A DNA stretch of 64,000 nt from Nocardia australiensis (GTDB lineage Bacteria > Actinomycetota > Actinomycetes > Mycobacteriales > Mycobacteriaceae), in assembly GCF_020733705.1 (NCBI RefSeq), contig NZ_JAJFZM010000002.1, positions 186,001 to 250,000 on the forward strand. The letters are read 5' to 3'. The notes under the pieces were generated by a model. The model worked only from the letters and a program-made list of their open reading frames with translations, was not told the origin of the DNA and ran no database searches. The stretch's first letter is position 1; every line of letters starts with the position of its first letter. This document shows, one piece after another, positions 1 to 64,000 of this stretch. A program made the position numbers and the translations under genes.

Positions 1-140
1 CCGACCGCATCGAGATCGCCGCCGCGCACAGCATTCTCGGCGGCGAGGATCGCGGAGCGCTGGGCGAAAAGATACTCGGCGAGCGCTCCGGTGTCATGCC
101 GAGCCGCCACTGTCGTGTCGGAAGACGATTCGCTAACCAT
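1..140 (-). CDS. CHAD domain protein, N-terminal part (cut by window edge)
   Basis: Only the first 46 codons lie in the window; the ATG is at 138-140. The visible stretch runs from a polar Ser/Thr leader into GALAEYLFAQRSAILAAENA and then RGGDLDAV, which matches the start of CHAD domains, where a helix precedes the conserved H-x-x-R-V-x-x-R-R-L motif. CHAD proteins are all-helical, His-rich proteins that bind inorganic polyphosphate and are often fused to or placed beside CYTH domains. The polyphosphate link fits a dormancy or stress neighbourhood, since a Rv1733c-like/USP pair lies on the other side. The His/Arg motif itself is outside the window, so the family call rests on the N-terminal helix alone. 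Confidence 0.55.
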   Translation of the reverse strand, partial: MVSESSSDTTVAARHDTGALAEYLFAQRSAILAAENAVRGGDLDAV

Positions 141-246
141 CGGATCCACCTTTTTGTGCCGTTCAATGAATCCACCCTCGTACAGCGTCAGGGACACAGC
201 TAGGGCCTACCGCGGAACAGCGCGATGGCGAACGTCGCCACGATCA

Positions 247-260
247 GGGACTTTCGTACC
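247..260 (+). promoter_or_regulatory. DosR/DevR-like box
   Basis: GGGACTTTCGTACC matches 13 of 14 core positions of the mycobacterial DosR box core GGGACTTWNGTCCC. It lies about 135 bp upstream of a Rv1733c-like gene, and Rv1733c and several USP genes belong to the M. tuberculosis DosR regulon. The outer positions of the 20-bp consensus match poorly. The site call comes from sequence plus known family regulation and is untested here. Confidence 0.45.
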
Positions 261-395
261 TACATTGCTGAGCCACCCGAATCCCTATCCGCCCGAACTG
301 CCGGCCGGATAGGCAGTGAGCATGAGGACGCAGGACCACCTTGGCGATGACCTTTTTCTCTGCCTACGCTTCGCGAACAGGGAGATGCTCGACCT

Positions 396-974
396 GTGTC
401 CGGATATGCAACGGTTCGTTTATGGCAGATGCGGCCGTGGAATCCGAATCCACTACTGCGGCCGTCGGATCGGTTCGTTGTATTGCTCCGGCTAGTAGTG
501 GCGCTGGCCGTATTGCTCGCTGTCCCAGTGGCAGGCGCACTCGGGACCCAGGTGTACACCGCCGACGCGGCTGCCATCGCCAACGAGCGGGCCACAAAGT
601 CCGCCGTCGACGCGACGATTACGTCGCGACCGCAACCGCAATCCAGCACAGCTCATCGATTCGAAGCGACCGTGCAGTGGCACACCGACCGCGGCGTGGC
701 GACCACGACCACGAATGTCGCGCGCCAGGCTGTGATCGGCGACAACGTGCGGGTTTGGCTCGATCGGGACGGTGCCCCGACGGCACGGCCCAGGGACCCC
801 GGCGCCGCGGTTTTCACCGGAATCGGTGCGGCTGTGGTGGTGCTTGTATCGACATGGCTGACCGGGTGGCTACTCGTTCATGGCGTGTGGTGGCTGCAGT
901 ACCTGCGACACAGCGCTGGCTGGGACCGCGAATGGCGACTTATCGATAGCGAACTGAGAGGGGACAAGCAATGA
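396..974 (+). CDS. Rv1733c-like two-span membrane protein
   Basis: 192 residues with the Rv1733c layout: a short cytoplasmic N-terminus (NPLLRPSDR), a first membrane span at about 27-50, an extracytoplasmic domain of about 85 residues, and a second span at about 138-165. The motif NPL-(V/L)-R-x-(T/S)-DR before the first span is characteristic of this actinobacterial family, whose biochemical role is unknown and whose M. tuberculosis member is strongly induced by hypoxia and NO. Another ATG at 429 would remove 11 residues. The stop overlaps the next start by ATGA (971-974), so this gene and the USP gene form one translationally coupled operon. A DosR-like box lies upstream. Confidence 0.8.
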   Translation: MSGYATVRLWQMRPWNPNPLLRPSDRFVVLLRLVVALAVLLAVPVAGALGTQVYTADAAAIANERATKSAVDATITSRPQPQSSTAHRFEATVQWHTDRGVATTTTNVARQAVIGDNVRVWLDRDGAPTARPRDPGAAVFTGIGAAVVVLVSTWLTGWLLVHGVWWLQYLRHSAGWDREWRLIDSELRGDKQ

Positions 975-1843
975 CGAACGACCATCCGATCATCGCGTCG
1001 GTCGACGGCTCAGCGAGCTCTTATCAGGCAGCGGCTTGGGCGGCATTGGACGCCGCGCTGCGTCGACGTAGCCTGCACCTGATCACCTCGATGGCACTAC
1101 CCACCGCATACGCACCCGGCGTGGTAATGGAGCCACAGGAAAGAGACCTGCGGCGTACCGAAGGTGAACGAATACTGACCGAGGCGGCGCGCATCGCGCG
1201 CCAGGCCACGGATGATGAACTCGACCTCACTACCGGAGTGGGCTTCGACGCCATCATCCCGACCCTCATCGAACGGTCGAAGTCCGCTGCGCTGCTGGCG
1301 GTCGGTAGCCGCGGCCTCGGTGCGTTTCGAGAAAGCTTGCTCGGATCGGTCAGCACCGCGATTGCTCATCATGCGCACTGTCCGGTCGCGGTCGTGCATG
1401 AGAACGCGGCGACCGATCCGGTATCGCGCACCAGGCCTGTACTCGTCGGAGTCGACGGAACCAGCAACAGCGTGCCCGCCGTCGAGGTCGCCTTCGAGGA
1501 GGCGTCGCGACGCAACGTAGGCCTGATCGCCCTGCACACCTGGAGTGATGTCAGCTCCGTTGACCTGCCGGTACCAGGCTGGGATGCTGCCAGGGAATCG
1601 GAAGAGGCGGTGCTCGCCGAGAGCATGGCCGGTTGGAACGACCGCTACCCGAATGTTCCCGTGCGCCGAATTGTGACGTGCAACAGGCCCGCTCGCTCGC
1701 TGCTGGACGAATCGTCGAACGCGCAGCTGCTCGTTGTGGGCAGCCACGGTCGCGGTGGATTCGCGGGCATGATCCTCGGCTCCACCAGCAACGTGCTTTT
1801 GCGCTCAGTGGAGTGCCCGTTGATTGTGGTACGCGAACCCTGA
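971..1843 (+). CDS. Tandem universal stress protein (UspA family)
   Basis: 290 residues with two Usp domains (about 5-142 and 155-289), the usual mycobacterial/nocardial double-domain form. Each domain ends in a Walker-like ATP-binding loop of the G-2x-G-9x-G(S/T) type: VGSRGLGAFRESLLGSVS near residue 112 and VGSHGRGGFAGMILGSTS near 258. The second half also begins with the ligand-binding acidic signature VLVGVDG. ATP-binding USPs of this class act in non-replicating persistence. Coupling to the Rv1733c-like gene by a 4-bp overlap mirrors the DosR-regulon association of both families. Confidence 0.92.
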   Translation: MTNDHPIIASVDGSASSYQAAAWAALDAALRRRSLHLITSMALPTAYAPGVVMEPQERDLRRTEGERILTEAARIARQATDDELDLTTGVGFDAIIPTLIERSKSAALLAVGSRGLGAFRESLLGSVSTAIAHHAHCPVAVVHENAATDPVSRTRPVLVGVDGTSNSVPAVEVAFEEASRRNVGLIALHTWSDVSSVDLPVPGWDAARESEEAVLAESMAGWNDRYPNVPVRRIVTCNRPARSLLDESSNAQLLVVGSHGRGGFAGMILGSTSNVLLRSVECPLIVVREP

Positions 1844-1993
1844 TTCGAGACAGGTCTACTGGGCGCCCCGAATCGATGGTTGAACTGACCGGCAACGGCA
1901 TCCCGCACGGACAGGAGCGCAATCGGCCGGTGGTCGCGCACCGCGAACTGTGTCAGGGGGCCGGATGAAGGATTCTTCTCGAACCATGGGGCC

Positions 1994-2074
1994 GGGGTTC
2001 CTCGCCGGATGGGATGGTCGGGCTGGGCCGAGGGCCGCTGTGGAGCCAGGCCGTCTCAACCGGCGAGGAATCCC
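1994..2074. repeat. Long imperfect stem-loop between USP and FBP genes
   Basis: The 15-bp arms GGGGTTCCTCGCCGG (1994-2008) and CCGGCGAGGAATCCC (2060-2074) are inverted with one mismatch around a 51-nt loop. They lie in a roughly 390-bp stretch (1844-2232) with no convincing gene. It could be a bidirectional terminator for the converging USP and FBP genes, or a small mobile-element remnant; no U-run follows. Confidence 0.4.
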
Positions 2075-2232
2075 GTGCATCCCGAGCACTGGTCGAAATG
2101 GCGGCACTCGGGATGCGGGATCATCGGGTCGGTCGTCAAATGTCGGCTCATTGGCATCTACCTCCGGTTTCGGTATCGGTATGAGCATGGATCCGTCCTA
2201 GCTGCGACGGGACCGAGGTGTTGCTGCGCGGT

Positions 2233-2724
2233 TTAGGCGCGGAGCCTGGCGATGAATGCCTGGATATTGGTCCGGACGCGTTCGATCTTGTCCTCGGAGC
2301 TGAGGGCCTCCCGGTATCGGTTGCCCAGCGCCGGGGTCTTCTTGCCTCGCGCATACAGCGAGCAGGCCAGATCGGTGCACATATAGGTGCCGACCGAGTT
2401 GCCGTTTCGCCCGGATGCACCTGCCTTGTGAGCTGTCAGCAAGGACACACCGCTTCCGGTGTGCGTGGTGCGGCAGATCGAACACATCTGCGCTCGACCG
2501 GAACCGCCGGTTTCGTACCGCAGGGCTATACCGGCCAGGCTGTCATCGTCCTGGGCGACGACCACATAGCAGCGCCCGGACGCCGACGGGTCGCTCCAGC
2601 CGAGGAAGTCGAGGTCCTCCCACGGGCGTTCGTCGAGATCTTTTGGTACCGGTAGGCGTTTGGCCTCGCTCTTGGAGCAGTTGATGAACGACGACCTGAC
2701 ATCGCGTTCGGTGATCGGTCTCAT
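2233..2724 (-). CDS. FBP-type treble-clef zinc finger protein
   Basis: 163 residues resembling the C-terminal treble-clef module of fibronectin/EF-G-binding proteins (FBP_C). The N-terminal signature ITERDVRSSFINCSKSEAKR is followed by DLDFLGWSDP and two zinc-ligand pairs, CSIC near residue 81 and CTDLAC near residue 116. FusB-like members with this fold bind EF-G; actinobacterial members are uncharacterised. Start choice: GGAG lies 9 nt before the ATG at 2724 but only 3 nt before an upstream in-frame ATG at 2730. It stands alone, converging on the USP gene. Confidence 0.8.
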   Translation of the reverse strand: MRPITERDVRSSFINCSKSEAKRLPVPKDLDERPWEDLDFLGWSDPSASGRCYVVVAQDDDSLAGIALRYETGGSGRAQMCSICRTTHTGSGVSLLTAHKAGASGRNGNSVGTYMCTDLACSLYARGKKTPALGNRYREALSSEDKIERVRTNIQAFIARLRA

Positions 2725-2942
2725 GGGCATTCACTCCGTTCTGTTCGATTGTCGAACCGGGGTGACGTTACCTTTGCCACCGATCTCGGATCAACGCAAT
2801 TATGGGGCGCTACCTGCGCGTCATCGATTCACGGGTGCTCCGACATCGCTGCCTCGAACAGTGGCCACAAGACCTTCACAATGCGTGGCCCCTCATATTC
2901 GAAGCGTTGACCAAGTAGCTTCGGCCGCAGTCGGCGGTGCGA

Positions 2943-3794
2943 TCAATGTCTGTGCAGGCGATCGGCATTGGCGACAATGGCGTCACGCAACGCCTGCTCC
3001 GGGCGGGAACGGTGGCCGCGTCGATGCATGAGGACGAACTCCAGATCACTCAGGTCAGGCAGGCGTGGATCGTCGATCGTGACCAGCCCGTCGGGCAGCA
3101 GGCTCTGCGCGTGCACGATATAGCCGAGGCCGGCGAGTGCGGCGGCGCGCAGTCCGAGTTGGCTATCGCTGACACACGTGGTCCGCCAGAGCCGGCCCTC
3201 ACGTTCCAATGACCGCAGCATGATGTGCCGGGTGAGACTCGGTGCCGGGTAGGTGACCAGCGGCACCGGTCCTTCGATGCCTGCCGTGCCGGGTGGGCCC
3301 GCCCATACCAGCCGGTCGCGCCAAACCAGTTCGCCGTGACGTTCACCGGGTAGCCGCTTGCCGAACACCATGTCGAGCTCGCCGGATTCCATGCGAGTCT
3401 TCAGATTCTCGCTGAGCCCGACGGTCAACTCGAGGTCGACACCGGGATGGGAGCGCCGGAATTCCAGCAGGATATCGGGCAGTTCGCTGGCCACTAGGTC
3501 GTCGGACGCGCCGAATCGGAGCAAGCCGGTGAGGTTCGAGTGGGAGAAGTACTGTTCGGCCTGGCCGTGCGCGTCCAGAATGGCGCGGGCGAAGCCGACC
3601 ATCGCCACGCCGTCCGCGGTGAGCCCGAGGTTTCGAGTATCGCGTCGCAGCAGCGTCCGCCCCGCGGCCTTCTCGAGCCTGGCGATGTGCCCGCTGACCG
3701 TGGACTGCCGCAATCCGAGCACCCGTCCTGCGGCGGTGAAGCCGCCTGCGCGTTCTACGACGAGGAATGTTCGCAGCAATTCTGGGTCGAGCAC
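2943..3794 (-). CDS. LysR-family transcriptional regulator
   Basis: 283 residues. The N-terminal winged HTH is clear: LLRTFLVVERAGGFTAAGRV, then LRQSTVSGHIARLEKAAGRTLL, followed by a substrate-binding domain (about 90-283) beginning LLRFGASDDLV. The GTG at 3794 gives the standard LDPELLRTF start; an in-frame GTG at 3809 would add five atypical residues. The gene is divergent from the BASS-family transporter with about 80 bp between them, the usual LysR arrangement in which the regulator controls the adjacent gene. The AT-rich gap contains TGTTTACAGATATCACA as possible binding DNA. The effector is unknown. Confidence 0.9.
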   Translation of the reverse strand: MLDPELLRTFLVVERAGGFTAAGRVLGLRQSTVSGHIARLEKAAGRTLLRRDTRNLGLTADGVAMVGFARAILDAHGQAEQYFSHSNLTGLLRFGASDDLVASELPDILLEFRRSHPGVDLELTVGLSENLKTRMESGELDMVFGKRLPGERHGELVWRDRLVWAGPPGTAGIEGPVPLVTYPAPSLTRHIMLRSLEREGRLWRTTCVSDSQLGLRAAALAGLGYIVHAQSLLPDGLVTIDDPRLPDLSDLEFVLMHRRGHRSRPEQALRDAIVANADRLHRH

Positions 3795-3877
3795 ACCACA
3801 ACTTATCACTAAATCTGTTTACAGATATCACATTGAGCATATGTTGCGATGAATGCCTGGTACGTAGCGTGATCAAA

Positions 3878-4891
3878 ATGAAGTACCTCAACCGGCTCTC
3901 CATCGATGGCTTCATGCTGGGAATTGTGGCCAGCGCGGTCCTGGCCACCCTCTTTCCGGCTCGCGGCACGATGGCCGACGTGGTCGAGCAGGGTACGAAG
4001 GTCGCGATCGGACTGCTGTTCCTGCTCTACGGCGCCCGGCTCGAGCCTCGGGAAGCAATTGCGGCACTGCGACATTGGCGACTGCACACGGCGGTTTTCG
4101 CGGTTACGTTCATGGTCTTTCCGCTGATCGGGCTCGCGCTGCGGGTGCTGGTTCCCTCGGTGCTGACCGACGATCTCTACACCGGGGTGTTGTTCCTGTG
4201 CCTGGTGCCTTCCACGGTGCAATCGTCGATCGCCTTCACCTCGATCGCCAGGGGCAATGTCGCGGGTGCGGTGGTGAGCGCGTCGTTGTCCAACCTAGCC
4301 GGGGTGTTCGTGACACCGCTACTGGTGGTGTTGCTGATGAATACCACCGGTAAGGCCACAGTCGACGCATCGGCGGTATTGATGATCATGGTTCAGCTGT
4401 TGCTGCCATTCCTGATCGGTCAGCTGTTGCGACCTCGGTTGGGGTGGCTGTTGCGGCACACCACACCGCTGAAGGTGGTCGACCGGGGTTCGGTGTTGCT
4501 CGTCGTCTACTCCGCGTTCGGCGCCGGGATGACCGAGCACATCTGGAGCGGACTGTCGCCTGGGCGCCTACTCGCCACCGCTGCGGTGTGTGCGGGTCTG
4601 CTCGCTATGGTCCTGACGATCACCATGGTGGTGGGCAGGAGGGCCGGCTTCTCGACGCCCGACCGGATCGTGCTGGTGTTCTGCGGCTCGAAGAAGAGCC
4701 TCGCGACCGGATTGCCGATGGCCGCCGTATTGTTCGCGGGGCAGCCGGTCGGCTTGATCGTCCTGCCACTCATGATCTTTCATCAGATCCAGCTGTTCAC
4801 CTGCGCTGTCCTCGCGCGGCGCTACGCGCGCCGTGCCGAGTCCGCGGACGAACTGGTCGAGCACGGGCAGGTGGTCGGCGTCTCCGAGTAA
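3878..4891 (+). CDS. Bile acid:sodium symporter family (SBF-like) transporter
   Basis: 337 residues, strongly hydrophobic, with about ten predicted spans. LLFLLYGARLEPREAIAALRHWRLH near residue 46 and FCGSKKSLATGLPMA near 268 match the SBF-like/BASS fold, where the latter crossover motif lines the Na+/substrate site. These proteins move organic anions with sodium; the substrate cannot be read from sequence. ATG 3878 is used; a GTG at 3869 is also in frame and neither has a strong ribosome binding site. The divergent LysR gene is the likely regulator. Confidence 0.85.
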   Translation: MKYLNRLSIDGFMLGIVASAVLATLFPARGTMADVVEQGTKVAIGLLFLLYGARLEPREAIAALRHWRLHTAVFAVTFMVFPLIGLALRVLVPSVLTDDLYTGVLFLCLVPSTVQSSIAFTSIARGNVAGAVVSASLSNLAGVFVTPLLVVLLMNTTGKATVDASAVLMIMVQLLLPFLIGQLLRPRLGWLLRHTTPLKVVDRGSVLLVVYSAFGAGMTEHIWSGLSPGRLLATAAVCAGLLAMVLTITMVVGRRAGFSTPDRIVLVFCGSKKSLATGLPMAAVLFAGQPVGLIVLPLMIFHQIQLFTCAVLARRYARRAESADELVEHGQVVGVSE

Positions 4892-5097
4892 GGCCACGCG
4901 CCCCGCTTCCTCGTCGCCGAGGCCGGTTCCGCCAGTTCCTCGATATCGGTACCGGTATTCCGACCGAGCCGAACCCGCGTCAGGTCGCTCAGCAGGTCCC
5001 GACGGTTTCGCCCCGCCGGAGGCCATCGACGCGAAGGTCGGCAGCTACGCCGCGGTCGCCGGGGAAGTAGTCGAATAGTCGCCGTGCCACGCTCCGG

Positions 5098-6828
5098 TTA
5101 TCCGGCGGCGGGAGTGGTCCGATTGCCGCGGATCTCGACGATGGGGAGCACCAGGGCGGCGGGCGCGCCAGCCGGGACCACCGGGCTCTGCGGGGCGATC
5201 GGTGAAATCTGTTGGTAGGCAATGTCTTGTGCGGGGCGGATGTCTTGTTCGCCCTTGTTCGGCCAGTAGGCGGCGGCACGTTCGGCCTGCGCGGTGATGG
5301 TCAGCGACGGGTTCACGCCGAGATTGGCCGAAATGGCCGCACCATCCACGACACTCAGCGTCGGGTAACCGAACACCCGGTGATACGCGTCGATCACGCC
5401 GGTTTCGCGGTCGGCGCCGATGGCCGCGCCACCGAGGAAATGGGCGGTGAGTGGGATATTGAAGACCTCTCCCCAACTGCCGCCCGCGATGCCGCCGATC
5501 TGGTCGGCGACTTTCCTGGTCACGTCGTTGCCCGCCGGAATCCAGGTCGGATTCGGCTCGCCGTGGCCCTGCTTGCTGGTCAGCTTGCGTCCGAATACGC
5601 CGCGCTTGGTATAGGTGGTGATGGAGTTGTCGAGGTGCTGCATCACCAGCGAGATGATGGTTCGCTCGCTCCAATTCCGCACACTCAGGAAGCTGAGCAG
5701 CATGATCGGGTGGCGCGCGACGACGCCGAGGAATCGCAGCCAGCGCGGAAACCGGCCGCCGCCGTCGACCATCAGGGTCTGTAGCAGGCCCATCGCATTC
5801 GAGCCCTTGCCGTAGCGGACGGGTTCGATGTGGGTGTCGTGTGTCGGGTGGATGGATGAGGTGATCGCGACACCCTTGGTGAAGTCGACGCCCGGGGTCA
5901 CCTTCCGGGTTGCCGCGCCGACAATGGATTCCGAGTTCGTGCGGGTGAGTTCACCCAGGCGGCTGGACAGTTCGGGCAGCACGCCCTTGTCGCGCATAGC
6001 GTGCAACAACTTCTGGGTGCCCAGGGTGCCCGCCGCCATCACGACATGTCCGGCCGTATAGGTCGTGGGCCGCTTGCGCACCCAGGCGCCGGTGCGTTCG
6101 GTGGACACCGTCCAACTGCCGTCGGGCAGCGGCCGCAAATCGGTGACCGTCGTCATCGGAATCACCTGTGCGCCCGCCTTTTCCGCGAGATACAGGTAGT
6201 TCTTCACCAGCGTGTTCTTGGCGCCGTGTCGGCAGCCCGTCATGCATTCGCCGCATTCGAGACATCCGGTGCGCTCGGGTCCGACACCGCCGAAATATGG
6301 GTCCGCAACGGTCTTTCCCGGCTCGCCGAAGAACACGCCGACGGGGGTCTGCACGAAGGTCTCGCCGACCCCCATGTCATCGGCGACCTTCTTGAAAATC
6401 TCGTCGGCCGGTGTCATGTGCGGGTTGCGCACCACGCCGAGCATCTGCTGCGCCTGTTCGTAGTAGGGCGTGAGTTCGGCGCGCCAATCGGTGATGTCAC
6501 GCCACTGCGTGTCCTGGAAGAAGGGCTCCGGCGGCACGTACAGCGTGTTGGCGTAATTGAGCGAGCCGCCGCCGACACCGGCGCCACCGAGGATGAGGAC
6601 GTTGCGCAGCGGGTGGATGCGCTGGATTCCGAAGCAGCCGAGCTTCGGCGCCCACAGGAACTTCCGCAGATCCCAACTGGTGTCCGGCAATTCGTCGTCG
6701 GTGAAGCGTCGTCCGGCCTCGAGCACGCCGACCTTGTAGCCCTTCTCGGTCAGCCGCAGCGCGGTCACGCTGCCGCCGAATCCCGAACCGACGACGAGTA
6801 CATCGAAATCCGTCTCCCGTTGGTTCAT
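5098..6828 (-). CDS. choD: ChoD-type GMC oxidoreductase (putative cholesterol oxidase)
   Basis: 576 residues, close to the length of M. tuberculosis ChoD (Rv3409c). A Rossmann FAD motif VVGSGFGGSVTALRLTEKGY lies at about 12-31, followed by GGAGVGGGSLNYANTLY (about 99-115) and a Cys-rich segment CLECGECMTGCRHGAKNTL (about 204) typical of this subfamily rather than of secreted Streptomyces oxidases. There is no signal peptide. It would oxidise 3-beta-hydroxysteroids, although for ChoD-type proteins the physiological substrate is less settled. GAGGAG precedes the chosen ATG at 6828. The gene is divergent from a TetR gene with a palindromic site between them. Confidence 0.88.
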   Translation of the reverse strand: MNQRETDFDVLVVGSGFGGSVTALRLTEKGYKVGVLEAGRRFTDDELPDTSWDLRKFLWAPKLGCFGIQRIHPLRNVLILGGAGVGGGSLNYANTLYVPPEPFFQDTQWRDITDWRAELTPYYEQAQQMLGVVRNPHMTPADEIFKKVADDMGVGETFVQTPVGVFFGEPGKTVADPYFGGVGPERTGCLECGECMTGCRHGAKNTLVKNYLYLAEKAGAQVIPMTTVTDLRPLPDGSWTVSTERTGAWVRKRPTTYTAGHVVMAAGTLGTQKLLHAMRDKGVLPELSSRLGELTRTNSESIVGAATRKVTPGVDFTKGVAITSSIHPTHDTHIEPVRYGKGSNAMGLLQTLMVDGGGRFPRWLRFLGVVARHPIMLLSFLSVRNWSERTIISLVMQHLDNSITTYTKRGVFGRKLTSKQGHGEPNPTWIPAGNDVTRKVADQIGGIAGGSWGEVFNIPLTAHFLGGAAIGADRETGVIDAYHRVFGYPTLSVVDGAAISANLGVNPSLTITAQAERAAAYWPNKGEQDIRPAQDIAYQQISPIAPQSPVVPAGAPAALVLPIVEIRGNRTTPAAG

Positions 6829-6958
6829 ACAGTGCTCCTCGATCGGCGTCGGCGATGACAGCGGTAACACTACTCCCGAGTAGGTACGGATTCACTATCG
6901 GTATTCCGCTGTATGTGGCGGTGATGGCGCCGCGGATCGACGGAGGCGAGACGCGATT

Positions 6959-6992
6959 GAGAGCGATGCTCACTATTGTTGACATTGCTCTC
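6959..6992. promoter_or_regulatory. Inverted-repeat operator between choD and tetR
   Basis: GAGAGCGATG (6959-6968) and CATTGCTCTC (6983-6992) form an inverted repeat, 9 of 10 matching, with a 14-bp spacer, 22 bp before the TetR start codon. This position and symmetry are usual for TetR autoregulation, and the site could also control choD. Confidence 0.55.
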
Positions 6993-7013
6993 ACGAGCCC
7001 GGAAGGTGGTTGC

Positions 7014-7724
7014 ATGGCGAATATCCCCAGTACCCCCCGGGCCCGTGCGCGCGCGCAGACGATGGACGATATCTTGCGCATCGGTCGCGAACATTTGGCG
7101 ACCGACGGCGCCGCTGCGCTTTCGCTGCGCGCGGTGGCTCGTGACCTGGGAGTAGTCTCCTCCGCGGTGTACCGCTACGTGCGCAGCCGGGACGAACTGC
7201 TCACCCTGCTCGTCGTCGATGGGTACAACGCGCTCGGCGACGCGGTCGACGCCGCACTGGCGCAGGCCCCCACCGACGACCCGCAGCAACGTCTGCGGGT
7301 GCTCGGACGTGCGGTACGCGAGTGGGCATTGGCCGAACCATCCTGGTACGGACTGCTTTTCGGTACCCCGGTGCCGGGCTATGACGCTCCCGCTGACCGG
7401 ACCGTCACGCCGGGAGTGCGGGTGATCGCCGCGTTGCAACAGATCTACGGACAGGCATATCGTGCCGGGTTGCTCGCCGAGCCGGCCCAGTCTATCGAGT
7501 TATCGTCCGCGCTCGCAGTGAGTTTCGGGCGGGTTCGGGACTCATTCGAGCTCGACGTCCCGGACTGGCTGATTTCGCGGGGTGTCACGGTGTGGAGTGC
7601 CCTGTTCGGTGCGGTGAGCTTCGATGTGTTCAATATGTACGGCCCCGATACCTTCGCCGACCGTGCCGAAGTCTTCGAGCTGCAACTCGACAATCTGGTG
7701 TCACTGCTGGGCTTCCGCCGTTGA
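7014..7724 (+). CDS. TetR/AcrR-family regulator (WHG-type C-terminal domain)
   Basis: 236 residues. The HTH is complete: ILRIGREHLATDGAAALSLR, AVARDLGVVSSAVYRYVRSR, then a helical ligand domain resembling TetR_C_33/WHG proteins (EWALAEPSWYGLLFGTPVPG). The ATG at 7014 is preceded by GGAAGGTGG; a longer in-frame extension to 6855 would run through the putative operator and overlap the choD 5' end, so it is rejected. Divergent placement next to choD suggests control of steroid oxidation or of itself. Confidence 0.88.
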   Translation: MANIPSTPRARARAQTMDDILRIGREHLATDGAAALSLRAVARDLGVVSSAVYRYVRSRDELLTLLVVDGYNALGDAVDAALAQAPTDDPQQRLRVLGRAVREWALAEPSWYGLLFGTPVPGYDAPADRTVTPGVRVIAALQQIYGQAYRAGLLAEPAQSIELSSALAVSFGRVRDSFELDVPDWLISRGVTVWSALFGAVSFDVFNMYGPDTFADRAEVFELQLDNLVSLLGFRR

Positions 7725-7750
7725 ACAGGGGTGCCGTCAACTGCGGTGGA

Positions 7751-8170
7751 TCAGTAGTCGATCTTGCGCAGTACGGCGCGCAGTTGCCGAAGTTCCTCGG
7801 GTGGGAGCGCGGCGAAAGCGGCGGGGGCGGGATCCGGCGTCGCCATCGCCCGCGCCAGCACTACGCGTCCCGCGGCGGTGATGGAGACCTGTTTGCGGCG
7901 TCGATTCGTCAGGTCGACCTCGCGAACCGCCAGGCCGAGCTCCTCCAGATTGTTGACCGCCACCGTGGTGGCCGGCGCGTCCATCGCCAGCGTCCGCGCC
8001 AGATCGTTGAGCGATAACGGACCCGGCAGCAAGCGGCGCAGAATGCGAATGCGACTGAACGGCAGTCCCGTTCGTTCCGCGACCGCCCGCTTCCACGGCT
8101 CGCGCGTGTCCATCACCAGACGGGTCAGCAGTGCCCATACCTCGTCGGGGGCGGGATCGTCATCCGGCAT
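7751..8170 (-). CDS. MarR-family regulator
   Basis: 139 residues with the winged-helix core LSLNDLARTLAMDAPATTVA, VNNLEELGLAVREVDLTNRR, then KQVSITAAGRVVLARA, which is the MarR recognition helix and wing. It is translated with the upstream MFS gene: the MFS stop lies inside its first codons (8160-8170 overlap). A regulator at the distal end of the operon it probably controls fits the MarR-type palindromes at the promoter (9527-9557). Confidence 0.9.
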   Translation of the reverse strand: MPDDDPAPDEVWALLTRLVMDTREPWKRAVAERTGLPFSRIRILRRLLPGPLSLNDLARTLAMDAPATTVAVNNLEELGLAVREVDLTNRRRKQVSITAAGRVVLARAMATPDPAPAAFAALPPEELRQLRAVLRKIDY

Positions 8171-9536
8171 GGGCGGGAACCTTCTGTTCGAGCATGGGAG
8201 CGACGCGGGCGCGGGATCGTTCGGCCCACCGGGTGTTCGAGACGATACCGAGCACCGCGATGCTCGCGGTGCACGCCGCGATCAGCCACCATAGTCCCGC
8301 GCCGGTCAGCGCGCCGCACAGCGCGACGCCGATACTGACGCCGACTTGCCTGCTGGTCGAAGCGACCGCGGCCGCCGCGCCCGCGCGGTCCAGCGGCATC
8401 CCACTGATCGCCGAGGTGGTGATCGGCGCGTTGATCAATCCGAAGCCGATCCCGAAGACGGCGAACACGACGATCAGCATCCACACCGGGGTGTATGCGT
8501 CGAGTCGGGTGAACAGCACGGCGGCGACAGTCAGTGCGATGCTCGCCGATATCAGCGACGGCCGGGTACCGAAGCGGCCGACCAGGCGTCCGGACAGTGG
8601 CGAGAAGAACAGCATGGCGACCGCCATAGCCATGTAGAGCAATCCGGTATGCACCGCGGAATAGCCTCGCACCGTCTGTAGGTACAGCGAGCAGGTGAAC
8701 AGGAACGCGCCGAGGGCGGCGTATGCGAATATCGCGATGACGGTGGCGGAGGTGAACGGAACGCTGCGGAAGAAGCGCAGATCGATGAATGGATCGGTGC
8801 GCCTCGACTCGTGCCACACGAACGCCGCGAACGCGATGGCCGCCGCGAGGAAGATCGCCGAGATCTGTTCGATCAGCCCGAAGACCAGCGCGGAGAGGAA
8901 GACGATGGCCAGCGCCTGGCCGATGGGGTCGAGTCCGCGCGCGGTAGCCGATTTCGATTCCGGCACAAAGATTGTGGTGAGGACCAGGGCCAACAGACAG
9001 ATCGGCAGGTTGATCCAGAACACCGATTGCCAACCGAGCAGGTCGATGAGGCCGCCGCCGACCATCGGCCCCAGCGCCATCGAAATTCCGACTACCGCAC
9101 CCCAAATCCCTATGGCGCGAGCACGTTCCACTCTGCCGGTGAAGACCTGGGTAATGATGGACATGGCCACCGGGTTGAGCATCGAACCACCGACGGCCTG
9201 TAGGAATCGCGCACCGATCAGTGTTTCGATGGTGGGTGCGAGACTGCACGCCAGCGAGCCGAGGGCAAAGATCACCAGCCCGATCCGGAACACCCGCCGT
9301 CGCCCGTAACGGTCGGCTGCCGCACCCGAGAGCATCAGCAGGCTGGCGAGGGTAAGGGTGTAGATGTCGATGATCCATTGCAGCCGGGGCAGTGGTGCGT
9401 CCAGATCGTCACCGATCGCCGGGATCGCCACGTTCACGATGGTCGAGTCCATCGACACGATGAGCAGGCTCAGGCAACAAGTCGCCAGCACCAGGATCTT
9501 CCGACGTGGCGTCAGCTCCTCAACGATTGTGTTCAC
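8160..9536 (-). CDS. MFS drug:H+ antiporter, DHA2 (14-span) family
   Basis: 458 residues, about 14 membrane spans. Motif D1-like LIVSMDSTIVNVAIPAIG lies at about 20-37, motif A GAAADRYGRRRVFRIGL at about 71-87, and motif C GIWGAVVGISMALGPMVGG at about 142. The family exports hydrophobic drugs or cell-envelope molecules by proton antiport. The start is GTG 9536, inside an operator-like palindrome. It forms an overlapping operon with the MarR gene, an arrangement typical of drug-responsive efflux. Confidence 0.92.
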   Translation of the reverse strand: MNTIVEELTPRRKILVLATCCLSLLIVSMDSTIVNVAIPAIGDDLDAPLPRLQWIIDIYTLTLASLLMLSGAAADRYGRRRVFRIGLVIFALGSLACSLAPTIETLIGARFLQAVGGSMLNPVAMSIITQVFTGRVERARAIGIWGAVVGISMALGPMVGGGLIDLLGWQSVFWINLPICLLALVLTTIFVPESKSATARGLDPIGQALAIVFLSALVFGLIEQISAIFLAAAIAFAAFVWHESRRTDPFIDLRFFRSVPFTSATVIAIFAYAALGAFLFTCSLYLQTVRGYSAVHTGLLYMAMAVAMLFFSPLSGRLVGRFGTRPSLISASIALTVAAVLFTRLDAYTPVWMLIVVFAVFGIGFGLINAPITTSAISGMPLDRAGAAAAVASTSRQVGVSIGVALCGALTGAGLWWLIAACTASIAVLGIVSNTRWAERSRARVAPMLEQKVPAHAG

Positions 9537-9557
9537 ACAACTATTGTGTAGTCACAA
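9527..9557. promoter_or_regulatory. Two MarR-type palindromes over the MFS start
   Basis: TTGTGTTCACACAA (9527-9540, perfect 6-bp arms) covers the GTG start codon, and TTGTGTAGTCACAA (9544-9557, 5-bp arms) lies just upstream, centres 17 bp apart. The TTGTG/CACAA half-sites, size and position fit dimeric MarR binding and repression of the MFS-MarR operon. Confidence 0.65.
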
Positions 9558-9619
9558 CTGTCCGGAAAACAAGCTCCGGCGACGTCAGCCGACCGTTGCC
9601 TGGGTGACAGCGGTTCGGA

Positions 9620-9757
9620 TACCCATGTGGCTCGTTCATCGAACTGCGTTCGCGCATCAAGGATTTCGTCGTTGTGCTGCAACGACCACATGCCCATGGC
9701 GTGGCTGGCGCCCAGGTCGGTGAGCGAGTACTCCCTAACGGTTCTGCGGCCCGGAGG
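9620..9757 (-). pseudogene. HxlR-family regulator, C-terminal relic
   Basis: Reading leftward, the frame contains REYSLTDLGASHAMGMWSLQ and HNDEILDARTQFDERA. This is the end of HxlR winged-helix proteins, where the wing strand EYxLTxLG is followed by a W-containing helix and a D-x-x-L-x-A-R-x-x-FD tail. The DNA-binding half is missing: just upstream the sequence changes to an oxidoreductase relic on the other strand. Compare the intact HxlR gene at 50043-50477, which ends EVLANRDDYD. Confidence 0.5.
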
Positions 9758-9990
9758 TCGCCTCATCGACGCTCAGGGCAATGACGCCGAATCCGACCCG
9801 CGCTACCACCGTCATTATGTTGTGCCCTCGGGCGCTGACCTGCAAGAGATCGCCGCAGTCGTCGACTGCCGAGATTTCCGCGTCGAAAATCGATCAGGTA
9901 TTGCCGATGGTCGAGGTGGCGAAGGCCCAGGAGTTGAGCGAATCGGGCCGAGTCCGCAGAAAAATCGTCCTGGTTCCCTGGAACCGCCCG
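9757..9990 (+). pseudogene. Quinone-reductase/ADH-type oxidoreductase, C-terminal relic (frameshifted)
   Basis: Frame one gives HYVVPSGADLQEIAAVVD. After a frameshift near 9870 the next frame gives EISASKIDQVLPMVEVAKAQ and LSESGRVRRKIVLVPW. Together these follow the C-terminal end of medium-chain NADP-dependent oxidoreductases (a V-x-P-x-G-x-x-L-x-E-I segment, then a V-L-P-L-x-x-x-A-x-A-H region ending G-K-I-V-L). The 5' two-thirds are missing. It faces away from the HxlR relic, so the two probably derive from a regulator/enzyme divergon. The rest of 9991-10232 shows no gene except the sigK ribosome binding site. Confidence 0.5.
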
Positions 9991-10232
9991 CCTACAGCGA
10001 ATAGTCGGCGAACATTCATGTTCGAAAGGCGTGTCGTGTGGTTGTCGACACGATATTCTGCGACCAGCGTGAGGTGTTCGAGCGAAATCCGGATGAGGGT
10101 ACGGACTGCGTAAATCCATCCGTGGGGGCACAGCCTCTAACGTTGCGTCAGGTAGGCGCAAGACTTTGTCTTCGATACCAATTCAGTCCCTATTGTGAGC
10201 CGAAACTCCTTTTGTACAGGAGGGACATCTCT

Positions 10233-10901
10233 ATGACCTTTGAGCCGGAGTTCGGTCCGATCCGCCTTCATCGCGACGAAGGCAACCGCACGCCGGCCGC
10301 GCTGCCCGGCTGTCCGATTCGCCGGAGTAACGGCGAAGGTGCGGAATGGGCAGTGCGGTTGGCGGGCCTGATCGGGGCGGTTGCCTCAGGAGACCGGGAT
10401 GCCTTCACAGAGTTCTACCGAGAAACGAGTGATCGGGTCTATGGACTCGCGACGCGAGTCCTGCGCAGCCGCAGTGCGGCCGAAGAGGTCACCCAGGAGG
10501 TGTATCTCCAGGTCTGGTCGATCGCCGATAGATATGACCCACAGCTGTCTAGTCCGATCGGGTGGCTGATGATGCTGACGCATCGTCGCGCCGTGGACCG
10601 GGTGCGGTCGCAGCAGTCGGCGATCGAACGGGACATTGTCTATGGTCACGCGCATTTGGGTCGTGACCATGACATCGTCGCCGAGGAGGTTGGCCAGCAT
10701 CTCGAGGAGCAGTCGGTGCTCGATTGCTTGACGACGCTGACCGCGATTCAGCGGGAGGCTGTCGCATTGGCGTACTACAGCGGACGAACTTACCGTGAGG
10801 TGGCCGACCAGTTGGAAGTCCCGCTGTCCACGGTGAAAGCCCGCATTCGTAACGGTCTCAAACGGCTCCAGACGTGTTTGACAGAAAGTGAGCCCAGATG
10901 A
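10233..10901 (+). CDS. sigK: ECF sigma factor SigK
   Basis: 222 residues. Sigma region 2 spans about 50-120 (DAFTEFYRETSDRVYGLATR, then SAAEEVTQEVYLQVW) and region 4 about 155-215 (LTTLTAIQREAVALAYYSGR and PLSTVKARIRNGLKRLQ). Order and sequence match mycobacterial SigK, which directs transcription of secreted antigen and envelope genes when released from RskA. AGGAGGG lies 8 nt before ATG 10233. The stop overlaps the anti-sigma start (ATGA, 10898-10901), giving the usual sigK-rskA coupling. Confidence 0.9.
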   Translation: MTFEPEFGPIRLHRDEGNRTPAALPGCPIRRSNGEGAEWAVRLAGLIGAVASGDRDAFTEFYRETSDRVYGLATRVLRSRSAAEEVTQEVYLQVWSIADRYDPQLSSPIGWLMMLTHRRAVDRVRSQQSAIERDIVYGHAHLGRDHDIVAEEVGQHLEEQSVLDCLTTLTAIQREAVALAYYSGRTYREVADQLEVPLSTVKARIRNGLKRLQTCLTESEPR

Positions 10902-11647
10902 GCGACCCCGAGCAGCCCGGCGAGGACCTGCTCGACCTGGCTTATCCCTATGCATTGGACGCGCTCACGCCCGACGAACGTCGCGCGATCGAGGAACGAT
11001 TGGAAACGGCGAGCGCGACGACCGCTACGGAATTTGCCCGCACCGTCTATGGCGTACGCGAAACATTGGTCTCGATGACGGCGTTCGACACATTGAATCC
11101 GCCGCCATCGGTCGAGGCGGCGATTCAGCGCGCACTCGACGAGTCGTCAGGTGTCAGCGACCGGCCTCGTTGGATCAGCCGGACACGGCTGGTGCGGCGT
11201 GAGTACCGGGTGCGCTGGTTGGCGACCATCACGGCTGTCGTGCTGGCCGCGTGTGTCGGGACAGCGGCGGTTGCCGACCGTTCCGGCGAACATCCCGCGC
11301 AAAAGCTGACGGCGGAGCTGGTGCTGGAACAACCCGATACCCGTGCCACATCCGTGCTGGTCCCCGGCGGCGGAATGGTGACGGTGAATACCTCCCCGCG
11401 GCTAGGCGCCGCCGCGGTCACCTTCGCGGAGGTATCCGCGCCACCACCCGGATACGCCTACCAATTGTGGCTGGTCGCGCCGAGCGGCACCGTTCGTCCG
11501 GGCCCGGCGCTCCCCGAAGTGCCGACCACGGGTGGCCCGGTGATGACGGAATTCGACCCATCCGAAGCGCTGGCTCTCACGGTTGAGCCCGAGGGGGGTT
11601 CATCGCAACCAACAAGTAGACCGGTTGTCAAAGTGAACCTCGGGTAA
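10898..11647 (+). CDS. rskA: Anti-sigma-K factor RskA
   Basis: 249 residues. The N-terminal anti-sigma domain (about 8-75) begins DLLDLAYPYALDALTPDERR as in RskA; one transmembrane segment lies at about 106-124 (WLATITAVVLAACVGTAAVA); and an extracytoplasmic RskA domain follows (about 135-249) with YAYQLWLVAPSG and a proline-rich end. RskA holds SigK at the membrane until regulated proteolysis frees it. The transmembrane position and size fit the family. It ends 2 bp before the convergent GH1 gene. Confidence 0.92.
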   Translation: MSDPEQPGEDLLDLAYPYALDALTPDERRAIEERLETASATTATEFARTVYGVRETLVSMTAFDTLNPPPSVEAAIQRALDESSGVSDRPRWISRTRLVRREYRVRWLATITAVVLAACVGTAAVADRSGEHPAQKLTAELVLEQPDTRATSVLVPGGGMVTVNTSPRLGAAAVTFAEVSAPPPGYAYQLWLVAPSGTVRPGPALPEVPTTGGPVMTEFDPSEALALTVEPEGGSSQPTSRPVVKVNLG

Positions 11648-11649
11648 TA

Positions 11650-12972
11650 TCACCGCGGCACGGTGACAGGGTCGGCGCAGCTGGCGATGGCGTCGACGAA
11701 TGAGCAGGCAGCCGGGGCTCGGGTCGGGCGGTAGTCGGGGTTGACACCGCCCGCTCGTGTGATGCCGGAATATGCCGCGACGGCATCGGTTGGCCTGCGG
11801 GTGAGGGTCGGGTCGGTGAGCACGTCGACGGTGTAGAGGCCGAATCGTGGTCGGTAGGAACCCCATTCGAAGTTGTCGGTGAGACTCCAGTAGTTGTAGC
11901 CGATGAGGTTCATGCCGTCGGCCTTGGCTCGTTGCAGCCAGTAGACGGTGTCGCGCAGGTTCTCGGCACGGGTGTAGCCGTCGGCGCGCGGCAGGCCGTC
12001 ATCGGTGGGCATGCCGTTTTCGACGATATACAGCGGCTTGCCCGGGAAGGCGTGCGAATAGTGCTGCAGCGCATAGTAAATACCCTCGGGCTGTAGCGGG
12101 TTCTTCCACAACTCGGTCAGGTTGGCCATCCCGGTGAGGTTGTCGGGTGAGATGCCGTAGTAGTAGTCGATGCCGATGTAGTCGAGCTTGGCGGCGATCT
12201 TGTTGATAAGCGGGCCGTTCACCGCGTCTTCGCCGCCAGGGATATACGCGACGTTGCTTGTGACCATGGCACCGGGTTGCACATTGTGAATGTGGTCGTA
12301 GATGGCGTTGTGCGCCTGGGCGATTCGGTCGTACATGGCCGGCGCGTCGGTGGGGGAGAGGCCGCCGTGAAGCAGTTCGTTGAGGACAGAGGCGCTCGGC
12401 TCGTTGAAGGTGACCCACAGCGGATCAGAGGGGGCGAAGCGGTCCACCACGGTACGCGCGTTGGCGAGCCAGTCCTCGACGATCGCGGGATTCCCCCAGC
12501 CGCCGCGGTCGACCTCCCAGCCGGGATAGACCCAGTGGTCGATGGTGAGCATCGGCCGCATTCCGGCAGTGGTGATCGCGGCGATGACGTTGTCGTAGAA
12601 GCGCAATCCCTCCTCGGACCATTTCCCGGGTTCGGGCTGCACCCGCGCCCACTCGATGCCGATGCGGTAGACCTTTACTCCCAGCTTCGCGGCCAAGTCG
12701 ATATCGGAGCGATAGCGGGAGTAGAAATCGACGGAGTCGAGGTAGGGGTCGTCGGTTCCACCCGCGGAGACGTACCTGGACCAATTGCTGTCGGGTGCGT
12801 GTCCTTCGGACTGGTACCCCGAAGCTGCCACGCCCCATAGGAAGTCGGCGTCGAGCGGCGCTACCCGAGCGGGCGGCGCGGGCCGCGCCGAGGCCGGCGT
12901 GGTGCTGAGTAGCAGTGCGGCGGTCGTGGCCGCGGCGGCGGCCAAAACGTGGCGACGAGTGGACGCTCGCAT
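11650..12972 (-). CDS. Secreted glycoside hydrolase family 1 (beta-glucosidase-like)
   Basis: 440 residues. A twin-Arg leader (RRHVLAAAAATTAALLL, ending ASA) indicates Tat-type export. The GH1 barrel follows: FLWGVAASGYQSEG at the N-terminal strand, TFNEPS with the acid/base Glu at about residue 188, and YIVENGMPT with the nucleophile Glu at about residue 318. Both catalytic Glu residues are present, so retaining beta-glycosidase activity is likely; aglycone preference is unknown. ATG 12972 follows AGGAG; an upstream ATG at 13008 lacks a comparable site. It converges on rskA. Confidence 0.9.
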   Translation of the reverse strand: MRASTRRHVLAAAAATTAALLLSTTPASARPAPPARVAPLDADFLWGVAASGYQSEGHAPDSNWSRYVSAGGTDDPYLDSVDFYSRYRSDIDLAAKLGVKVYRIGIEWARVQPEPGKWSEEGLRFYDNVIAAITTAGMRPMLTIDHWVYPGWEVDRGGWGNPAIVEDWLANARTVVDRFAPSDPLWVTFNEPSASVLNELLHGGLSPTDAPAMYDRIAQAHNAIYDHIHNVQPGAMVTSNVAYIPGGEDAVNGPLINKIAAKLDYIGIDYYYGISPDNLTGMANLTELWKNPLQPEGIYYALQHYSHAFPGKPLYIVENGMPTDDGLPRADGYTRAENLRDTVYWLQRAKADGMNLIGYNYWSLTDNFEWGSYRPRFGLYTVDVLTDPTLTRRPTDAVAAYSGITRAGGVNPDYRPTRAPAACSFVDAIASCADPVTVPR

Positions 12973-13008
12973 CGAACTCCTGCTTTCTGGAAGGTGACGG
13001 GGGCTCAT

Positions 13009-13413
13009 GGACCTCCGGCGCCCCGGGGCGGGCGGGTACCCCGTGAACAGAGTAACCGGGGGACAGGGCTACCACGATCGGGCCGGTTCTAGGGGGAGCT
13101 GCCCGCACCGATTCGGGAAGCGCGAGAGGGGAGCGGGACAGACAGTGGCGCTGGGTTTGCCGGTGGTTGGGAAGTTCGTGAGCGCCAAGGCCATTCGACT
13201 GTGTGAACGAGACGGCGGGAGGAGTGCATCCAAATTAATTGTCTTACGTAGATATGCGCATCTATCTATGTAGTCCGTTTTTCAACCGAACCCTCACCTC
13301 CTTTCTGTAGCAACCTGCACTACACAAAACCTAAAAGCGCACAGACGAGGAGGCGAATCCGATTGTGTGGCATCGGTATTCGTGAGCGACTTCGCTGGGT
13401 GGTGCGGGTGCGA
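13009..13413. other. Gene-free gap with an AT-rich imperfect palindrome
   Basis: No coding frame with family resemblance is visible. At about 13240-13272 an AT-rich segment contains TACGTAGATATGCGCATCTA followed by TCTATGTAG, with partly symmetric GTAGAT/ATCTA halves. This is unlike the surrounding GC-rich DNA and resembles a dimeric regulator site, possibly for the GH1 gene promoter region upstream at 12973-13100 or for an unseen small transcript. Confidence 0.3.
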
Positions 13414-14211
13414 TCAGCCTGTCGCCGTTGCGACGATGTATCCCTTGGGGTCTCGCCAGCTCGCGCCGGGATGGTAGGTGAACCAGTCCTCGATGTCCGC
13501 GCGGAGGTCCGCCAGAATCGCCTGCCGGTGTGGGTGATCGGGGGTGACGCCGTGGAAGGTGAGCAGTGCTTCGGCGAAACGAGCAAGCGGTGCGGGCCGG
13601 TCGAAGACGAGCGCGCTGTCGGTTCGATAGATCTGAACCATGCCGAATATCTCCGACATCATCGCAGGTAGTGTGCCGGAGTCGACGGTGAAGTGTTCGG
13701 CATGGGCGGCAGTGAGGCCGTAACTGGCCGCGTGGGCGGCAACGAGTTCAGCGGTACGCGCGCAGTTGGTTGGGTGATTCACGACGACCGCGACCGTGCC
13801 ACCGGGTTTGACGGTGCGGCGGAACTCGGTGAGCGCGGTTGTCGGTTCGGGCACGTGATAGAGCATGTGGCGCGCGGTGAGTACGTCGAAGGTGTTGTCA
13901 TCGAACGGGATCCGCTCCGCGGCGCCGAGTACGGCGGTGACCTGCGGAATCGCCGCTGCCGCCGCGACCATAGCCGGTGCGGTGTCGACGCCGACGAGCG
14001 TGCCGCGATGCCCGGCGGCGGCGAGGCAGGCTAGGAATCGCGCGTCTCCGCAACCGATGTCGGCCAAGTGCTCGGTGCCGGTCAATTCGATTGCGGCCAG
14101 TACGTCGGCGATCGGGTCATCGGGCTTTTCGGAGTAGCGCTGATGGGTGTCGATGCGCACCTGTAGCGGCATCGGATCGGCGTATTCGGCATCGAGTCGG
14201 TGGTTGCTCAT
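13414..14211 (-). CDS. SAM-dependent class I methyltransferase
   Basis: 265 residues. The Methyltransf_11/25 core is clear: LADIGCGDARFLACLAAAGH (motif I, residues about 44-63), VGVDTAPAMVA (motif II), FDVLTARHMLYHVPEP (motif IV) and VKPGGTVAVVVNHPTN. The substrate is unknown; the C-terminal half has no recognisable acceptor domain. ATG 14211 follows GAAGGACG. The gene lies downstream of and co-directional with the MmpL gene, 143 bp away, so they could share transcription. Confidence 0.88.
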   Translation of the reverse strand: MSNHRLDAEYADPMPLQVRIDTHQRYSEKPDDPIADVLAAIELTGTEHLADIGCGDARFLACLAAAGHRGTLVGVDTAPAMVAAAAAIPQVTAVLGAAERIPFDDNTFDVLTARHMLYHVPEPTTALTEFRRTVKPGGTVAVVVNHPTNCARTAELVAAHAASYGLTAAHAEHFTVDSGTLPAMMSEIFGMVQIYRTDSALVFDRPAPLARFAEALLTFHGVTPDHPHRQAILADLRADIEDWFTYHPGASWRDPKGYIVATATG

Positions 14212-14354
14212 CGGTGGTCGTCCTTCGGTCCAGTGGCCGGGGTGACGCTTTCGGGCGGTGAACGTACCGCTCACGACCGTGTCGTCGAGAAGTTTCGACG
14301 ACTGCGCTGCCGGACCAGCCCTGCTCCGAGTGTGCCCCGATGACCGGGGCAACT

Positions 14355-16580
14355 TCATTCTGATCGGATCCGTGACGGAGTGGACTTGACCATGTCGTGC
14401 AGTTCGTCCGTGCCGGGGCGTTCGTCATCCAGGATAGGTTCGCCGAGACCGACTGTGCGCTGGATGCGCTTCATCCACGCCGGCGCCCACCAGCAGTCGT
14501 CGCCGAGCAGTTTCATGATGGCGGGCACAAGCAGCATGCGCAGGATGGTCGCGTCGATGAACAGCGCGGCGATCATGCCGTAGGCGATGTATTGCATCAT
14601 CACCAGGTCGGAGAACGCGAACGCGCCGGTGACGACGAGCAGGATGAGCGCGGCGGCGGTAATGATCCGGCCGGTGTGCGCGGTTCCGGTACGAATGGCC
14701 TCGCTGGTGCTCGCTCCCTTGGCGCGAGCCTCGACCATGCGTGAGAGCAGGAAGACTTCGTAGTCGGTGGACAATCCGTAGATGATCGCGATGATGAGAA
14801 CCAGGACGTTCGACTGAATCGGCTGCGGTGTGAAGTTCAGCAACCCCGCGCCGTGTCCGTCGACGAAGATCCAGGTCAGGATGCCGAGCGTCGATCCGAG
14901 GCCGAGTGCGCTCATCGCTGCGGCCTTGATCGGCAGCACGAGCGAGCCGAAGGTCAGGAACATGAGCATTGTGGTGACGAGCAGAACCAGGGCGATCATG
15001 AGCGGGATTCGGGTGAGCAGTGCGTCGATGCTGTCTTTCTGCATGGCGGGCATGCCGCCGACGAGCATCGTGACGTCGTCGGGGATGTCGAGTGACCGGA
15101 GATATTCGATGGTCGGGCCCGCGTGGTCGGAGTCGGGGACAGTTGCCTTGGTGCGGTATACAGTCGGGTCGGTGGTCGATCCGGCCGGAATTTCGAACTC
15201 GCTGGTGAGGCCGGGCGCCTGGTTGGCTTGCTTGCGGAGTTGCCCGATCGCGTTGCGATCTTCGGAGACGAAGATGAGTTCGATGGGGTCGGATCGTTTT
15301 CCGGGGAACATCTCGTCGATCGCGGCCTGGGCCAGGCGGGTGGTGTTGTCCGGTGGCAGATAGCGTTCGCTGAATCCGCCGAAGACGAGGTTGCGTACCG
15401 GCAGGATGAGCAGTAACAGGATCAGGCAGATCGGGGCGGCGACCTGCAGTGGGCGCCGCATGACCCAGCGGGTGGTCTTACCCCAGAAGCCCTCCTCGAT
15501 TTCCTCGGCGGTTTTGGTCTTGCGGAATCGCTCCAGTCCGAGCATGTCAACACGTCTGCCGAGGATTGCGAGCATGGCGGGCAGCACGGTTATCGCGGTG
15601 AGCGCGGCCAGCGAGACGGTCGCGATGGCGCCGTAGGCAACGGATTTCAGGAAGCCCTGGGGGAACAGCAGCATGCCGCCGAGGCTGGCGATGATCATGG
15701 TCGCGGAAAACACGACGGTGCGTCCCGCGGTCATGACCGAGCGCCGGACGGCGGCCTTGGTGTCGTAGCCCTCGGCGAGTTCTTCACGGAATCTGCTCAC
15801 CACGAACAGGCCGTAGTCGATCGCGAGTCCGAGTCCGATCATGGAGACGACGGGGGAGACGAACGAGGTGACCTCGGTGTAGTTGGTGAGGAATCGGACG
15901 ATGCCGTTGGCGCCGATTACCGTCAGTCCACCGACGATCAGTGGCAGCGCGGCCGCGACGACGCCGCCGAAGATGAACAACAGCAGTACCGCGACGAGGG
16001 GGATGGCGAGAACTTCCATGCGCCGGACGTCGTCGGCCATGGTGTCGTTGAGCGTGCCGGCGACGGCTTGGAGGCCGCCGACTTGGACGTCGATGCCGGG
16101 AATGTAGAAGGCGTTCTTGATATTTCGGAAGTTGCGCGAGGTGTCGGTGTCATTGTCGCCGACGATGGCGATGGCCGCGACGGCGTGCTTTTTGTCCGGT
16201 GTGGATGCTTGGGCTCCGCTGAGTTTGCCGTTGTCGGTGCGCCAGTACGAGGCGTTGATGCCCGCGATTTCGTCGGGGTGTTCGCGTGGGAGGCTGTTGA
16301 GGTTGTCGACGATTTTGCGACTGAATTCGGGATCGTCGACGGTTTTGCCTTCGGGCGCGGTGTAGAGCACGACGACGTCGACGTTGTGATTGCGGCCGAA
16401 TGCGTTGTCGGCCAGGCGCGCTGCCTGGGCTGATTCGGAGGTGGGGTCGTCGAGGCCGCCGGAACTGAGGTGGTCTTCGACGCCGAGACCGTAGCCGCCG
16501 AGTGCGAATAGTCCGGCCACGACAATGCCGATCACGGCGAAGCGTAGTCGGTAGACGAGGTCGCCCCACCGCGTAAACAT
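14355..16580 (-). CDS. MMPL/RND-family transporter
   Basis: 741 residues, with two repeats of one span, a periplasmic domain and five spans. The first repeat has RLRFAVIGIVVAGLFALGGY, a periplasmic loop starting FGRNHNVDVVVLY, and the proton-relay helix MIGLGLAIDYGLFVVSRFRE, followed by MLLFPQGFLKSVAYGAI. The second repeat has LIIAIIYGLSTDYEVFLLSR and RIITAAALILLVVTGAFAFS. The Asp-Tyr pairs (LAIDYG and LSTDYE) are the MmpL proton-relay residues. These proteins flip or export lipids or siderophores in mycolic-acid bacteria. ATG 16580 follows AGGAG; a much longer in-frame extension would overlap gtrA. Confidence 0.92.
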   Translation of the reverse strand: MFTRWGDLVYRLRFAVIGIVVAGLFALGGYGLGVEDHLSSGGLDDPTSESAQAARLADNAFGRNHNVDVVVLYTAPEGKTVDDPEFSRKIVDNLNSLPREHPDEIAGINASYWRTDNGKLSGAQASTPDKKHAVAAIAIVGDNDTDTSRNFRNIKNAFYIPGIDVQVGGLQAVAGTLNDTMADDVRRMEVLAIPLVAVLLLFIFGGVVAAALPLIVGGLTVIGANGIVRFLTNYTEVTSFVSPVVSMIGLGLAIDYGLFVVSRFREELAEGYDTKAAVRRSVMTAGRTVVFSATMIIASLGGMLLFPQGFLKSVAYGAIATVSLAALTAITVLPAMLAILGRRVDMLGLERFRKTKTAEEIEEGFWGKTTRWVMRRPLQVAAPICLILLLLILPVRNLVFGGFSERYLPPDNTTRLAQAAIDEMFPGKRSDPIELIFVSEDRNAIGQLRKQANQAPGLTSEFEIPAGSTTDPTVYRTKATVPDSDHAGPTIEYLRSLDIPDDVTMLVGGMPAMQKDSIDALLTRIPLMIALVLLVTTMLMFLTFGSLVLPIKAAAMSALGLGSTLGILTWIFVDGHGAGLLNFTPQPIQSNVLVLIIAIIYGLSTDYEVFLLSRMVEARAKGASTSEAIRTGTAHTGRIITAAALILLVVTGAFAFSDLVMMQYIAYGMIAALFIDATILRMLLVPAIMKLLGDDCWWAPAWMKRIQRTVGLGEPILDDERPGTDELHDMVKSTPSRIRSE

Positions 16581-16654
16581 CAATAGGCTCCTAGGGTCTC
16601 GCGAGGTGATTGCACCAAGGTACTCATCGATTTGGAGCGGGACCGTTTGAGAAT

Positions 16655-17170
16655 TCAGCCGATCGGCGTGTGCAGCTCGGCTTGGCGGAGGTCGTCGGGG
16701 AATACGAAGCGGCGAAATGCCCAGAAGCGGAAGGCCATTGCGAGTAGGACGCCGAGGATCTGACCCGTCACGAAGTTGGCTACGGCCTGGTTGAGAGGGC
16801 TCACGTGGGGCACTCTCAGATCGAGTATGTACAGCGAAACTGCTTGGGGCACTACCGTGACGCCGACGCCGAGCGCGCTGATCGCGAAAAACCACAGCGC
16901 TTCGTGGTGGCGTTGCCGTCCGCCCCTGGTGCGGAAGGACCATTCGCGGTTGAGGATGTAGGAAGCAATGGTCGCGATGAGGACGCCGATGAGTCGTGCG
17001 GTGAGCGGCTTGTCGCCGAGAACGGTCAGTTTCAGGGTGTAGACGAGGCCGGTGTCGATGAACCAGGTGATGGCGCCGACGATGGCGAACTTCAGTAGTT
17101 CGCGGTGCTGGATCGCCTTCGAGCGGTATGGCTCCGGTATGCGATCGAGTGCGGTCTGCACGAGGGACAT
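16655..17170 (-). CDS. GtrA-family membrane protein
   Basis: 171 residues with four spans typical of GtrA. The signature LLKFAIVGAITWFIDTGLVY starts near residue 25, followed by IATIASYILNREWSF and a last span LGVLLAMAFRFWAFRRFVFP. GtrA proteins move or organise polyprenyl-linked sugars for cell-surface glycosylation; the mycobacterial member acts with arabinogalactan synthesis. It precedes the MmpL gene on the same strand with a 74-bp gap. Confidence 0.88.
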   Translation of the reverse strand: MSLVQTALDRIPEPYRSKAIQHRELLKFAIVGAITWFIDTGLVYTLKLTVLGDKPLTARLIGVLIATIASYILNREWSFRTRGGRQRHHEALWFFAISALGVGVTVVPQAVSLYILDLRVPHVSPLNQAVANFVTGQILGVLLAMAFRFWAFRRFVFPDDLRQAELHTPIG

Positions 17171-17279
17171 GTCACTGACTGTAATGACGAGCCGGTGGCT
17201 TCGGCTGCGGCCATGGGAATACCGGCACGGTCATTCGGTCTTTCCCGCATGTATCGCCGAACTGCGAAGGACCAGATAC

Positions 17280-17602
17280 ATGCCGTATTTCCGGGCTCAC
17301 GACAACACCGAGCTCTTCGATTGCGATTGGGGAAGTGGCGACTGGGGTGAGCTGGGTCGGGCACTCCTTGGGCGGGATGGAAATTGTTCGCTACCTGACC
17401 CGTCATGGTTCCGACCTGGTGCGGGCCTGGGGTTGGTGGCCACCACATTGCCGTCGGTGGTCCGGTGCGCGACCGCCCGGGCGGCGCGGACGCTGGGTTG
17501 CTGGAGGGAATTCGAGTCGTGTATGAGATTGCGCCGCATGGGCGGTATTTGACGCATCGGGGGCGGTTGAATTGTGATCTGTTGATGTTTCTGGTGAATT
17601 GA
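17280..17602 (+). pseudogene. Alpha/beta hydrolase (chloroperoxidase-like), broken
   Basis: Three fragments in three frames retain family landmarks in the correct order. ATG 17280 begins MPYFRAHDNTELFDCDWGSG, the usual N-terminus. From 17335 SWVGHSLGGMEIVRYLTRHG carries the nucleophile elbow GHSLGG. At 17530-17602 EIAPHGRYLTHRGRLNCDLL carries the catalytic-His end (APHGLYxTHxxRLNxDLL). The segment between the N-terminus and the elbow, and most of the cap region, are deleted. It is a non-functional relic of a non-haem haloperoxidase/esterase-type gene. Confidence 0.75.
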
Positions 17603-17685
17603 CTACGCGATGTGGGGCTTCTGGATGGTGGGGTGCCCCACTTGCTGGGTTCGGGACTGTCGGTGGTGGCGGTTACGGTGGACGG

Positions 17686-19980
17686 ATGACCACGCATCTG
17701 ACGCACTGGGGAGTGTTCGAGGCAGACAGCGACGGCACGCGGTTGACATCGGTTCGGCCGTGGCGGGGTGATCCGGAGCCGATGCCGCTGATCGATAATG
17801 TGGCATCAGCGCAGCATCATCCGACGCGGATCGATCAACCGTATGTGCGCAAGGGGTGGCTGGATCGTGGTCCGGGCGGCGCCGGGCGCGGGGATGAACC
17901 ATTCGTGCCGGTGTCGTGGGAGACGGCGTTCGAGCTGCTGTCGGAGGAATTGAACCGTGTCTATCGGGAATTCGGCGCGGAGTCGGTATATGGCGGCTCC
18001 TACGGTTGGGCCAGTGCGGGCAGGTTCCACCACGCGCAGGGGCAGCTGCATCGGTTCCTGAACTGTCTGGGCGGATACGTGCGGCACGTGAACAGCTATA
18101 GCTACGGTGCCGCGAGTGTGCTGATGCCGCATGTCATCGCCGACATGTCGGTGATCGAAGGCCATGCGACGTCGAAGAAGGTGCTCGCCGAGCATTCGGA
18201 ACTGGTGGTGGCCTTCGGCGGGCTGTCGCCGAAGAATTCCGCGGTGTCGCCGGGTGGTGTGTCGCGGCACAATACGAGGACGTGGATCGCGGCGGCGCGC
18301 GACCGTGGCTGCCGTTTCGTCTCGATCAGCCCGCTGCGTGACGACATCCCCGCCGAGGCCGAAGCCACGTGGGTTGCGCCCCGGCCGGGTAGCGACGCCG
18401 CTCTGATGCTGGCGCTGGCGCAGGTATTGGACGCGGATGGCTTGGCGGACAATGATTTTCTGGACCGATACACCGTGGGCTACCAGCGGTTCGCGCGGTA
18501 TGTCCGTGGTGAATCGGATGGGGTCGTCAAGGATCCACGGTGGGCGGCCGCGATCACCGGTGTGCCTGCCGAGGTGATCCGTGGTTTGGCGCACGAGATG
18601 GCCGCCGCGCGCACCATGGTCACCGTGAGCTGGTCCATGCAGCGTGCCGAACATGGTGAGCAGCCGTTGTGGCTCGGTGTGGTGCTGGCGGCGATGCTCG
18701 GCCAGATCGGGTTACCCGGCGGCGGATTCGGCCACGGCTACGGCTCGAGCTCGCATGTCGGTGAACCGTCTCGTGGAGTTTCGGTGCCGCGATTCCCGCA
18801 GGGCGGTAATGGGATCGATAGGTTCATCCCGGTCGCCAGGATTGCCGATATGTTGCTGAATCCGGGTGCTTCGTTCGATTACGACGGTAGGCGCCTGACC
18901 TTCCCCGATATCAAGCTCGTTTACTGGTGCGGCGGAAATCCCTTTCATCACCATCAAGATCTGGCGCGACTACGTATGGCGTTCACGCGCCCGCAGACGG
19001 TGGTCGTGCACGATGGCTTCTGGACAGCGACGGCTCGGCACGCTGACATCGTGCTTCCTGCGACGATGTCCATCGAGCGTGACGATTATGGGGCCGGGCA
19101 GAACGATCGGGGGTTCTTCCCGATGAAGGCGCTGACCAGGCCGCATGGGCAGTCGCGTGACGACTATGTGATCTTTACCGAATTGGCCGAAAGGGTCGGT
19201 GTCGGAAAGGAATTCACGGAGGGCCGCACCTCGCACGAGTGGTTGCGTCACCTGTATGAGGAGTGGCAGTCGCAGGTGAGCGCGGAGCTGCCGGAGTTCG
19301 ACGAGTTCTGGGACAGCGAGCGGATCGAGTTGCCGGTACCGGACCCGGACCAGGTGCTGTTGGCCGACTTCCGGGCGGACCCGAACTTGCATCCGCTGGC
19401 GACTCCCAGTGGCAGGATCGAAATATTCTCCGAGACCATCGATGGTTTCGGCTACGCGGACTGTCCGGGCCACCCGGTGTGGATCGAGCCCGAGGAATGG
19501 CTGGGTGGTTTGCTGGCCCGGCAGTTCCCGCTGCAGCTGATCGCCAACCAGCCGCGCACCAAGCTGCACAGCCAGCTCGATGTCGGCGCGCACAGTCGAT
19601 CCGCGAAAATTGGTGGGCGAGAACCGGTTCGGTTGTATCCCGGTGATGCGAGCGCGCGCGGGTTGTGTGATGGTGACATCGTTCGGATCTTCAACAGTCG
19701 CGGAAGTTGTTTGGCGGGCCTCGTGTGCGATGATGCGGTCGCTCCCGGCGTCGCGCAGTTGTCCACGGGAGCCTGGTACGACCCGGACCCGGTCGACCCC
19801 AGTTTCTGTCGGCACGGGAACCCGAACGTGCTCACCGCCGATCGCGGTGCGTCATCGCTGAGCCAGGGCTGCACCGGCCAGCTCGCACTCGTCGAGATCG
19901 AGGCATATCGGAGCGTGTTGCCGGAGCCGGCCATCGACCGGCCACCGGCAACCGTCGATGAGGGGAATCCCAAGGGCTGA
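17686..19980 (+). CDS. Molybdopterin oxidoreductase, BisC/TorA/DorA family
   Basis: 764 residues, full length for the biotin-sulfoxide/TMAO/DMSO reductase family. It has GSYGWASAGRFHHAQGQLHR (about 104-123) and NSYSYGAASVLMPHVIADM with the likely Mo-ligand Ser, then GNPFHHHQDLARL, HADIVLPATMSIERDD and a C-terminal molydop-binding domain ending GNPNVLTADRGASSLSQGC. No 4Fe-4S motif and no Tat leader are visible, which points to the cytosolic BisC type that reduces sulfoxides (biotin or methionine sulfoxide). ATG 17686 is preceded by a weak GGTGGA. It is monocistronic. Confidence 0.88.
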   Translation: MTTHLTHWGVFEADSDGTRLTSVRPWRGDPEPMPLIDNVASAQHHPTRIDQPYVRKGWLDRGPGGAGRGDEPFVPVSWETAFELLSEELNRVYREFGAESVYGGSYGWASAGRFHHAQGQLHRFLNCLGGYVRHVNSYSYGAASVLMPHVIADMSVIEGHATSKKVLAEHSELVVAFGGLSPKNSAVSPGGVSRHNTRTWIAAARDRGCRFVSISPLRDDIPAEAEATWVAPRPGSDAALMLALAQVLDADGLADNDFLDRYTVGYQRFARYVRGESDGVVKDPRWAAAITGVPAEVIRGLAHEMAAARTMVTVSWSMQRAEHGEQPLWLGVVLAAMLGQIGLPGGGFGHGYGSSSHVGEPSRGVSVPRFPQGGNGIDRFIPVARIADMLLNPGASFDYDGRRLTFPDIKLVYWCGGNPFHHHQDLARLRMAFTRPQTVVVHDGFWTATARHADIVLPATMSIERDDYGAGQNDRGFFPMKALTRPHGQSRDDYVIFTELAERVGVGKEFTEGRTSHEWLRHLYEEWQSQVSAELPEFDEFWDSERIELPVPDPDQVLLADFRADPNLHPLATPSGRIEIFSETIDGFGYADCPGHPVWIEPEEWLGGLLARQFPLQLIANQPRTKLHSQLDVGAHSRSAKIGGREPVRLYPGDASARGLCDGDIVRIFNSRGSCLAGLVCDDAVAPGVAQLSTGAWYDPDPVDPSFCRHGNPNVLTADRGASSLSQGCTGQLALVEIEAYRSVLPEPAIDRPPATVDEGNPKG

Positions 19981-20233
19981 ACAGCATTACACCTCGCTGA
20001 GGTCATCGTCGAACCGGCGAATTTCGATGTTGCTGAGCCTGGATTGCGTGGGTCTGCTGATTGTGGCTCGTCTGGCCCGGTGGGTGTGCCGCGGCGATCG
20101 GGTATCGCGATTATGGCGGCGCCGGGTTGGATATCCGGATGGCGTCGAGTTCAGGTGAGTTTAGGTGTGGGAGAAAACGATTCGCTGCTACGTACGCCAG
20201 TCTGCGTGGTGCCGTGACGGCGGTGTGGTTTGA

Positions 20234-20455
20234 GTGGCAGGCCAGGCTGGGGCTGTGCGATTCGACGCCGAACCCGACCGTCCCAATCAGCCCTTCTCGA
20301 CCCGGCTCGAAGATGGCCGCTATCTCCACTTTCTCGCCACGGTCCCGGAACTGGACGAAATCCCGGAGATCACGACGTTCGTTCCCAACTCAGCCGTATG
20401 GGCATGGGACCTGCCGGTTGAAAAGCTCGTGCAGTGGGGGATTCAACATATGTGA
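20234..20455 (+). CDS. Unrecognised 73-residue protein or gene fragment
   Basis: A GTG-started frame ends with VPNSAVWAWDLPVEKLVQWG followed by a short tail. Residues 20-73 have balanced composition (EDGRYLHFLATVPELDEIPE) and look genuinely coding rather than a GC-driven shadow frame. I do not recognise the family. It may be a fragment, because the region 19981-20617 also contains a short stretch reading HVTLLTATHDVDQA at 20540-20581 that resembles an ABC-ATPase H-loop, cut off by the inverted repeat at 20618. Confidence 0.3.
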   Translation: MAGQAGAVRFDAEPDRPNQPFSTRLEDGRYLHFLATVPELDEIPEITTFVPNSAVWAWDLPVEKLVQWGIQHM

Positions 20456-20617
20456 GCAGTGCCGGCCTCGGCCCTGTATTCGTGGTCATCGGATATCGGC
20501 GCCGATTGCGGTGTCGCGTTCGCGTGGCCGCGCTAACACCACGTCACCCTGCTCACCGCCACCCACGACGTCGACCAGGCTAAGCCGCGGTGCTCGCCGA
20601 ATGGTCCGACGGGAAGT

Positions 20618-20657
20618 GGGGTCCCGGTAGTAACCGTGCGAAAAACAACGACAATGG
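20618..20657 (+). repeat. Left 40-bp terminal inverted repeat
   Basis: It starts GGGGTCCCGG and ends ACGACAATGG, and is identical base for base to the reverse complement of 23342-23381. The outer GGGG and the 38-40 bp length are Tn3-family features. Confidence 0.9.
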
Positions 20658-20664
20658 GCCGGAG

Positions 20665-20790
20665 CCACTTGTCGGGTGCCGAGTTTCGGTTTCTGCCCGC
20701 CGCTGCGGCCACGGGCGCGGGCGGCGGCCAGCCCGTAGCCGATTCGCATGGCGCGGAGTGTATTGCGAACCCGCGACAGGTTGACGTTGG
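20665..20790 (-). pseudogene. Serine resolvase (tnpR) C-terminal relic
   Basis: The leftward frame reads RIGYGLAAARARGRSGGQKP then KLGTRQV, matching the linker of Tn3-type resolvases (GLAAARARGRxGGRPxxLTxxxV) that leads into the C-terminal HTH. The catalytic N-terminal domain and the HTH are gone; the frame runs into the left inverted repeat. It supports the Tn3 origin of the cassette. Confidence 0.55.
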
Positions 20791-20911
20791 CGCGTACACG
20801 GCAACCTTTACAGGTCCGGCCTGCGGGAACCCGCTACGGCCGAGGGGGTCTCGCGAATGATCGTTACCGGACATGAGTCGGCTTGGCTGCCGACTTCGGT
20901 TTCTTCTTTCG

Positions 20912-21367
20912 TCAACCCTGCAGCCGGGCTCGTGTTGCCGACGGGTCGATGCCCAGGGCGGACAGCAGGGCGACGATCGGATCGGGTCGGTCGCGTTCCA
21001 ATAGCGCAGCCAGCAGGTGTCGTGTCTCGATGCGGCGGGATCTCTCCGCTGCGGCCAGGGTCAGCGTGCGTGACAGGACCTGACGCGCCCCCGAGTTGAA
21101 TGGGGGACGCTTGCCTGCGCCGGGGGTGCCGATGGGCCGGAAGTCGCCGAGGTCGATACCGATCGCGGCCAGGGACTGCCGGTCGAGCTCATCGGCTGCC
21201 GCGCGTGCTGTTTCAGCGGTGACACCGAGCAGGTCGGAGCTGGTCGGTTCGTTCAGCGCGGCCAGTAGCAGATGCTCGGTGCCGACCCGCCGATCGCCGC
21301 GCTGCCGAGCCTCTTCAGCGGCTTCTCGTACGACAGAACGCGCCGCCGCAGCGAACCGTTCGAACAT
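20912..21367 (-). CDS. Clp N-terminal (ClpN) domain protein
   Basis: 151 residues made of two Clp_N repeats: MFERFAAAARSVVREAAEEA with GTEHLLLAALNE (about 28-39), and a second unit ERSRRIETRHLLAALLERDR (about 109-128). There is no ATPase domain. Stand-alone Clp_N proteins are thought to capture substrates or regulators for Clp machines; in actinobacteria they often sit beside a small HTH gene as here. The start is 1 bp downstream of the stop of the HTH gene, so both are co-transcribed leftward from the operator region. Confidence 0.88.
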   Translation of the reverse strand: MFERFAAAARSVVREAAEEARQRGDRRVGTEHLLLAALNEPTSSDLLGVTAETARAAADELDRQSLAAIGIDLGDFRPIGTPGAGKRPPFNSGARQVLSRTLTLAAAERSRRIETRHLLAALLERDRPDPIVALLSALGIDPSATRARLQG

Positions 21368-21368
21368 C

Positions 21369-21578
21369 TCAGCGTCCCTTTCCGTATTTGGCGTGTATCG
21401 ACTGCCGCGTCACGCCGAGTGCGTCGCCGATCTGTTCCCATGACCAGCCCTCACGGCGCGCGAGTTCAACGTGCACGGCCTCGACCTGCTCCGCGAGGCG
21501 ATGCAGGGCGCCGACAGCGCGCAGCCCGACCGCCGGATCAGTGGTCCGGATCCGGGCTGATAGATCTTCGGTGGTCAT
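21369..21578 (-). CDS. Small HTH regulator (69 residues)
   Basis: The protein begins MTTEDLSARI and carries HVELARREGWSWEQIGDALG followed by VTRQSIHAKYGKGR, a compact helix-turn-helix at the extreme C-terminus. A longer version starting at 21638 would run through operator DNA, so the ATG at 21578 is preferred. It is divergent from the FAD monooxygenase gene across DNA with several GTCAGT half-sites, which makes it the probable local repressor, possibly working with the Clp_N protein encoded next to it. Confidence 0.8.
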   Translation of the reverse strand: MTTEDLSARIRTTDPAVGLRAVGALHRLAEQVEAVHVELARREGWSWEQIGDALGVTRQSIHAKYGKGR

Positions 21579-21582
21579 GCCC

Positions 21583-21654
21583 GTCAGTCTGCCTTGACAA
21601 CCGTGGCGCGTCAATACAGACTGACGGAGTTTGATCATGTCAGTTCAAACTGAC
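21583..21654. promoter_or_regulatory. GTCAGT-type operators and divergent promoter
   Basis: GTCAGTCTG (21583-21591) and CAGACTGAC (21617-21625) are exact inverted copies. A perfect 16-bp palindrome GTCAGTTCAAACTGAC lies at 21639-21654. TTGACA (21594-21599) followed by TACAGA (21615-21620) could be a promoter for the monooxygenase, so the second half-site would sit on its -10 region. The four half-sites share GTCAGT. Confidence 0.7.
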
Positions 21655-21673
21655 ACTCTTGGAGGAGGTTGCG

Positions 21674-23149
21674 GTGAATCTCGATGTCGTTATCGCAGGA
21701 GCCGGCCCCACCGGGCTGCTGCTCGCCTACGAACTGGGCCTTGCCGGCGTACCCGCCCTGGTGCTGGACAAGGCGCAACGACCCGACGAACAACCCCGCG
21801 CCAACGGGCTCGTCGGTCAGATCACCCGAGTGCTCGCCTATCGCGGCTTGCTCGACGGCACATCTTTCCACCCCATGGCAGTGCCCCGATTCCCGTTCGG
21901 GCCGCTGTCCCTGGAACTCGACAGGCTCGAAGCCAGCCCGCTGCACGTGCTGCCCATCCCACAACGCGACCTCGAGGAACTGCTGCACGACGCCGCAGCC
22001 GGAGTGGGCGCGACCGTACAGCGTGGCCACGAAGTGGTCGGGTTCGAGAAGAAGGACGAGGGGCTTGTGGTGCGAGTTCAGGGCCCCACCGGCGAATACC
22101 GGCTCACAGCGAGGTATCTCGTCGGCTGCGACGGCGCCCGCAGCTTCGTCCGCAAACACGCGGGCATAGCCTTCCCAGGCATCACCAGCGACGAGGTCGC
22201 CCGCATCGCGCGGGTGACTATGCCGGCCGATGAGGTCGCTATCGCCGATGGAACACTGGCAGTGCGCGGCGTCCAACTGGCGCTGGTGCGACCCAACCGC
22301 ACCGCGACCGGCTCGATCACCATTACTCCGCAGTCAATTCTCGACCCGTCGGTCGACCCGGACGTGTACATTCTGGCGACCTCCGAACCTCGTCCGCCGC
22401 ACCTGCCGGACACCCTTACTTTCGATGAGCTGCGTGCCAGTGTCCGGCGCGTGCTCGGCACCGACCTGCCGATCACCGGCGCGCGCTGGCTGCGCAGCAC
22501 CGTCGGCAACAGCAGACAAGCGGACACCTACCGGGCCGAACGGGTCTTTCTCGCCGGTGATGCCGCGCACCTATTCGCCACAGGCGGCACCGCCCTCAAC
22601 GCCGGGCTACTGGATGCAGTCAATCTCGGCTGGAAACTGGCCGCCGCGGTAAAAGGCACAGCCCCAGCGGGCCTGCTCGACACCTATCATGCCGAACGCC
22701 ACCCCGCCGGCCGCCGCGCGATCACACACACCCGGGCGCAGGCGGCCTTGTCGAGTTCGGGCGAGAACGCCGACGCCCTGCGCGAAGTCCTCGCTGAACT
22801 GCTGCGATACCCGAGTCCGTTGACTCACCTGGCGACGCTTATGGAAGGCGCCGACGTGACCTATGGGCCTGGCCCACTGGTCGGCACCTGGGCGCCGGAC
22901 GCCCTGGACGAGCACATGGCGGCGGCACTGATCGAGCCCCTGCGCGGTGGTAGGGCCGTCCTCGTCGATAGCACGGACGACGGGAAACTCGCCGCGATAA
23001 CCGGGCCGTGGCGAAAATGGGTCGATGTGGCCGAAACCCCTGGCTCCGGCCCGTCCGCACTGGTCCGCCCGGACGGATACCTGGCCTGGGCGGACGGTGC
23101 CCCCGACGGCCTGCATGAGACCCTGGCGAAGTGGTTCGGAACGCCGTAG
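21674..23149 (+). CDS. FAD-dependent aromatic monooxygenase (PHBH/RdmE type)
   Basis: 491 residues. FAD motif VIAGAGPTGLLLAYELGLAG lies at about 5-24, the DG motif VGCDGARSFVRKHAGIAFPG at about 152, and VFLAGDAAHLFATGGTALNA at about 290. A C-terminal thioredoxin-like domain (about 390-491) ends in an ordinary way, so the protein is complete. It resembles polyketide and rifampicin/tetracycline-type hydroxylases; the substrate cannot be assigned. GTG 21674 has GGAGGAGG upstream; TTG 21659 is in frame but inside that site. It is the main cargo enzyme of the inverted-repeat cassette and is controlled by the GTCAGT operators. Confidence 0.88.
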   Translation: MNLDVVIAGAGPTGLLLAYELGLAGVPALVLDKAQRPDEQPRANGLVGQITRVLAYRGLLDGTSFHPMAVPRFPFGPLSLELDRLEASPLHVLPIPQRDLEELLHDAAAGVGATVQRGHEVVGFEKKDEGLVVRVQGPTGEYRLTARYLVGCDGARSFVRKHAGIAFPGITSDEVARIARVTMPADEVAIADGTLAVRGVQLALVRPNRTATGSITITPQSILDPSVDPDVYILATSEPRPPHLPDTLTFDELRASVRRVLGTDLPITGARWLRSTVGNSRQADTYRAERVFLAGDAAHLFATGGTALNAGLLDAVNLGWKLAAAVKGTAPAGLLDTYHAERHPAGRRAITHTRAQAALSSSGENADALREVLAELLRYPSPLTHLATLMEGADVTYGPGPLVGTWAPDALDEHMAAALIEPLRGGRAVLVDSTDDGKLAAITGPWRKWVDVAETPGSGPSALVRPDGYLAWADGAPDGLHETLAKWFGTP

Positions 23150-23174
23150 CCGCCGATCGAGGTAGCCGTACCGC

Positions 23175-23341
23175 CAGTCTTCCCATGGGCCCGGCGCAGG
23201 GCGTGCAGGGATTCGCCGTTGTTGAGCTGTCGGGAGATCTTGCGTCGGTAGTCGGGATTGGTCAGATATCGGCAGGCGTAGACGGTGCGGCGCATCGCGC
23301 CGTACTCCTTGAGCGGAAGCCCGACGTCACCGCTGGTCAAG
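23175..23341 (-). pseudogene. Tn3-family transposase internal relic
   Basis: Leftward translation gives GDVGLPLKEYGAMRRTVYAC and RYLTNPDYRRKISRQLNNGE, ending SLHALRRA. It aligns with the C-terminal part of Tn3 TnpA present at 47784-48365 (LKEYGALRRTIYAARYLSDP). It starts directly at the right inverted repeat and lacks everything else. DNA similarity to the 48-kb copy is partial, so it comes from a different Tn3 lineage. Confidence 0.8.
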
Positions 23342-23381
23342 CCATTGTCGTTGTTTTTCGCACGGTTACTACCGGGACCCC
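23342..23381 (-). repeat. Right 40-bp terminal inverted repeat
   Basis: Exact reverse complement of 20618-20657; the outer end reads GGGACCCC on the plus strand, followed by GAATT. Confidence 0.9.
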
Positions 23382-23422
23382 GAATTGACGGGCGAACGTG
23401 AGATCGAGTGTCGGACGGCCGG

Positions 23423-24364
23423 TTACCACGATTCGATCAGTGGGACATCATGCTGCTGCCGCTGCCATTCCTCGGTGAGGCGACCGAGTCGGTCCGGGGC
23501 GGCGATCCCGCGCACGCCTGCGATCTTGTCGTCACGGATCTCCAGGATCACGACGCCCACGACCCGGTCGTCGAGCGCGGCGAGTATGGCCGGGCAGCCA
23601 TTGACCACGACGGCATGGATCGAGGGTGAGCCACCGGCGAGTCTGCGCTTGGCCGGAGACGGTTTGAAGCCGGCCCGCATCGCGCTGGCGATCCGCTCCG
23701 GGGTCGAGTACCGGATCAGCTTTTCGGCCAGGCCCAGCCCGGCGCCGTCGGAGATGCCGGTCGCGTCGTCGGTCAGTAGCGCCACCAGCCGTTCGGTCCG
23801 GCCCGAGGAGGCGGCATCGACGAACGCCTCGACGATTCGACGCGCGGAGGCATGGTCGATGTCAGTGCCGTTGCCAGCGGCGGCGATTCGACGCCGGGCT
23901 CGGTGGGTGTGTTGCTGACTCCCGGACTCGGTGATGCCGAGAATCTCGGCTATCTCGGCGTGGCTGTAGGCAAATGCCTCGCGCAGCACGTAAACGGCCC
24001 GTTCGACCGGCGACAGACGCTCCATGAGCGTCAGCACCGCCAGGGTCACCGATTCGCGCTGCTCGACGGTGTCGGCCGGGCCCAGCATCGGGTCGCCGTC
24101 GAGGAGCGGTTCGGGCAGCCAGGCGCCGACCGCGCGTTCGCGCCGCACCTTCGCCGAACGGAGCCGGTCGAGCGCGAGGTTGGTGACGATCTTGGTCAAC
24201 CATGCCTCGGGCACCTCGACGTACTCCCGGTCGGCGGCCTGCCACCGTAGGAACGCGTCCTGCACTGTGTCCTCGGCGTCGGCGGCCGAGCCGAGCAGAC
24301 GGTAGGCGAGCGAGGCCAGCCGATTCCGGCTGGCCTCGAAATGCGCCACGGTGGCAGTGTCCAT
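23423..24364 (-). CDS. sigJ: ECF41 sigma factor SigJ
   Basis: 313 residues. Sigma-70 region 2 (EASRNRLASLAYRLLGSAAD, AEDTVQDAFLRWQ) and region 4 (LSPVERAVYVLREAFAYSHA, EIAEILGITESGSQQHTHRA) are followed by a SnoaL-like C-terminal domain (about 180-313), the ECF41 hallmark in place of a separate anti-sigma factor. In characterised ECF41 proteins this extension tunes sigma activity. It lies 10 bp downstream of the NAD(P)/FAD oxidoreductase gene, the standard genomic partner, and forms an operon with it. Confidence 0.92.
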   Translation of the reverse strand: MDTATVAHFEASRNRLASLAYRLLGSAADAEDTVQDAFLRWQAADREYVEVPEAWLTKIVTNLALDRLRSAKVRRERAVGAWLPEPLLDGDPMLGPADTVEQRESVTLAVLTLMERLSPVERAVYVLREAFAYSHAEIAEILGITESGSQQHTHRARRRIAAAGNGTDIDHASARRIVEAFVDAASSGRTERLVALLTDDATGISDGAGLGLAEKLIRYSTPERIASAMRAGFKPSPAKRRLAGGSPSIHAVVVNGCPAILAALDDRVVGVVILEIRDDKIAGVRGIAAPDRLGRLTEEWQRQQHDVPLIESW

Positions 24365-24374
24365 GAGCCCGACT

Positions 24375-25565
24375 CTATGCGGCGACCACATCGGGCGAGT
24401 GCTCTCGAGTGGTGGCCAAGCGGTATTGGTGACCCGGTCTTCCGAAGGTCGGGTGGCTCAGGCTCCAGGCGGCAGTATCGAGGATTGCCGACTTGACGCG
24501 CGCGGCCGTCCGGCCACATAGGGCCCACGACTTCGATCGCGCGTCACCGTCGACCAGCTGGAAGAGCCCGTCCTTCCGGCCGAGGCTGATGTGGTTGCCG
24601 ACATACGACAGCGAGGTCGTCGAGATCTTGCGTCCGGTCCGGTCCCCGATAATCGCGGCCGTCGCCTGCATACTTGTTACTCCCGCGGAAGCGCAGGACA
24701 TCGGCAACGGCCGACCGTTCTCGCCGATGACGAAGGCGCTGTCACCGGCAACGTAGACATCCGGGTGCGAGATCGACCGCATCTGACGGTCGACCGTGAT
24801 CTGGCCGTTGGTTACCACTTCGAGGCCGCTGGCGGCGGCAATCGGGTGAACGGCGAAGCCTGCGGCCCACACGGTCGCGTCGGCGGTGAACGCGGTGCCG
24901 TCGGCGGCGATCGCCACAGCCTCCTCGACGAGCTCGATGGTGGTGTGCTCGTGGACCGTGATACCGAATCGGTCGAAGGCGCGCAGCATGTGACGGCGGG
25001 CCTTGGGGCCCAGCCAGCCGCCCAGTTCGCCGCTGGTGGCGAGGCTGACCCGAAGTCCTGGACGGGATTCGGCGATCTCGGTGGCGGCTTCGATCGCGGT
25101 CAGGTTGCCGCCGACCACCAGTACGTGCCGGCCCTCGTCCAGCTCGTCCAGGCGTGCGCGCAGGCGCAGCGCGGCCGGCCGCGCTGCCACATGGTAGGCG
25201 TGCTCGTCGACGCCGGGAACGCCGTGGTCTGCGGTGGTGCTGCCGAGCGCGTAGAGGAGGGTGTCGTATTCGAGCCGGTCGATACCGTCGCCGTCGGCGA
25301 CTGTGACAGTCCGGTGCTCGGCGTCGACGTTGGTTACCCGCGCCAGCCGTAGCCGGATGTCGGTGCCCGCGAACACCTCCGCCAGCGGCCGGCGGCGGAG
25401 ATCCTGCCCGGCGGCGAGCTGATGCAGGCGCAGCCGCTCGACGAAATCAGGTTCGGCGTTGACGACGGTGATCTCGAAGTCGTCGGAGTGGAGTTGGCGG
25501 GCCAGGTATCCGGCGGAGAAGGTTCCGGCGTATCCGGCCCCGAGGATGACGATGCGGTGCTGCAT
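24375..25565 (-). CDS. NAD(P)/FAD-dependent oxidoreductase (NDH-2-like), SigJ partner
   Basis: 396 residues. The N-terminal FAD-binding motif is HRIVILGAGYAGTFSAGYLA, a second NAD(P) motif is VLVVGGNLTAIEAATEIAE near residue 146, and VYVAGDSAFVIGENGRPLPM near 281 closes the FAD site. The fold is that of type II NADH dehydrogenases, but there is no obvious membrane-anchoring C-terminal helix. ECF41 loci usually encode such an oxidoreductase, carboxymuconolactone decarboxylase or epimerase as the sigma target. ATG 25565 follows CAGGAG. A plausible ECF41-type promoter lies at 25597-25625. Confidence 0.88.
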   Translation of the reverse strand: MQHRIVILGAGYAGTFSAGYLARQLHSDDFEITVVNAEPDFVERLRLHQLAAGQDLRRRPLAEVFAGTDIRLRLARVTNVDAEHRTVTVADGDGIDRLEYDTLLYALGSTTADHGVPGVDEHAYHVAARPAALRLRARLDELDEGRHVLVVGGNLTAIEAATEIAESRPGLRVSLATSGELGGWLGPKARRHMLRAFDRFGITVHEHTTIELVEEAVAIAADGTAFTADATVWAAGFAVHPIAAASGLEVVTNGQITVDRQMRSISHPDVYVAGDSAFVIGENGRPLPMSCASAGVTSMQATAAIIGDRTGRKISTTSLSYVGNHISLGRKDGLFQLVDGDARSKSWALCGRTAARVKSAILDTAAWSLSHPTFGRPGHQYRLATTREHSPDVVAA

Positions 25566-25596
25566 GGTTGGCTCCTGTCTGGTTCGCGTGCTCCCT

Positions 25597-25625
25597 GAAC
25601 GAGACAGCCCCCGAATTCCTGACAG
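25597..25625 (-). promoter_or_regulatory. ECF41-type promoter for the oxidoreductase-sigJ operon
   Basis: On the minus strand TGTCAG (-35) is followed, about 17 nt later, by CGTTC (-10), 32 nt before the start codon. The published ECF41 consensus is TGTCACA with CGTC about 16-17 nt downstream, so the match is good but not perfect. It implies autoregulation by SigJ. Confidence 0.5.
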
Positions 25626-25692
25626 CATTAGCCAGTGACGTGGATCACTCCCGAGGTGGGCCCTGTTTGTGAAGTTCTGTCAGGATTCGAGC

Positions 25693-26169
25693 ATGACGCC
25701 CAATCCGCTGTCCGCGTTCGCCCGTAGGCTCGCCGCGCAGCGCTGGGTCATGCGCACCGCGCCGGTGGTGCTGCTGCTGGAACGACTGGTGCGGCGTGTG
25801 AGCCGGGGCAGGTGGGGCATCCTGGACTTGGCGGGGTTGCCGTCGATCGAGATCACCGTCGCGGGCCGCAAAACTGGGCTGCCGCGCACCACCTCGCTGC
25901 TCTATGTCCCGGACGGCGAGAACTTCCTGGTTCTCGGTTCTAATTGGGGTGGCGAGACCCATCCCGTGTGGTCGGCGAATCTGCGCGCCGCGAGTACCGC
26001 GACCGTGCGTACCAGGAATGAATACGTCGAGGTCACTGTCACCGAGGTCACCGGCGTGGACCGCAAACGTGCCTGGGACCTCGCCGTGGAATTCTGGCCC
26101 GGGTACCAGATGGAATACGAGCTCTCCGGGCGCCGTCGATTCCGAATCTTCGAGCTTCGGCGTCGCTGA
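25693..26169 (+). CDS. Ddn-like F420-dependent nitroreductase-family protein
   Basis: 158 residues with the deazaflavin-dependent nitroreductase split-barrel: LLEVAGRKTGLPRT-type signature (here IEITVAGRKTGLPRTTSLLY, about 57-76), FLVLGSNWGGETHPVWSANL (about 84-103) and a C-terminal WPGYQMEYELSGRRRFRIFE. The RKTG and LGSNxG motifs bind F420H2. Members reduce quinones, unsaturated lipids or xenobiotics in mycolic-acid bacteria. ATG 25693 is used; a GTG at 25669 is in frame. It is divergent from the SigJ operon across the putative ECF41 promoter region. Confidence 0.9.
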   Translation: MTPNPLSAFARRLAAQRWVMRTAPVVLLLERLVRRVSRGRWGILDLAGLPSIEITVAGRKTGLPRTTSLLYVPDGENFLVLGSNWGGETHPVWSANLRAASTATVRTRNEYVEVTVTEVTGVDRKRAWDLAVEFWPGYQMEYELSGRRRFRIFELRRR

Positions 26170-26227
26170 ACGCTGCACATTCCGGGATGCGGTTGCCGGG
26201 ATGTGCAGCGCCGCGCGACCATTTCGC

Positions 26228-27034
26228 TCAGGGTTTGGTGGCGAGTCCGGAGGCGATGAGTTGCTCCCAGACGGTGGACTCGCGGTCGGCGTTCCCGACG
26301 ATGGCCAGGTCCGGGCGCCAGCGGGCGGCAGGAACAATGCCGGGGGCGAGGAGTTCGAGTTCGCCGAACAGAGCGCGGATTTCGTCATCGGTGCGCCAGC
26401 GTCCGCGCCCGAAGGTGGATTGGAGTTTCGCTTCGGCGGCGCTGGTTTCCTCGTTGTGGCCGGAACGGAAGTGGGAGATGAAAACGCGGCTGCCGGAAGG
26501 GATTTGGTCGCTCCAATACTGGACGACCTGCCCGGGATCTTCGTCATCGTTGAGGTGGTGCAGGATCGCGCTGAAGATGACGGCGACCGGTTGATCGAAA
26601 TCGATCAGCTTGGCCACTTCGGGATGATTGCGGATCGACTGCGGGTCACGGACATCGGCGGTGATGACGGTCGTGTTGTCGTTGGTGGCCAGCAGCGCGC
26701 GGCCGTGTGCGAGCACGATGGGGTCGTTGTCGACATAGACGACCCGTGCGTCGGCCGCGTACGTTTCGGCGACCTGGTGCACATTATCGGCGGTCGGCAG
26801 ACCGCTGCCCAGGTCGATGAACTGCCGAAGACCGTCATCGGCCATGGCGCGCACCGCGCGCATGAGTGCCTGCCGATTGGTGACGGCGATCGCCACCGAA
26901 CCCGGCAGATCGACCTTGAAGTGGTCCCCGATCTCCCGGTCGACGAGGTAGTTGTCCTTGCCGCCGAGCAGGTAGTCATAGACGCGAGCGATACTGGGCT
27001 TGGACTGGTCGATCACATTCGCGCCGTCGGTCAT
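26228..27034 (-). CDS. SAM-dependent methyltransferase, DUF574/Methyltransf_19 family
   Basis: 268 residues. The family marker PSIARVYDYLLGGKDNYLVD (about 13-32) is followed by FIDLGSGLPTADNVHQVAET (motif I), VVYVDNDPIVLAHGRALL and AVIFSAILHHLNDDEDPG. This is a large actinobacterial family of unknown substrate. GAGGAG lies 8 nt before ATG 27034. A stand-alone gene. Confidence 0.93.
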   Translation of the reverse strand: MTDGANVIDQSKPSIARVYDYLLGGKDNYLVDREIGDHFKVDLPGSVAIAVTNRQALMRAVRAMADDGLRQFIDLGSGLPTADNVHQVAETYAADARVVYVDNDPIVLAHGRALLATNDNTTVITADVRDPQSIRNHPEVAKLIDFDQPVAVIFSAILHHLNDDEDPGQVVQYWSDQIPSGSRVFISHFRSGHNEETSAAEAKLQSTFGRGRWRTDDEIRALFGELELLAPGIVPAARWRPDLAIVGNADRESTVWEQLIASGLATKP

Positions 27035-27129
27035 TCCTGTACTCCTCGTCCCGGTAACGTTTCTGTCCTCATAGTAGGAGATAACGCTGCGACGCAACAA
27101 CATTCGGTCGTTAACCGAGTCCGGCGCGC

Positions 27130-27933
27130 TCAGCCGATCCACTCGGCGAACGCGCGATCGACGCCACCGGTGGCGAGTTGGGCTACCAGCCAGGCATTCA
27201 CCAATGCCGCCAGCGCCGGGGCATTCTTTCGTAGCAGCAGTACCTTCTGGAACGAATCGAACGGGGACTGCGGGTGCATGACCTGCAGACCGGGATGTTC
27301 GCGGACCCGATAGCGCCCTTCGACCGCGTCGGTGACGAAAACATCGGCCCGTCCCTGCTCGAGTTCATCGAAGAGGGTGAGGTTGTCGGGCCATAGGGTC
27401 AGCTGCGCGTCGGGAAAGTTTGCCCGCGCGAAAGTTTCGTTCGTGCCACCACGATTCGCGATGACCCGGACATCGGGTTGGTTGATCTGTTCGATCGTCG
27501 AGTAGTCGGCGCCGTTCGCGCGGCGGGTGATCGGGGTTTTCCCATCGGTGCCATAGGAGATCGAGAAGTCTGCGAATGTGCGACGCGCGGGCAGATCGGA
27601 GATGCCCCCGACCGCGACGTCGCATTGTTTCGACGCGAAATCCGTTGCCAGGGTTGCCCAGGTCACCGGAACGAACGCGACCGGGCGGCGCATCAGATCG
27701 GCGAACCCGCGGATCAGCTCGATGTCGATGCCACGGTATTCGCCTGCCCCGTCGGTCACCGAATACGGCGGGTAGTCACCCGGCGTGCATACCCGAAGTT
27801 CGTTCGTGACCGCGGGTGCGTCCGGTTCCTGTGCGGCGGCCGGAACCGCCGTCGAAGCCAGCGCTGTCGATCCGATGACGAAGGCGGCGATCCGTCGCAG
27901 CCTCGCCGCCGCGAACACACGTTGTCCAAGCAT
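27130..27933 (-). CDS. Exported solute-binding-type protein, PheC-like (cyclohexadienyl dehydratase family)
   Basis: 267 residues. A Sec-type signal peptide is clear (RRIAAFVIGSTALASTAVPA, cleavage near AAAQ). The mature part follows PheC/family-3 binding proteins: RVCTPGDYPPYSVTDGAGEY, CDVAVGGISDLPARRTFADF, then DGKTPITRR, GGTNETFARANFPDAQLTLW and ADVFVTDAVEGRYRVREHPG. These last motifs are those of periplasmic prephenate/arogenate dehydratase PheC rather than of transport receptors. Whether it is an enzyme or a binding protein is not decided by sequence alone. No permease genes are adjacent. ATG 27933 chosen; ATG 27966 is possible. Confidence 0.78.
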   Translation of the reverse strand: MLGQRVFAAARLRRIAAFVIGSTALASTAVPAAAQEPDAPAVTNELRVCTPGDYPPYSVTDGAGEYRGIDIELIRGFADLMRRPVAFVPVTWATLATDFASKQCDVAVGGISDLPARRTFADFSISYGTDGKTPITRRANGADYSTIEQINQPDVRVIANRGGTNETFARANFPDAQLTLWPDNLTLFDELEQGRADVFVTDAVEGRYRVREHPGLQVMHPQSPFDSFQKVLLLRKNAPALAALVNAWLVAQLATGGVDRAFAEWIG

Positions 27934-28168
27934 CTTCGCGAGGCTACCGGACTCGCACTGCCGCATGCGGTTCGATGGATATGGGGGTTGTGCCGATACC
28001 CCGAGTTGCAACTCCTGCTCGCGCTCGGGCAAGGAAATCGACAGCCTCTCGGCGGAACAGGGCACGGCCGTCGGTTTCGCCCAGCGATAAGGGCTTTGTA
28101 GATTGGTCAGGGGTTCAGAAGATGGTGAATCGCAGGTAGCGTCAGCCGTCGTGATCGTCTCTTCGGAC

Positions 28169-29630
28169 ATGCCGACCAGTGCCGGACACAGCCGAGTGTG
28201 GGGGTTACCGATCCTCGTCCTCGGCGGTCTGCAACTGCTGACTGTCCTCGACGGGACTGTCGTTGCTCTGGCTCTGCCCCGGATCCGCGACGCACTCGAC
28301 CTGTCGGAAGCAAGCGGGAATTTGGATCATCACCGCATACGTCCTCGCGTTCGGCGGACTCATGCTCCTGGGCGGTCGGCTCGGTGACGCGTTCGGGCGC
28401 AAACGAGTGTTCATCGCGGGCGTGGCGCTCTTCACGCTCACGTCCCTTCTATGCGGTCTTGCCTGGGACCCAGCCAGTCTGGTGGCCGGGCGAGCGCTGC
28501 AAGGTATGGCGGCCGCTGTAGCGGCACCAACGTCGATGGCGTTGGTTGCCACGACCTACGCACCAGGTAAACCGCGCAACCAGGCCTTTGCGATCTATGC
28601 GGCGCTCAGTGGGGTCGGATCGGTCGCCGGTCTCATCGCCGGCGGCGTACTCACCGAAATGTCGTGGCGCCTGGTGTTTCTCGTCAACGTACCTATCGGC
28701 GCCCTCGTGACGATCGGAGCTGTCGTCTGCCTTCGCGAAACCGAAGGCCCTCGCGCGCAACTCGATCTCGTAGGTGCCATTCTGGCCACCGCGGGAATCA
28801 CCCTTCTGGTGTTCGCGATCAACGAGGGGCCAGGTGGTTGGATCCGCCCGATCGTGGTCATTCCGGCTGCTGTCGCGGCGATCACCCTGTATGCGTTCAT
28901 CTGGGTCGAGCGTCGAGCCGCCAATCCACTGTTGCCGTTCACGTTGTTCCACAATCCGAGCAGAGGCGCGGCGCTGACCGCGATCGTTCTCGCCGGGGCG
29001 GTGATCATGTGCCTCGCGGTGTTCATCTCGCTGTATCTGCAGGGCGTGCTGCGGTATTCACCGCTACATAGCGGTTTTGCCGTCATCCCGTTCGCGGTCG
29101 GGTTCGGCGCGGCCGCTGCGCTGTCGTCGCGGCTGGCGGTGAAGGTCCAACCGCGGTGGCTCGTGATCGCCGGTGGCGCGGTGATCCTCGTGAGCTGCCT
29201 CTACGCGGCCGCGGTCACCAACGGGCACCCTGACTACTTCCCTGACATCGCGGCGCCGGTCCTTGCTATCGGATTCGGTGTCGGTTTCGCCGTCGTCCCC
29301 CTTACGCTGTCAATCGTTGCCGGGGTGCAGGCAACCGAGATCGGCCCCCTATCCGCGCTGGCCCAGGTCGCTCAGAATCTGGGTGGCGCTGTGGGTTTGG
29401 TGGCCGTCGGTGCCGTCGTCTCGTCACGAATCATGGCCAGCGGTGGGGTCACCGGACCTGCACCCGACCTATCCGAGCGGCAAATTCAAGCGCTCTCCGA
29501 CGGCTACAGCGTCGCATTCGTCTGCTGCGCTGCGATCGCAGTAGCCGCAGGGCTCGTGGTCCTGCTCATGCGTTTCACCCCCGCCGAGGTTGCCGAAGGG
29601 CAGCACGCCGAGCAGTCCGCCCATGGGTGA
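28169..29630 (+). pseudogene. MFS drug transporter (DHA2) with a single-base frameshift
   Basis: The first part (28169-28320) reads LPILVLGGLQLLTVLDGTVV and ALPRIRDALDLSEAS. The second, in another frame from about 28316, continues GIWIITAYVLAFGGLMLLGG with motif A GRLGDAFGRKRVF and about 13 more spans to 29630. The junction AGCGGGAATTTGGATC needs one A removed to give an uninterrupted AS-G-IWII reading typical of EmrB/QacA proteins. Everything else is intact, so this is a recent mutation or a sequencing error. A downstream ATG at 28263 would give a protein lacking span 1. Confidence 0.85.
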
Positions 29631-29791
29631 ACTCGCAACCGATCGACACCACGGAATGAGTGATCGGACCCCTTCTTTCCGCCACAACTAGCGCACGCTC
29701 GTCGGTGCTTCAGGATTTTCGCGGCAGTGGGATTCGGCTGCGTAAATGGGTCAGAAGAGGGTGTCTGGGACTCGTAGCAGTCGGGGTTCCG

Positions 29792-29826
29792 GACTGGTGA
29801 GATCGCGTATTCAACTGTCGCGGGTT
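29792..29826 (+). repeat. 35-bp direct repeat, copy 1
   Basis: GACTGGTGAGATCGCGTATT continues into the 3' end of a decayed recombinase reading frame (minus-strand TRDS followed by a stop). It matches 35550-35584 at 34 of 35 bases. Flanking similarity continues weakly into the recombinase 3' coding end, so this is probably the end of a second copy of the recombinase module. Confidence 0.7.
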
Positions 29827-30029
29827 TGGATGGGCTGCATCCGTCGGGCATGGGCGTGGCCCCGAACGTTGAGGGTCTGGAGATCCCCCGGCCGGCGTCG
29901 GAATCTGCGCAGGCCAAGATAGGCGCCGCCCGAGGACGTCGTTCGATAGAGGCGCGCCAACTCCTCGTCCGCGAACACCCGCGCGCACACCGGCGGCGAG
30001 CACTGCGCTACTTTCTGCAATCCCCGTCG

Positions 30030-30258
30030 CCCGGGCGCTGGCGGCTACAGGCTCCTCGGGCCGGCCGGGCCGCATCGGCTCGGGCACCAGCATCCGCGCC
30101 AGCAGCAGCCACGCATCCACCGCCTTCGTCCCCATCGGGCGCAACAGCCCGGCCGCGATCGTGCGGGTGGTGACGTCGACCGAGGCGGTCAACTCGACCC
30201 GGCGCGCGATCCCATCGTCGAACAATAGCGCCGGTATTGCCGATAGTGCCCATATGGC
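30030..30258 (-). pseudogene. DDE transposase/integrase-core relic
   Basis: Leftward translation gives ALLFDDGIARRVELTASVDV then TTRTIAAGLLRPMGTKAVDA and ARMLVPEPMRPGRPE. This fits the rve/Mu-type DDE core of actinobacterial transposases, with the first Asp in the SVDV strand and the conserved GTKAVDA-LLLARxLVPEPMRPG segment. N- and C-terminal thirds are missing. The remainder of 29631-30322 has no gene apart from the direct repeat. Confidence 0.6.
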
Positions 30259-30322
30259 TGACCGCCTATAAGCGCCCTGTAGGGGGCCGGCATGAGGGAG
30301 TGATAGCAGGTATGCTTTAGGT

Positions 30323-30337
30323 GCCATCATTGATGGC
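30323..30337. promoter_or_regulatory. Palindromic operator of the FitAB operon
   Basis: GCCATCATTGATGGC is a perfect palindrome around a central T, 53 bp before the antitoxin start; a related half-site TGATGGC recurs at 30361-30367. RHH antitoxins with their PIN toxin bind such repeats for autoregulation. Confidence 0.6.
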
Positions 30338-30390
30338 CGATGGCGTCACGCTGCCAGCAATGATGGCGTACAGAAAGGCGATGATAGCGC

Positions 30391-30648
30391 ATGAAGAACG
30401 TGACCATCCGGAAACTGAGTGATGAAGTACATCGCGCCATTCACCAGCGCGCGGCCGCGCACGGCCGCAGCATCGAGGCCGAGATGCGCGCCATTCTCAC
30501 CGAGGCGGTACAACCGCCCGAGCGGATCAAGCTCGGCACGCTGCTGTCCGGGGTCATCAGTGAAGAGAACCGGCTCACCGACGACGAACGCGAAACCTAC
30601 TTCGGTCGCGACAAGACCCCGCACGAGCCGATGGTGTTCGGCCAGTGA
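30391..30648 (+). CDS. FitA/VapB-type ribbon-helix-helix antitoxin
   Basis: 85 residues. The N-terminal RHH is MKNVTIRKLSDEVHRAIHQR followed by AAAHGRSIEAEMRAILTEAV, the FitA/StbC-type Arc fold that binds operator DNA as a dimer. The C-terminal tail (LTDDERETYFGRDKTPHEP) would thread into the toxin active site. Its stop overlaps the toxin start, giving coupled translation in the proper antitoxin-first order. Confidence 0.9.
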   Translation: MKNVTIRKLSDEVHRAIHQRAAAHGRSIEAEMRAILTEAVQPPERIKLGTLLSGVISEENRLTDDERETYFGRDKTPHEPMVFGQ

Positions 30649-31079
30649 TCATCCTGGACACCAACGTCATCAGCGAATCCACCACCAAGGCCCCGGACGA
30701 GCGGGTCACGGCGTGGCTGGACGCCCAGGCCAGCGAAACCCTCTACCTGGCGGCCGTCACCGTCGGCGAACTCCGGTACGGCATCGCGACGATGCCCGCC
30801 GGCCGCCGCCGCGACGAGTTCGCCGATTGGCTCGAGAACTACACCGTGCCCGCGTTCGCCGGGCGCATCCTGGCCTACGACCTGGACGCCACCGTGGAAT
30901 ACGCCCGCCTGATGTCGCAGGCCCGCGCCGCCGGACTCGCTATCGCCGTCGCCGACGGGATGATTGCCGCTACGGCGGCCGCCGCAGGCTTCACCGTCGC
31001 CACCCGCGACCGGTCACCGTTTGAGGCTGCCGGAGTGCCCACTATCGACCCGTGGCAGACGGAAGGATTCCAGCCATGA
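30645..31079 (+). CDS. FitB/VapC-type PIN-domain toxin
   Basis: 144 residues with the complete PIN acidic quartet: IILDTNVISE (Asp at residue 5), VGELRYGI (Glu near 42), AVADGMIAATAA (Asp near 105) and ATRDRSPFE (Asp near 124). FitB-type toxins are Mg2+-dependent RNases, often cutting tRNA or rRNA. The start GTG 30645 overlaps the antitoxin stop; the stop overlaps the start of a 40-codon downstream gene (31076-31079). Confidence 0.92.
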   Translation: MIILDTNVISESTTKAPDERVTAWLDAQASETLYLAAVTVGELRYGIATMPAGRRRDEFADWLENYTVPAFAGRILAYDLDATVEYARLMSQARAAGLAIAVADGMIAATAAAAGFTVATRDRSPFEAAGVPTIDPWQTEGFQP

Positions 31080-31198
31080 GCCGCCGACCCCGCTACGGGT
31101 ACCGCCGAGAGCCCTTCATGGACATGCTCAATCTGTTCGGGATCTTCGGGCAGTTCGCCATCGTGATAGCCCTGGTCGCCTACTACGCATGGCGCTGA
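31076..31198 (+). CDS. 40-residue single-span membrane protein coupled to the toxin gene
   Basis: The ATG overlaps the toxin stop as ATGA. The product starts MSRRPRYGYRREPF, strongly basic, followed by one hydrophobic stretch FGIFGQFAIVIALVAYYAWR with the stop immediately after. Positive-inside rules give a cytoplasmic N-terminus and a span reaching the C-terminus. I know of no third component of this kind in FitAB/VapBC loci. It could be an anchor, a toxin-linked peptide, or fortuitous; the 4-bp overlap and sensible protein favour a real gene. Confidence 0.6.
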   Translation: MSRRPRYGYRREPFMDMLNLFGIFGQFAIVIALVAYYAWR

Positions 31199-31275
31199 TC
31201 ATTCTACCGGAATTAGCACGGCCACAATGATTTTCGCGGGTCGATGTCGCGCAGAACGTCCGAGGTCCGCTGCCT

Positions 31276-31590
31276 TCAGGAGACGGTTACACGATGTAGC
31301 CGAGGTAGCGCTCGCAGCAGGATCCATCGTTGTACCGGATTGCTGCCGGTCAGCCGGCGTACCTGTTTGGATGCGTCGTCGACTGCTCGGAATGCGTACG
31401 GCACCATCTCGTCTTGATAGACCGATAGCGCATGCTCAAGTGATTCACCTTGCGCGACAGCATGTTCCAGCTTTGCGGCCAGCGGGGCCGCATCGCGCAA
31501 TGCGGTATTGCCGCCGTGGGCACCCAGGGGTGGCATCGCGTGTACCGCGTCCCCCATCAGCTCACAGTCCCCGATGTCCCGAAGATGCGG
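31276..31590 (-). pseudogene. FAD-dependent monooxygenase, C-terminal relic
   Basis: The leftward frame has CELMGDAVHAMPPLGAHGGN, then TALRDAAPLAAKLEHAVAQG and a helical C-terminus ending RWILLRALPRLHR. This is the GD-motif half (GDAAHxMxPxxGxGxNxAxxDA) of PHBH-type monooxygenases. The N-terminal Rossmann part and substrate domain are absent, replaced at about 31600 by the upstream region of the 2OG oxygenase gene. Confidence 0.75.
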
Positions 31591-31660
31591 CATCGGGGGC
31601 TGGATCGTCGGTGGGTCCTGCGAGGATGCCCGCGAACGTTGTCGAACGTGGGAGAAGTGC

Positions 31661-33016
31661 ATGACGGACAAGACTTTACGGGTGATCGGCGAGCTCATGG
31701 GTTCGGTGCCGCCGGCGGGTTCATTTGCTGCGCGTCGGACGGGCGCGGCGGAGAACCTGGTGATCGAGGTAGATGGGGTGGGGCCGATCCGGTTGCCGGT
31801 GACGCCGGCTCAGGCGCGGCGACTGTGCGAGGTCGCGCGGCCGGCGCGGTATGGTCTGCGCGAGCAGACCCTACTGGACGCGAATGTGCGCGACACCTGG
31901 GAGGTTCCGCGGGACCGGGTAACGGTCGACGAGCGGCAGTGGCGCGAGACGTTGCTGCCCATGCTGGACATACTGCGGGCCGAGCTAGGTCTGGCGCCGG
32001 ACTGCGAGTTGTCGGCGGAGCTGCATTCGATGCTGGTGTATGAGTCGGGACAATTCTTTAAGCGCCATCAGGATTTCGAGAAGGCCGACGGCATGATCGG
32101 CACGTTGGTGGTGACTCTGCCTTCGGCGTTCACCGGCGGGGAGCTGGTGATCGAGCAGCGGGGGACCAGGGTCACCGACCAGGGTTCGCCGGAGGAGCTG
32201 TCCTTCGTCGCGTTCTATGGCGACTGCGAGCATGAGGTGCTGCCGGTCACCGACGGTTTCCGGATCACGCTGACCTACAACCTGGTGGCGAAGGGGCGTA
32301 CCGGCCCGGACGCCGCCGCTTTCGCCATGCATCCGTCGGTCGCGTTACTGGCCGAGCAGTTACGGGCGCATTTCACCACACCGGTGGAAGTGCCGACGTG
32401 GCGTTTGCACGGCGGGCCGGCGATATGCCCACCCCATCAACTCGTCTACCTGCTGGATCATCAGTATTCCCAACACGGATTCGGGTGGGATCAGCTCAAG
32501 GGCGGCGATGCTGCCCGTACTGGGATGATGCTCGCGGCGGCCGGCATCGCCGGATATGACATGTCGCTGGCGCTCGCGGAGGTCGAGGACTGCTACGCGG
32601 AGGATTACGCCTCGTGGATGGGGATCTATCGTCAGCGTTGGGAGCGCGTTGCGGACGGCTGGAAATGCGTCGAAAGCGCTGACATGGAGTTCGATGAAGA
32701 CGGGGAAATGGTGGGGCCTGTGCCCGATGACCCCGCGAGCCTTCCGGTGCGCTCGAGCCTTCCTTTGGTCCCGGGATCGGAAGATCTCGGCGAGCTGCGC
32801 TGGTCGACCATCACATTGACGTGGCTGATCGACCGGTCAGGGACAGCTGGTGAGCCCGCTGTGCGAGAGGTCCGGGATGAGGAGTTGTGTACGGGCACAT
32901 CGAAGTCGACGCCGGAGCCGTTCGCGTCGGAAATCGAGGGTTATATGGGCAATGAAGGAAACACCGCCAATTTTTGGTATAGGCGCGCGGCGATCATCAT
33001 CCGGCCCTGTCAGTAG
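31661..33016 (+). CDS. 2OG-Fe(II) oxygenase family protein, probably C-terminally truncated
   Basis: 451 residues. The double-stranded beta-helix part carries FKRHQDFEKADGMIGTLVVT with an HxD pair (His/Asp near residue 131), FTGGELVI and HEVLPVTDGFRITLTYNLV with the distal His and a basic 2OG ligand position (Arg). The later part ends YMGNEGNTANFWYRRAAIII and RPCQ. In homologues I recall, a similar WYRRAA(V/I)V segment lies mid-protein with a long C-terminal domain after it, so this copy seems to stop early. ATG 31661 follows GGGAGAAG. The function of the family is unknown. Confidence 0.75.
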   Translation: MTDKTLRVIGELMGSVPPAGSFAARRTGAAENLVIEVDGVGPIRLPVTPAQARRLCEVARPARYGLREQTLLDANVRDTWEVPRDRVTVDERQWRETLLPMLDILRAELGLAPDCELSAELHSMLVYESGQFFKRHQDFEKADGMIGTLVVTLPSAFTGGELVIEQRGTRVTDQGSPEELSFVAFYGDCEHEVLPVTDGFRITLTYNLVAKGRTGPDAAAFAMHPSVALLAEQLRAHFTTPVEVPTWRLHGGPAICPPHQLVYLLDHQYSQHGFGWDQLKGGDAARTGMMLAAAGIAGYDMSLALAEVEDCYAEDYASWMGIYRQRWERVADGWKCVESADMEFDEDGEMVGPVPDDPASLPVRSSLPLVPGSEDLGELRWSTITLTWLIDRSGTAGEPAVREVRDEELCTGTSKSTPEPFASEIEGYMGNEGNTANFWYRRAAIIIRPCQ

Positions 33017-33269
33017 AACGGCCCGGCAAGCAATCCCCGGCGTCAACCTCGACGCGGGACGACCTGTCAGCCACGGGCTGACAGGTCGGCGGGTTGCCTC
33101 TGCCGCTGTTCGATCGGGGCGAGTCAGGTCAGGGTCAACTTCGGCGTAGCGGGTGACGATGGGGTTCTCCAGGGCACATCCGGCGTCGATGTGCAGCAGA
33201 CCTTTCTCGGCCGCCAGGAACCCGCGCCCGCGCGGGCACTGTCATTGGCTGTTGCTCCGGTTTGGATTA

Positions 33270-33289
33270 CTATCTACTGAGGTAGGTAG
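33270..33289. promoter_or_regulatory. Inverted-repeat operator before the TetR gene
   Basis: CTATCTAC and GTAGGTAG form an inverted repeat (7 of 8) with a 4-bp spacer, 20 bp before the TetR ATG. The spacing suits TetR autoregulation. Confidence 0.55.
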
Positions 33290-33308
33290 AAATAATGGCG
33301 AGGTGGGT

Positions 33309-33935
33309 ATGACGGAACACTCGGGTACCGCCGCAGCGAAACTGGGGCGTCCACGGCGGGTGGAGGACGACGTGGTGTTCGCCGCGATGGCGACAGTGCT
33401 GATGCGGGTCGGTCTCGCACGGCTGAACGTCAACCTGGTCGCCGAGGAGGTCGGGGTCACGCCGGCGGCGTTGCGCCAGCGGTTCGGCTCCAAGCGCGAA
33501 CTGCTTGCCGCCTTCCACGCCTGGGGTACCCGGCAGATCCGGGAGATCTCCGCGGGGCAACCCGCCCCGGACGGGTCAGCCCTCGACGCACTGCGCGAAA
33601 TGATCCGCGAATCGGTGGCATTCGTGACGACGCCCGCGCAGATCGCCAACTCGATGTCGGTCTTCACCGAGGTCGGGGAGGACCCGGACCTGCGAAGGGT
33701 CCTCGACGAACGCTTCACGCTCGCGATCGACCGCTCCACCGCACTACTCGACCACGCCCTCTACCACGGCGAGATCGAGGGTGCCGACGCGGCCGTTCTG
33801 GCGCGCCAGCTCCACTACTGCCTGCTCGGCGCCTCGGTGGCGTGGTCGGTATCCGGGCGCCGACCGATCGGCGACGAACTCGTCGACGCGGCGGATCAGC
33901 TCCTGGCGCCGTACCGACCCGGGTATCGCACTTGA
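33309..33935 (+). CDS. TetR-family regulator
   Basis: 208 residues. The HTH is VFAAMATVLMRVGLARLNVN, LVAEEVGVTPAALRQRFGSK, then REILLAAFH-type linker (here RELLAAFHAWG) and a helical effector domain ending LVDAADQLLAPYRPG. ATG 33309 follows GAGGTGGG. A CTATCTAC/GTAGGTAG operator lies just upstream. The gene directly precedes the carboxymuconolactone-decarboxylase-like gene (36 bp), so the two form a regulator/target operon. Confidence 0.88.
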   Translation: MTEHSGTAAAKLGRPRRVEDDVVFAAMATVLMRVGLARLNVNLVAEEVGVTPAALRQRFGSKRELLAAFHAWGTRQIREISAGQPAPDGSALDALREMIRESVAFVTTPAQIANSMSVFTEVGEDPDLRRVLDERFTLAIDRSTALLDHALYHGEIEGADAAVLARQLHYCLLGASVAWSVSGRRPIGDELVDAADQLLAPYRPGYRT

Positions 33936-33971
33936 CCGCAACGCCCCGCAACCCCCTGAGAAAGGAAATCC

Positions 33972-34925
33972 ATGGCTACACCAACACAATTCGGCGATAT
34001 TGCCCGACCCGCCGAACCGCGTATCACCCCACTCGACCCGACCTCGCTGACCGCTGCCCAACGTCGGCTTGCCGGGATCGGGGCCCAAAACGTCATTCTC
34101 ACTCTCGTGCGCCGCGCGGACATCCTCGGGGCGATCGGGCCGATCGGCGCGCTGCTGCTGACCGCGGGACAACTGTCGGCTCGCGATCGGGAACTGGCCA
34201 TCCTGCGGGTCGCGCTGCGCACGCGATCGACATACGAATGGGGCAATCATGTCCTGGGTGCCCTCGCCGGCGGCGCCTCCATGAGCGAGATCGCCGCGGT
34301 AGCCGACGAATCCGCGACCTGGTCCGCGGGGGATGCGGCACTGCTGCGCGCGGCCGACGAATTGTGCTCGGACTACTGCATATCGGACGACACGTGGACA
34401 GCGCTGCGCGAGGTCTACACCGACGACGAGATCATCGAAATCATCTACGTCGTGGGCCACTACCAGATGATGGCCGGCTTCCTGAACTCGGCCGGTGTGC
34501 AGCCCGAACCAGGCCGGGCCCCGCTGGGTGAACTGCCCGATCTCGCCCCGCCACCTGCGGCCGACCGCCCGGATCCCGACGCCGAGGGGTTCGGTTCGCC
34601 GGAGGGAACGTGGGACGTCACTATGCGGCATCCGGCGGGCGCCCAGGAATTCACCCTGGTCATCACCGCGGGCGAGGACGGCGTCGCCGGTTCGGCGACC
34701 AACAAGGCGAACGGGATTACTGCGACGATCACCTCTGGGACGGTCGACGGCAGCCGGATCTCCAGCCGGACCCTGACGACCGAACCCATCCGGATCGAAA
34801 CCGACTGGCGGGCCACCGTGATGGGGAATTCGATCGCGGGCGAGGTCACCGTCGCAGGCGGAGTATTCCCATTCGACGGTGTCCGCCGAGAGATCGGGAA
34901 CGCCGGAGCCTCCGTGGCCCAGTGA
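33972..34925 (+). CDS. Carboxymuconolactone-decarboxylase-like/beta-barrel fusion protein
   Basis: 317 residues in two parts. Residues about 45-170 follow the CMD/AhpD-like helical fold (LSARDRELAILRVALRTRST, YEWGNHVLGALAGGASMSEI, EIIEIIYVVGHYQMMAGFLN). The redox C-x-x-C of AhpD is absent, so this is a non-peroxidatic member. Residues about 210-310 are beta-rich (GTWDVTMRHPAGAQEFTLVI, GSATNKANGITATITSGTVD), resembling small lipocalin-like or DUF domains that follow CMD domains in some actinobacteria. AAAGGAA precedes the start. It is probably controlled by the preceding TetR. Confidence 0.78.
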   Translation: MATPTQFGDIARPAEPRITPLDPTSLTAAQRRLAGIGAQNVILTLVRRADILGAIGPIGALLLTAGQLSARDRELAILRVALRTRSTYEWGNHVLGALAGGASMSEIAAVADESATWSAGDAALLRAADELCSDYCISDDTWTALREVYTDDEIIEIIYVVGHYQMMAGFLNSAGVQPEPGRAPLGELPDLAPPPAADRPDPDAEGFGSPEGTWDVTMRHPAGAQEFTLVITAGEDGVAGSATNKANGITATITSGTVDGSRISSRTLTTEPIRIETDWRATVMGNSIAGEVTVAGGVFPFDGVRREIGNAGASVAQ

Positions 34926-34978
34926 TCGACACCTTCCGCGGTTGATGGAGTTCATGACATCGACCTGGGAGGACGTTC

Positions 34979-35494
34979 ATGAAGGCAATGGCTGTGGCGA
35001 TCGCGGCGGTCGCCGTGACGGGGGCACTCGCCGGATACGGCGAGATCGGCATGCCGGTGGCAAGCGCGCTTCCGAACCGCGACGATGCGAATGTCGACGC
35101 GCGCGACTACCAACAGGGCGACAAGTTCTACTTCCAGTCGCCGAACGGAAATATCATGTGCGGCTTCATCAATGCCGATGGCTTCGGCGTCGGCTGCCAG
35201 CTCGCACACGCCTCGGTGGTACCCGCCGAACTAGCCGACTGCGGTTCGCAACCGGACCGCTCCGTAGCGGCCGATGTCGGCTACAGCGGCGAGGCCCGCT
35301 ACCTCTGCCTGAACCAGGGCGTCTTCGTCGGCCAACCGCCGAACGGCGGCACCACTGGCGGCGGCAAAGTACTCGAATACGGCCAGACCATAATCGTCCG
35401 TTCCATGGCTTGCACCTCAATGGAATCCGGCGTCCGCTGTGACAACGGCAAGCACGGCTTCACGATCGCCGCGGACGCCCAGTCCCTGTTCTGA
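34979..35494 (+). CDS. Secreted DUF6636-like Cys-rich protein
   Basis: 171 residues. A signal peptide (MKAMAVAIAAVAVTGALAGY, cleavage around ASA) precedes a domain with FYFQSPNGNIMCGFI, CQLAHASVV, CGSQPD and MACTSMESGVRCDNGKHGFT. Six cysteines suggest three disulphides in the exported form. The FxSPxGNIxC and SGVRCxNxxxGFTI motifs are typical of a small mycobacterial/nocardial secreted family (DUF6636) of unknown function. GGAGGA lies 6 nt before the ATG. Confidence 0.8.
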   Translation: MKAMAVAIAAVAVTGALAGYGEIGMPVASALPNRDDANVDARDYQQGDKFYFQSPNGNIMCGFINADGFGVGCQLAHASVVPAELADCGSQPDRSVAADVGYSGEARYLCLNQGVFVGQPPNGGTTGGGKVLEYGQTIIVRSMACTSMESGVRCDNGKHGFTIAADAQSLF

Positions 35495-35549
35495 CGTTTC
35501 ACTGGACACCTCGATTGATATCAGGCACTCCCCGCGACCGGGGGTCGCC

Positions 35550-35584
35550 GACTGGTGAGATCGCCTATTCAACTGTCGCGGGTT
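35550..35584 (+). repeat. 35-bp direct repeat, copy 2
   Basis: GACTGGTGAGATCGCCTATT and the following 15 bases match 29792-29826 at 34 of 35 positions. This copy lies over the stop codon of the second recombinase gene of the four-gene module. Confidence 0.75.
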
Positions 35585-36629
35585 GTCGATGGCTTCCAGC
35601 CCTCGGGTGATCGGAATCGGGGTGCGGTGACGTAGCGGCTCCAGGTGGTTGCGGCCTCGGCAGCGAGTTTCGTAGTGGTGACGGGGTGATAGCCGAGGGC
35701 GTCGGCGACGACGGGGGCGGGCATCTGCTGGACGTGCTGGCGCATGGCCGATGTCCGGCCCGGAACATTCCGAACGCCAAGGACTTTCAGCAACCCGCCC
35801 AGCGTCTCAGGGTGCATCGGTTGCCCCGCCCGTCTGCCAGGGAACAGCCAGCGGGAATCACGGTTCGTTGCGGTGTTCATGTTGGTGCGGTTGTTCATCC
35901 AGGCCAGCAGGATGTCGGCGGCCGGTTCCGGGACCGGGGACGGAGGTTCGCCGAGTCGCAGCAGCACCTGGTCGTCGTCACGGATGACGTCGTCGATGGT
36001 GAGCCGGACGACGCGGGTGAGTGGTTGGGCGTAGAGCAGAACGCGATCACGGCCGCGGTGCGGGAGCGCAGTGGCTGGTCTTCGGCGGTCAGGATGCGTC
36101 CGAGCAGTTCGATGCGGTCTTGAGGTGGCATCGGGGTTGCCCGGCGCGGTTCGGTGGTGGGCAGGTGGAATCGTCGGGTGAGCTTGTTGTCGATGCACCA
36201 CAACAGAAACGAACGCAGGCAGCCGCGGTGGTGAGCGCCGTGCTCGGCATGCCAAAGGTCGATGTCGGATTGGCCGCAGCTGGCGAGTGTAAGTCCTTGT
36301 GCAGCAAGCCATTCCAGAAAGCGTGTTGCTTGTCGGGTCTGGTCGCGAGCGAAGCGGCGGATGGGTGGGGTGATCGGCTTGCGCTCGGCCTTGGCGCGCA
36401 GTCTGGGCAGCAGATGCCAGGTGGTGAAGCGGCGGACGACCTGGGCGTGGTCGGGGTCGGTGATGGTGGCGAGGTGGCCGATCAGCCAGCGTTCGAACCC
36501 GCAGATCTGCTTGTCGATAGCAGGTAGAACACCGCAGGCCATCAACAGTTCCCGCAGATGCTCGGCCGGTGCCCGACCGTGTCCCTTGTGAGGATAGAGC
36601 CAGGTCAGACCCGACAGTGGTTTGTTCAT
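35569..36629 (-). pseudogene. Second recombinase-like gene of the module, frameshifted
   Basis: The first frame (from ATG 36629) reads MNKPLSGLTWLYPHKGHGRA and continues to GRILTAEDQPLRSRTAAVIA. Near 36038 the reading must shift by one base to continue LLYAQPLTRVVRLTIDDVIR, ending SAMRQHVQQMPAPVVADALG, YHPVTTTKLAAEAATTWSRY and TTRDS. The C-terminal half keeps a tyrosine-recombinase pattern (R near RTSAMRQH, HxxT region, Tyr in WSRY), though divergent. The restored protein would be about 352 residues. It starts within the stop of the zinc-ribbon gene (ATGA). Inactive unless the frameshift is an assembly error. Confidence 0.7.
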
Positions 36630-37036
36630 GACGAGGAGGTGTTCAGCGAGCGGAACGAGTTCGGGCTGATGTGTCCGGTGCCGTCATCGAGGAGTTCGTG
36701 GAGCTTGTCGGAGAGGGTGCAGCGGGAGCAGAGACGTCCGCCGTGCAGCTTTCCCTCGTAATCGCAGCGTGAGCAGCGGTAGGAGGTGGCGAATCCGGCG
36801 CAGTCGCCGCAGATCGGCTGCGGCCGTTCGTAAACCGACCGAATGCCGGGCAGTGCCCGATCCGCGCCGCAGCTGGGGCAGCGTCCCCGGATCCGCAGTG
36901 CCCGGTCGCAGCAGGTCCGGCAGACCTGCCCGTCCGGCCACCATGCGGCAGCGTTGGCGTGGCGACCGCAGCGGGCGCAGTCTCGTTTCTGCCACCGCTC
37001 CAACTGCTCACGGGTGGGCGCGGTGCGATTGCTCAT
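36626..37036 (-). CDS. Zinc-ribbon protein of the recombinase module
   Basis: 136 residues built almost entirely of CxxC pairs: CARCGRHANAAAWWPDGQVC then RTCC, CPSCGADR, CGDCAGFATSYRCSRCDYEG and CSRCTLSD. Five or six paired knuckles could bind three zinc ions. It overlaps the HTH gene at its start (ATGA 37033-37036) and the second recombinase gene at its stop (ATGA 36626-36629). In some related loci such knuckles appear fused to the N-terminus of a recombinase, so it may act as the DNA-binding or docking part of the second recombinase. Confidence 0.75.
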   Translation of the reverse strand: MSNRTAPTREQLERWQKRDCARCGRHANAAAWWPDGQVCRTCCDRALRIRGRCPSCGADRALPGIRSVYERPQPICGDCAGFATSYRCSRCDYEGKLHGGRLCSRCTLSDKLHELLDDGTGHISPNSFRSLNTSSS

Positions 37037-37368
37037 TCGTCCGGCAGGATCCGCGCTGGCCGTGGCCGCAGCTTGGCGACCACCGGCGGTCCTCCGGCGG
37101 CGTCGGTGGTTCCGGTCCTGCGGACTCCGGCGTTCTCGGCGGTCGTGATCACCAGATCCGAGGGTGTGCAGGCCAGGATGTCGCAGAGCGCCGAGAGCAA
37201 CTGCAACGACAGCCGTTCTGGGGTGCCGGAGACCAGTCGGTGTACCTGGGAGGCCGGCAGATTGATGTCGCGGTCGCGCAGCAGCGGGACGAGTTCGGTG
37301 GCGGTGAAAACGCCTTGGCTGGCCATGATTTCGCGCAGTCGCCAGGTGTAGCCGATCGCTCGTTTCAT
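37033..37368 (-). CDS. XRE-type helix-turn-helix protein of the recombinase module
   Basis: 111 residues. MKRAIGYTWRLREIMASQGV, then TATELVPLLRDRDINLPASQ and VHRLVSGTPERLSLQLLSAL with CDILACTPSDLV form an XRE/Cro-C1 domain. The tail is disordered and basic. It overlaps the recombinase gene upstream (37365-37368) and the zinc-ribbon gene downstream by four bases each. It could regulate the module or serve as an accessory factor in recombination. Confidence 0.85.
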   Translation of the reverse strand: MKRAIGYTWRLREIMASQGVFTATELVPLLRDRDINLPASQVHRLVSGTPERLSLQLLSALCDILACTPSDLVITTAENAGVRRTGTTDAAGGPPVVAKLRPRPARILPDE

Positions 37369-38099
37369 GCGTGTTCGCCTTTCCTGGATTCGAGGGCCGC
37401 GGCGACGGTGGCATCGAGTCGCCGGCGCAGGGTGCGGGTGCGGAAGTCCGAGGAGACGCAGGTGTAGATCGAGGTCGTGCTCGCGTGCTCATGGCCGACC
37501 TGTTCCTGCACGAACCGAGGATCCCAGCCGTCCTCGATCAAATGCGTGACGTAGGACCTTCTCAGTGAATGGAAATCGAGCCCTTCGTCCAGGTCCAGGG
37601 TGCGACGGTAGGCGACAAATCGGGAATTCAGGCGCTGGCAGCCGATCCGGAGCCCACGCTCGGACGGCCAGGCCGCCGGGTTGCCGTCGGCGCCGAGCAG
37701 CGGCCGGACCTCGGTGAACCATTCGTCGAGGACATCGGCGGTCCAGTCCCACATGGTCAGAACGCCGCGCCGTTTCGGTGGCGATCCCTTCTTGGCCTTG
37801 CCGAACCGGACCTGGCAGTATCCGAACTGCCCGAACTCCGGAGCGTGCGGGTTGGTGCCGAAGTCGGCCGCATCCAGCATCCGAGTTTCGTTGCGCCGCA
37901 ACCCGAATGCGTAGGCGGTCTTGAACATGGTGGCGTCGCGGAACGCCGGCAGCCAACCCTTGCGCCCGAAAGCCCGGATCCGGGCGACCTCGTCGTAGCA
38001 GTGGCCGAAGAACGCGTGCAGCTCTGCCTTGGTGAACGCTCGCTTCTTCGGATCGGACTCGTTGTCCTGAACGTGCGTGGCGGTGTTCCACTCGTGCAC
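37365..38099 (-). pseudogene. Tyrosine recombinase, C-terminal catalytic half (split by Tn3 insertion)
   Basis: Coding starts in the target duplication TGCAC (38095-38099) and continues HEWNTATHVQDNESDPKKRA. Catalytic residues are present: Arg in AYAFGLRRNETRMLDAADFG, HSLRRSYVTHLIEDGWD (HxxR) with His/Trp later in VGHEHASTTSIYTCV, where the Tyr is the nucleophile. The missing N-terminal half is at 45495-45892 on the same strand. Removing 38100-45494 and one TGCAC gives an uninterrupted frame reading GTHPVQVVHEWNTATHVQ across the joint, 375 codons in all. A GTG inside could start a truncated product, but the core-binding domain is lost. Confidence 0.9.
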
Positions 38100-38137
38100 G
38101 GCAGTAGTGGTGCAACTGAACGGGATCCGGCTCTAAC
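38100..38137 (+). repeat. Left 38-bp inverted repeat of the Tn3-family transposon
   Basis: It begins GGCAGTAGTGGTGCAACTGA and ends in GGATCCGGCTCTAAC. It differs from the right end at positions 33 and 38. It is unusual for the family in starting GGCAG rather than GGGG. TGCAC precedes it. Confidence 0.9.
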
Positions 38138-38192
38138 GCAGTGATGCTCCGGGGTTGGCCCCGGAGCATCACGTAAATGATTGTGGCCGTTG

Positions 38193-38378
38193 CTATTTCT
38201 TTCCGGATCCGCTGTTGGCGTTGGTCGCGGCCGCCGATTGCGCCCTGCTGGCAAAACCTGACGAGGCTGTACTGCTGCCAGGATTGCGCGCGCCCGCCGA
38301 CTGGATCGCGGAGGCCCTGCTGGCGGTCATCTTGCCGCCGCCGGAGTGTGCACCACCTTTGCTGCGGGACTTCGACAT
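38193..38378 (-). CDS. Small Ser/Ala/Gly-rich SMP-like protein
   Basis: 61 residues of low complexity: MSKSRSKGGAHSGGGKMTAS, RASAIQSAGARN, then SGFASRAQSAAATNANSGSG. The M-T-x-S-R-A-x-A-I-Q-S and GFxxRAQSAAA elements recur in small seed-maturation-type proteins found in many bacterial genomes and mobile elements. It is basic and probably disordered. GAAGGAGAAG lies just before ATG 38378. The role is unknown. It is the first cargo gene inside the left transposon end. Confidence 0.7.
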   Translation of the reverse strand: MSKSRSKGGAHSGGGKMTASRASAIQSAGARNPGSSTASSGFASRAQSAAATNANSGSGKK

Positions 38379-38496
38379 CGCACTTCTCCTTCCGATTCCA
38401 CGCCCCCAAGGTCAGGATCTCACCCGCAGGGGAGCTGGGGAAGCAGCTCGGCGGGTGGTGACCTGGTATTTCGGTGCTGGAATGAACATCCGTGCG

Positions 38497-38613
38497 GGAT
38501 CCGGCGCTAAGGATTTACCGCAGATAGTGACATATTATGTGCGGCAACTCAGTCTCCGAGCTGGCGCAACTGCCCCAGGTGCCACGGTCGACTCAACAAA
38601 CTATGTGCGGTAG
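38497..38613. repeat. Recombination-site-like repeats beside a transposon-end motif
   Basis: GGATCCGGCGCTAA (38497-38510), the inner part of the transposon ends, is followed by TTACCGCAGATA (38515-38526), a 9-bp spacer, and TATGTGCGGCAA (38536-38547), whose reverse complement is TTGCCGCACATA. An isolated half-site TATGTGCGGTAG lies at 38602-38613. Two inverted 12-bp arms around a short core is the form of a tyrosine-recombinase crossover site. An inverted second site lies at 39612-39644. No gene is visible in 38379-38734. Confidence 0.5.
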
Positions 38614-38734
38614 CGGCCCCGGTCCGTCGCGGCTCTCGGCCTCCGGGAAGGCCGAGCAGGTGTCTACCGGAACGTTTCGCCCCGATGTTCCTCGACCCCC
38701 GCCGACTGCTCGGGCCTCGATTAACGCCTTCTCT

Positions 38735-39274
38735 TCAGACTGACGGTTCTTGGTCGAGCAGCCCGACGGGGTCGGCGCTGTAGGCGACCATCCAACTGGG
38801 GTCGATGCGATACCAGACGTTCTCGCCCCAGAACGGGTCGTCACCGTCGCCGTCGTAGTGGTTGACGAGGTAGTCGCGGATTGTCGGCCAAGTCGGGTCG
38901 CTGCTCGTTCCCTCCGGGTTCAGCGGAACGGCATGTCCATGCGTGAAGATGCCCAGCTGCTCTCCGCGCATGAAAGTCGCGCTGATGCCGGGCCGCGCCG
39001 CGAGATGGCGAGCTTTAGCGGCCTGACGGTGGGTGCCGACGATCCAATGGCCGTGCAGGAGGTGCCCGTCGGCGCCGCTGATGCGTGGTTCACCGCGCCG
39101 GGTGACTGTGGCAATCGCCAGGGTGCACATGCCTTGGCAGACCCGGACGACCTGCTCGGCGTCCAAGGTGCTTTCACCTGGCCGGATGATCGACTTGAGA
39201 TGGCTGCTGGAGGCGGCCAATGACGTGTCGAGCAGGACTTGGAGGCTGTGGAGCTCGTCTGGAGTTTCGAACAC
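38735..39274 (-). CDS. Pyridoxamine-5'-phosphate-oxidase-like (PPOX) flavin-binding protein
   Basis: 179 residues. The split-barrel is recognisable: VCQGMCTLAIATVTRRGEPR, ISGADGHLLHGHWIVGTHRQ, AAKARHLAARPGISATFMRG and EQLGIFTHGHAVPLNPEG, ending in W-rich VWYRIDPSWMVAYSADPV. The HxxxLxxRPxISxTF pattern is typical of PPOX-class FMN or F420 proteins. The substrate is unknown. GTG 39274 is the likely start. It is transposon cargo lying between two site-like repeats in opposite orientation. Confidence 0.78.
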   Translation of the reverse strand: MFETPDELHSLQVLLDTSLAASSSHLKSIIRPGESTLDAEQVVRVCQGMCTLAIATVTRRGEPRISGADGHLLHGHWIVGTHRQAAKARHLAARPGISATFMRGEQLGIFTHGHAVPLNPEGTSSDPTWPTIRDYLVNHYDGDGDDPFWGENVWYRIDPSWMVAYSADPVGLLDQEPSV

Positions 39275-39510
39275 CCGGCTAGTTAATCAGCTCCCACCGA
39301 CAGTGCGGATGACTGGCCACAGTCTCATTACCAAGGTTTCGAGACGGCGAGCCGTCTACCGGGACCCCCAGCAGGCCGGAGTAGAACGGCCGGCCACCGA
39401 TGAGCACGGACGTTTCCCATTCAAGAGCGGTTGCTGAATCACTACTTTTCGGCCCGGAACTCCTGAAGCTGTCACAAGCCGCAAAGTAGGACGCGCGGGT
39501 AACGGCACGT

Positions 39511-39678
39511 GGGGTCCAAACCGCCGGAATCCGGCGGTAAGCCCACGATCGCAGATAATTCGCGGAGTCGGCACCGCCTGGCGGGTGCATCTTCCCAGGT
39601 CAACGCCGGAGCTACCGCAGATAATCGGCATTTGTCTGCGCTAACTCCTTAGCGCCGGATTCCGGCCGCCTGGACCCC
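39511..39678. mobile_element. 168-bp mini-element with Tn3-type ends
   Basis: The left end starts GGGGTCCAAACCGCCGGAAT (39511) and the right end, read inward on the minus strand from 39678, starts GGGGTCCAGGCGGCCGGAAT. Both continue CCGGCG-TAAG, 27 of the first 31 positions matching. Both are followed inside by a CGCAGATA-type half-site. There is no coding capacity, so it is MITE-like. The flanks show no clear 5-bp duplication. Confidence 0.55.
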
Positions 39679-40015
39679 ACGACCCAACTCCCAGCGAGGC
39701 GTCGGTGACCAGCAGCGCGTCAAGCTCCGCGCACCGTGGCGGGGTGAACTCCGACCAGCGGTACTCACCAAACAGGCCAGGATCGACTTTCACCTGTTCC
39801 GCCACATACGCCACTGCGACAGCAGGCAGCTCCTCCGGCCCGTCCGGAAACCGAGCCTCGATCTCGAAAAACTTCAGCAACAGACCGAACCCGAGACGAG
39901 TCGCGCCTGTCTTGTTCCCCACCCGCTGCCAGTCATCCCCGACCAGCGTCCACGACCCGATCAAATCCTCGGTCGACCACTCTTGACGCACGCCCGGCAA
40001 CAGTAGACGAATCAA
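39679..40015 (-). pseudogene. Tn3 transposase N-terminal relic (DUF4158)
   Basis: The leftward frame reads EWSTEDLIGSWTLVGDDWQR, VGNKTGATRLGFGLLLKFFE, then IEARFPDGPEELPAVAVAYV and AEQVKVDPGLFGEYRWSEF. This is the DUF4158 start of a Tn3-family transposase, of a lineage different from tnpA at 42317 (which reads ELERFFHLDDEDRKLIAARR). It is cut off by the mini-element at 39678. Confidence 0.8.
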
Positions 40016-40078
40016 CCTGCGCGCGATGCTACTTTGCGGCTCAGGCCAGCTTCAGGATTCCGGGGCCCTGACGCGGGG

Positions 40079-41221
40079 TCAGGAAATGCCGCGAAAGAAG
40101 GTGCGTATGTCGTGCGCGAGCAGTTCGGTCTCTTCCATTGCGGGGAAGTGGCCGCCCTCGGTGAACTCGCTCCAGTGGCCGACCGCCTTCCATGGGTCCA
40201 TCGTGCGGCGGATGAGCGGGTGGGTGTCGAACACGGCCCATCCGGACGGAACACCGGAGGCCATGACGAAAGCGAGTTCGGAGTGTTCGGCCTCGTAGTA
40301 GAACTGCGCGCTCGACTCGCCGCTGCGGGTGAACCAGTAGAGGGTGACATTGGTGAGGAGCTGGTCGCGGTCGACCGACTCGTCCGGCATCCGGTGGTCG
40401 CCGATGGGCCTGGTCTTGAACTTCTCGGCGATCCACGCGAGCTGACCGACCGGCGAGTCTGCGAGCGCCGCGCCGATCGTGTCAGGACGGTGGTTCTGCA
40501 TCAAGAGATATCCGTGATCGGCCGCATCCGCGATGCGCACCGCCTCGAGCTGGGCGATCTCGTCATCGGACAGACCGTCCGGGAGCGGGAACTTATCGCC
40601 GACCAACCCGAGACACCGGGGGTCGGCGCCGATATGCGTGCCGATGACACGCTCGGGGTAGAGCGCCGCCAGGCGACCGGTGATACCTGAACCCATGTCG
40701 GTGCCGTGGGCCGCAAACCTCTCATAGCCCAGACGCGTCATGATCTCGGCAAAGGCATCCGTTGTCCGCGCCAGCTCCCAGCCGGTCCCGGACAGCGGGG
40801 TGGAGAACCCGAAGCCGGGCGGCGACGCGATGACCACGTGGAACTCGTCGGCCAGGAGCGGGATGAGTCGCTGGTACTCGACGAACGAGCCCGGCCAGCC
40901 GTGGTTCAGCAGCAGCGGGGTGGCCTCGGGATTCGCCGATCGCGCGTGGACGAGGTGGAACCTCTGGCCGTCGACGACCGTCGTGAACTGTTCGTACTCA
41001 TTGAGTTTCGCCTCCTGCACGCGCCAGTCGAACCCGTCGCGCCAGTACTCGGCAAGCTCCTTCAAGTACGCCGGCGGGATGCCTCGGCTGAAGTCGGTGC
41101 GATCCTCTCGGCCCGGCACGGGGTCCGGCCAGCGCGTGTGTGCCAGCCGGGTGCGCAGGTCGTCGACGTCGACCTGCGGGATGTCGATGCGGAAAGGGGT
41201 GAGTGCGTTGTTCTTGTTCAT
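40079..41221 (-). CDS. Epoxide hydrolase (EHN-domain alpha/beta hydrolase)
   Basis: 380 residues. The N-terminal EHN domain reads FRIDIPQVDVDDLRTRLAHT with RWPDPVP, followed by an alpha/beta hydrolase: LLLNHGWPGSFVEYQRLIPL (HGWPG oxyanion loop, about 102-121) and YERFAAHGTDMGSGITGRLA with the nucleophile Asp (G-x-D-x-G) at about 171. The C-terminal part has the acid/His end EFTEGGHFPAMEETELLAHD. Homologues open epoxides and juvenile-hormone-like substrates. GGGAAGGTGG precedes ATG 41221. It is divergent from the WYL regulator, which probably controls it. Confidence 0.9.
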   Translation of the reverse strand: MNKNNALTPFRIDIPQVDVDDLRTRLAHTRWPDPVPGREDRTDFSRGIPPAYLKELAEYWRDGFDWRVQEAKLNEYEQFTTVVDGQRFHLVHARSANPEATPLLLNHGWPGSFVEYQRLIPLLADEFHVVIASPPGFGFSTPLSGTGWELARTTDAFAEIMTRLGYERFAAHGTDMGSGITGRLAALYPERVIGTHIGADPRCLGLVGDKFPLPDGLSDDEIAQLEAVRIADAADHGYLLMQNHRPDTIGAALADSPVGQLAWIAEKFKTRPIGDHRMPDESVDRDQLLTNVTLYWFTRSGESSAQFYYEAEHSELAFVMASGVPSGWAVFDTHPLIRRTMDPWKAVGHWSEFTEGGHFPAMEETELLAHDIRTFFRGIS

Positions 41222-41272
41222 GACACCCACCTTCCCGGGTAATGCGGCAGGCTAGCTTCCGCAATTACTGCA

Positions 41273-42247
41273 ATGATCGAAAACATGTTGGAAACCTCGG
41301 CACGCCTGCTCGAACTGCTGTCGTTGCTCCAGCTCAAGCGCGACTGGACGAGCTCCGAACTCGCCGACCGGCTCGAGGTGAGCACGCGGACCGTGCGCGC
41401 CGACATCGGCAAGCTGCGCTCGCTCGGCTATCCCGTGGACGCACGTGCCGGCGTCGCGGGCGGGTACCGGTTGGCCGCCGGGACGGCGATGCCCCCACTG
41501 CTGCTCGACGACGACGAGGCCGTCGCCGTCGCGGTCGGACTGGGTGCGGTCGCGACCCAACGGCTCGGAGTCGAAGAGACATCGCTCACCGCGCTCGCGA
41601 AGCTGGAGCAAGTGCTGCCCTCGCGCCTGCGTCGGCGCGTGGAGGCGGTACGCGAGGCGACGAGCGTCGTTCCAGGGACGCAGCCGCCGCTCGATCTCTC
41701 GGTTCTCGGCACGGTCGCTGCCGCGATCCGCAGCCACGAACGGCTCCGGTTCGGATACACGAAACCCGGAGCCACGACAGGGGCCCGCCATACCGAACCG
41801 CACCGGCTGGTGACCTGGGGGCCGCTGTGGTACCTCCTCGCGTGGGATATCGACCGTGACGACTGGCGGGTCTTTCGTGTCGACCGCATGGGTCCGCCCG
41901 CACCGACGGGCGCGCGGTACCCGCCGCGCGTGATCCCGGCGGACGATGTCGTCGACTACGTCGTCGGACGCGTCAGCAAAGCGGCCTGGACGTACCGCGC
42001 CCAGGTACTCGTGCACGCTCCCGCCGCCCAGGTCGCCGCAAAGATCCCCATCCTGGTCGATATCGAGGTGGTCGACGAGTCCACGTGCCGTCTCGAGCTG
42101 GGTTCCAACGACCCGGACCGGCTCGCGCTGTCGTTGGCCCAGCTCGACGTCGACATCGAGGTAATCGACGGAGACGCGCTCGCGGTGGCGTTCGATCGCC
42201 TCGCGAGGAGGTTCCGCCGCGCGGCGGGTGGCGCGTCCACGGCGTGA
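41273..42247 (+). CDS. WYL-domain (YafY/DeoR-type) regulator
   Basis: 324 residues. The N-terminal winged HTH is LLELLSLLQLKRDWTSSELA, DRLEVSTRTVRADIGKLRSL, then a WYL ligand domain with RLVTWGPLWYLLAWDIDRDD and WRVFRVDRM, and a WCX C-terminal extension. WYL domains often sense nucleotides or small ligands. The intergenic gap to the epoxide hydrolase (41222-41272) contains GTAATGCGG and CCGCAATTAC in inverted order, a likely shared operator. Both genes are Tn3 cargo and form an inducible divergon. Confidence 0.9.
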   Translation: MIENMLETSARLLELLSLLQLKRDWTSSELADRLEVSTRTVRADIGKLRSLGYPVDARAGVAGGYRLAAGTAMPPLLLDDDEAVAVAVGLGAVATQRLGVEETSLTALAKLEQVLPSRLRRRVEAVREATSVVPGTQPPLDLSVLGTVAAAIRSHERLRFGYTKPGATTGARHTEPHRLVTWGPLWYLLAWDIDRDDWRVFRVDRMGPPAPTGARYPPRVIPADDVVDYVVGRVSKAAWTYRAQVLVHAPAAQVAAKIPILVDIEVVDESTCRLELGSNDPDRLALSLAQLDVDIEVIDGDALAVAFDRLARRFRRAAGGASTA

Positions 42248-42316
42248 ATCTCGGCCGTCGGTCTTTTTACGTGTGTCGCGGAGACGAGGGGCACGGCCGG
42301 TGGTGGGCACCGGCCG

Positions 42317-45300
42317 TCAGTCTTCCGCGGTGTCAGGATCACGTAGCGGCCGGTGAACACCGCCCAGGTCCGGCAGGTGGAAACTGTAATGTCCGGCCAG
42401 TCCGATATGTTCGCGCACGAACGGGGACAGGCGCGCGGCGTCCTCCTCGCGCACCGGATAGTCCTGCGCGCGTAGCGCATCCAGGGCCCGGCTCATGTAC
42501 GAGGAATTCCACAGAACGACGCAATTCAGGACAAGACCGAGTGCGGAGAGCTGGTCTTCCATGCCGTCGTAGTAGGCGCGCATGAGCTCGCCCTTGCGGC
42601 CGTGGAAGATTCGCCGCCCCAGGTCGTGACGGCCCTCGGTGAGGTTGGATTGGGCTTTGCCTTCGCGCCGGTACGGTTCGTCATCGGCCAAGCGCAGGAT
42701 ATGCAGCGTCTTGGGAATGCGCCCGTAGTGAGCCACCGCCTGCCCGAGGCTGGTGGGGTTACCGTCGCGGGAGATCATGCGGGTGACCTCGTGCGCGGAG
42801 ACCTCACCGGCGTGCATCGACACCGCCAGACGGCACATGTCTTCCCAATGTTCGGCGATCTTGCCGGTGTCGATACGCCCCCGTGCGGCCTTGTTCAAGG
42901 GGCCGTAGTCCGCGGCCGAGTCGATGCGCCACAACCGCTGATCAGGAAGATTCGCCAGCTGCGGTCGGTACTTGCGACCCAGCAAATGCAGGATTCCAAA
43001 GACAATGTCGGAATAAGACCCCGTATCTGTGATGATTTGTTCGGGGATCGTCCCGCCGTGCTGGCGCAGCACCACGTCCACCGCGTACAGCGAATCGCGT
43101 GGGGTGCCCGAGAGCACCATCGCCGACAGGCCCGCGGCCTGGTCCGAAAGCATGTTCAACCAGGTCGCCCCTTTCTTCCTGCCGAAATATTTTGGGTTGG
43201 GTTTGGCATGGTGGGTGCGGACCGGGACCACGAACCGCATCCCGTCCACGCTCGCGACCAGCCCGCCACCCCACAACTGCGCCAACGGGATCCGCGCTTG
43301 AGCCTGCACGAGCACCGTGTTGGCGGCGGCGAGAGTTTCCAAGCGCAGATAGTGCTGATCGACATGCTGGAGCCGGTCTCTGGTCAGCGCCTCGACGCCC
43401 AGGGAGACAACGGGTTTGAATCCGACGTTCATCGCGTGCGCGCACAACACGGCCGCGACCGACACATTCAGGTCCGCGACGCGGGCGGGGTTGCCCGAGA
43501 CGTGAGTGAACGCTTCGGTGAACTCCGGGTACCAGGACATCACTTCCATCACCAGCTCCGGCAGATCCACCCGGGGCAGCATGGCATCGATCCGTCTGCG
43601 CAGATCGATCAGACTGGGCGGGTCCGGGAGAGCGGTCAGAGCCGCGACGTGCAGTTTCCCCTCTTCATCGACGCTGGCGGGGGCGTCGTCGCCCAGGCGG
43701 GCGATCAACTCCCGATACGCGGTGTCCAGGGTGCTGGCGTGCTCGGTGAGCATCGCATGCGGATTCTCCGGGAGACCCAGGGCGTTCATGCCCGCACCGC
43801 GCGCCTGCTCCCACACCACCCCTGACGACAGATGGGCTCGAGGATCACGCCATTTCGAGGAGTGCTCGGCGAAGATGTTGCGGTACTTCAGGTTCCGGTG
43901 GAACTGCTCGAGCACGCACAACGTGTACGCCGCCCGATCGACAGTCCCTTCCGGCCGCTCGGACGGGTACACCAGGCGCTGCCAGCCCCCGCCGGCCAGA
44001 TCGTGATCCACACGCCGCGCATCGAACCAGCGCACCGAGGCGCCGCGAGCGCACGGCGCGGTCAGCAGGTCCGCGATGGTGTGCATGGCGGTGAGCACCG
44101 CTTTCCCGTCCCCGGTCGCACCGAACTCGACCGTGCGCATCAACGACGGCAAGAACATCCGGACCGTGTTCACCCGGCCGGCGAGCTCCTCGAGCCGTTG
44201 CCCGTCGAGCTCGGCGTCCGAAGCCGGGACCAGTTCCTCGACCGTGGCGATCGCCGCTCGCAGTTCGGCCTTGGTGACCGCGTTTTCGATCAGATCCCAC
44301 ACCAACTGAATCGGCATCTGCGCGTCGACCTCGGTCATTTCCAGGAGCACGCGCACTGCCGATGCGAGCTTGCCCGCGGTGCGCGAGACCCGCGGGTAGC
44401 GGCGCAGTTTCTCGTCTTTGGATTGGCGTTCGGCCTTGGAGATCAGATCGTTGACCATCACCTGGTCGAACACCCCAAGCACATCATCGACGGCGTTCGC
44501 GCGCATCGTGAAGACGGTCGCGACCAGCACCGCCAGCAGATGCTCGCGCGGCATGCGACGCAGCTGACTCACCCGTCCCGACAACCCGAGCGTGGCCAAC
44601 CCCAGCAGACGGCGCGGCGGCACCGCAGAGCTATCTACCGAACTCGGTACCAGCGCATTCACATCGCGTAACCGCCCCAACGCGGTCAGCAGCCCCTTCC
44701 CGGACGGTTTGAACACCGCCCGCCGCAACCGCTCCATATCGATGACCTTGCGCCGGTGCTCCACCCGAGGCTCCAACATGCCCAACAACAGCTGCTCATC
44801 CGCCGGGGTCAGCGGGGCACCGAGCTGCGCCCACAACCGCTGATCTGCGGTTTGACGGCCCGCCGCGACCAGCCTTTCCAGGGTCGTCACCCCTTGCGGC
44901 AGCAGGGAATTACGATTCCGTAGCCACGTGACCGCGCCGTCGAAGATCGCTTTCGGGCCGTCGCCGGTCATCCACGCCTGATCGGCGATCCACGCCACCA
45001 ACTCGGCCTCGACCTCGGCGAAGGGCACAAGGTCGTACTCGCGCTGGATCTCCCAGGCGTGCTCGAGTTTGGTCTTGTCCCGATCGGTGTAGGACTTCAC
45101 GCACGCCGGATCCGCGATATCGAGCTGAGCGGCCAGGTACTCCACCAACTCCGCAGGCACCTCGAGCGGATCGGGCGGGAACATCCCCAAATGGCGGACA
45201 GTAACCAGTTGTAGGGCAAACCCGAGCCGGTTCGAATCCCGGCGTCGGGCCGCGATCAGCTTGCGGTCCTCGTCGTCCAGATGGAAAAACCGTTCCAACT

Positions 45301-45355
45301 CGACCCGGGACAATGCACCGTACCGGCCATATCCCGCTGCACCCTCATCCTGCAC
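42317..45355 (-). CDS. tnpA: Tn3-family transposase TnpA
   Basis: About 1012 residues from a GTG at 45355; an ATG-type extension to 45433 is also in frame. The N-terminal DUF4158 region begins GRYGALSRVELERFFHLDDE. The catalytic DDE_Tnp_Tn3 region has SVDGMRFVVPVRTHHAKPNP (first Asp), IITDTGSYSDIVFGILHLLG (second Asp, DTG-YSD), and SNLTEGRHDLGRRIFHGRKG followed by LGLVLNCVVLWNSSYMSRAL near the Glu. The frame is intact, so the transposon is probably autonomous for cointegrate formation. The gene reads from the right end toward the centre. Confidence 0.95.
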   Translation of the reverse strand: MQDEGAAGYGRYGALSRVELERFFHLDDEDRKLIAARRRDSNRLGFALQLVTVRHLGMFPPDPLEVPAELVEYLAAQLDIADPACVKSYTDRDKTKLEHAWEIQREYDLVPFAEVEAELVAWIADQAWMTGDGPKAIFDGAVTWLRNRNSLLPQGVTTLERLVAAGRQTADQRLWAQLGAPLTPADEQLLLGMLEPRVEHRRKVIDMERLRRAVFKPSGKGLLTALGRLRDVNALVPSSVDSSAVPPRRLLGLATLGLSGRVSQLRRMPREHLLAVLVATVFTMRANAVDDVLGVFDQVMVNDLISKAERQSKDEKLRRYPRVSRTAGKLASAVRVLLEMTEVDAQMPIQLVWDLIENAVTKAELRAAIATVEELVPASDAELDGQRLEELAGRVNTVRMFLPSLMRTVEFGATGDGKAVLTAMHTIADLLTAPCARGASVRWFDARRVDHDLAGGGWQRLVYPSERPEGTVDRAAYTLCVLEQFHRNLKYRNIFAEHSSKWRDPRAHLSSGVVWEQARGAGMNALGLPENPHAMLTEHASTLDTAYRELIARLGDDAPASVDEEGKLHVAALTALPDPPSLIDLRRRIDAMLPRVDLPELVMEVMSWYPEFTEAFTHVSGNPARVADLNVSVAAVLCAHAMNVGFKPVVSLGVEALTRDRLQHVDQHYLRLETLAAANTVLVQAQARIPLAQLWGGGLVASVDGMRFVVPVRTHHAKPNPKYFGRKKGATWLNMLSDQAAGLSAMVLSGTPRDSLYAVDVVLRQHGGTIPEQIITDTGSYSDIVFGILHLLGRKYRPQLANLPDQRLWRIDSAADYGPLNKAARGRIDTGKIAEHWEDMCRLAVSMHAGEVSAHEVTRMISRDGNPTSLGQAVAHYGRIPKTLHILRLADDEPYRREGKAQSNLTEGRHDLGRRIFHGRKGELMRAYYDGMEDQLSALGLVLNCVVLWNSSYMSRALDALRAQDYPVREEDAARLSPFVREHIGLAGHYSFHLPDLGGVHRPLRDPDTAED

Positions 45356-45437
45356 AGCCGCAAATAAAACCACCAGCGCCACAACCACGCTCGCGGTTTC
45401 CGAATCAAAACAACCGGTTCGCTCACCGACCAATCCG

Positions 45438-45494
45438 TAGCGCCGGATCCCGAAGGCTTAGCGCCGGATCCCGTTCAGTTGCACCACTACTGCC
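45438..45494 (-). repeat. Right 38-bp inverted repeat plus a subterminal copy of its inner motif
   Basis: The true right end is 45457-45494 (36 of 38 matching the left end), followed by the target duplication TGCAC (45495-45499). A further copy of the inner motif (TAGCGCCGGATCCC, 45438-45451) lies 20 bp inward on the same strand, making a tandem pair next to the tnpA promoter region. Tandem copies could allow TnpA binding to regulate its own gene. Confidence 0.85.
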
Positions 45495-45892
45495 TGCACC
45501 ACCTGGACCGGGTGCGTGCCGAACCGATCCTCGCAGGTCGCCGACCACCGATACAGCGGGTCGGTGACGAAACCGCAGAACGCCCGGATCGCCTCGGAAT
45601 GGGAACGGACCGTCGTCCGCTTCAGCTCCCGCAGCGACCGCAGGTCACCGAGCCATTCATCGATCATCGCCGGACTCCACTGCCACGGAAAGGCATTCAC
45701 GTACCCGGCGAACGCCTTGATCGTGCGCTCGCGGCCCTCGACCGTGGTGCGGGCCAGATTCCGGGCTAGCTGTTGATTCGCGAAGCCCGCCAGCATTGCC
45801 TCGAAGACCTGATCCTCCGGCCGTAGCGGTGACACCCCGTCGACCAGATGCAGCCGTGCCGCACCCGGCACCGAACCGCCGAAACCCGCCAA
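45495..45892 (-). pseudogene. Tyrosine recombinase, N-terminal core-binding half (split by Tn3 insertion)
   Basis: It reads MAGFGGSVPGAARLHLVDGV from a TTG start (GGAGG upstream), then FEAMLAGFANQQLARNLART, TVEGRERTIKAFAGYVNAFP and SEAIRAFCGFVTDPLYRWSA, ending RFGTHPVQVV at the insertion point. This is the SAM-like core-binding domain of phage-type integrases. Without the transposon it would continue in frame into 38094-37365. If translated now, it would add a few transposon-encoded residues (QAVVVQLNGIRR) and stop. Confidence 0.9.
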
Positions 45893-46110
45893 ACCGGCCC
45901 ACCTCCATCGGTCGCATCAGATGCGAGAAAGTCGCATCGTATGCAAGTGATGGCGGAATCCGCAGGCAGTTGCGTCAGACAGACCGCTTCGGGGCCTTCG
46001 GCCGTCTATCCTCATCGGTGCAAGCGCAGCCGAATCCCTCTGGTAGAGGCTGGTTATGCCGCCCTCGAACCGCCTGATGTGCATATCGTCGCGAGTTCGC
46101 ATCCGATGCA

Positions 46111-46151
46111 ATTGGCGGCAAAAGTAGCAATCGCTGAAAAAACAACGGATA
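46111..46151 (+). repeat. Degenerate Tn3-type terminal repeat
   Basis: AAGTAGCAATCGCTGAAAAA followed by ACAACGGATATGG resembles the inner 30 bases of the 40-bp repeat at 20618 (GTAGTAACC, GCGAAAAACAACGACAATGG). It sits 52 bp beyond the end of a resolvase gene, where a Tn3 end is expected. The outer bases are diverged. Confidence 0.4.
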
Positions 46152-46203
46152 TGGCGTAGTCCCTGGTCAGGGATGGTGGCGTTGAGATCACCGACTGGGG
46201 CGG

Positions 46204-46954
46204 TTATTGGTCGGGTCGATGCTGGAGGACTTGGGCTTGGAGTCGTTCGCGAAGGTCGGCTTCCTCGGGTGTCAGCGACTCCTCGGGGCGGCGGATGCGG
46301 GCGGGTGTGGGCGGGTGTGGGCCGCAACGCCGGGTGCTCGGCGGTTGCGGCCTGCTCGGCTTCTGCGAACGCCCGGTAGAGGGAGGCGACCGAGGGGTGC
46401 TTGCCCGCGCGTTTCCCGCTTTTGATGGTGAGTTTCTTGGCGATGTCGGGGACGGGGTCGCCTTTGTCCTTCAGGGCGAGGGCGAAGGTGAGTGCGTCGT
46501 CGTCGATGACTTTGGGCCGGCCGCCGTGGTTGCCTTTGGAGGCGGCGATGAGCTGGCCTTCGAGGGTTTTGTCGCGGATGTAGTTGCGTTCGATCTGTCC
46601 GGCGACGGCCAGGACTGCGAAGAACATCGAGCCCATGCCGTTGGGGTCGTAGATGCCGGTGAGTAGTTCGAGTTGGATGCCGCCGGTCTGGAGTTCGCCG
46701 GACAGTGTCATCAGCTCGGCGGCGTTGCGGGCCAGGCGTTTGAGTTCGTGGACGGTGAACACGACGGGTACCTGGGGCGCGGCTTCTTTGAACTGGCGGG
46801 CCAGCGCGAGGGCCTTCTCCAGCTCGGGCCGGACCTTGACGCGGGTGCTGATCTGCTCGTGAAAGATTTTGTGGCACTGAGCTTTGCGGAGGGCTTCGAG
46901 TTGGCTGGCCAGCTCTTGGCGGGCGGTCGAGGTTCTGGCGTAGCCGATCCGCAC
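46204..46954 (-). pseudogene. Serine resolvase (tnpR) with a 10-bp tandem-duplication frameshift
   Basis: The catalytic domain is intact: MRIGYARTSTARQELASQLE with the nucleophile Ser in RTST, LKRLARNAAELMTLSGELQT, and FFAVLAVAGQIERNYIRDKT, then a C-terminal HTH (DDDALTFALALKDKGDPVPD, PSVASLYRAFAEAEQAA). At 46301-46320 the decamer GCGGGTGTGG occurs twice in tandem. With one copy removed the frame continues RPEESLTPEEADLRERLQAQ and VLQHRPDQ to a natural stop at 46204. With both copies the frame runs on to 45917 through non-coding DNA. Activity may survive, because the change is C-terminal to the HTH. Confidence 0.8.
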
Positions 46955-47074
46955 CGGCCGCTCGGACTGGGTTGCCGGGACGACCGTCAGCGCCGGGCCG
47001 CGTTTCCATTCCGATCGTTTGCGAGAAGCCCTGCCCGCCCAGAAGTTGCCCGATTCTTGATCAGGGCTCGGCGA

Positions 47075-47545
47075 TCACCCACGGTGCGGGGCAGAGGCCA
47101 GGACTCTGGTGGCGAAGTGCGCCAGTTGCGCTCGTATCCTTTCGCGCGGCATGCGCTCTTGTCCGGCCAGTTGCTCGACGAGGTCGGCTCGGATGGCGGC
47201 GAGCAGGGCGTGGGCGGTGAAGTCGCTGTCGGGCAGGCCTGGGATCTGCTCCAGTACGGTTTGGAACAGGCCGTGCCACCGCACGTAATGCCCGGCCTGG
47301 TAAGGACTGCTGCTCCCGCTTTCCTCCAGGGCCAGCGCGAGGCGGCGGTTGTCGAGTTTGAAGCACAGGACGGCGTCAAGCAGGGCGGGTACGCGCTGGT
47401 GTGGTGGGGTGGCGGGCCCCAAGGGTGGCGGGCCGGTTTCGATGGCGTCCCGGATCGGTTCGAGTCGTGCCTCGTACAGCGCACGGAGCAGCCCGGCACG
47501 GTCACCGAAGGCCCGGAAGAGTGACGTCCACTGCCACCCAGGCGC
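47075..47545 (-). pseudogene. TetR-family regulator lacking its DNA-binding start
   Basis: From about 47545 the leftward frame reads TSLFRAFGDRAGLLRALYEA, RLEPIRDAIETGPPPLGPAT and a full helical effector domain ending RAQLAHFATRVLAS. LFRAFGDRxxLL is the end of the recognition helix plus linker; the first two helices of the HTH are gone and the upstream residues (SSSQSKMRATARRSA) are unrelated. On the plus strand a frame ending RLAVARIFDWLDDTI at 47597 starts near the same break point and may be another 5'-truncated gene end. Confidence 0.65.
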
Positions 47546-47783
47546 GCTTCGCCTTGCGGTGGCGCGCATCTTCGACTGGCTCGACGACACGATCTGACCA
47601 GTTCAACGTCACGCGGATCGCTGGGGTTGCCACGCATCGGAACCAAATCCCCCTCTCAGGTGACAGGGCATCCAGGAACAACGCGGGGGTTCAGGTCCAG
47701 CCGGGTGGTCGGCACCGCGCCGGCGGATCGAGGTCGAGCACCCCAGATGAGGTGGCGGCTCTCGCGGATGTTTTGGACCCCGA

Positions 47784-48365
47784 TCAGCACAGGGTGTCGC
47801 GGACGCGTAGTGGCCGGTACCCGGTCGGCCCGAGCTGGGCCAGCTCGGCGTCGATGTCGACCTCGATGGCACCGAAGAAGTTGATGTTCTCGCTGTGCGC
47901 CGGGGACACGTGAGCCGGTACCTCGTCGTCCACCCGGCGGCCCTGACGTCGCATCTGCTCCACAGCGAGTCCGAAATATTCTGTCGTCCAGGCGATCACC
48001 GCATTCGTGGCCAGTGTCAGGCACCACATTTGTTCGGTCTGGTCCTCGAGATGCCGGGCGCGGATCATGCCCTCGTGGGCGTAGAGCAGGTCGCGTTTGA
48101 GCGTGTGGACCGATTCGCCCCTGTTGAGCTGGCGAGCGATCTTGCGCCGATAGTCCGGATCCGACAAATAGCGGGCGGCGTAGATCGTACGGCGAAGCGC
48201 CCCATACTCTTTCAACGCCGCCGCGAGGGAGTTCTGCCGCCCCGACGCCGAGAGCTTCCCTACCAGCAGCGACGCAGTCGCGTGCCCGAACTTCAGCGAC
48301 CCGGCCAGCCGCAGCAAATCGTCGTAGTGCTCCGCGATCAGGTCGAGGTTCAGTTTGCGGGTCAA
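47784..48365 (-). pseudogene. Tn3-family transposase C-terminal fragment
   Basis: 193 codons: NLDLIAEHYDDLLRLAGSLK, FGHATASLLVGKLSASGRQN, SLAAALKEYGALRRTIYAAR, then ATNAVIAWTTEYFGLAVEQM and a natural C-terminus near TGYRPLRVRDTLC. These are the last domains of Tn3 TnpA, including the C-terminal region after the catalytic Glu. The first 800 or so codons are missing. With the resolvase 46204 and the TIR-like 46111 it may mark the remains of another Tn3 element. No gene is recognisable in 48366-48747. Confidence 0.9.
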
Positions 48366-48747
48366 CAGCGGCCCGGCGAGCAGCGGGAATCGTTGCAGTG
48401 CTGTTGCCGCGCAGCTGGTTTCCCTGATCGGGACGATACGGCGCCGCCGCGGTGCTGGACACGCATCGGGCGCGCCAGCCCTTCGACAGCAGCATCGGTG
48501 ACGACCGGATTCGCCTGGCCCGCAACGGGTGGGTCGCGTGCAGGCAACTCTGGAGATGCTGACCAGACTGCTGGTCTGATCATTCGAGTAGCCCGAATCT
48601 CGTTGCAGTGCAAAAGGGTACGGCGCGCTCGCCGTCCGGCGGTGCGCGCCGGTATCCGACCGATTGCACCGACCTGGAGGGGCGCTGCGCGAGGGGTTGC
48701 TGCCGACCCCGGCATGTCCGACCGCGAACGGTGGTTGGCACGTGGCC

Positions 48748-48857
48748 TTCCACCGGGAGGTGGCCTACGCACTTCAAAGTGCCTTCTTCCCGTTGGAAAG
48801 TTGCCCGTCAATCATGGAGCAGGTCAACCACAGAACACATGTGAAGAGAAGTGAGCC
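48748..48857 (+). promoter_or_regulatory. HxlR-type promoter region, copy 1 (drives oxidoreductase)
   Basis: About 105 bp is similar to 50487-50592, including TCAATCATGGAGCAGGTCAA and ACCACAGAACAC. The operator-like TTCCCGTTGGAAA lies at 48787-48799. Copy 2 has the perfect palindrome TTCCCATTGGGAA. The ribosome binding site GAAGAGAAG leads to ATG 48858. Confidence 0.6.
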
Positions 48858-49775
48858 ATGAGCACGTCAACGTTCCGAGCCGCTGTCGTCCGCACCCCGA
48901 ATGGGCCCGACTCGATCGAGATCATCGATGTTCCCGTCGCCGAGCCCGGCCCCGGCGAGGTTCTGGTCGCGGTCGCCGCCGCGCCGGTCAACCCCACCGA
49001 CCTCGGAGTCGTGGGGGGCTTGTTCCATAGCCTGGGCATGATCAATCAGCCCGACCACACGGGCCTGGGCTGGGACTTCGCCGGCACCGTGCACGCCGCC
49101 GGCCCCGGAGTCGACCTGGCTGTCGGCACCCGGGTCGCCGGCGTGGTCGTCGGTTTCGACCGCGACTTCGGCACCTACGCCGAACAGCTCATCGTGCCCG
49201 CCGCCGATATTGCCGTGGTACCCGACGGGTTCGACCTGGCCGCGGCATCGACGGTGCCGCTCAACGGGCTGGGTGCGGCGCAGATAGTCGACTTGCTCGG
49301 TGACGCGCCCGCCGACAGCAACCGGCTGCTGGTGACTGGCGCGGCCGGGGCGATCGGGGCGAACGTGGCCTCGCTCGCGTCCGATCGCGGCTGGCAGGTA
49401 ACCGGTTTGGCCCGAGCCGCGGATGAGGGGTTCGTGCGCGGTCTCGGGGCCGACTTCGTCACGCACGCCGAGCCGGGCTGGGATGCGGTCGTCGATACCA
49501 CCTCGCAACAGGTGTGGGGCCTGGCCTCGGTCCGCGATGGCGGAGCCTTCGTCGGTGTCCGGCCCAACCTGGTGCCTGCGGCCGAGCGTGGGATCACAGT
49601 GAACGCGCTGGTGATGCACTCTGACGGTCCGCGATTGGGGCAGCTGCTGACCCGCGCAGCGTCCGGCCGGTTGTCGGCCCGAGTACATGCAGTCGTGCCG
49701 TTGGCCCAGGCAGCCGACGCCCACCGGGCCGTGGCTGAGGGCGGGCTGCGCGGTCGTTACGTGCTCGAGCCCTGA
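48858..49775 (+). CDS. NADP-dependent quinone-reductase-type oxidoreductase
   Basis: 305 residues of the medium-chain dehydrogenase/reductase family without zinc ligands. The GroES-like part has IIDVPVAEPGPGEVLVAVAA and APVNPTDLGVVGG, then GWDFAGTVHAAGPGVDLAVG. The Rossmann part has RLLVTGAAGAIGANVASLAS (about 155-174), where zinc-free QOR proteins use A-x-x-G-x-x-G/A. It ends VHAVVPLAQAADAHRAVAEG and GLRGRYVLEP. It probably reduces quinones or enones with NADPH. The promoter is shared by sequence with that of the HxlR gene 1.6 kb downstream, so HxlR likely represses it. Confidence 0.9.
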   Translation: MSTSTFRAAVVRTPNGPDSIEIIDVPVAEPGPGEVLVAVAAAPVNPTDLGVVGGLFHSLGMINQPDHTGLGWDFAGTVHAAGPGVDLAVGTRVAGVVVGFDRDFGTYAEQLIVPAADIAVVPDGFDLAAASTVPLNGLGAAQIVDLLGDAPADSNRLLVTGAAGAIGANVASLASDRGWQVTGLARAADEGFVRGLGADFVTHAEPGWDAVVDTTSQQVWGLASVRDGGAFVGVRPNLVPAAERGITVNALVMHSDGPRLGQLLTRAASGRLSARVHAVVPLAQAADAHRAVAEGGLRGRYVLEP

Positions 49776-50042
49776 CCAACTGGCCAGGCAGGTCAGGTTC
49801 GGCGTCGATCACAGACGTCGTGACCACCACTTGTAAGCCCTGACAGTCGTCCGAATGCAGACGAATTCGACGCCACTCGGGAGAGAAGCCCTGTCGCGGC
49901 ATCCGCCCCGACGGGCTGATCACGTCGAACAGATGAAAAGGCCGCACTGATCGTCGCGACGCTGCTGCTGACCGCCTGAAACCTGGCACATCAGCCCGTG
50001 TTCGTGTTGTCCGGCTGTCCCGCGATCACCGAGAGTGAAGCG

Positions 50043-50477
50043 TCAGGCGATACGGGTGTCGTAGTCGTCGCGGTTGGCAAGTACCTCGTCCATATGCGCC
50101 TCGGCCCAGTGTTTGATACCGCGCATCAGGTCGTGCAGCGAGCGGCCGAGGTCGGTCAGTTCGTAGGTGACTGTCGTCGGCACGGTCGGGGTCACGGTGC
50201 GGGTGAGCAGGCCGTCGCGTTCGAGGGAACGCAGTGTCTGAGTGAGCATCTTCTGGCTGGCACCGGCCAGCCGACGCGACAGTTCGGAGTACCGCATCGA
50301 CTGCGGCTCGCCGATACTGTCGTTCCCGGGGCCGTCGCCGCCGAGCGCGGCCAGGATCAGCGCGACCCACTTGTCGGAGATCCGGTTGAATAACTGGCGG
50401 CTGGGACAGCCCGCCAGGAAAGCGTCGTAATCTGCGTGTGCCTGTGCCCGCTTCTGGGATGCCGTGTACGTCGGCAC
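50043..50477 (-). CDS. HxlR-family regulator
   Basis: 144 residues. The N-terminal CPSRQLFNRISDKWVALILA has the single conserved Cys of redox- or electrophile-sensing HxlR proteins. MRYSELSRRLAGASQKMLTQ, TLRSLERDGLLTRTVTP and VTYELTDLGRSLHDLMRGIK are the winged helix, with a C-terminal helix EVLANRDDYD. It lies next to promoter copy 2 (50487-50592) reading away from it. The same operator DNA is found before the oxidoreductase 48858, suggesting a QorR-like quinone-responsive switch. Confidence 0.9.
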   Translation of the reverse strand: MPTYTASQKRAQAHADYDAFLAGCPSRQLFNRISDKWVALILAALGGDGPGNDSIGEPQSMRYSELSRRLAGASQKMLTQTLRSLERDGLLTRTVTPTVPTTVTYELTDLGRSLHDLMRGIKHWAEAHMDEVLANRDDYDTRIA

Positions 50478-50486
50478 TCACCGCTC

Positions 50487-50592
50487 CTTCCGTCCGAGAG
50501 GTGACTCACGCACTTCGCGGTCATTGTTTCCCATTGGGAAGTTACCGATCAATCATGAAGCGGGTCAACCACAGAACACCGGTGAGGAGAAG
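50487..50592 (+). promoter_or_regulatory. HxlR-type promoter region, copy 2 (orphaned)
   Basis: It contains the perfect palindrome TTCCCATTGGGAA (50528-50540) and TCAATCATGAAGCGGGTCAA followed by the same ACCACAGAACAC as copy 1. The rightward gene it once served is missing: after GAGGAGAAG there is no start codon and only relics follow. Confidence 0.6.
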
Positions 50593-50690
50593 CGGAAGAC
50601 CTGGAAACAGCTGGACGCCGGTTGACCGCCTCGCCCAACCGCGCTGGCTCCGAAGAGCACCACGAGGGGCGCGTCCACGTGACCCACACT

Positions 50691-50818
50691 CTAAATTCGG
50701 TGTCGTGCGTGGCGGGGCAGTAGCCGGGCAGCCGGCACGATGGCCAGCTCGCCGAGCACGATATTGATCAGGAACATCGACCGCCAACCGAGTCCGAAAG
50801 GTCCGCGTCGATAGCGAT
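50691..50818 (-). pseudogene. MFS (DHA2) transporter internal relic
   Basis: The leftward frame is FGLGWRSMFLINIVLGELAI then VPAARLLPRHARHRI and a stop, preceded after a one-base deletion by AIDADL. It matches the DxxLFGLGWRxxFLINVPxG segment between spans 5 and 6 of EmrB/QacA transporters. Both ends are missing. It faces away from a MarR-like relic. Confidence 0.65.
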
Positions 50819-50821
50819 AGC

Positions 50822-50992
50822 GGCCACGACCTGATGGCCCGTTTCCGCAAACGCCAGCGTGAGGCCTATGACTACATCACCGCAGACTGGTCGGAGCACG
50901 ACCGTCTGGAGCTGGCCCGTCTCTTGGTGCGGTATGTGGATTCCCTTGCGGCGCTGAATGAACGGGGCCCGGCGAAAGACGGAGAGCGGTGA
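50822..50992 (+). pseudogene. MarR-like regulator C-terminal relic
   Basis: The frame reads GHDLMARFRKRQREAYDYIT, ADWSEHDRLELARLLVRYVD and SLAALNERGPAKDGER to a stop at 50992. It looks like the C-terminal dimerisation helices of MarR-family proteins (W-x-x-x-(D/E)-R-x-x-L-A-R-L-L). The DNA-binding part is missing. No gene is seen in 50593-50690. Confidence 0.5.
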
Positions 50993-51031
50993 CGTGGAAG
51001 GCTGGCGAAGTACCCGTATTCGATTGATGCG

Positions 51032-52060
51032 CTATTCCCTTAGCGAGGAGCTGTAGTCGCGGACGGCCTGCGTGCCGGCGTCGCCGAGCCCGGTGTCCTC
51101 GAGGTCGGCGGTGGCCAGACCGGCCGGAGTAGGGAAGAGGTGGGTCAGGCCAACTTGCCGCAACCCCTCAATGGGCGTGCCATATCTGGTGACGGTCTCA
51201 CCGAGAACGCCGGGTGCCGCGGCCGGGCCGACGTGGTCCGCCACGATGGTACGAATACCCACCTCGTAAGGATCCCAAGCGTCGCCGGCCAGTAGTCGTT
51301 GGATGTGCGCCACCAGGTGAATGAGCCCTTCGATGCGAGGGAGATGTACCGTCAGCCGTACATCCGACCGGCTGCCGGCACCGATCTCGATCACTCCTGG
51401 ATCGCCGTCCAAGGTCACCGTGCGCCGGTAATGCCTAGCCCTCGCGATCTCGAGCCCCGGGATGGCCTCGATGGCGAGATTCCGCAGCCGTCGGTCGAAT
51501 TGCCCTGGCTCGGCAAGTGGTACGCGCAGCGCGAGTCCACCATCAGCGATCAGCCGATCCGTGCGTCGCCGCAGTGCGCGAAGTTCATGCGGTGTGGATC
51601 GGAAGGTCGCAGCCATCACTCGGTTGAACTGGCGCAAGCTGCCGAAGCCCGCGGCGAAGGCGACATCCGACACCGCAAGGTCGGTGTCGTCCAACAAGCG
51701 CCGGGCGAAATGCGCACGCCGCGACCGGGCAAGCTGGTCGGGAGTGACGCCGACCTGCTGTATGAAGATCCGGCGCAGATGTCGCTGCGACACCGCCAAC
51801 TTCGCCGCGAGCTCAGCCTCGGCGCCGTCGTCCAATGCGCCCGCCGCGATCAGATCGATTGCGCGACAAACCAACACGGATGTACCGGCCGCCGCCCTGC
51901 CGTCGCTACGGTACGGCCGACAACGGTGGCAAGCGCGAAAGCCCGCGGCCTCGGCTGCCGCCGCAGACGGGAACGACACGACGTTCGAGGGCAATGGGCG
52001 CCCCGGACACGGCGGCAGGCAGTAAATGCCCGTTGTGACAACGCCCTGGATCAGTTCCAT
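51032..52060 (-). CDS. Ada/AlkA-type adaptive-response protein, probably truncated at both ends
   Basis: 342 residues. Zinc-binding Ada module: VVTTGIYCLPPCPGRPLPSN and AAEAAGFRACHRCRPYRSDG, with the four Cys ligands (the first being the phosphotriester acceptor). An AraC-type HTH follows (LAAKLAVSQRHLRRIFIQQV, SDVAFAAGFGSLRQFNRVMA), then the AlkA N-terminal domain (LRVPLAEPGQFDRRLRNLAI). The glycosylase HhH and catalytic Asp expected in full Ada-AlkA fusions are absent; the protein stops soon after HLFPTPAGLATADLEDTGLG. The usual first 25-30 residues before the TTGIYC motif are also missing. It may still regulate. Confidence 0.75.
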   Translation of the reverse strand: MELIQGVVTTGIYCLPPCPGRPLPSNVVSFPSAAAAEAAGFRACHRCRPYRSDGRAAAGTSVLVCRAIDLIAAGALDDGAEAELAAKLAVSQRHLRRIFIQQVGVTPDQLARSRRAHFARRLLDDTDLAVSDVAFAAGFGSLRQFNRVMAATFRSTPHELRALRRRTDRLIADGGLALRVPLAEPGQFDRRLRNLAIEAIPGLEIARARHYRRTVTLDGDPGVIEIGAGSRSDVRLTVHLPRIEGLIHLVAHIQRLLAGDAWDPYEVGIRTIVADHVGPAAAPGVLGETVTRYGTPIEGLRQVGLTHLFPTPAGLATADLEDTGLGDAGTQAVRDYSSSLRE

Positions 52061-52174
52061 ATCGGAAGTCTGTATGGCACTCGGCCTCGAGGACCAGACA
52101 CATCCGGACGTCTCCGCTCGAACGTGTCCGAATATGGCGTGCCCGATCGTCGAGCGATCGCGACGATTGGACGT

Positions 52175-52600
52175 ATGGATGCACAGACGAGCAAAGCACT
52201 GATTCTGCGGGCCTGGAACGAGTTCGCCGCTCAGGACCCCGACCGGATCGCCGCAGTCTTCGCAGCCGACGCGGAATGGCTCGCGCCACCGGGCAACGCG
52301 ACAGCCCGTGCGCTCGGAGGGACCCATCACTTGATCGGCCGGGACCGCATCGTGCGATTTCTGACGATCGAATTCCCGGCGGTATTCGTGGCAGACCGGA
52401 AGGTGGACTTCCGGTCTGTCGTTGCGGATGGCTGCACCGTAGTTGTCGAGGAACGAATGCGTGCAACCCTGATGAACGGGCGACACTACGACAATGACTA
52501 CTGCTTCATTTTCGAACTATCGGGTGGCGTGATCCATCGAGTGCGCGAATACATGGACACCCGGCGTGCCGCCGAGATGTTCGACGACCAGCACGGGTGA
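52175..52600 (+). CDS. SnoaL-like/NTF2-fold protein
   Basis: 141 residues: ALILRAWNEFAAQDPDRIAA, VFAADAEWLAPPGNATARAL, FVADRKVDFRSVVADGCTVV and VIHRVREYMDTRRAAEMF. This is the SnoaL_2/DUF4440-type cone with a C-terminal REYMDT motif. The class includes steroid-isomerase-like and polyketide-cyclase-like proteins; the substrate is unknown. ATG 52175. It is divergent from the Ada-type regulator gene with 114 bp between them, which suggests regulation by it. Confidence 0.85.
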   Translation: MDAQTSKALILRAWNEFAAQDPDRIAAVFAADAEWLAPPGNATARALGGTHHLIGRDRIVRFLTIEFPAVFVADRKVDFRSVVADGCTVVVEERMRATLMNGRHYDNDYCFIFELSGGVIHRVREYMDTRRAAEMFDDQHG

Positions 52601-52637
52601 CAGATGACCTGGAATGGGCTCGGGAAGGTGGGCGCAC

Positions 52638-52746
52638 CGAACACTGCGTGTTCTGGGTCCAGGTGCACGACTCCATCGGCGAGCATCAGGTGCGCCGCGG
52701 CGGGAAGATCAGCTCTCTCTATGGTGTTGCCAAACACAACATTGTT
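52638..52746 (-). pseudogene. Tyrosine-recombinase N-terminal relic
   Basis: The leftward frame has ERADLPAAAHLMLADGVVHL then DPEHAVF before diverging. It resembles the start of the split recombinase (GAARLHLVDGVSPLRPEDQV, then FEAMLAGF). Only about 30 codons remain. The rest of 52601-53017 has no gene. Confidence 0.4.
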
Positions 52747-53017
52747 GCGTCTTGTTTGTGGAAGGACGAGGGAATCGGCCAGGTGGGGCACGGTTTCTGC
52801 GGAACCCGGTAGGTAGCGAACTACTCTGGACCTGCGTCGTAGCCTTCATCGCGGCAACGTGCAGCGTTGCAATCAAATGCAATTCATCCTTATAGGACGC
52901 TTACAAGACGTACTGGTGATGTAGCGGTATTGCGGCCGTGCGGTATTCATTATTCTGCGGCACTCGAGATCGGTGTGGAACCGGAGCCATCAGCGATGAG
53001 CGCTCGATCGGGAGCAG

Positions 53018-53821
53018 TCACATCGCCGGGTGGACCAGGGGTTTCGTGCGGGGCTGACTCCAAATCTGCAGCAGGCAACCGGAATCGCTCGTATGCAAGC
53101 GCAGCCGGTAGTCGCCGTAGCCTGCGGGCAGCGGCGGCAGTTCGTGGTTGCGGCCCGCAAGTTCACACAGGTAGATGCCGCCGCTGTGGAATCGGCAGCT
53201 CAACTCGGCGATGCGCGGGTAGGAGCGGTCGGGGCCGGGGTCTTCGGGCGCCGTGACAACGGTTACCGCGATCTCGCCGTCGTCGACGGGCGCCCAGCAC
53301 AGGGCCGCGCCGGGGACAGCGTCGATCAGATCGGTGGAGGTGGCATACGGTGGGATCGGGAGGATTTCGCCGATCTTACTCGGCCGTTCGAGCAGGAAGA
53401 ACTGACCGGCGCGGATGCGCAGCACAAAATCGTACCGTTCGGTGGTCGCGCGCCGATCCGGAGCGTAGTAGGAGGGAATGTCGCCGAAGCCGTGTGTGGC
53501 AAGGTATTTCGCGTACTCCGCGTCGGTGATCTCTCGCGCGCGGTCGACGATGCCGGGGACATCTCCCGGCTGGGGGTACTCATATTGGCCCAGCACGATG
53601 AAACCTCGGGCCTGTTCGGTGGGGCCAGGTTCCCGCCACCTGGACACCTTGATCATTCCGCAAGCCCGGCAGGCGATCCGGCTGATATTGACGGTGTACC
53701 CGGACTCGTCGGTCTCGGTTTCCGTCGCCACCAGGACATCGCCGTCGGGAAAGTCGTGGAGGTCGCCGCAGGCATCGATGATCAACGCTATCGCCACATC
53801 GTGACGACTCGGGAATTCCAT
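53018..53821 (-). CDS. Unrecognised 267-residue protein next to an SMI1/KNR4 gene
   Basis: The protein starts MEFPSRHDVAIALIIDACGD and has a CRACGM pair near residue 61, a central Tyr/Arg-rich segment (SYYAPDRRATTERYDFVLRI) and a C-terminal beta-rich part with YLCELAGRNHELPPLPAGYG and DYRLRLHTSDS that recalls ComJ-like or similar small beta domains. I do not recognise the family. It lies 5 bp downstream of the SMI1/KNR4 gene on the same strand and is almost certainly co-translated with it. Codon use looks normal. Confidence 0.65.
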   Translation of the reverse strand: MEFPSRHDVAIALIIDACGDLHDFPDGDVLVATETETDESGYTVNISRIACRACGMIKVSRWREPGPTEQARGFIVLGQYEYPQPGDVPGIVDRAREITDAEYAKYLATHGFGDIPSYYAPDRRATTERYDFVLRIRAGQFFLLERPSKIGEILPIPPYATSTDLIDAVPGAALCWAPVDDGEIAVTVVTAPEDPGPDRSYPRIAELSCRFHSGGIYLCELAGRNHELPPLPAGYGDYRLRLHTSDSGCLLQIWSQPRTKPLVHPAM

Positions 53822-53826
53822 GTCGG

Positions 53827-54981
53827 TCACCCTCTCGGTTGTGACAGCAGTGCGCGGCCACGCTCGGGGGTGAGCGTCTCGGCCAGGATCGGGTCGGCCA
53901 GCAGCACGATCGGCGCGATGTGGTCGGGTGTACGCGGTCGCCACCGCACCAGCGCCGCGCAGACCGCTTCCCACAGCGCGTCCGAATCGTTGGCATGCTC
54001 GCGCAGCGCCTGCCGGATCAGGGCATCGAATTCCGGATTCCCGAAATCGAAGGAGGGACCGTAGCGCCGCAGCCTGGCCTGATACTCGCCGATGACGAGA
54101 TGTGTGCGCTCGTCGTACATCGCCGATTGCAGGACCGTTCCTTGGTTCGGGTGCGCGTTCGCGATGTGGTCGGCGAACAGTACCGGCAGCAGTTCCGCGG
54201 TGAACAGCGGATCGTCGGGAAAATCCGCGGATTCCGATGCCGAACCCACCCACCGGCTCAGCGACTGCCTGGTGTACATGCTGTCGCGTGCGAGGAACAG
54301 CTGTAGTTGCGCCCGCAGCACGGTGGCGCGGTCACGGCCGAACTTCTCGGCCTGCTCCAGCGCTTGCGCCGCCGTGTCCACCGCACCGGAGAGTGCGGCG
54401 CGACGGGCCTGCTCGACCGTGACGTCCCAGCTTTCGCTGGTCTCGCCCTCGGGATGGTTGAGGCTGTGAAACGAGGCGTAGAGGTCTTCCATCAGCCCGG
54501 CGAACGACGGGTACCGTGTGGGGCCTTCACTCCAGGCGAACAGATTGTAGGCGGCCCATTCCCCGGCCGCGTCGACATCACCTGGATCGAGGAACAGGAT
54601 CCCGGCATCGGCCTCGCGCGAGATCAGCAGTCCGCGGCCCAGTGGATTGCCGTTCTCGGGGGCCGGATTCTCGTAGCAGAGGTCCTTCCAGTCCGCTTCC
54701 CAGAACGGTTCGATGTCACGCAACCAGTCGATGTCGGAAGTGTCCCGCATGCGGTCGACGAAATCCCCGGCGTGCCGCCAGCCATCGGTCGTCAGCAGGA
54801 ATTCGCGGTAAGACGGCGGCAGCGTCCGCCCGATCCGCACCTCGGCCGCCGCGACCGCGTCCTCGGTTGCCGGGGCGAACCCGAGCCAACCGGCGCGCAG
54901 GATCTCCGGATCCTCCTGGCCGGGTTCGCGGCTGCGGATCCACTCCTGACTCCAGCGTGACAACAACGGTTTCCAACTCAT
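53827..54981 (-). CDS. SMI1/KNR4 (SUKH) family protein
   Basis: 384 residues. The N-terminal SUKH domain (about 30-170) has VAAAEVRIGRTLPPSYREFL, LTTDGWRHAGDFVDRMR and GILFLDPGDVDAAGEWAAYN. A C-terminal helical region of about 200 residues follows (EQARRAALSGAVDTAAQALE). SUKH proteins are often immunity proteins for secreted nuclease toxins. No toxin gene is adjacent, but the C-terminal extension and the co-transcribed unknown partner suggest an immunity or antiphage-type pair or an orphan immunity locus. ATG 54981 chosen. Confidence 0.82.
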   Translation of the reverse strand: MSWKPLLSRWSQEWIRSREPGQEDPEILRAGWLGFAPATEDAVAAAEVRIGRTLPPSYREFLLTTDGWRHAGDFVDRMRDTSDIDWLRDIEPFWEADWKDLCYENPAPENGNPLGRGLLISREADAGILFLDPGDVDAAGEWAAYNLFAWSEGPTRYPSFAGLMEDLYASFHSLNHPEGETSESWDVTVEQARRAALSGAVDTAAQALEQAEKFGRDRATVLRAQLQLFLARDSMYTRQSLSRWVGSASESADFPDDPLFTAELLPVLFADHIANAHPNQGTVLQSAMYDERTHLVIGEYQARLRRYGPSFDFGNPEFDALIRQALREHANDSDALWEAVCAALVRWRPRTPDHIAPIVLLADPILAETLTPERGRALLSQPRG

Positions 54982-55073
54982 GGGCGAGCACTCTGTCAGA
55001 GCGGTACGACATGCCGACTCCGCCGCTGCCACACGGGCAACCCCCGTATCCCTTCGAGGGACTGTAGGGGCGC

Positions 55074-56294
55074 TTACAAGCCGAGCTTGGTTACCGCGTT
55101 GTCCTCGAGGGGATTCGCGGTGCGGATGTAACCGTGCACCGTGCGTGGATTCGACCAGCGTCCCTGCCGCATGATTTCGCGGTCGCTGGCGCCGCCCAGC
55201 GCGGCCTGGGTGGCGAACCCGGCACGCAGCGAATGCCCGGAGAACAGCGTGGGGTCGAGCCCGGCGCGGGCGGCATATCGTTTCACCAGTTCCGCCACGG
55301 CACGGCCGGAAATGGTGGTGTCACCCAGTCCGCCGTGGCGCGTAACCGAGGGGAACAGGGGAGCGTCCGGTGCCGCGCGAGTGTCGCCGGTAAATCCGTG
55401 GCAGCGATGGATCTCGGTCGATATCTGTCCGCGGTGGTCTTCGATCCAGCTGCGTAGTTCGGCAATCCCTCCGCCGCAATGCCTTTCGCGCAAAGCGATC
55501 CAGTCGGCGAACGCGCAGACCGGGCAGGTCTGCGGACGGCTACCGCGCGGCAGCGCCACTCGCTGGCCGGCGGCGCCGGTGGGGTCGGTCTTCGTGGAGG
55601 GGAGTTGGAGCAGCAATATCGGTTCACCGGTGCCGTGATCGATGTCGACGCGCACGTCGCCGATCCGCAATCCCGCGATCTCACTGCGCCGCAAGGCCCC
55701 TGCGAAGCCGACCAGCAGGATCAATCGATCGCGGCGGCGCGCGGGTTCGTTCGGCCATCCCGGCGGCGGCAATCCGTCGAGCAGCTGTTCGAGAGTGTGC
55801 AACAGCACGGGCCGTTTACGTTTGGGCACACTGCGGCGAGTGCGTCGGATACCACGCAAGGTCAGCCGCACCACGTCCGACCGCGTGGGAGACGGTAATC
55901 CGTTGGCCGCGTGGACCGCCGCGATCGCCGCACTCTTGCGTTCGAGCGTGGCAGGCCCGAATGCCCACTCGCCGGACGGTTTTCGAGCATCCGCCGCTGC
56001 GGCGAGATAGACCGCCACATCCAAAGCGTCCGCCGGCAGCGCCTGCCGTGCTTCCGCCGAACACCACGCCGACCATGCGATCCAGTCGGATCGATACGCG
56101 CGCACTGTATTCGGCGACTGTGACGCTTCCAGGTACCGGGCCAGTGCCCCCGCCTGTTCATCGTCGAATCGCTCACGCACCAGCCGCAGCGCGACGGTAT
56201 CGACCAGCACGCTGCGCACACCTCGCCGTAATTCGGTGCGTACCACATCCGGCACGGCGATATCGGTGGCAGCGGAGTCCGGGGATGCGCTCAT
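55074..56294 (-). CDS. Tyrosine recombinase/integrase
   Basis: 406 residues. The core-binding domain (about 35-130) has SQSPNTVRAYRSDWIAWSAW. The catalytic domain has Arg in GFAGALRRSEIAGLRIGDVR, Lys region PSTKTDPTG, HSLRAGFATQAALGGASDRE (HxxR), GRWSNPRTVHGYIR with Trp in place of the second His, and the nucleophile Tyr. All essential residues are visible. This class is common in actinobacterial genomic islands. ATG 56294. The 3' end lies near TAGGGGCGCTTACAAG, a weak candidate attachment sequence. No excisionase is adjacent; 56295-56622 has no gene. Confidence 0.92.
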   Translation of the reverse strand: MSASPDSAATDIAVPDVVRTELRRGVRSVLVDTVALRLVRERFDDEQAGALARYLEASQSPNTVRAYRSDWIAWSAWCSAEARQALPADALDVAVYLAAAADARKPSGEWAFGPATLERKSAAIAAVHAANGLPSPTRSDVVRLTLRGIRRTRRSVPKRKRPVLLHTLEQLLDGLPPPGWPNEPARRRDRLILLVGFAGALRRSEIAGLRIGDVRVDIDHGTGEPILLLQLPSTKTDPTGAAGQRVALPRGSRPQTCPVCAFADWIALRERHCGGGIAELRSWIEDHRGQISTEIHRCHGFTGDTRAAPDAPLFPSVTRHGGLGDTTISGRAVAELVKRYAARAGLDPTLFSGHSLRAGFATQAALGGASDREIMRQGRWSNPRTVHGYIRTANPLEDNAVTKLGL

Positions 56295-56622
56295 CGCGAG
56301 ATACCGTACCCGGCGCGGCGGAGATTTGTGGTTGTGACCGATAGGCCCGACGTCGAGTTCGCATGCGTGCCGCGGGACCGGTCGCGAAGGTTCGGTCGGT
56401 GGCGATCGTCGCGTGGCGGTTGTCGTGGAAGTCTGTGGACAGCTGCCGACCTGGTCACCCCGATGTCCATGATGAGAGCCCGGCTGGTGGCAGACGCGTC
56501 GCTGTTGCCGCCGACTACCTGTGGGGCGCACTGGGTTCCGTCGTCGATGTTGGCTGCGGCGATGGAACACCGTACCGAGATGCGGCGCCGCGGCGGGGTA
56601 CTCGAACGGCGGCGGACTACAA

Positions 56623-57153
56623 CTAGCCGGCAGCGGCGGCTTCGAAGATCGTTTCGAGGCCGTCCTCGTCATCCCACTGCTCGCCCACCTCGGCGAAGCC
56701 GTACCCGGCGATCAGCCGCCGGGAAGCGAGATTGTCAGGCCGGATGGTGGCGCGCACCGTCCGCACCGACTGTTCCCGGCCGGCACGTTCCAGTAGTGCT
56801 TCCAATGCGGCCCTGGCGTAACCGCTGCGCCGCCACAAGGGATCGATGGCGTAGCCGATCTCCACCATGCCCTCCGAGTCGGGCGGGCCGTGGTAGCCGG
56901 CGCAGCCCACGACGACGCCATCCCGCGCGTCCACCACGGCGCGGGTGATCCAGTCGAGATCGCCTGGGTCCGCCGCGATCTGCTTGGCGCGCATCTGCCA
57001 CACCCTGATGCACTCCGGCCCCACGAAGAACGGCGGCAACAGCACCGGCGCGGTCGCGTTGGCGGCGGTGAGGTCACCGGCGGCAAGAGAATGGATCGTT
57101 TCGCCGGGCAACGCGACCAGCGTGACCGACGGAGGCTGGTGATCTGGAGTCAT
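56623..57153 (-). CDS. GNAT-family N-acetyltransferase
   Basis: 176 residues. The acetyl-CoA fold is visible: VVVGCAGYHGPPDSEGMVEI, GYAIDPLWRRSGYARAALEA (the (R/Q)-x-x-G-x-(G/A) loop is RRSGYA), and ATIRPDNLASRRLIAGYGFA. It resembles RimJ/RimL-type or drug-modifying GNATs; the substrate is unknown. ATG 57153 with AGGATCAG upstream. Single gene. Confidence 0.88.
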   Translation of the reverse strand: MTPDHQPPSVTLVALPGETIHSLAAGDLTAANATAPVLLPPFFVGPECIRVWQMRAKQIAADPGDLDWITRAVVDARDGVVVGCAGYHGPPDSEGMVEIGYAIDPLWRRSGYARAALEALLERAGREQSVRTVRATIRPDNLASRRLIAGYGFAEVGEQWDDEDGLETIFEAAAAG

Positions 57154-57759
57154 CGGCTGATCCTGGCAAGGCCGTGGTCGTGCGTCCACTCGATATCGAC
57201 CTGCGCGGACCGGGTGTCGGCCTTACCACCATCGCCGGCCGTCGCGGTCATCGGTCGATCGACGTGCACAGCGGCGCTGTTGTAACCGGTTGCCAGGACC
57301 GAAGATCCGCACCGGCCGCGCGCCGGGCGGCAGCAGCTGCGACACCTGCGCCCCGCTGTCGCGGCTCAGGTTCAATGCGATATCGCCGAGCGCTGTCTCG
57401 GTGGTCTGGGTGCCCACGATCAGTTCGCGCGGGGACGGCGTCGCAGGGGTGGAATGGAGGAAGCCGGATCTTACTGTCGGTCTGAAGCTGTCATATCGAC
57501 AGTCAACCGTGTGAACGATTGCAGCGCAGCACATTCGGGTGCCCGTGAAGCCGGAGCATAGCAACGTGGACAGGCTGGAGTGCCGGTTGCCGACTGCCCG
57601 CTGCCGCGCATGCTGGCCGCCGGGCGATGGTGGCCGAACGCGTCGCATCTTGGACTCCGCGCGAACGCGCGGAGTTCGCACGCCTGTTCACTCGTTTCGC
57701 CGGAATCGAATGATCGTCGTGTCTGTACCCTCACCACCGGGTCGGGCAGAATTCATCAG
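57154..57759. other. 606-bp gap without a convincing gene
   Basis: A minus-strand frame around 57280-57430 reads IVGTQTTETALGDIALNLSR and AQVSQLLPPGARPVRIFGPG, which looks coding-like but resembles no family I know and lacks a plausible start. CTGTCATATCGACAG at about 57488-57502 is a 5-bp-arm inverted repeat. The promoter of the YCII-ECF42 operon should lie at the right end. Confidence 0.3.
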
Positions 57760-58095
57760 ATGAAATACGTGCTGCTGATCTGTGACGACGAGACTGTCTC
57801 GCCGACCAATGAGGAGCTCGAAGCGGACCCGGTGCACCAGGCGTGGCGGGCAGACCTGGAACGGCGTGGCGGCATGGTTACCGGTGCTCGTTTGCGTCCG
57901 GTGGTGGATGCGACCACGGTCCGCGTTCGGGCGGGGGAGACCCTGGTTTCGGACGGGCCGTTCGCCGAGACCAAGGATTTCGTCGGCGGTTTCGTGATCG
58001 TCGAGTGCGCGAACCTGGACGAAGCGATCGACATCGCTGCCGGTCATCCCTACGCGCGCTGGGGCGGGGTCGAAATCCGTCCCCTCTGGGAATGA
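57760..58095 (+). CDS. YCII-related (DGPF) protein
   Basis: 111 residues: MKYVLLICDDETVSPTNEEL, VSDGPFAETKDFVGGFVIVE and AIDIAAGHPYARWGGVEIRP. The DGPFAETKE signature defines the DGPF/YCII family, small dimeric proteins nearly always encoded beside ECF42 sigma factors. The stop overlaps the sigma start (ATGA 58092-58095). The role is unknown; it is thought to be a target or partner in the ECF42 circuit. Confidence 0.93.
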   Translation: MKYVLLICDDETVSPTNEELEADPVHQAWRADLERRGGMVTGARLRPVVDATTVRVRAGETLVSDGPFAETKDFVGGFVIVECANLDEAIDIAAGHPYARWGGVEIRPLWE

Positions 58096-59312
58096 CCGCG
58101 CCCGCCGAGTCGATCCGGGCGGCGGTCGAGGCGGCCTACCGGGACGAATGGGGCCAGGTCGTGGCAACCCTCATCGGGTTGACGGGGGATTGGGATGTGG
58201 CCGAGGACTGCGCGCAAGACGCGTTCGCCGCCGCACTGGTGAGCTGGCCGCGCACTGGCATCCCACACCGGCCGGGCGCCTGGCTGACAACGACGGCTCG
58301 CAACCGTGCGATCGATCGATTACGCCGCGAGGCCGCGGGCGCCGCCAAACTGCGCGAACTCGCCGTGCTGGCGCGCGACTTCGACATCCTGCCGGTCGGC
58401 GATGTTCCCGACGAGCGACTGCGGCTGATCTTCACATGCTGTCATCCGGCCCTGCCGTTCCCGGCCCGGGTGGCGCTGACCCTGCGCACGCTGGCCGGGC
58501 TGTCCACAGCAGAAATAGCCAGGGTCTTTTTGACCGCCGAGCCGGCGATGGCGCAACGTCTGGTACGCGCGAAGCGGAAGATCAAGGAGGCCGGCATCCC
58601 CTATCGGGTCCCACCCGCCGAACTCCTGCCGCGGCGGCTGGCCGCCGTTCTCGCGGTGCTCTATCTGATCTTCAACGAGGGCTACGACGATGCCGATGCG
58701 CGACGGGCACTGACGGCCGAGGGGATCCGTTCGACCCGGATCCTGGTCGGGCTGATGCCACACGAACCCGAGCCGTGCGGACTACTCGCTCTGATGCTGC
58801 TGCATGAGGCCCGGCGTGCGACCCGGACCGACGCCGGTGTGTTGGTGCCACTCGAGAACCAGGATCGGTCCCGGTGGGACCGCGTGCTGATCGATGAGGG
58901 AGTGGTGAAGCTCGACGAGGCGCTGGCGTTGCGACGTGCCGGGCCCTATCAGGTGCAGGCCGCGATCGCCGCGTGCCATGCCACCGCACCCGACGCGGCG
59001 AACACGGACTGGCCGCAAATCGCCAGACTGTACGCCGAGCTGACACGGTTGGCACCCTCACCGGTCGTGGACCTCAACCGTGCGGTGGCAGTCGCGATGG
59101 CCGACGGAATTCCGGCCGGTTTGGCGCTCGTCGACGACCTGACCGTATCGGGCCGCCTCGACGGGTACCACCTGCTGCCCGCGACCCGGGCCGACCTGCT
59201 TCGGCGCGCCGGCCGAAGGGCCGAAGCCGAGGCAGCCTATGGCGAAGCCCTGCGGCTGGTGCCGACAGAGGCCGAGCGCAGATACCTGACCAACCGCCTG
59301 CGCGAACTCTGA
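58092..59312 (+). CDS. ECF42 sigma factor (with DUF6596/TPR-like C-terminal extension)
   Basis: 406 residues. Region 2 has GDWDVAEDCAQDAFAAALVS and PGAWLTTTARNRAIDRLRRE; region 4 has RVALTLRTLAGLSTAEIARV and FLTAEPAMAQRLVRAKRKIK. The long C-terminal extension (about 190-406) contains LAVLYLIFNEGYDDADARRA and a tetratricopeptide-like end HLLPATRADLLRRAGRRAEA. This extension is the ECF42 hallmark and is required for activity in studied members; there is no anti-sigma factor. Coupled to the DGPF gene. Confidence 0.93.
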   Translation: MTAPAESIRAAVEAAYRDEWGQVVATLIGLTGDWDVAEDCAQDAFAAALVSWPRTGIPHRPGAWLTTTARNRAIDRLRREAAGAAKLRELAVLARDFDILPVGDVPDERLRLIFTCCHPALPFPARVALTLRTLAGLSTAEIARVFLTAEPAMAQRLVRAKRKIKEAGIPYRVPPAELLPRRLAAVLAVLYLIFNEGYDDADARRALTAEGIRSTRILVGLMPHEPEPCGLLALMLLHEARRATRTDAGVLVPLENQDRSRWDRVLIDEGVVKLDEALALRRAGPYQVQAAIAACHATAPDAANTDWPQIARLYAELTRLAPSPVVDLNRAVAVAMADGIPAGLALVDDLTVSGRLDGYHLLPATRADLLRRAGRRAEAEAAYGEALRLVPTEAERRYLTNRLREL

Positions 59313-59329
59313 GACATCCCAGCTTTTAG

Positions 59330-59362
59330 ATTGTCAAGCCGCTGTCGCAGCGGCTTGACAAT
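59330..59362. terminator. Perfect 15-bp hairpin between ECF42 and IS110 genes
   Basis: ATTGTCAAGCCGCTG, a TCG loop and CAGCGGCTTGACAAT form a perfect 15-bp stem. It covers the last codons and stop of the IS110 transposase and lies 18 bp after the ECF42 stop. It can serve as a bidirectional terminator; it may also be part of the IS110 end. Confidence 0.7.
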
Positions 59363-60563
59363 GGGCCGCCCAGGCGGTGGTCTCGTTGTAGAGCGTCCGG
59401 GTTTTCAAGCAGCCGTGGAGGATGCCGACGAGCCGGTTGGCGACATGCCGCAGTGCGGCACTGTGGTTGAGGCCCCGGGCTCGCTGCTTGTCGTAGTAGG
59501 CGCGGGCGCCCGGCGACGCCTTCAGGGCGCAGAACGCCTGCGTGAGCAGCGCATCGACGAGGCGGTCCTGGTGCACGAACCGGGCAACCACGACCTTCGA
59601 CTTCCCCGACGCACGGGTGATCGGGGACGTCGCGGCGTAGTTCTTCCGCGATTTCGCGGTCGCGTAGCGGGCGTGGTCGTCTCCGAACTCGGCGAGCACC
59701 CGGGCCCCGAGAATCATGCCCAGTCCCGGCTGGGACCCGATGATCTCAGCGTCCGGGTGCCGCCCAAAATGGGCCTCGACCTCGCTGTGCAGGGCTTTCA
59801 CCTGCGCGTCGAGGGTCATCAGCACCGCTATCGTGGCTCTGGTTCCCGCCGCGTAAGCGGCGGTGATCACCGGGGCCCGGCCCAACTGCTCACTACGCAG
59901 GACCGCCCGGATCGCTGCGGCTCTCGCGTCGAGGTCACCGCGGCGGCCGGCGCGTTTCAACGCCGCTTTGACCTGGTTGATCGACAGGCGGGCAGCAGTC
60001 TGCGGGTCGGGGGCCTTGCCGAGCAGTTCCAGGGAGTCGGGGGCATCAAGGTCGTCGAACGCCTCGATCGCAGCCGGGAAGTACTCCCGCAGAGCGTGTT
60101 TGAGTCGCTGAGTATGACGGGTGCGTTCCCAGATCATCGTCTTGTGCATCCGGGCAACTACCTTCACCGCCTGCGCGTCGACGCTGTCACCGGCGACGAC
60201 CCGCAGTTGGTGGGCGTCGGTGCGAACCATGTCGGCCAGCGAGTGCGCGTCGGCGGCATCGGACTTCGCACCGGACACGCTGCGGCGTTCCCGAAACCTC
60301 GCGGCTTGCAGCGGGTTCACCGCGTACACGGTGTAGCCGGCCGCGATCAACGCCGCGACCCAGGGGCCGCGATCGGTTTCGATACCGATCCGTACTTCGG
60401 TGTCCTCGTCGTCGCCGAGGTACTCACCGATCATCGCGTGCAACCGGGTGATCCCGGTGATCCCTTCGGGCAGACGGGCTTTGGCGAGCCGTTTCCCGGT
60501 CTCGTCCATCAGTTCGACATCGTGATGATCCGATGCCCAGTCGTCACCGACCAGCAGCACCAC
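59334..60563 (-). CDS. IS110-family transposase
   Basis: 409 residues. The N-terminal RuvC-like DEDD domain begins VVLLVGDDWASDHHDVELMD (first Asp) with RIGIETDRGPWVAALIAAGY (Glu), and KSDAADAHSLADMVR (Asp pair). The C-terminal Tnp_20 domain has PDAEIIGSQPGLGMILGARV and the Ser-containing YAATSPITRASGKSKVV. The frame is intact. GTG 60563 follows GGGGAG. IS110 elements lack inverted ends and may use a bridge RNA from the flanking non-coding DNA; 60564-60830 or the short 3' flank would be the place to look. Confidence 0.93.
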   Translation of the reverse strand: MVLLVGDDWASDHHDVELMDETGKRLAKARLPEGITGITRLHAMIGEYLGDDEDTEVRIGIETDRGPWVAALIAAGYTVYAVNPLQAARFRERRSVSGAKSDAADAHSLADMVRTDAHQLRVVAGDSVDAQAVKVVARMHKTMIWERTRHTQRLKHALREYFPAAIEAFDDLDAPDSLELLGKAPDPQTAARLSINQVKAALKRAGRRGDLDARAAAIRAVLRSEQLGRAPVITAAYAAGTRATIAVLMTLDAQVKALHSEVEAHFGRHPDAEIIGSQPGLGMILGARVLAEFGDDHARYATAKSRKNYAATSPITRASGKSKVVVARFVHQDRLVDALLTQAFCALKASPGARAYYDKQRARGLNHSAALRHVANRLVGILHGCLKTRTLYNETTAWAAHCQAAATAA

Positions 60564-60857
60564 AGCTCCCCGTTCGTCGTTGTCGGACAACCAGTTCCGG
60601 CAGCGCGCGGGAGAATGTCGGCGACCTAATGAATCAGTGCTCACACCGGCCGGCGGTGGGCACGACATCCCATCAGCGATCTCCTTCTCCCGGCGAACCG
60701 GCGGGGGCACCATCTCAGATCAGGACTCGAAGTCCAGGCTCCACATGTGCTCACCCGCCGGTCGCTACCACTAGCGAGTCTGCCTGATCCATCGATCACG
60801 CGGACCCACTAATACTCATTAGGATCTTCCGACCGCCGATGTCGATCCCGGGCAGCT

Positions 60858-60896
60858 TCCTTCGTCGGTGAGGCGAAAGTCCACCGAAACGAAGGA
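60858..60896 (+). promoter_or_regulatory. Hairpin that can hide the DUF899 gene's ribosome binding site
   Basis: TCCTTCGT-CGGTG (60858-60870) can pair with CACCG-AA-ACGAAGGA (60082-type arm at 60882-60896), 13 base pairs with a two-base bulge and an 11-nt loop. The 3' arm includes GAAGGA of the Shine-Dalgarno sequence GAAGGAGAAG. It may give translational control of the DUF899 gene. Confidence 0.4.
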
Positions 60897-60904
60897 GAAG
60901 TCCG

Positions 60905-61645
60905 ATGACCATCGAATCGTCCGTGCCCGCACCCACGGTCGTCGACCGTGCCACCTGGCAGGCCGAGATAGACGCGCTGCGGATTCAGGAAAAGGCCCAT
61001 ACCCGCGAAGGCGATGCGCTCGCGGCCGCCCGGCGACGGCTCCCCATGGTGGAGGTGGATCCGGCCGTTGCGGTGATCGGGCCGAACGGGCCGGTCACAT
61101 TGCTCGAGGTATTCGAGGGCCGCAGCCAGCTGATCGCCTACTTCTTCATGTGGCATACCGGCCAGCCCGCCGCCGACCAATGCCAGGGCTGCACGTTCTA
61201 CACCTCTCAGGTTCGCGAGCTGTCCTATCTGCATTCACGCGACATCACCTACGCCACGTTCTGCCAAGGCCCGTACGAGGAGAGCCGCCGCTACCGCGAC
61301 TTCATGGGCTGGGATATCCCCTGGTACTCGATCCACGACTCCCGTGACGCACTGATGGCCGGTCGCTCGCCGTTCCTCCTGGCGTGCTATCTGCGACGCG
61401 GCGATCGGGTGTTCGAGACGTATTGGACGACGCGGCGCGGGGTCGAGGTCATGGACAACAGCTACACAATGTCGGATATGACGATCTACGGCCGGCAGGA
61501 GTCCTGGGAGGACTCACCCGCGGGCTGGCCGCGACTGTGGGGAGACACCGGCGAGAACACGCTTCGGACCGGCGGACGTCCCACCGCCCAGTGGTCACGT
61601 CTGGAGGCCGGGTGCTGCGAGGATCTCCGGGCCGGGGGACTCTGA
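60905..61645 (+). CDS. DUF899 thioredoxin-like protein
   Basis: 246 residues: TIESSVPAPTVVDRATWQAE, a thioredoxin-like core QLIAYFFMWHTGQPAADQCQ with GCTFYTSQVRELSYLHSRDI, and GWDIPWYSIHDS. CQGC is the position of the redox motif in this family. DUF899 proteins are widespread in actinobacteria and uncharacterised. AGGAGAAG precedes the ATG and can be folded into an upstream hairpin. A hairpin terminator-like sequence lies 42 bp after the stop. Confidence 0.88.
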   Translation: MTIESSVPAPTVVDRATWQAEIDALRIQEKAHTREGDALAAARRRLPMVEVDPAVAVIGPNGPVTLLEVFEGRSQLIAYFFMWHTGQPAADQCQGCTFYTSQVRELSYLHSRDITYATFCQGPYEESRRYRDFMGWDIPWYSIHDSRDALMAGRSPFLLACYLRRGDRVFETYWTTRRGVEVMDNSYTMSDMTIYGRQESWEDSPAGWPRLWGDTGENTLRTGGRPTAQWSRLEAGCCEDLRAGGL

Positions 61646-61686
61646 CAGTCTCGAGCAGCTGGGCACCGACTATGGTCCGGCCGGTG

Positions 61687-61710
61687 CCCGGCCGCTACTT
61701 TGCGGCCGGG
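61687..61710 (+). terminator. GC-rich hairpin after the DUF899 gene
   Basis: CCCGGCCGC, loop TACTTT, GCGGCCGGG: a perfect 9-bp stem. There is no U-run, as is common for actinobacterial terminators. Confidence 0.6.
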
Positions 61711-61779
61711 ACTCCGGAGTTGTGTACTCCACCTTCGGTTTCCGAGCTGTGATCAAGGAGTTCACGCGGGTCACCGGGC

Positions 61780-61950
61780 AAGGAGAACCTGCTCTTCAAA
61801 GTCGCCGAGGCCACTGTCGACGCGGGCGACAAGCTGGTGCGCGACACCGTCTTTCCGGTGGCGTCGCAGGCGACGCTGCACGATCTGGTCGCCGAGTTCA
61901 AGTCGTCGGGGCCGACGTATCAGCGCACCGTGCAGGCGACGCTGCGCTGG
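61780..61950 (+). pseudogene. Tn3-family transposase internal relic
   Basis: The plus-strand frame reads KENLLFKVAEATVDAGDKLV, RDTVFPVASQATLHDLVAEF and KSSGPTYQRTVQATLRW. This corresponds to the segment of Tn3-type transposases after DUF4158 (L-F-x-x-A-E-A-x-V-x-x-P-D-x-T-V-R, then L-x-D-L-V-A-E-x-K). Both sides are missing. It is a third transposase lineage or fragment in the window besides 42317 and 47784. Confidence 0.6.
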
Positions 61951-61988
61951 TGCACGGGCAGCGCTCGGCTGGTTCCTCGGGCCGCGCG

Positions 61989-62590
61989 TCAGCTCGAGAT
62001 GCTGGCTTGGATGCCGTCGAGGAGGAAGTCCAGGCCGGTGCGGAAGGTTTGGTCGGCGTCCAGGTGGGCGCCATCGCGTATGACCGTGGACAGCGCGGGG
62101 AATCGGCCGGTTGCGAACGTCCGCTCCAGATAAGGCCCGAAAGCGGCCTGCCACTGCTGTTCGTCTATCCCGGTGGCCCGCTCGGCGCGCCGCTCGGTGA
62201 TCTCCCGGCGCACCGCGCCGATCACGTATGCGTTGACCGCGTCGACCACCGGCATGACGGTGTCTACGTCGACGCCGGCCATTGCGGCCACCACAGCCTC
62301 CCCCCTGGCAAGCGCGTGCGGCCCGAACTGGGGCCGCCCACCGATAAGGTCAGCGAGCCATTCGTGCTCATGAGCGGCCTGCCGGGTGGTTTCGGCAAGG
62401 GAGCGCAGTACCTCTCGCCAGCCGTCTCCGGCCGGCCGGATCTGGGCATAGATCGCATCGACCATCAGGTCGAGCAACTCCTCCTTGGTGGCGATGTAGC
62501 CATACAGCCGCATCGGCCCGACCTCCAGCGCGGCGGCGACCTTGCGCAGCGACACCGCTGCCAGGCCGTCCGCGTCGGCCAGCCGGACTG
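61989..62590 (-). pseudogene. TetR-family regulator truncated at its 5' end
   Basis: The leftward frame has RLADADGLAAVSLRKVAAAL, EVGPMRLYGYIATKEELLDL and a TetR_C effector domain (GWREVLRSLAETTRQAAHEH). It ends LDFLLDGIQASISS. The HTH is complete from its second half but the first helix and start codon are absent: upstream of RLADADG the other strand becomes coding for a monooxygenase fragment. A start at 62555 would cut the HTH. Together with that fragment it marks a deleted tetR-monooxygenase divergon. Confidence 0.75.
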
Positions 62591-63022
62591 GTTCGCCACC
62601 AGTGGAATCCCGTTCGATGACCCGGCCGCTGCCCGGGCGCGGCTGATCGAGGAGCTCACCGGCTGGGACTCACAGTTCACCGCACTGATCGCAGCCTGCG
62701 ACGACACGGTCCTGCCACGGTCGATCACCACCCTCCCGGTCGGCCTGACCTGGCCGTCGACACCAGGCGTCACGCTGCTCGGCGATGCCGCGCACTTGAT
62801 GCCGCCGGTGGGGAGGGCGCCAACATGGCGCTGCTCGACGGCGCCCTGCTCGGTCTCGCACTAGCCGCGCACCCGGACAACTTTCCCGCCGCCGTCAAAG
62901 AATACGAACGCGAGATGTTCGAACGCACCAGCGCTGCCGCCCGAATGTCCGTGGACATGCAGGAATTGCTGATGTCGCCGGACGCCAGCCGGAGATTGCT
63001 CGAGTTCTTCCAACCGGGCTGA
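62576..63022 (+). pseudogene. TetX-like FAD monooxygenase, 5'-truncated and frameshifted
   Basis: It begins DWFATSGIPFDDPAAARARL, IEELTGWDSQFTALIAACDD, and reaches the GD motif VTLLGDAAHLMPPVG. One G is then missing near 62813, and the next frame continues EGANMALLDGALLGLALAAH and PDNFPAAVKEYEREMFERTS to a natural stop at 63022. The order matches tetracycline-destructase/PHBH-type monooxygenases (GDAAHLMPPxGEGANxAxLDG). The FAD Rossmann half is absent. Confidence 0.8.
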
Positions 63023-63142
63023 AATGTCACGGACTTCGGCTGAGCGGATCTTCATCGACAAAGGGTTCTCCGGCACCACCCGACAATCGATCGGCGACGT
63101 TCGCGCTGGTGCCGTTCTCGTGTGGCGCTGTGCCGAACACGG

Positions 63143-63631
63143 TCAGGAGTGTGCGGTCTGGTCGGCGAGGGCGGCAGCCAGGTCACCGAGCCTGCCGAAA
63201 ACACGCGCGTTTTCGATGTGATGGGCGTAGTCGCGGGACTCGACGATCTCACCGTCGCGCACGCGGACCACGAAGATGCAGGGCAACTCGAATGGCCGGC
63301 CCGCGACCGAACCGCGGTAGCTGAACTCCGCGATTACCACTTCTGGATCGGCGGTCTGGTGAGCAGTCATGTCAGATGGTGCGAAATCGATCTCGCCAGC
63401 GGCGCGTTTCGGTATTGCGGCGAAGTGGTCATACAACTCGCGCCGAGTACGCAGCGGTGTGTCACCCAGCGGGCTGAACGGGTGGCGAACGTCCGTGCGT
63501 TCGCCGTAGTAGCCGGACAGCTCGTCCAACAGCACTGCCCGTTGCTGATCGTCGAGACCCCCGCTGACCAGGTGGCCGACACCGACGGTGACGGCCCGAA
63601 CGAGATCGGCCGGTGTGTTCGGGTTAGGCAT
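63143..63631 (-). CDS. SnoaL-like/NTF2-fold protein
   Basis: 162 residues: PNTPADLVRAVTVGVGHLVS, VLLDELSGYYGERTDVRHPF, PEVVIAEFSYRGSVAGRPFE and IFVVRVRDGEIVESRDYAHH. SnoaL_2-type fold with the closing E-S-R-D-Y strand. TAGGAG precedes ATG 63631. It is divergent from the TetR gene at the window edge, with an operator between, so it is probably that TetR's target. Confidence 0.85.
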   Translation of the reverse strand: MPNPNTPADLVRAVTVGVGHLVSGGLDDQQRAVLLDELSGYYGERTDVRHPFSPLGDTPLRTRRELYDHFAAIPKRAAGEIDFAPSDMTAHQTADPEVVIAEFSYRGSVAGRPFELPCIFVVRVRDGEIVESRDYAHHIENARVFGRLGDLAAALADQTAHS

Positions 63632-63667
63632 GAGAACTCCTAAACGAAGTGTTGACTCCACTTACGC

Positions 63668-63689
63668 TACCGGAGTGTAGACTTCGGTA
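63668..63689. promoter_or_regulatory. Inverted-repeat operator of the SnoaL/TetR divergon
   Basis: TACCGGAGT (63668-63676), a 4-bp spacer and ACTTCGGTA (63681-63689) form an inverted repeat, 8 of 9 matching, midway between the two divergent starts. Confidence 0.65.
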
Positions 63690-63728
63690 TAGCCATGAGC
63701 AATATTCGATTATCCGGAGGCGTTCGGG

Positions 63729-64000
63729 GTGCGGAATGACGCGCGGCACAATCGGAAGCAGATACTCGCCGCGGCGGAGTCGGTCTTCGGCGAGCACGGG
63801 GCGACCGGTTCCACCGAAGAGGTCGCCCGGCGCGCCGGGGTTGGGATCGCGACAGTTTTTCGGCATTTCCCGACGAAATCCGCTCTGCTGGAAGCAACTT
63901 TGTTAGCGCACTTCGCCGAATTGCGCCGCCAGGCAAACGAGTCCGCCGACACAGGCGACCCTTTCGAAGCGGTGTGTGCCCTGGTCAGGGTGATGGTCGA
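63729..64000 (+). CDS. TetR-family regulator, N-terminal part (cut by window edge)
   Basis: From GTG 63729 the frame reads RNDARHNRKQILAAAESVFG, EHGATGSTEEVARRAGVGIA and TVFRHFPTKSALLEATLLAH, a complete TetR HTH, followed by the start of the effector domain (ADTGDPFEAVCALVRVMV). The remainder is outside the window. It is divergent from the SnoaL-like gene and probably controls it. Confidence 0.88.
   Translation, partial: MRNDARHNRKQILAAAESVFGEHGATGSTEEVARRAGVGIATVFRHFPTKSALLEATLLAHFAELRRQANESADTGDPFEAVCALVRVMV

Follow-up and report, generated by a model that had tools for sequence, protein, structure and literature searches.

A decayed Tn3-family element of Nocardia australiensis carrying a candidate split ClpC2-type repressor and a divergent FAD monooxygenase

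How can a transposon whose own transposition genes are broken keep perfect ends and intact cargo, and what would that cargo do for its host? This question is raised by a locus of Nocardia australiensis within a 64-kb stretch of DNA that was analysed as a whole (the window, whose positions are used below). A Tn3-family element of 2,764 bp lies at 20618-23381, where perfect 40-bp ends enclose fragments of tnpR and tnpA together with three intact genes: one for a helix-turn-helix (HTH) protein, one for a Clp_N protein, and one for an FAD monooxygenase.

The limits of the element were set by end comparison. The terminal inverted repeats at 20618-20657 (plus strand) and 23342-23381 (minus strand) are of the Tn3 type, start with GGGG, and are 100% complementary (40/40). 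With up to three mismatches allowed, the first 29 bases of the end occur in the window at these two sites only (0.00 expected). The flanking pentamers are GAAGT at 20613-20617 and GAATT at 23382-23386. A query of joined flanks showed that two other Nocardia genomes (G141 and G118; loci L058 and L059) retain an empty site, which reads GACGG-GAATT-GACGG, and in G002, G124, and G138 the alignment ran continuously across the junction with small differences. Since the empty site reads GAATT, the right pentamer is the original one and the left has changed once; read from these sequences, the pair is a 5-bp target-site duplication with one later mutation. The perfect ends and near-matching pentamers described in the initial annotation are thus borne out. 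The insertion is about 40 bp downstream of an ECF sigma factor gene with wide conservation in the genus (region 23382-24391).

Between the ends, the transposition genes survive as pieces that can be aligned to an intact relative in the same genome (locus L006). The 3' part of tnpR at 20658-20739 (minus strand) is 82% identical to L006:2264-2345 within the intact tnpR, and the start of tnpR with its upstream block, at 20713-20867 (minus strand), is 79% identical to L006:2682-2846. A 118-bp fragment of the DDE domain of tnpA at 23198-23315 (minus strand) is 86% identical to L006:6944-7061 and matches DDE_Tnp_Tn3 (PF01526, E 1.6e-11). Subterminal sequence common to the intact element follows at 23314-23341, and 23314-23381 as a whole is 97% identical to L006:9722-9789. 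These two tnpR pieces and one tnpA piece agree with the earlier description of both genes as broken. Because no intact DDE transposase TnpA is present, the cassette is classed as a non-autonomous member of the Tn3 family, and the sequence supports a genuine insertion of a Tn3-derived element. Eighteen Nocardia elements share a conserved block upstream of tnpR; in the cassette tnpR is broken while this block persists, with nearly all conserved columns retained. From its position and conservation, we take it to be a putative res, the site of cointegrate resolution.

The intact relative is a 7,729-bp element about 209 kb from the cassette (G000:C2:418560-426288, which is L006:2061-9789). It has two perfect copies of the same 40-bp end and a perfect target duplication (AAGAT/AAGAT). 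It encodes an intact TnpR and a TnpA of 1004 aa with a full DDE domain, both with full Pfam matches, as well as an HXXEE protein, a TetR protein, and a DrrA/DrrB-type ABC exporter. Plasmids of Nocardia and Rhodococcus commonly carry relatives of its TnpA (82-88% identity). The cassette shares with it the ends, the res-like block upstream of tnpR, and the order of parts (tnpR, upstream block, cargo, tnpA, right end), but differs in its broken tnpA and tnpR and in its cargo. Derivation of the cassette from this element by deletion was considered and rejected: identity of the tnpA relic to its counterpart reaches only 86%, and the cassette's upstream block is a variant without the short insert of the intact element, so that the parent was a sister transposon. 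As a helper, the intact element could still be a source of transposase for the cassette.

If the cassette can no longer move, it would be a dead remnant that was inserted once and holds an ordinary chromosomal unit, with perfect ends that reflect a fairly recent insertion. The fragmented tnpR and tnpA, the mutation in the target duplication, and the single copy of the cargo in the host genome fit this reading. Identical cassettes at other sites, which the initial annotation had thought worth looking for, did not turn up in that genome. The ends, however, are identical to each other and to those of the helper over 40 bp, whereas most other Nocardia copies deviate by 1-3 bases; the res-like block has been retained, and the genes of the helper are intact. 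We regard an immobile remnant as possible rather than probable. The helper TnpA would be able to bind the ends and its TnpR to resolve at res, and the cassette is therefore better viewed as non-autonomous and potentially mobilisable in trans.

Ends of this type were also sought more widely, as the initial annotation had proposed. With up to three mismatches, the end is present in 9 of the 150 Nocardia genomes searched, including the host genome. The 29-base end had no exact match in 84,980 species genomes, which makes the exact end rare there, and one partial match, on a Nocardia plasmid, in 72,556 plasmid records. The host genome also has, at L007:5193-5254 (G000:C1, ~619214), a lone right end of this transposon family that carries two mismatches. 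In G110, a 9.75-kb Tn3 element with the same end type and GATCA duplications (L042:2013-11762) carries MFS, PAP2, and ChrB_N genes among its cargo, and its tnpA is split by a group II intron reverse transcriptase (L042:9070-10554). A second non-autonomous element, in G079 (L047:4175-9541), has TnpA residues 1-70 fused to 942-1004; its cargo comprises an alpha/beta hydrolase, a short-chain dehydrogenase, and a TetR gene. The ends of this element show 3-4 mismatches to those of the cassette, and TAACA is found on both sides if the left end begins one base earlier.

Among known systems, the cassette resembles TIMEs and TIME-COMPs, which lack a transposase but have Tn3-type ends (about 38-40 bp), 5-bp duplications and, in some cases, res; the composites among them carry genes. 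In TIME-COMPs two miniature elements bound the cargo, whereas here a single Tn3 transposon, of an actinobacterial lineage, has decayed internally and retained fragments of tnpR and tnpA. TIMEs are miniature and contain no coding sequence; the cassette, at 2,764 bp and with three genes, may work like a TIME though it is not classed as one.

The cargo block itself (20911-23175) is co-linear with a unit of Nocardia bovistercoris (L041; 84% identity over 2266 bp) with exact limits, and this homology (L041/L123) covers precisely the three genes, which there have no Tn3 ends around them. A second relative is a unit of Dactylosporangium siamense (L124) with 78% identity; a lanthipeptide-synthetase-like gene (RamC_N, kinase, LANC) comes after that unit (L124:7598-10216). 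In the species collection, only these two species have a close relative of the monooxygenase, and no close relative of the Clp_N protein was found in the plasmid records. The syntenic loci examined in relatives are empty, and the same gene set without repeats occurs at unrelated loci, which leaves the initial description of a transposed cassette standing. More broadly, an HTH/Clp_N pair with a divergent FAD monooxygenase was found at nine loci (the cassette, L041, L124, L054, L055, L169, L170, L171, and L172), of which only the cassette has Tn3 ends; no Tn3 genes were found near the sister units. Compared with the N. bovistercoris unit, dN/dS is 0.24 for the monooxygenase, 0.15 for the Clp_N protein, and 0.10 for the HTH protein, indicating purifying selection on the proteins since the two units diverged. 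Selection for the retained cargo, which the initial annotation had suggested, is therefore supported for the unit (0.10-0.24) but not for its period within the transposon.

The three genes are probably more than neighbours. The Clp_N protein (151 aa; 20912-21367, minus strand) is a stand-alone ClpC1-type N-terminal domain (PF02861, E 4e-13). Its predicted model (pLDDT 85) superimposes on the ClpC1 N-domain bound to lassomycin with Z 19.4 and an rmsd of 1.8 A over 135 residues, and on the C-domain of ClpC2 with Z 14.9. The HTH protein (69 aa; 21369-21578, minus strand) matches the ClpC2 N-domain profile (hhalign, prob 96, E 2.9e-9); a fold search with its model gave generic HTH and Fis-like matches, none with E <0.001, and ClpC2 was not among the matches listed. 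The first ATG of the HTH reading frame is at 21638, but an alternative ATG at 21578 lies directly behind the operators, as in relatives, and is probably the start, which would be leaderless.

ClpC2 (Rv2667), from mycobacteria, was recently described as an antibiotic sensor and sponge (PMC10030653). It represses itself at CGTCAAC-n5-GTTGACG just upstream of its leaderless ORF; cyclomarin relieves this autorepression, and ClpC2 serves as a sponge (PMC10030653). The cassette pair shares with ClpC2 an HTH-like N-terminal part, a ClpC1-type domain, a leaderless start, and paired GTCA-n-TGAC operators that overlap the -35 and -10 elements. It differs in that ClpC2 is one protein and the cassette has two adjacent genes, in operator spacing (9 in ClpC2, 8 in the cassette), and in sharing its operators with a divergent monooxygenase. 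Of the ClpC1 contacts with cyclomarin, F2 and F80 are retained in the cassette protein, but E89 is replaced by S, and the ligand may therefore differ or be absent. Two ClpC2 arginines reported to help DNA binding (PMC10030653) are also lost, so that DNA contact would need to come from the HTH protein. From the profile and model matches, the two proteins are likely to be the DNA-binding and sensor halves of a split ClpC2-type repressor rather than independent cargo. The initial annotation recognized both genes as present and intact; it read them as separate cargo and missed the split repressor with operators in the shared promoter.

These operators lie between the divergent genes. GTCA-n8-TGAC occurs at three sites in 72 bp and nowhere else within the 64 kb, where 1.09 would be expected. 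The first, GTCAGTCTGCCTTGAC at 21583-21598, contains most of the -35 element (TTGACA) of the monooxygenase and overlaps the -10 element of the HTH promoter; the second, GTCAATACAGACTGAC at 21610-21625, overlaps the -35 element of the HTH promoter and the putative -10 element of the monooxygenase; and the third, GTCAGTTCAAACTGAC at 21639-21654, lies downstream of the putative monooxygenase promoter and is also found in L041 and L124. The predicted operators thus overlap both divergent promoters. Together with the three ORFs, they uphold the description of three intact genes with operators of their own. Every sister unit read has two or three sites of the GTCA-n8-TGAC type. Relative to the HTH start, the cassette sites are located at -47 and -20, and the -35 element is identical to that of clpC2. 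The true ClpC2 of the host genome (L090:2110-2832) has two GTCA-n9-TGAC sites at -47 and -19 and the -35 element TTGACG, which matches the published ClpC2 operator (PMC10030653). Across the genus, at least one such operator is present at all 30 Nocardia clpC2 loci inspected, and two are present at 28 of them.

The third gene encodes a class A FAD monooxygenase of 491 aa (21674-23149, plus strand), with Pfam matches to FAD_binding_3 (E 2.7e-64) and Rng_hyd_C. In the PDB, it is closest to a Baeyer-Villiger monooxygenase, an angucycline-type oxygenase, and a rifampin monooxygenase (5vqb). It resembles the rifampin monooxygenases (Rox/Iri; 5vqb, 5kow) as a class A FAD enzyme with a full-length match to 5vqb, but falls far under the NCBIfam equivalog cut-off (rif_monoox, 317.9 vs 800). 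Rifamycin, proposed earlier as one substrate, has therefore been dropped as a weak candidate. None of the NCBIfam equivalogs shown reaches its cut-off for this protein. These relatives would also suit a metabolic role, in which an aromatic compound, catabolic or biosynthetic, would be hydroxylated by the enzyme and sensed by Clp_N: many polyketide and aromatic hydroxylases belong to the class A FAD enzymes, the Baeyer-Villiger and angucycline-type oxygenases lead the PDB matches, and no family model assigns the protein at its cut-off. However, structures of the mycobacterial Clp_N domain with small-molecule ligands have antibiotics bound, and the cargo slots of sister transposons carry exporters and a ChrB-like gene. 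We consider the metabolic role rather unlikely.

Less probable again is a purely autoregulatory HTH/Clp_N pair, serving as an adaptor in protein quality control or as a sensor of stress, with the monooxygenase beside it under separate control. In favour of this reading, no monooxygenase adjoins a further split pair in the host genome (L092) or four of the eight closest pairs found elsewhere (L166, L167, L168, and L173), and ClpC2 is reported to be heat-induced as well (PMC10030653). Against it, the operators are sited between the divergent genes, in their promoter region, and are conserved there at nine loci, and the three closest units (cassette, L041, and L124) have a third operator on the monooxygenase side. 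Another HTH and Clp_N pair of the host genome adjoins an ABC exporter (L091:1835-4383), and its upstream palindrome differs.

We thus favour the reading of an inducible detoxification unit captured in a decayed Tn3 transposon that can be mobilised in trans, and consider this scenario as a whole likely. A Nocardia Tn3 transposon with the layout left end, tnpR, res, cargo slot, tnpA, right end would have borne the three-gene unit in this slot. Most of tnpR and tnpA would then have been lost through several internal deletions that left both 40-bp ends and the res block in place. Insertion at GAATT duplicated the pentamer. The TnpA of the intact element may bind the identical cassette ends, and its TnpR may resolve the cointegrate at res. 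Within the cargo, the HTH and Clp_N proteins would jointly form a ClpC2-type repressor on the GTCA-n8-TGAC operators, repressing in both directions, until a small molecule in the ClpC1-like pocket of Clp_N frees it. Release would raise the levels of the Clp_N protein, a possible sponge, and of the monooxygenase, which may oxidise the ligand or a related compound. Against the scenario stand the origin of the cassette from a transposon other than this helper, its single-copy cargo, the loss of the E89 contact and the ClpC2 arginines, the HTH fold search that did not pick out ClpC2, and the half of the closest pairs without a monooxygenase.

ClpC1 is a drug target in mycobacteria. A more specific and more speculative version of the scenario is a transposon-borne antibiotic response, in which the split ClpC2-type protein senses and soaks up a natural product, perhaps one directed at ClpC1, and induces the monooxygenase that destroys it, the whole being moved by other Tn3 transposases; we hold this version to be doubtful. 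A literature search of titles and abstract starts, with most subscription journals outside its scope, found no paper describing this arrangement. In sum, a split ClpC2-like switch recurs in Mycobacteriales and Dactylosporangium, often adjoining a monooxygenase, and a Tn3-type transposon has captured it in one case. Should the proposed reading be true, the cassette would represent a mobile sense-and-destroy response, and its operators would make the regulon searchable.
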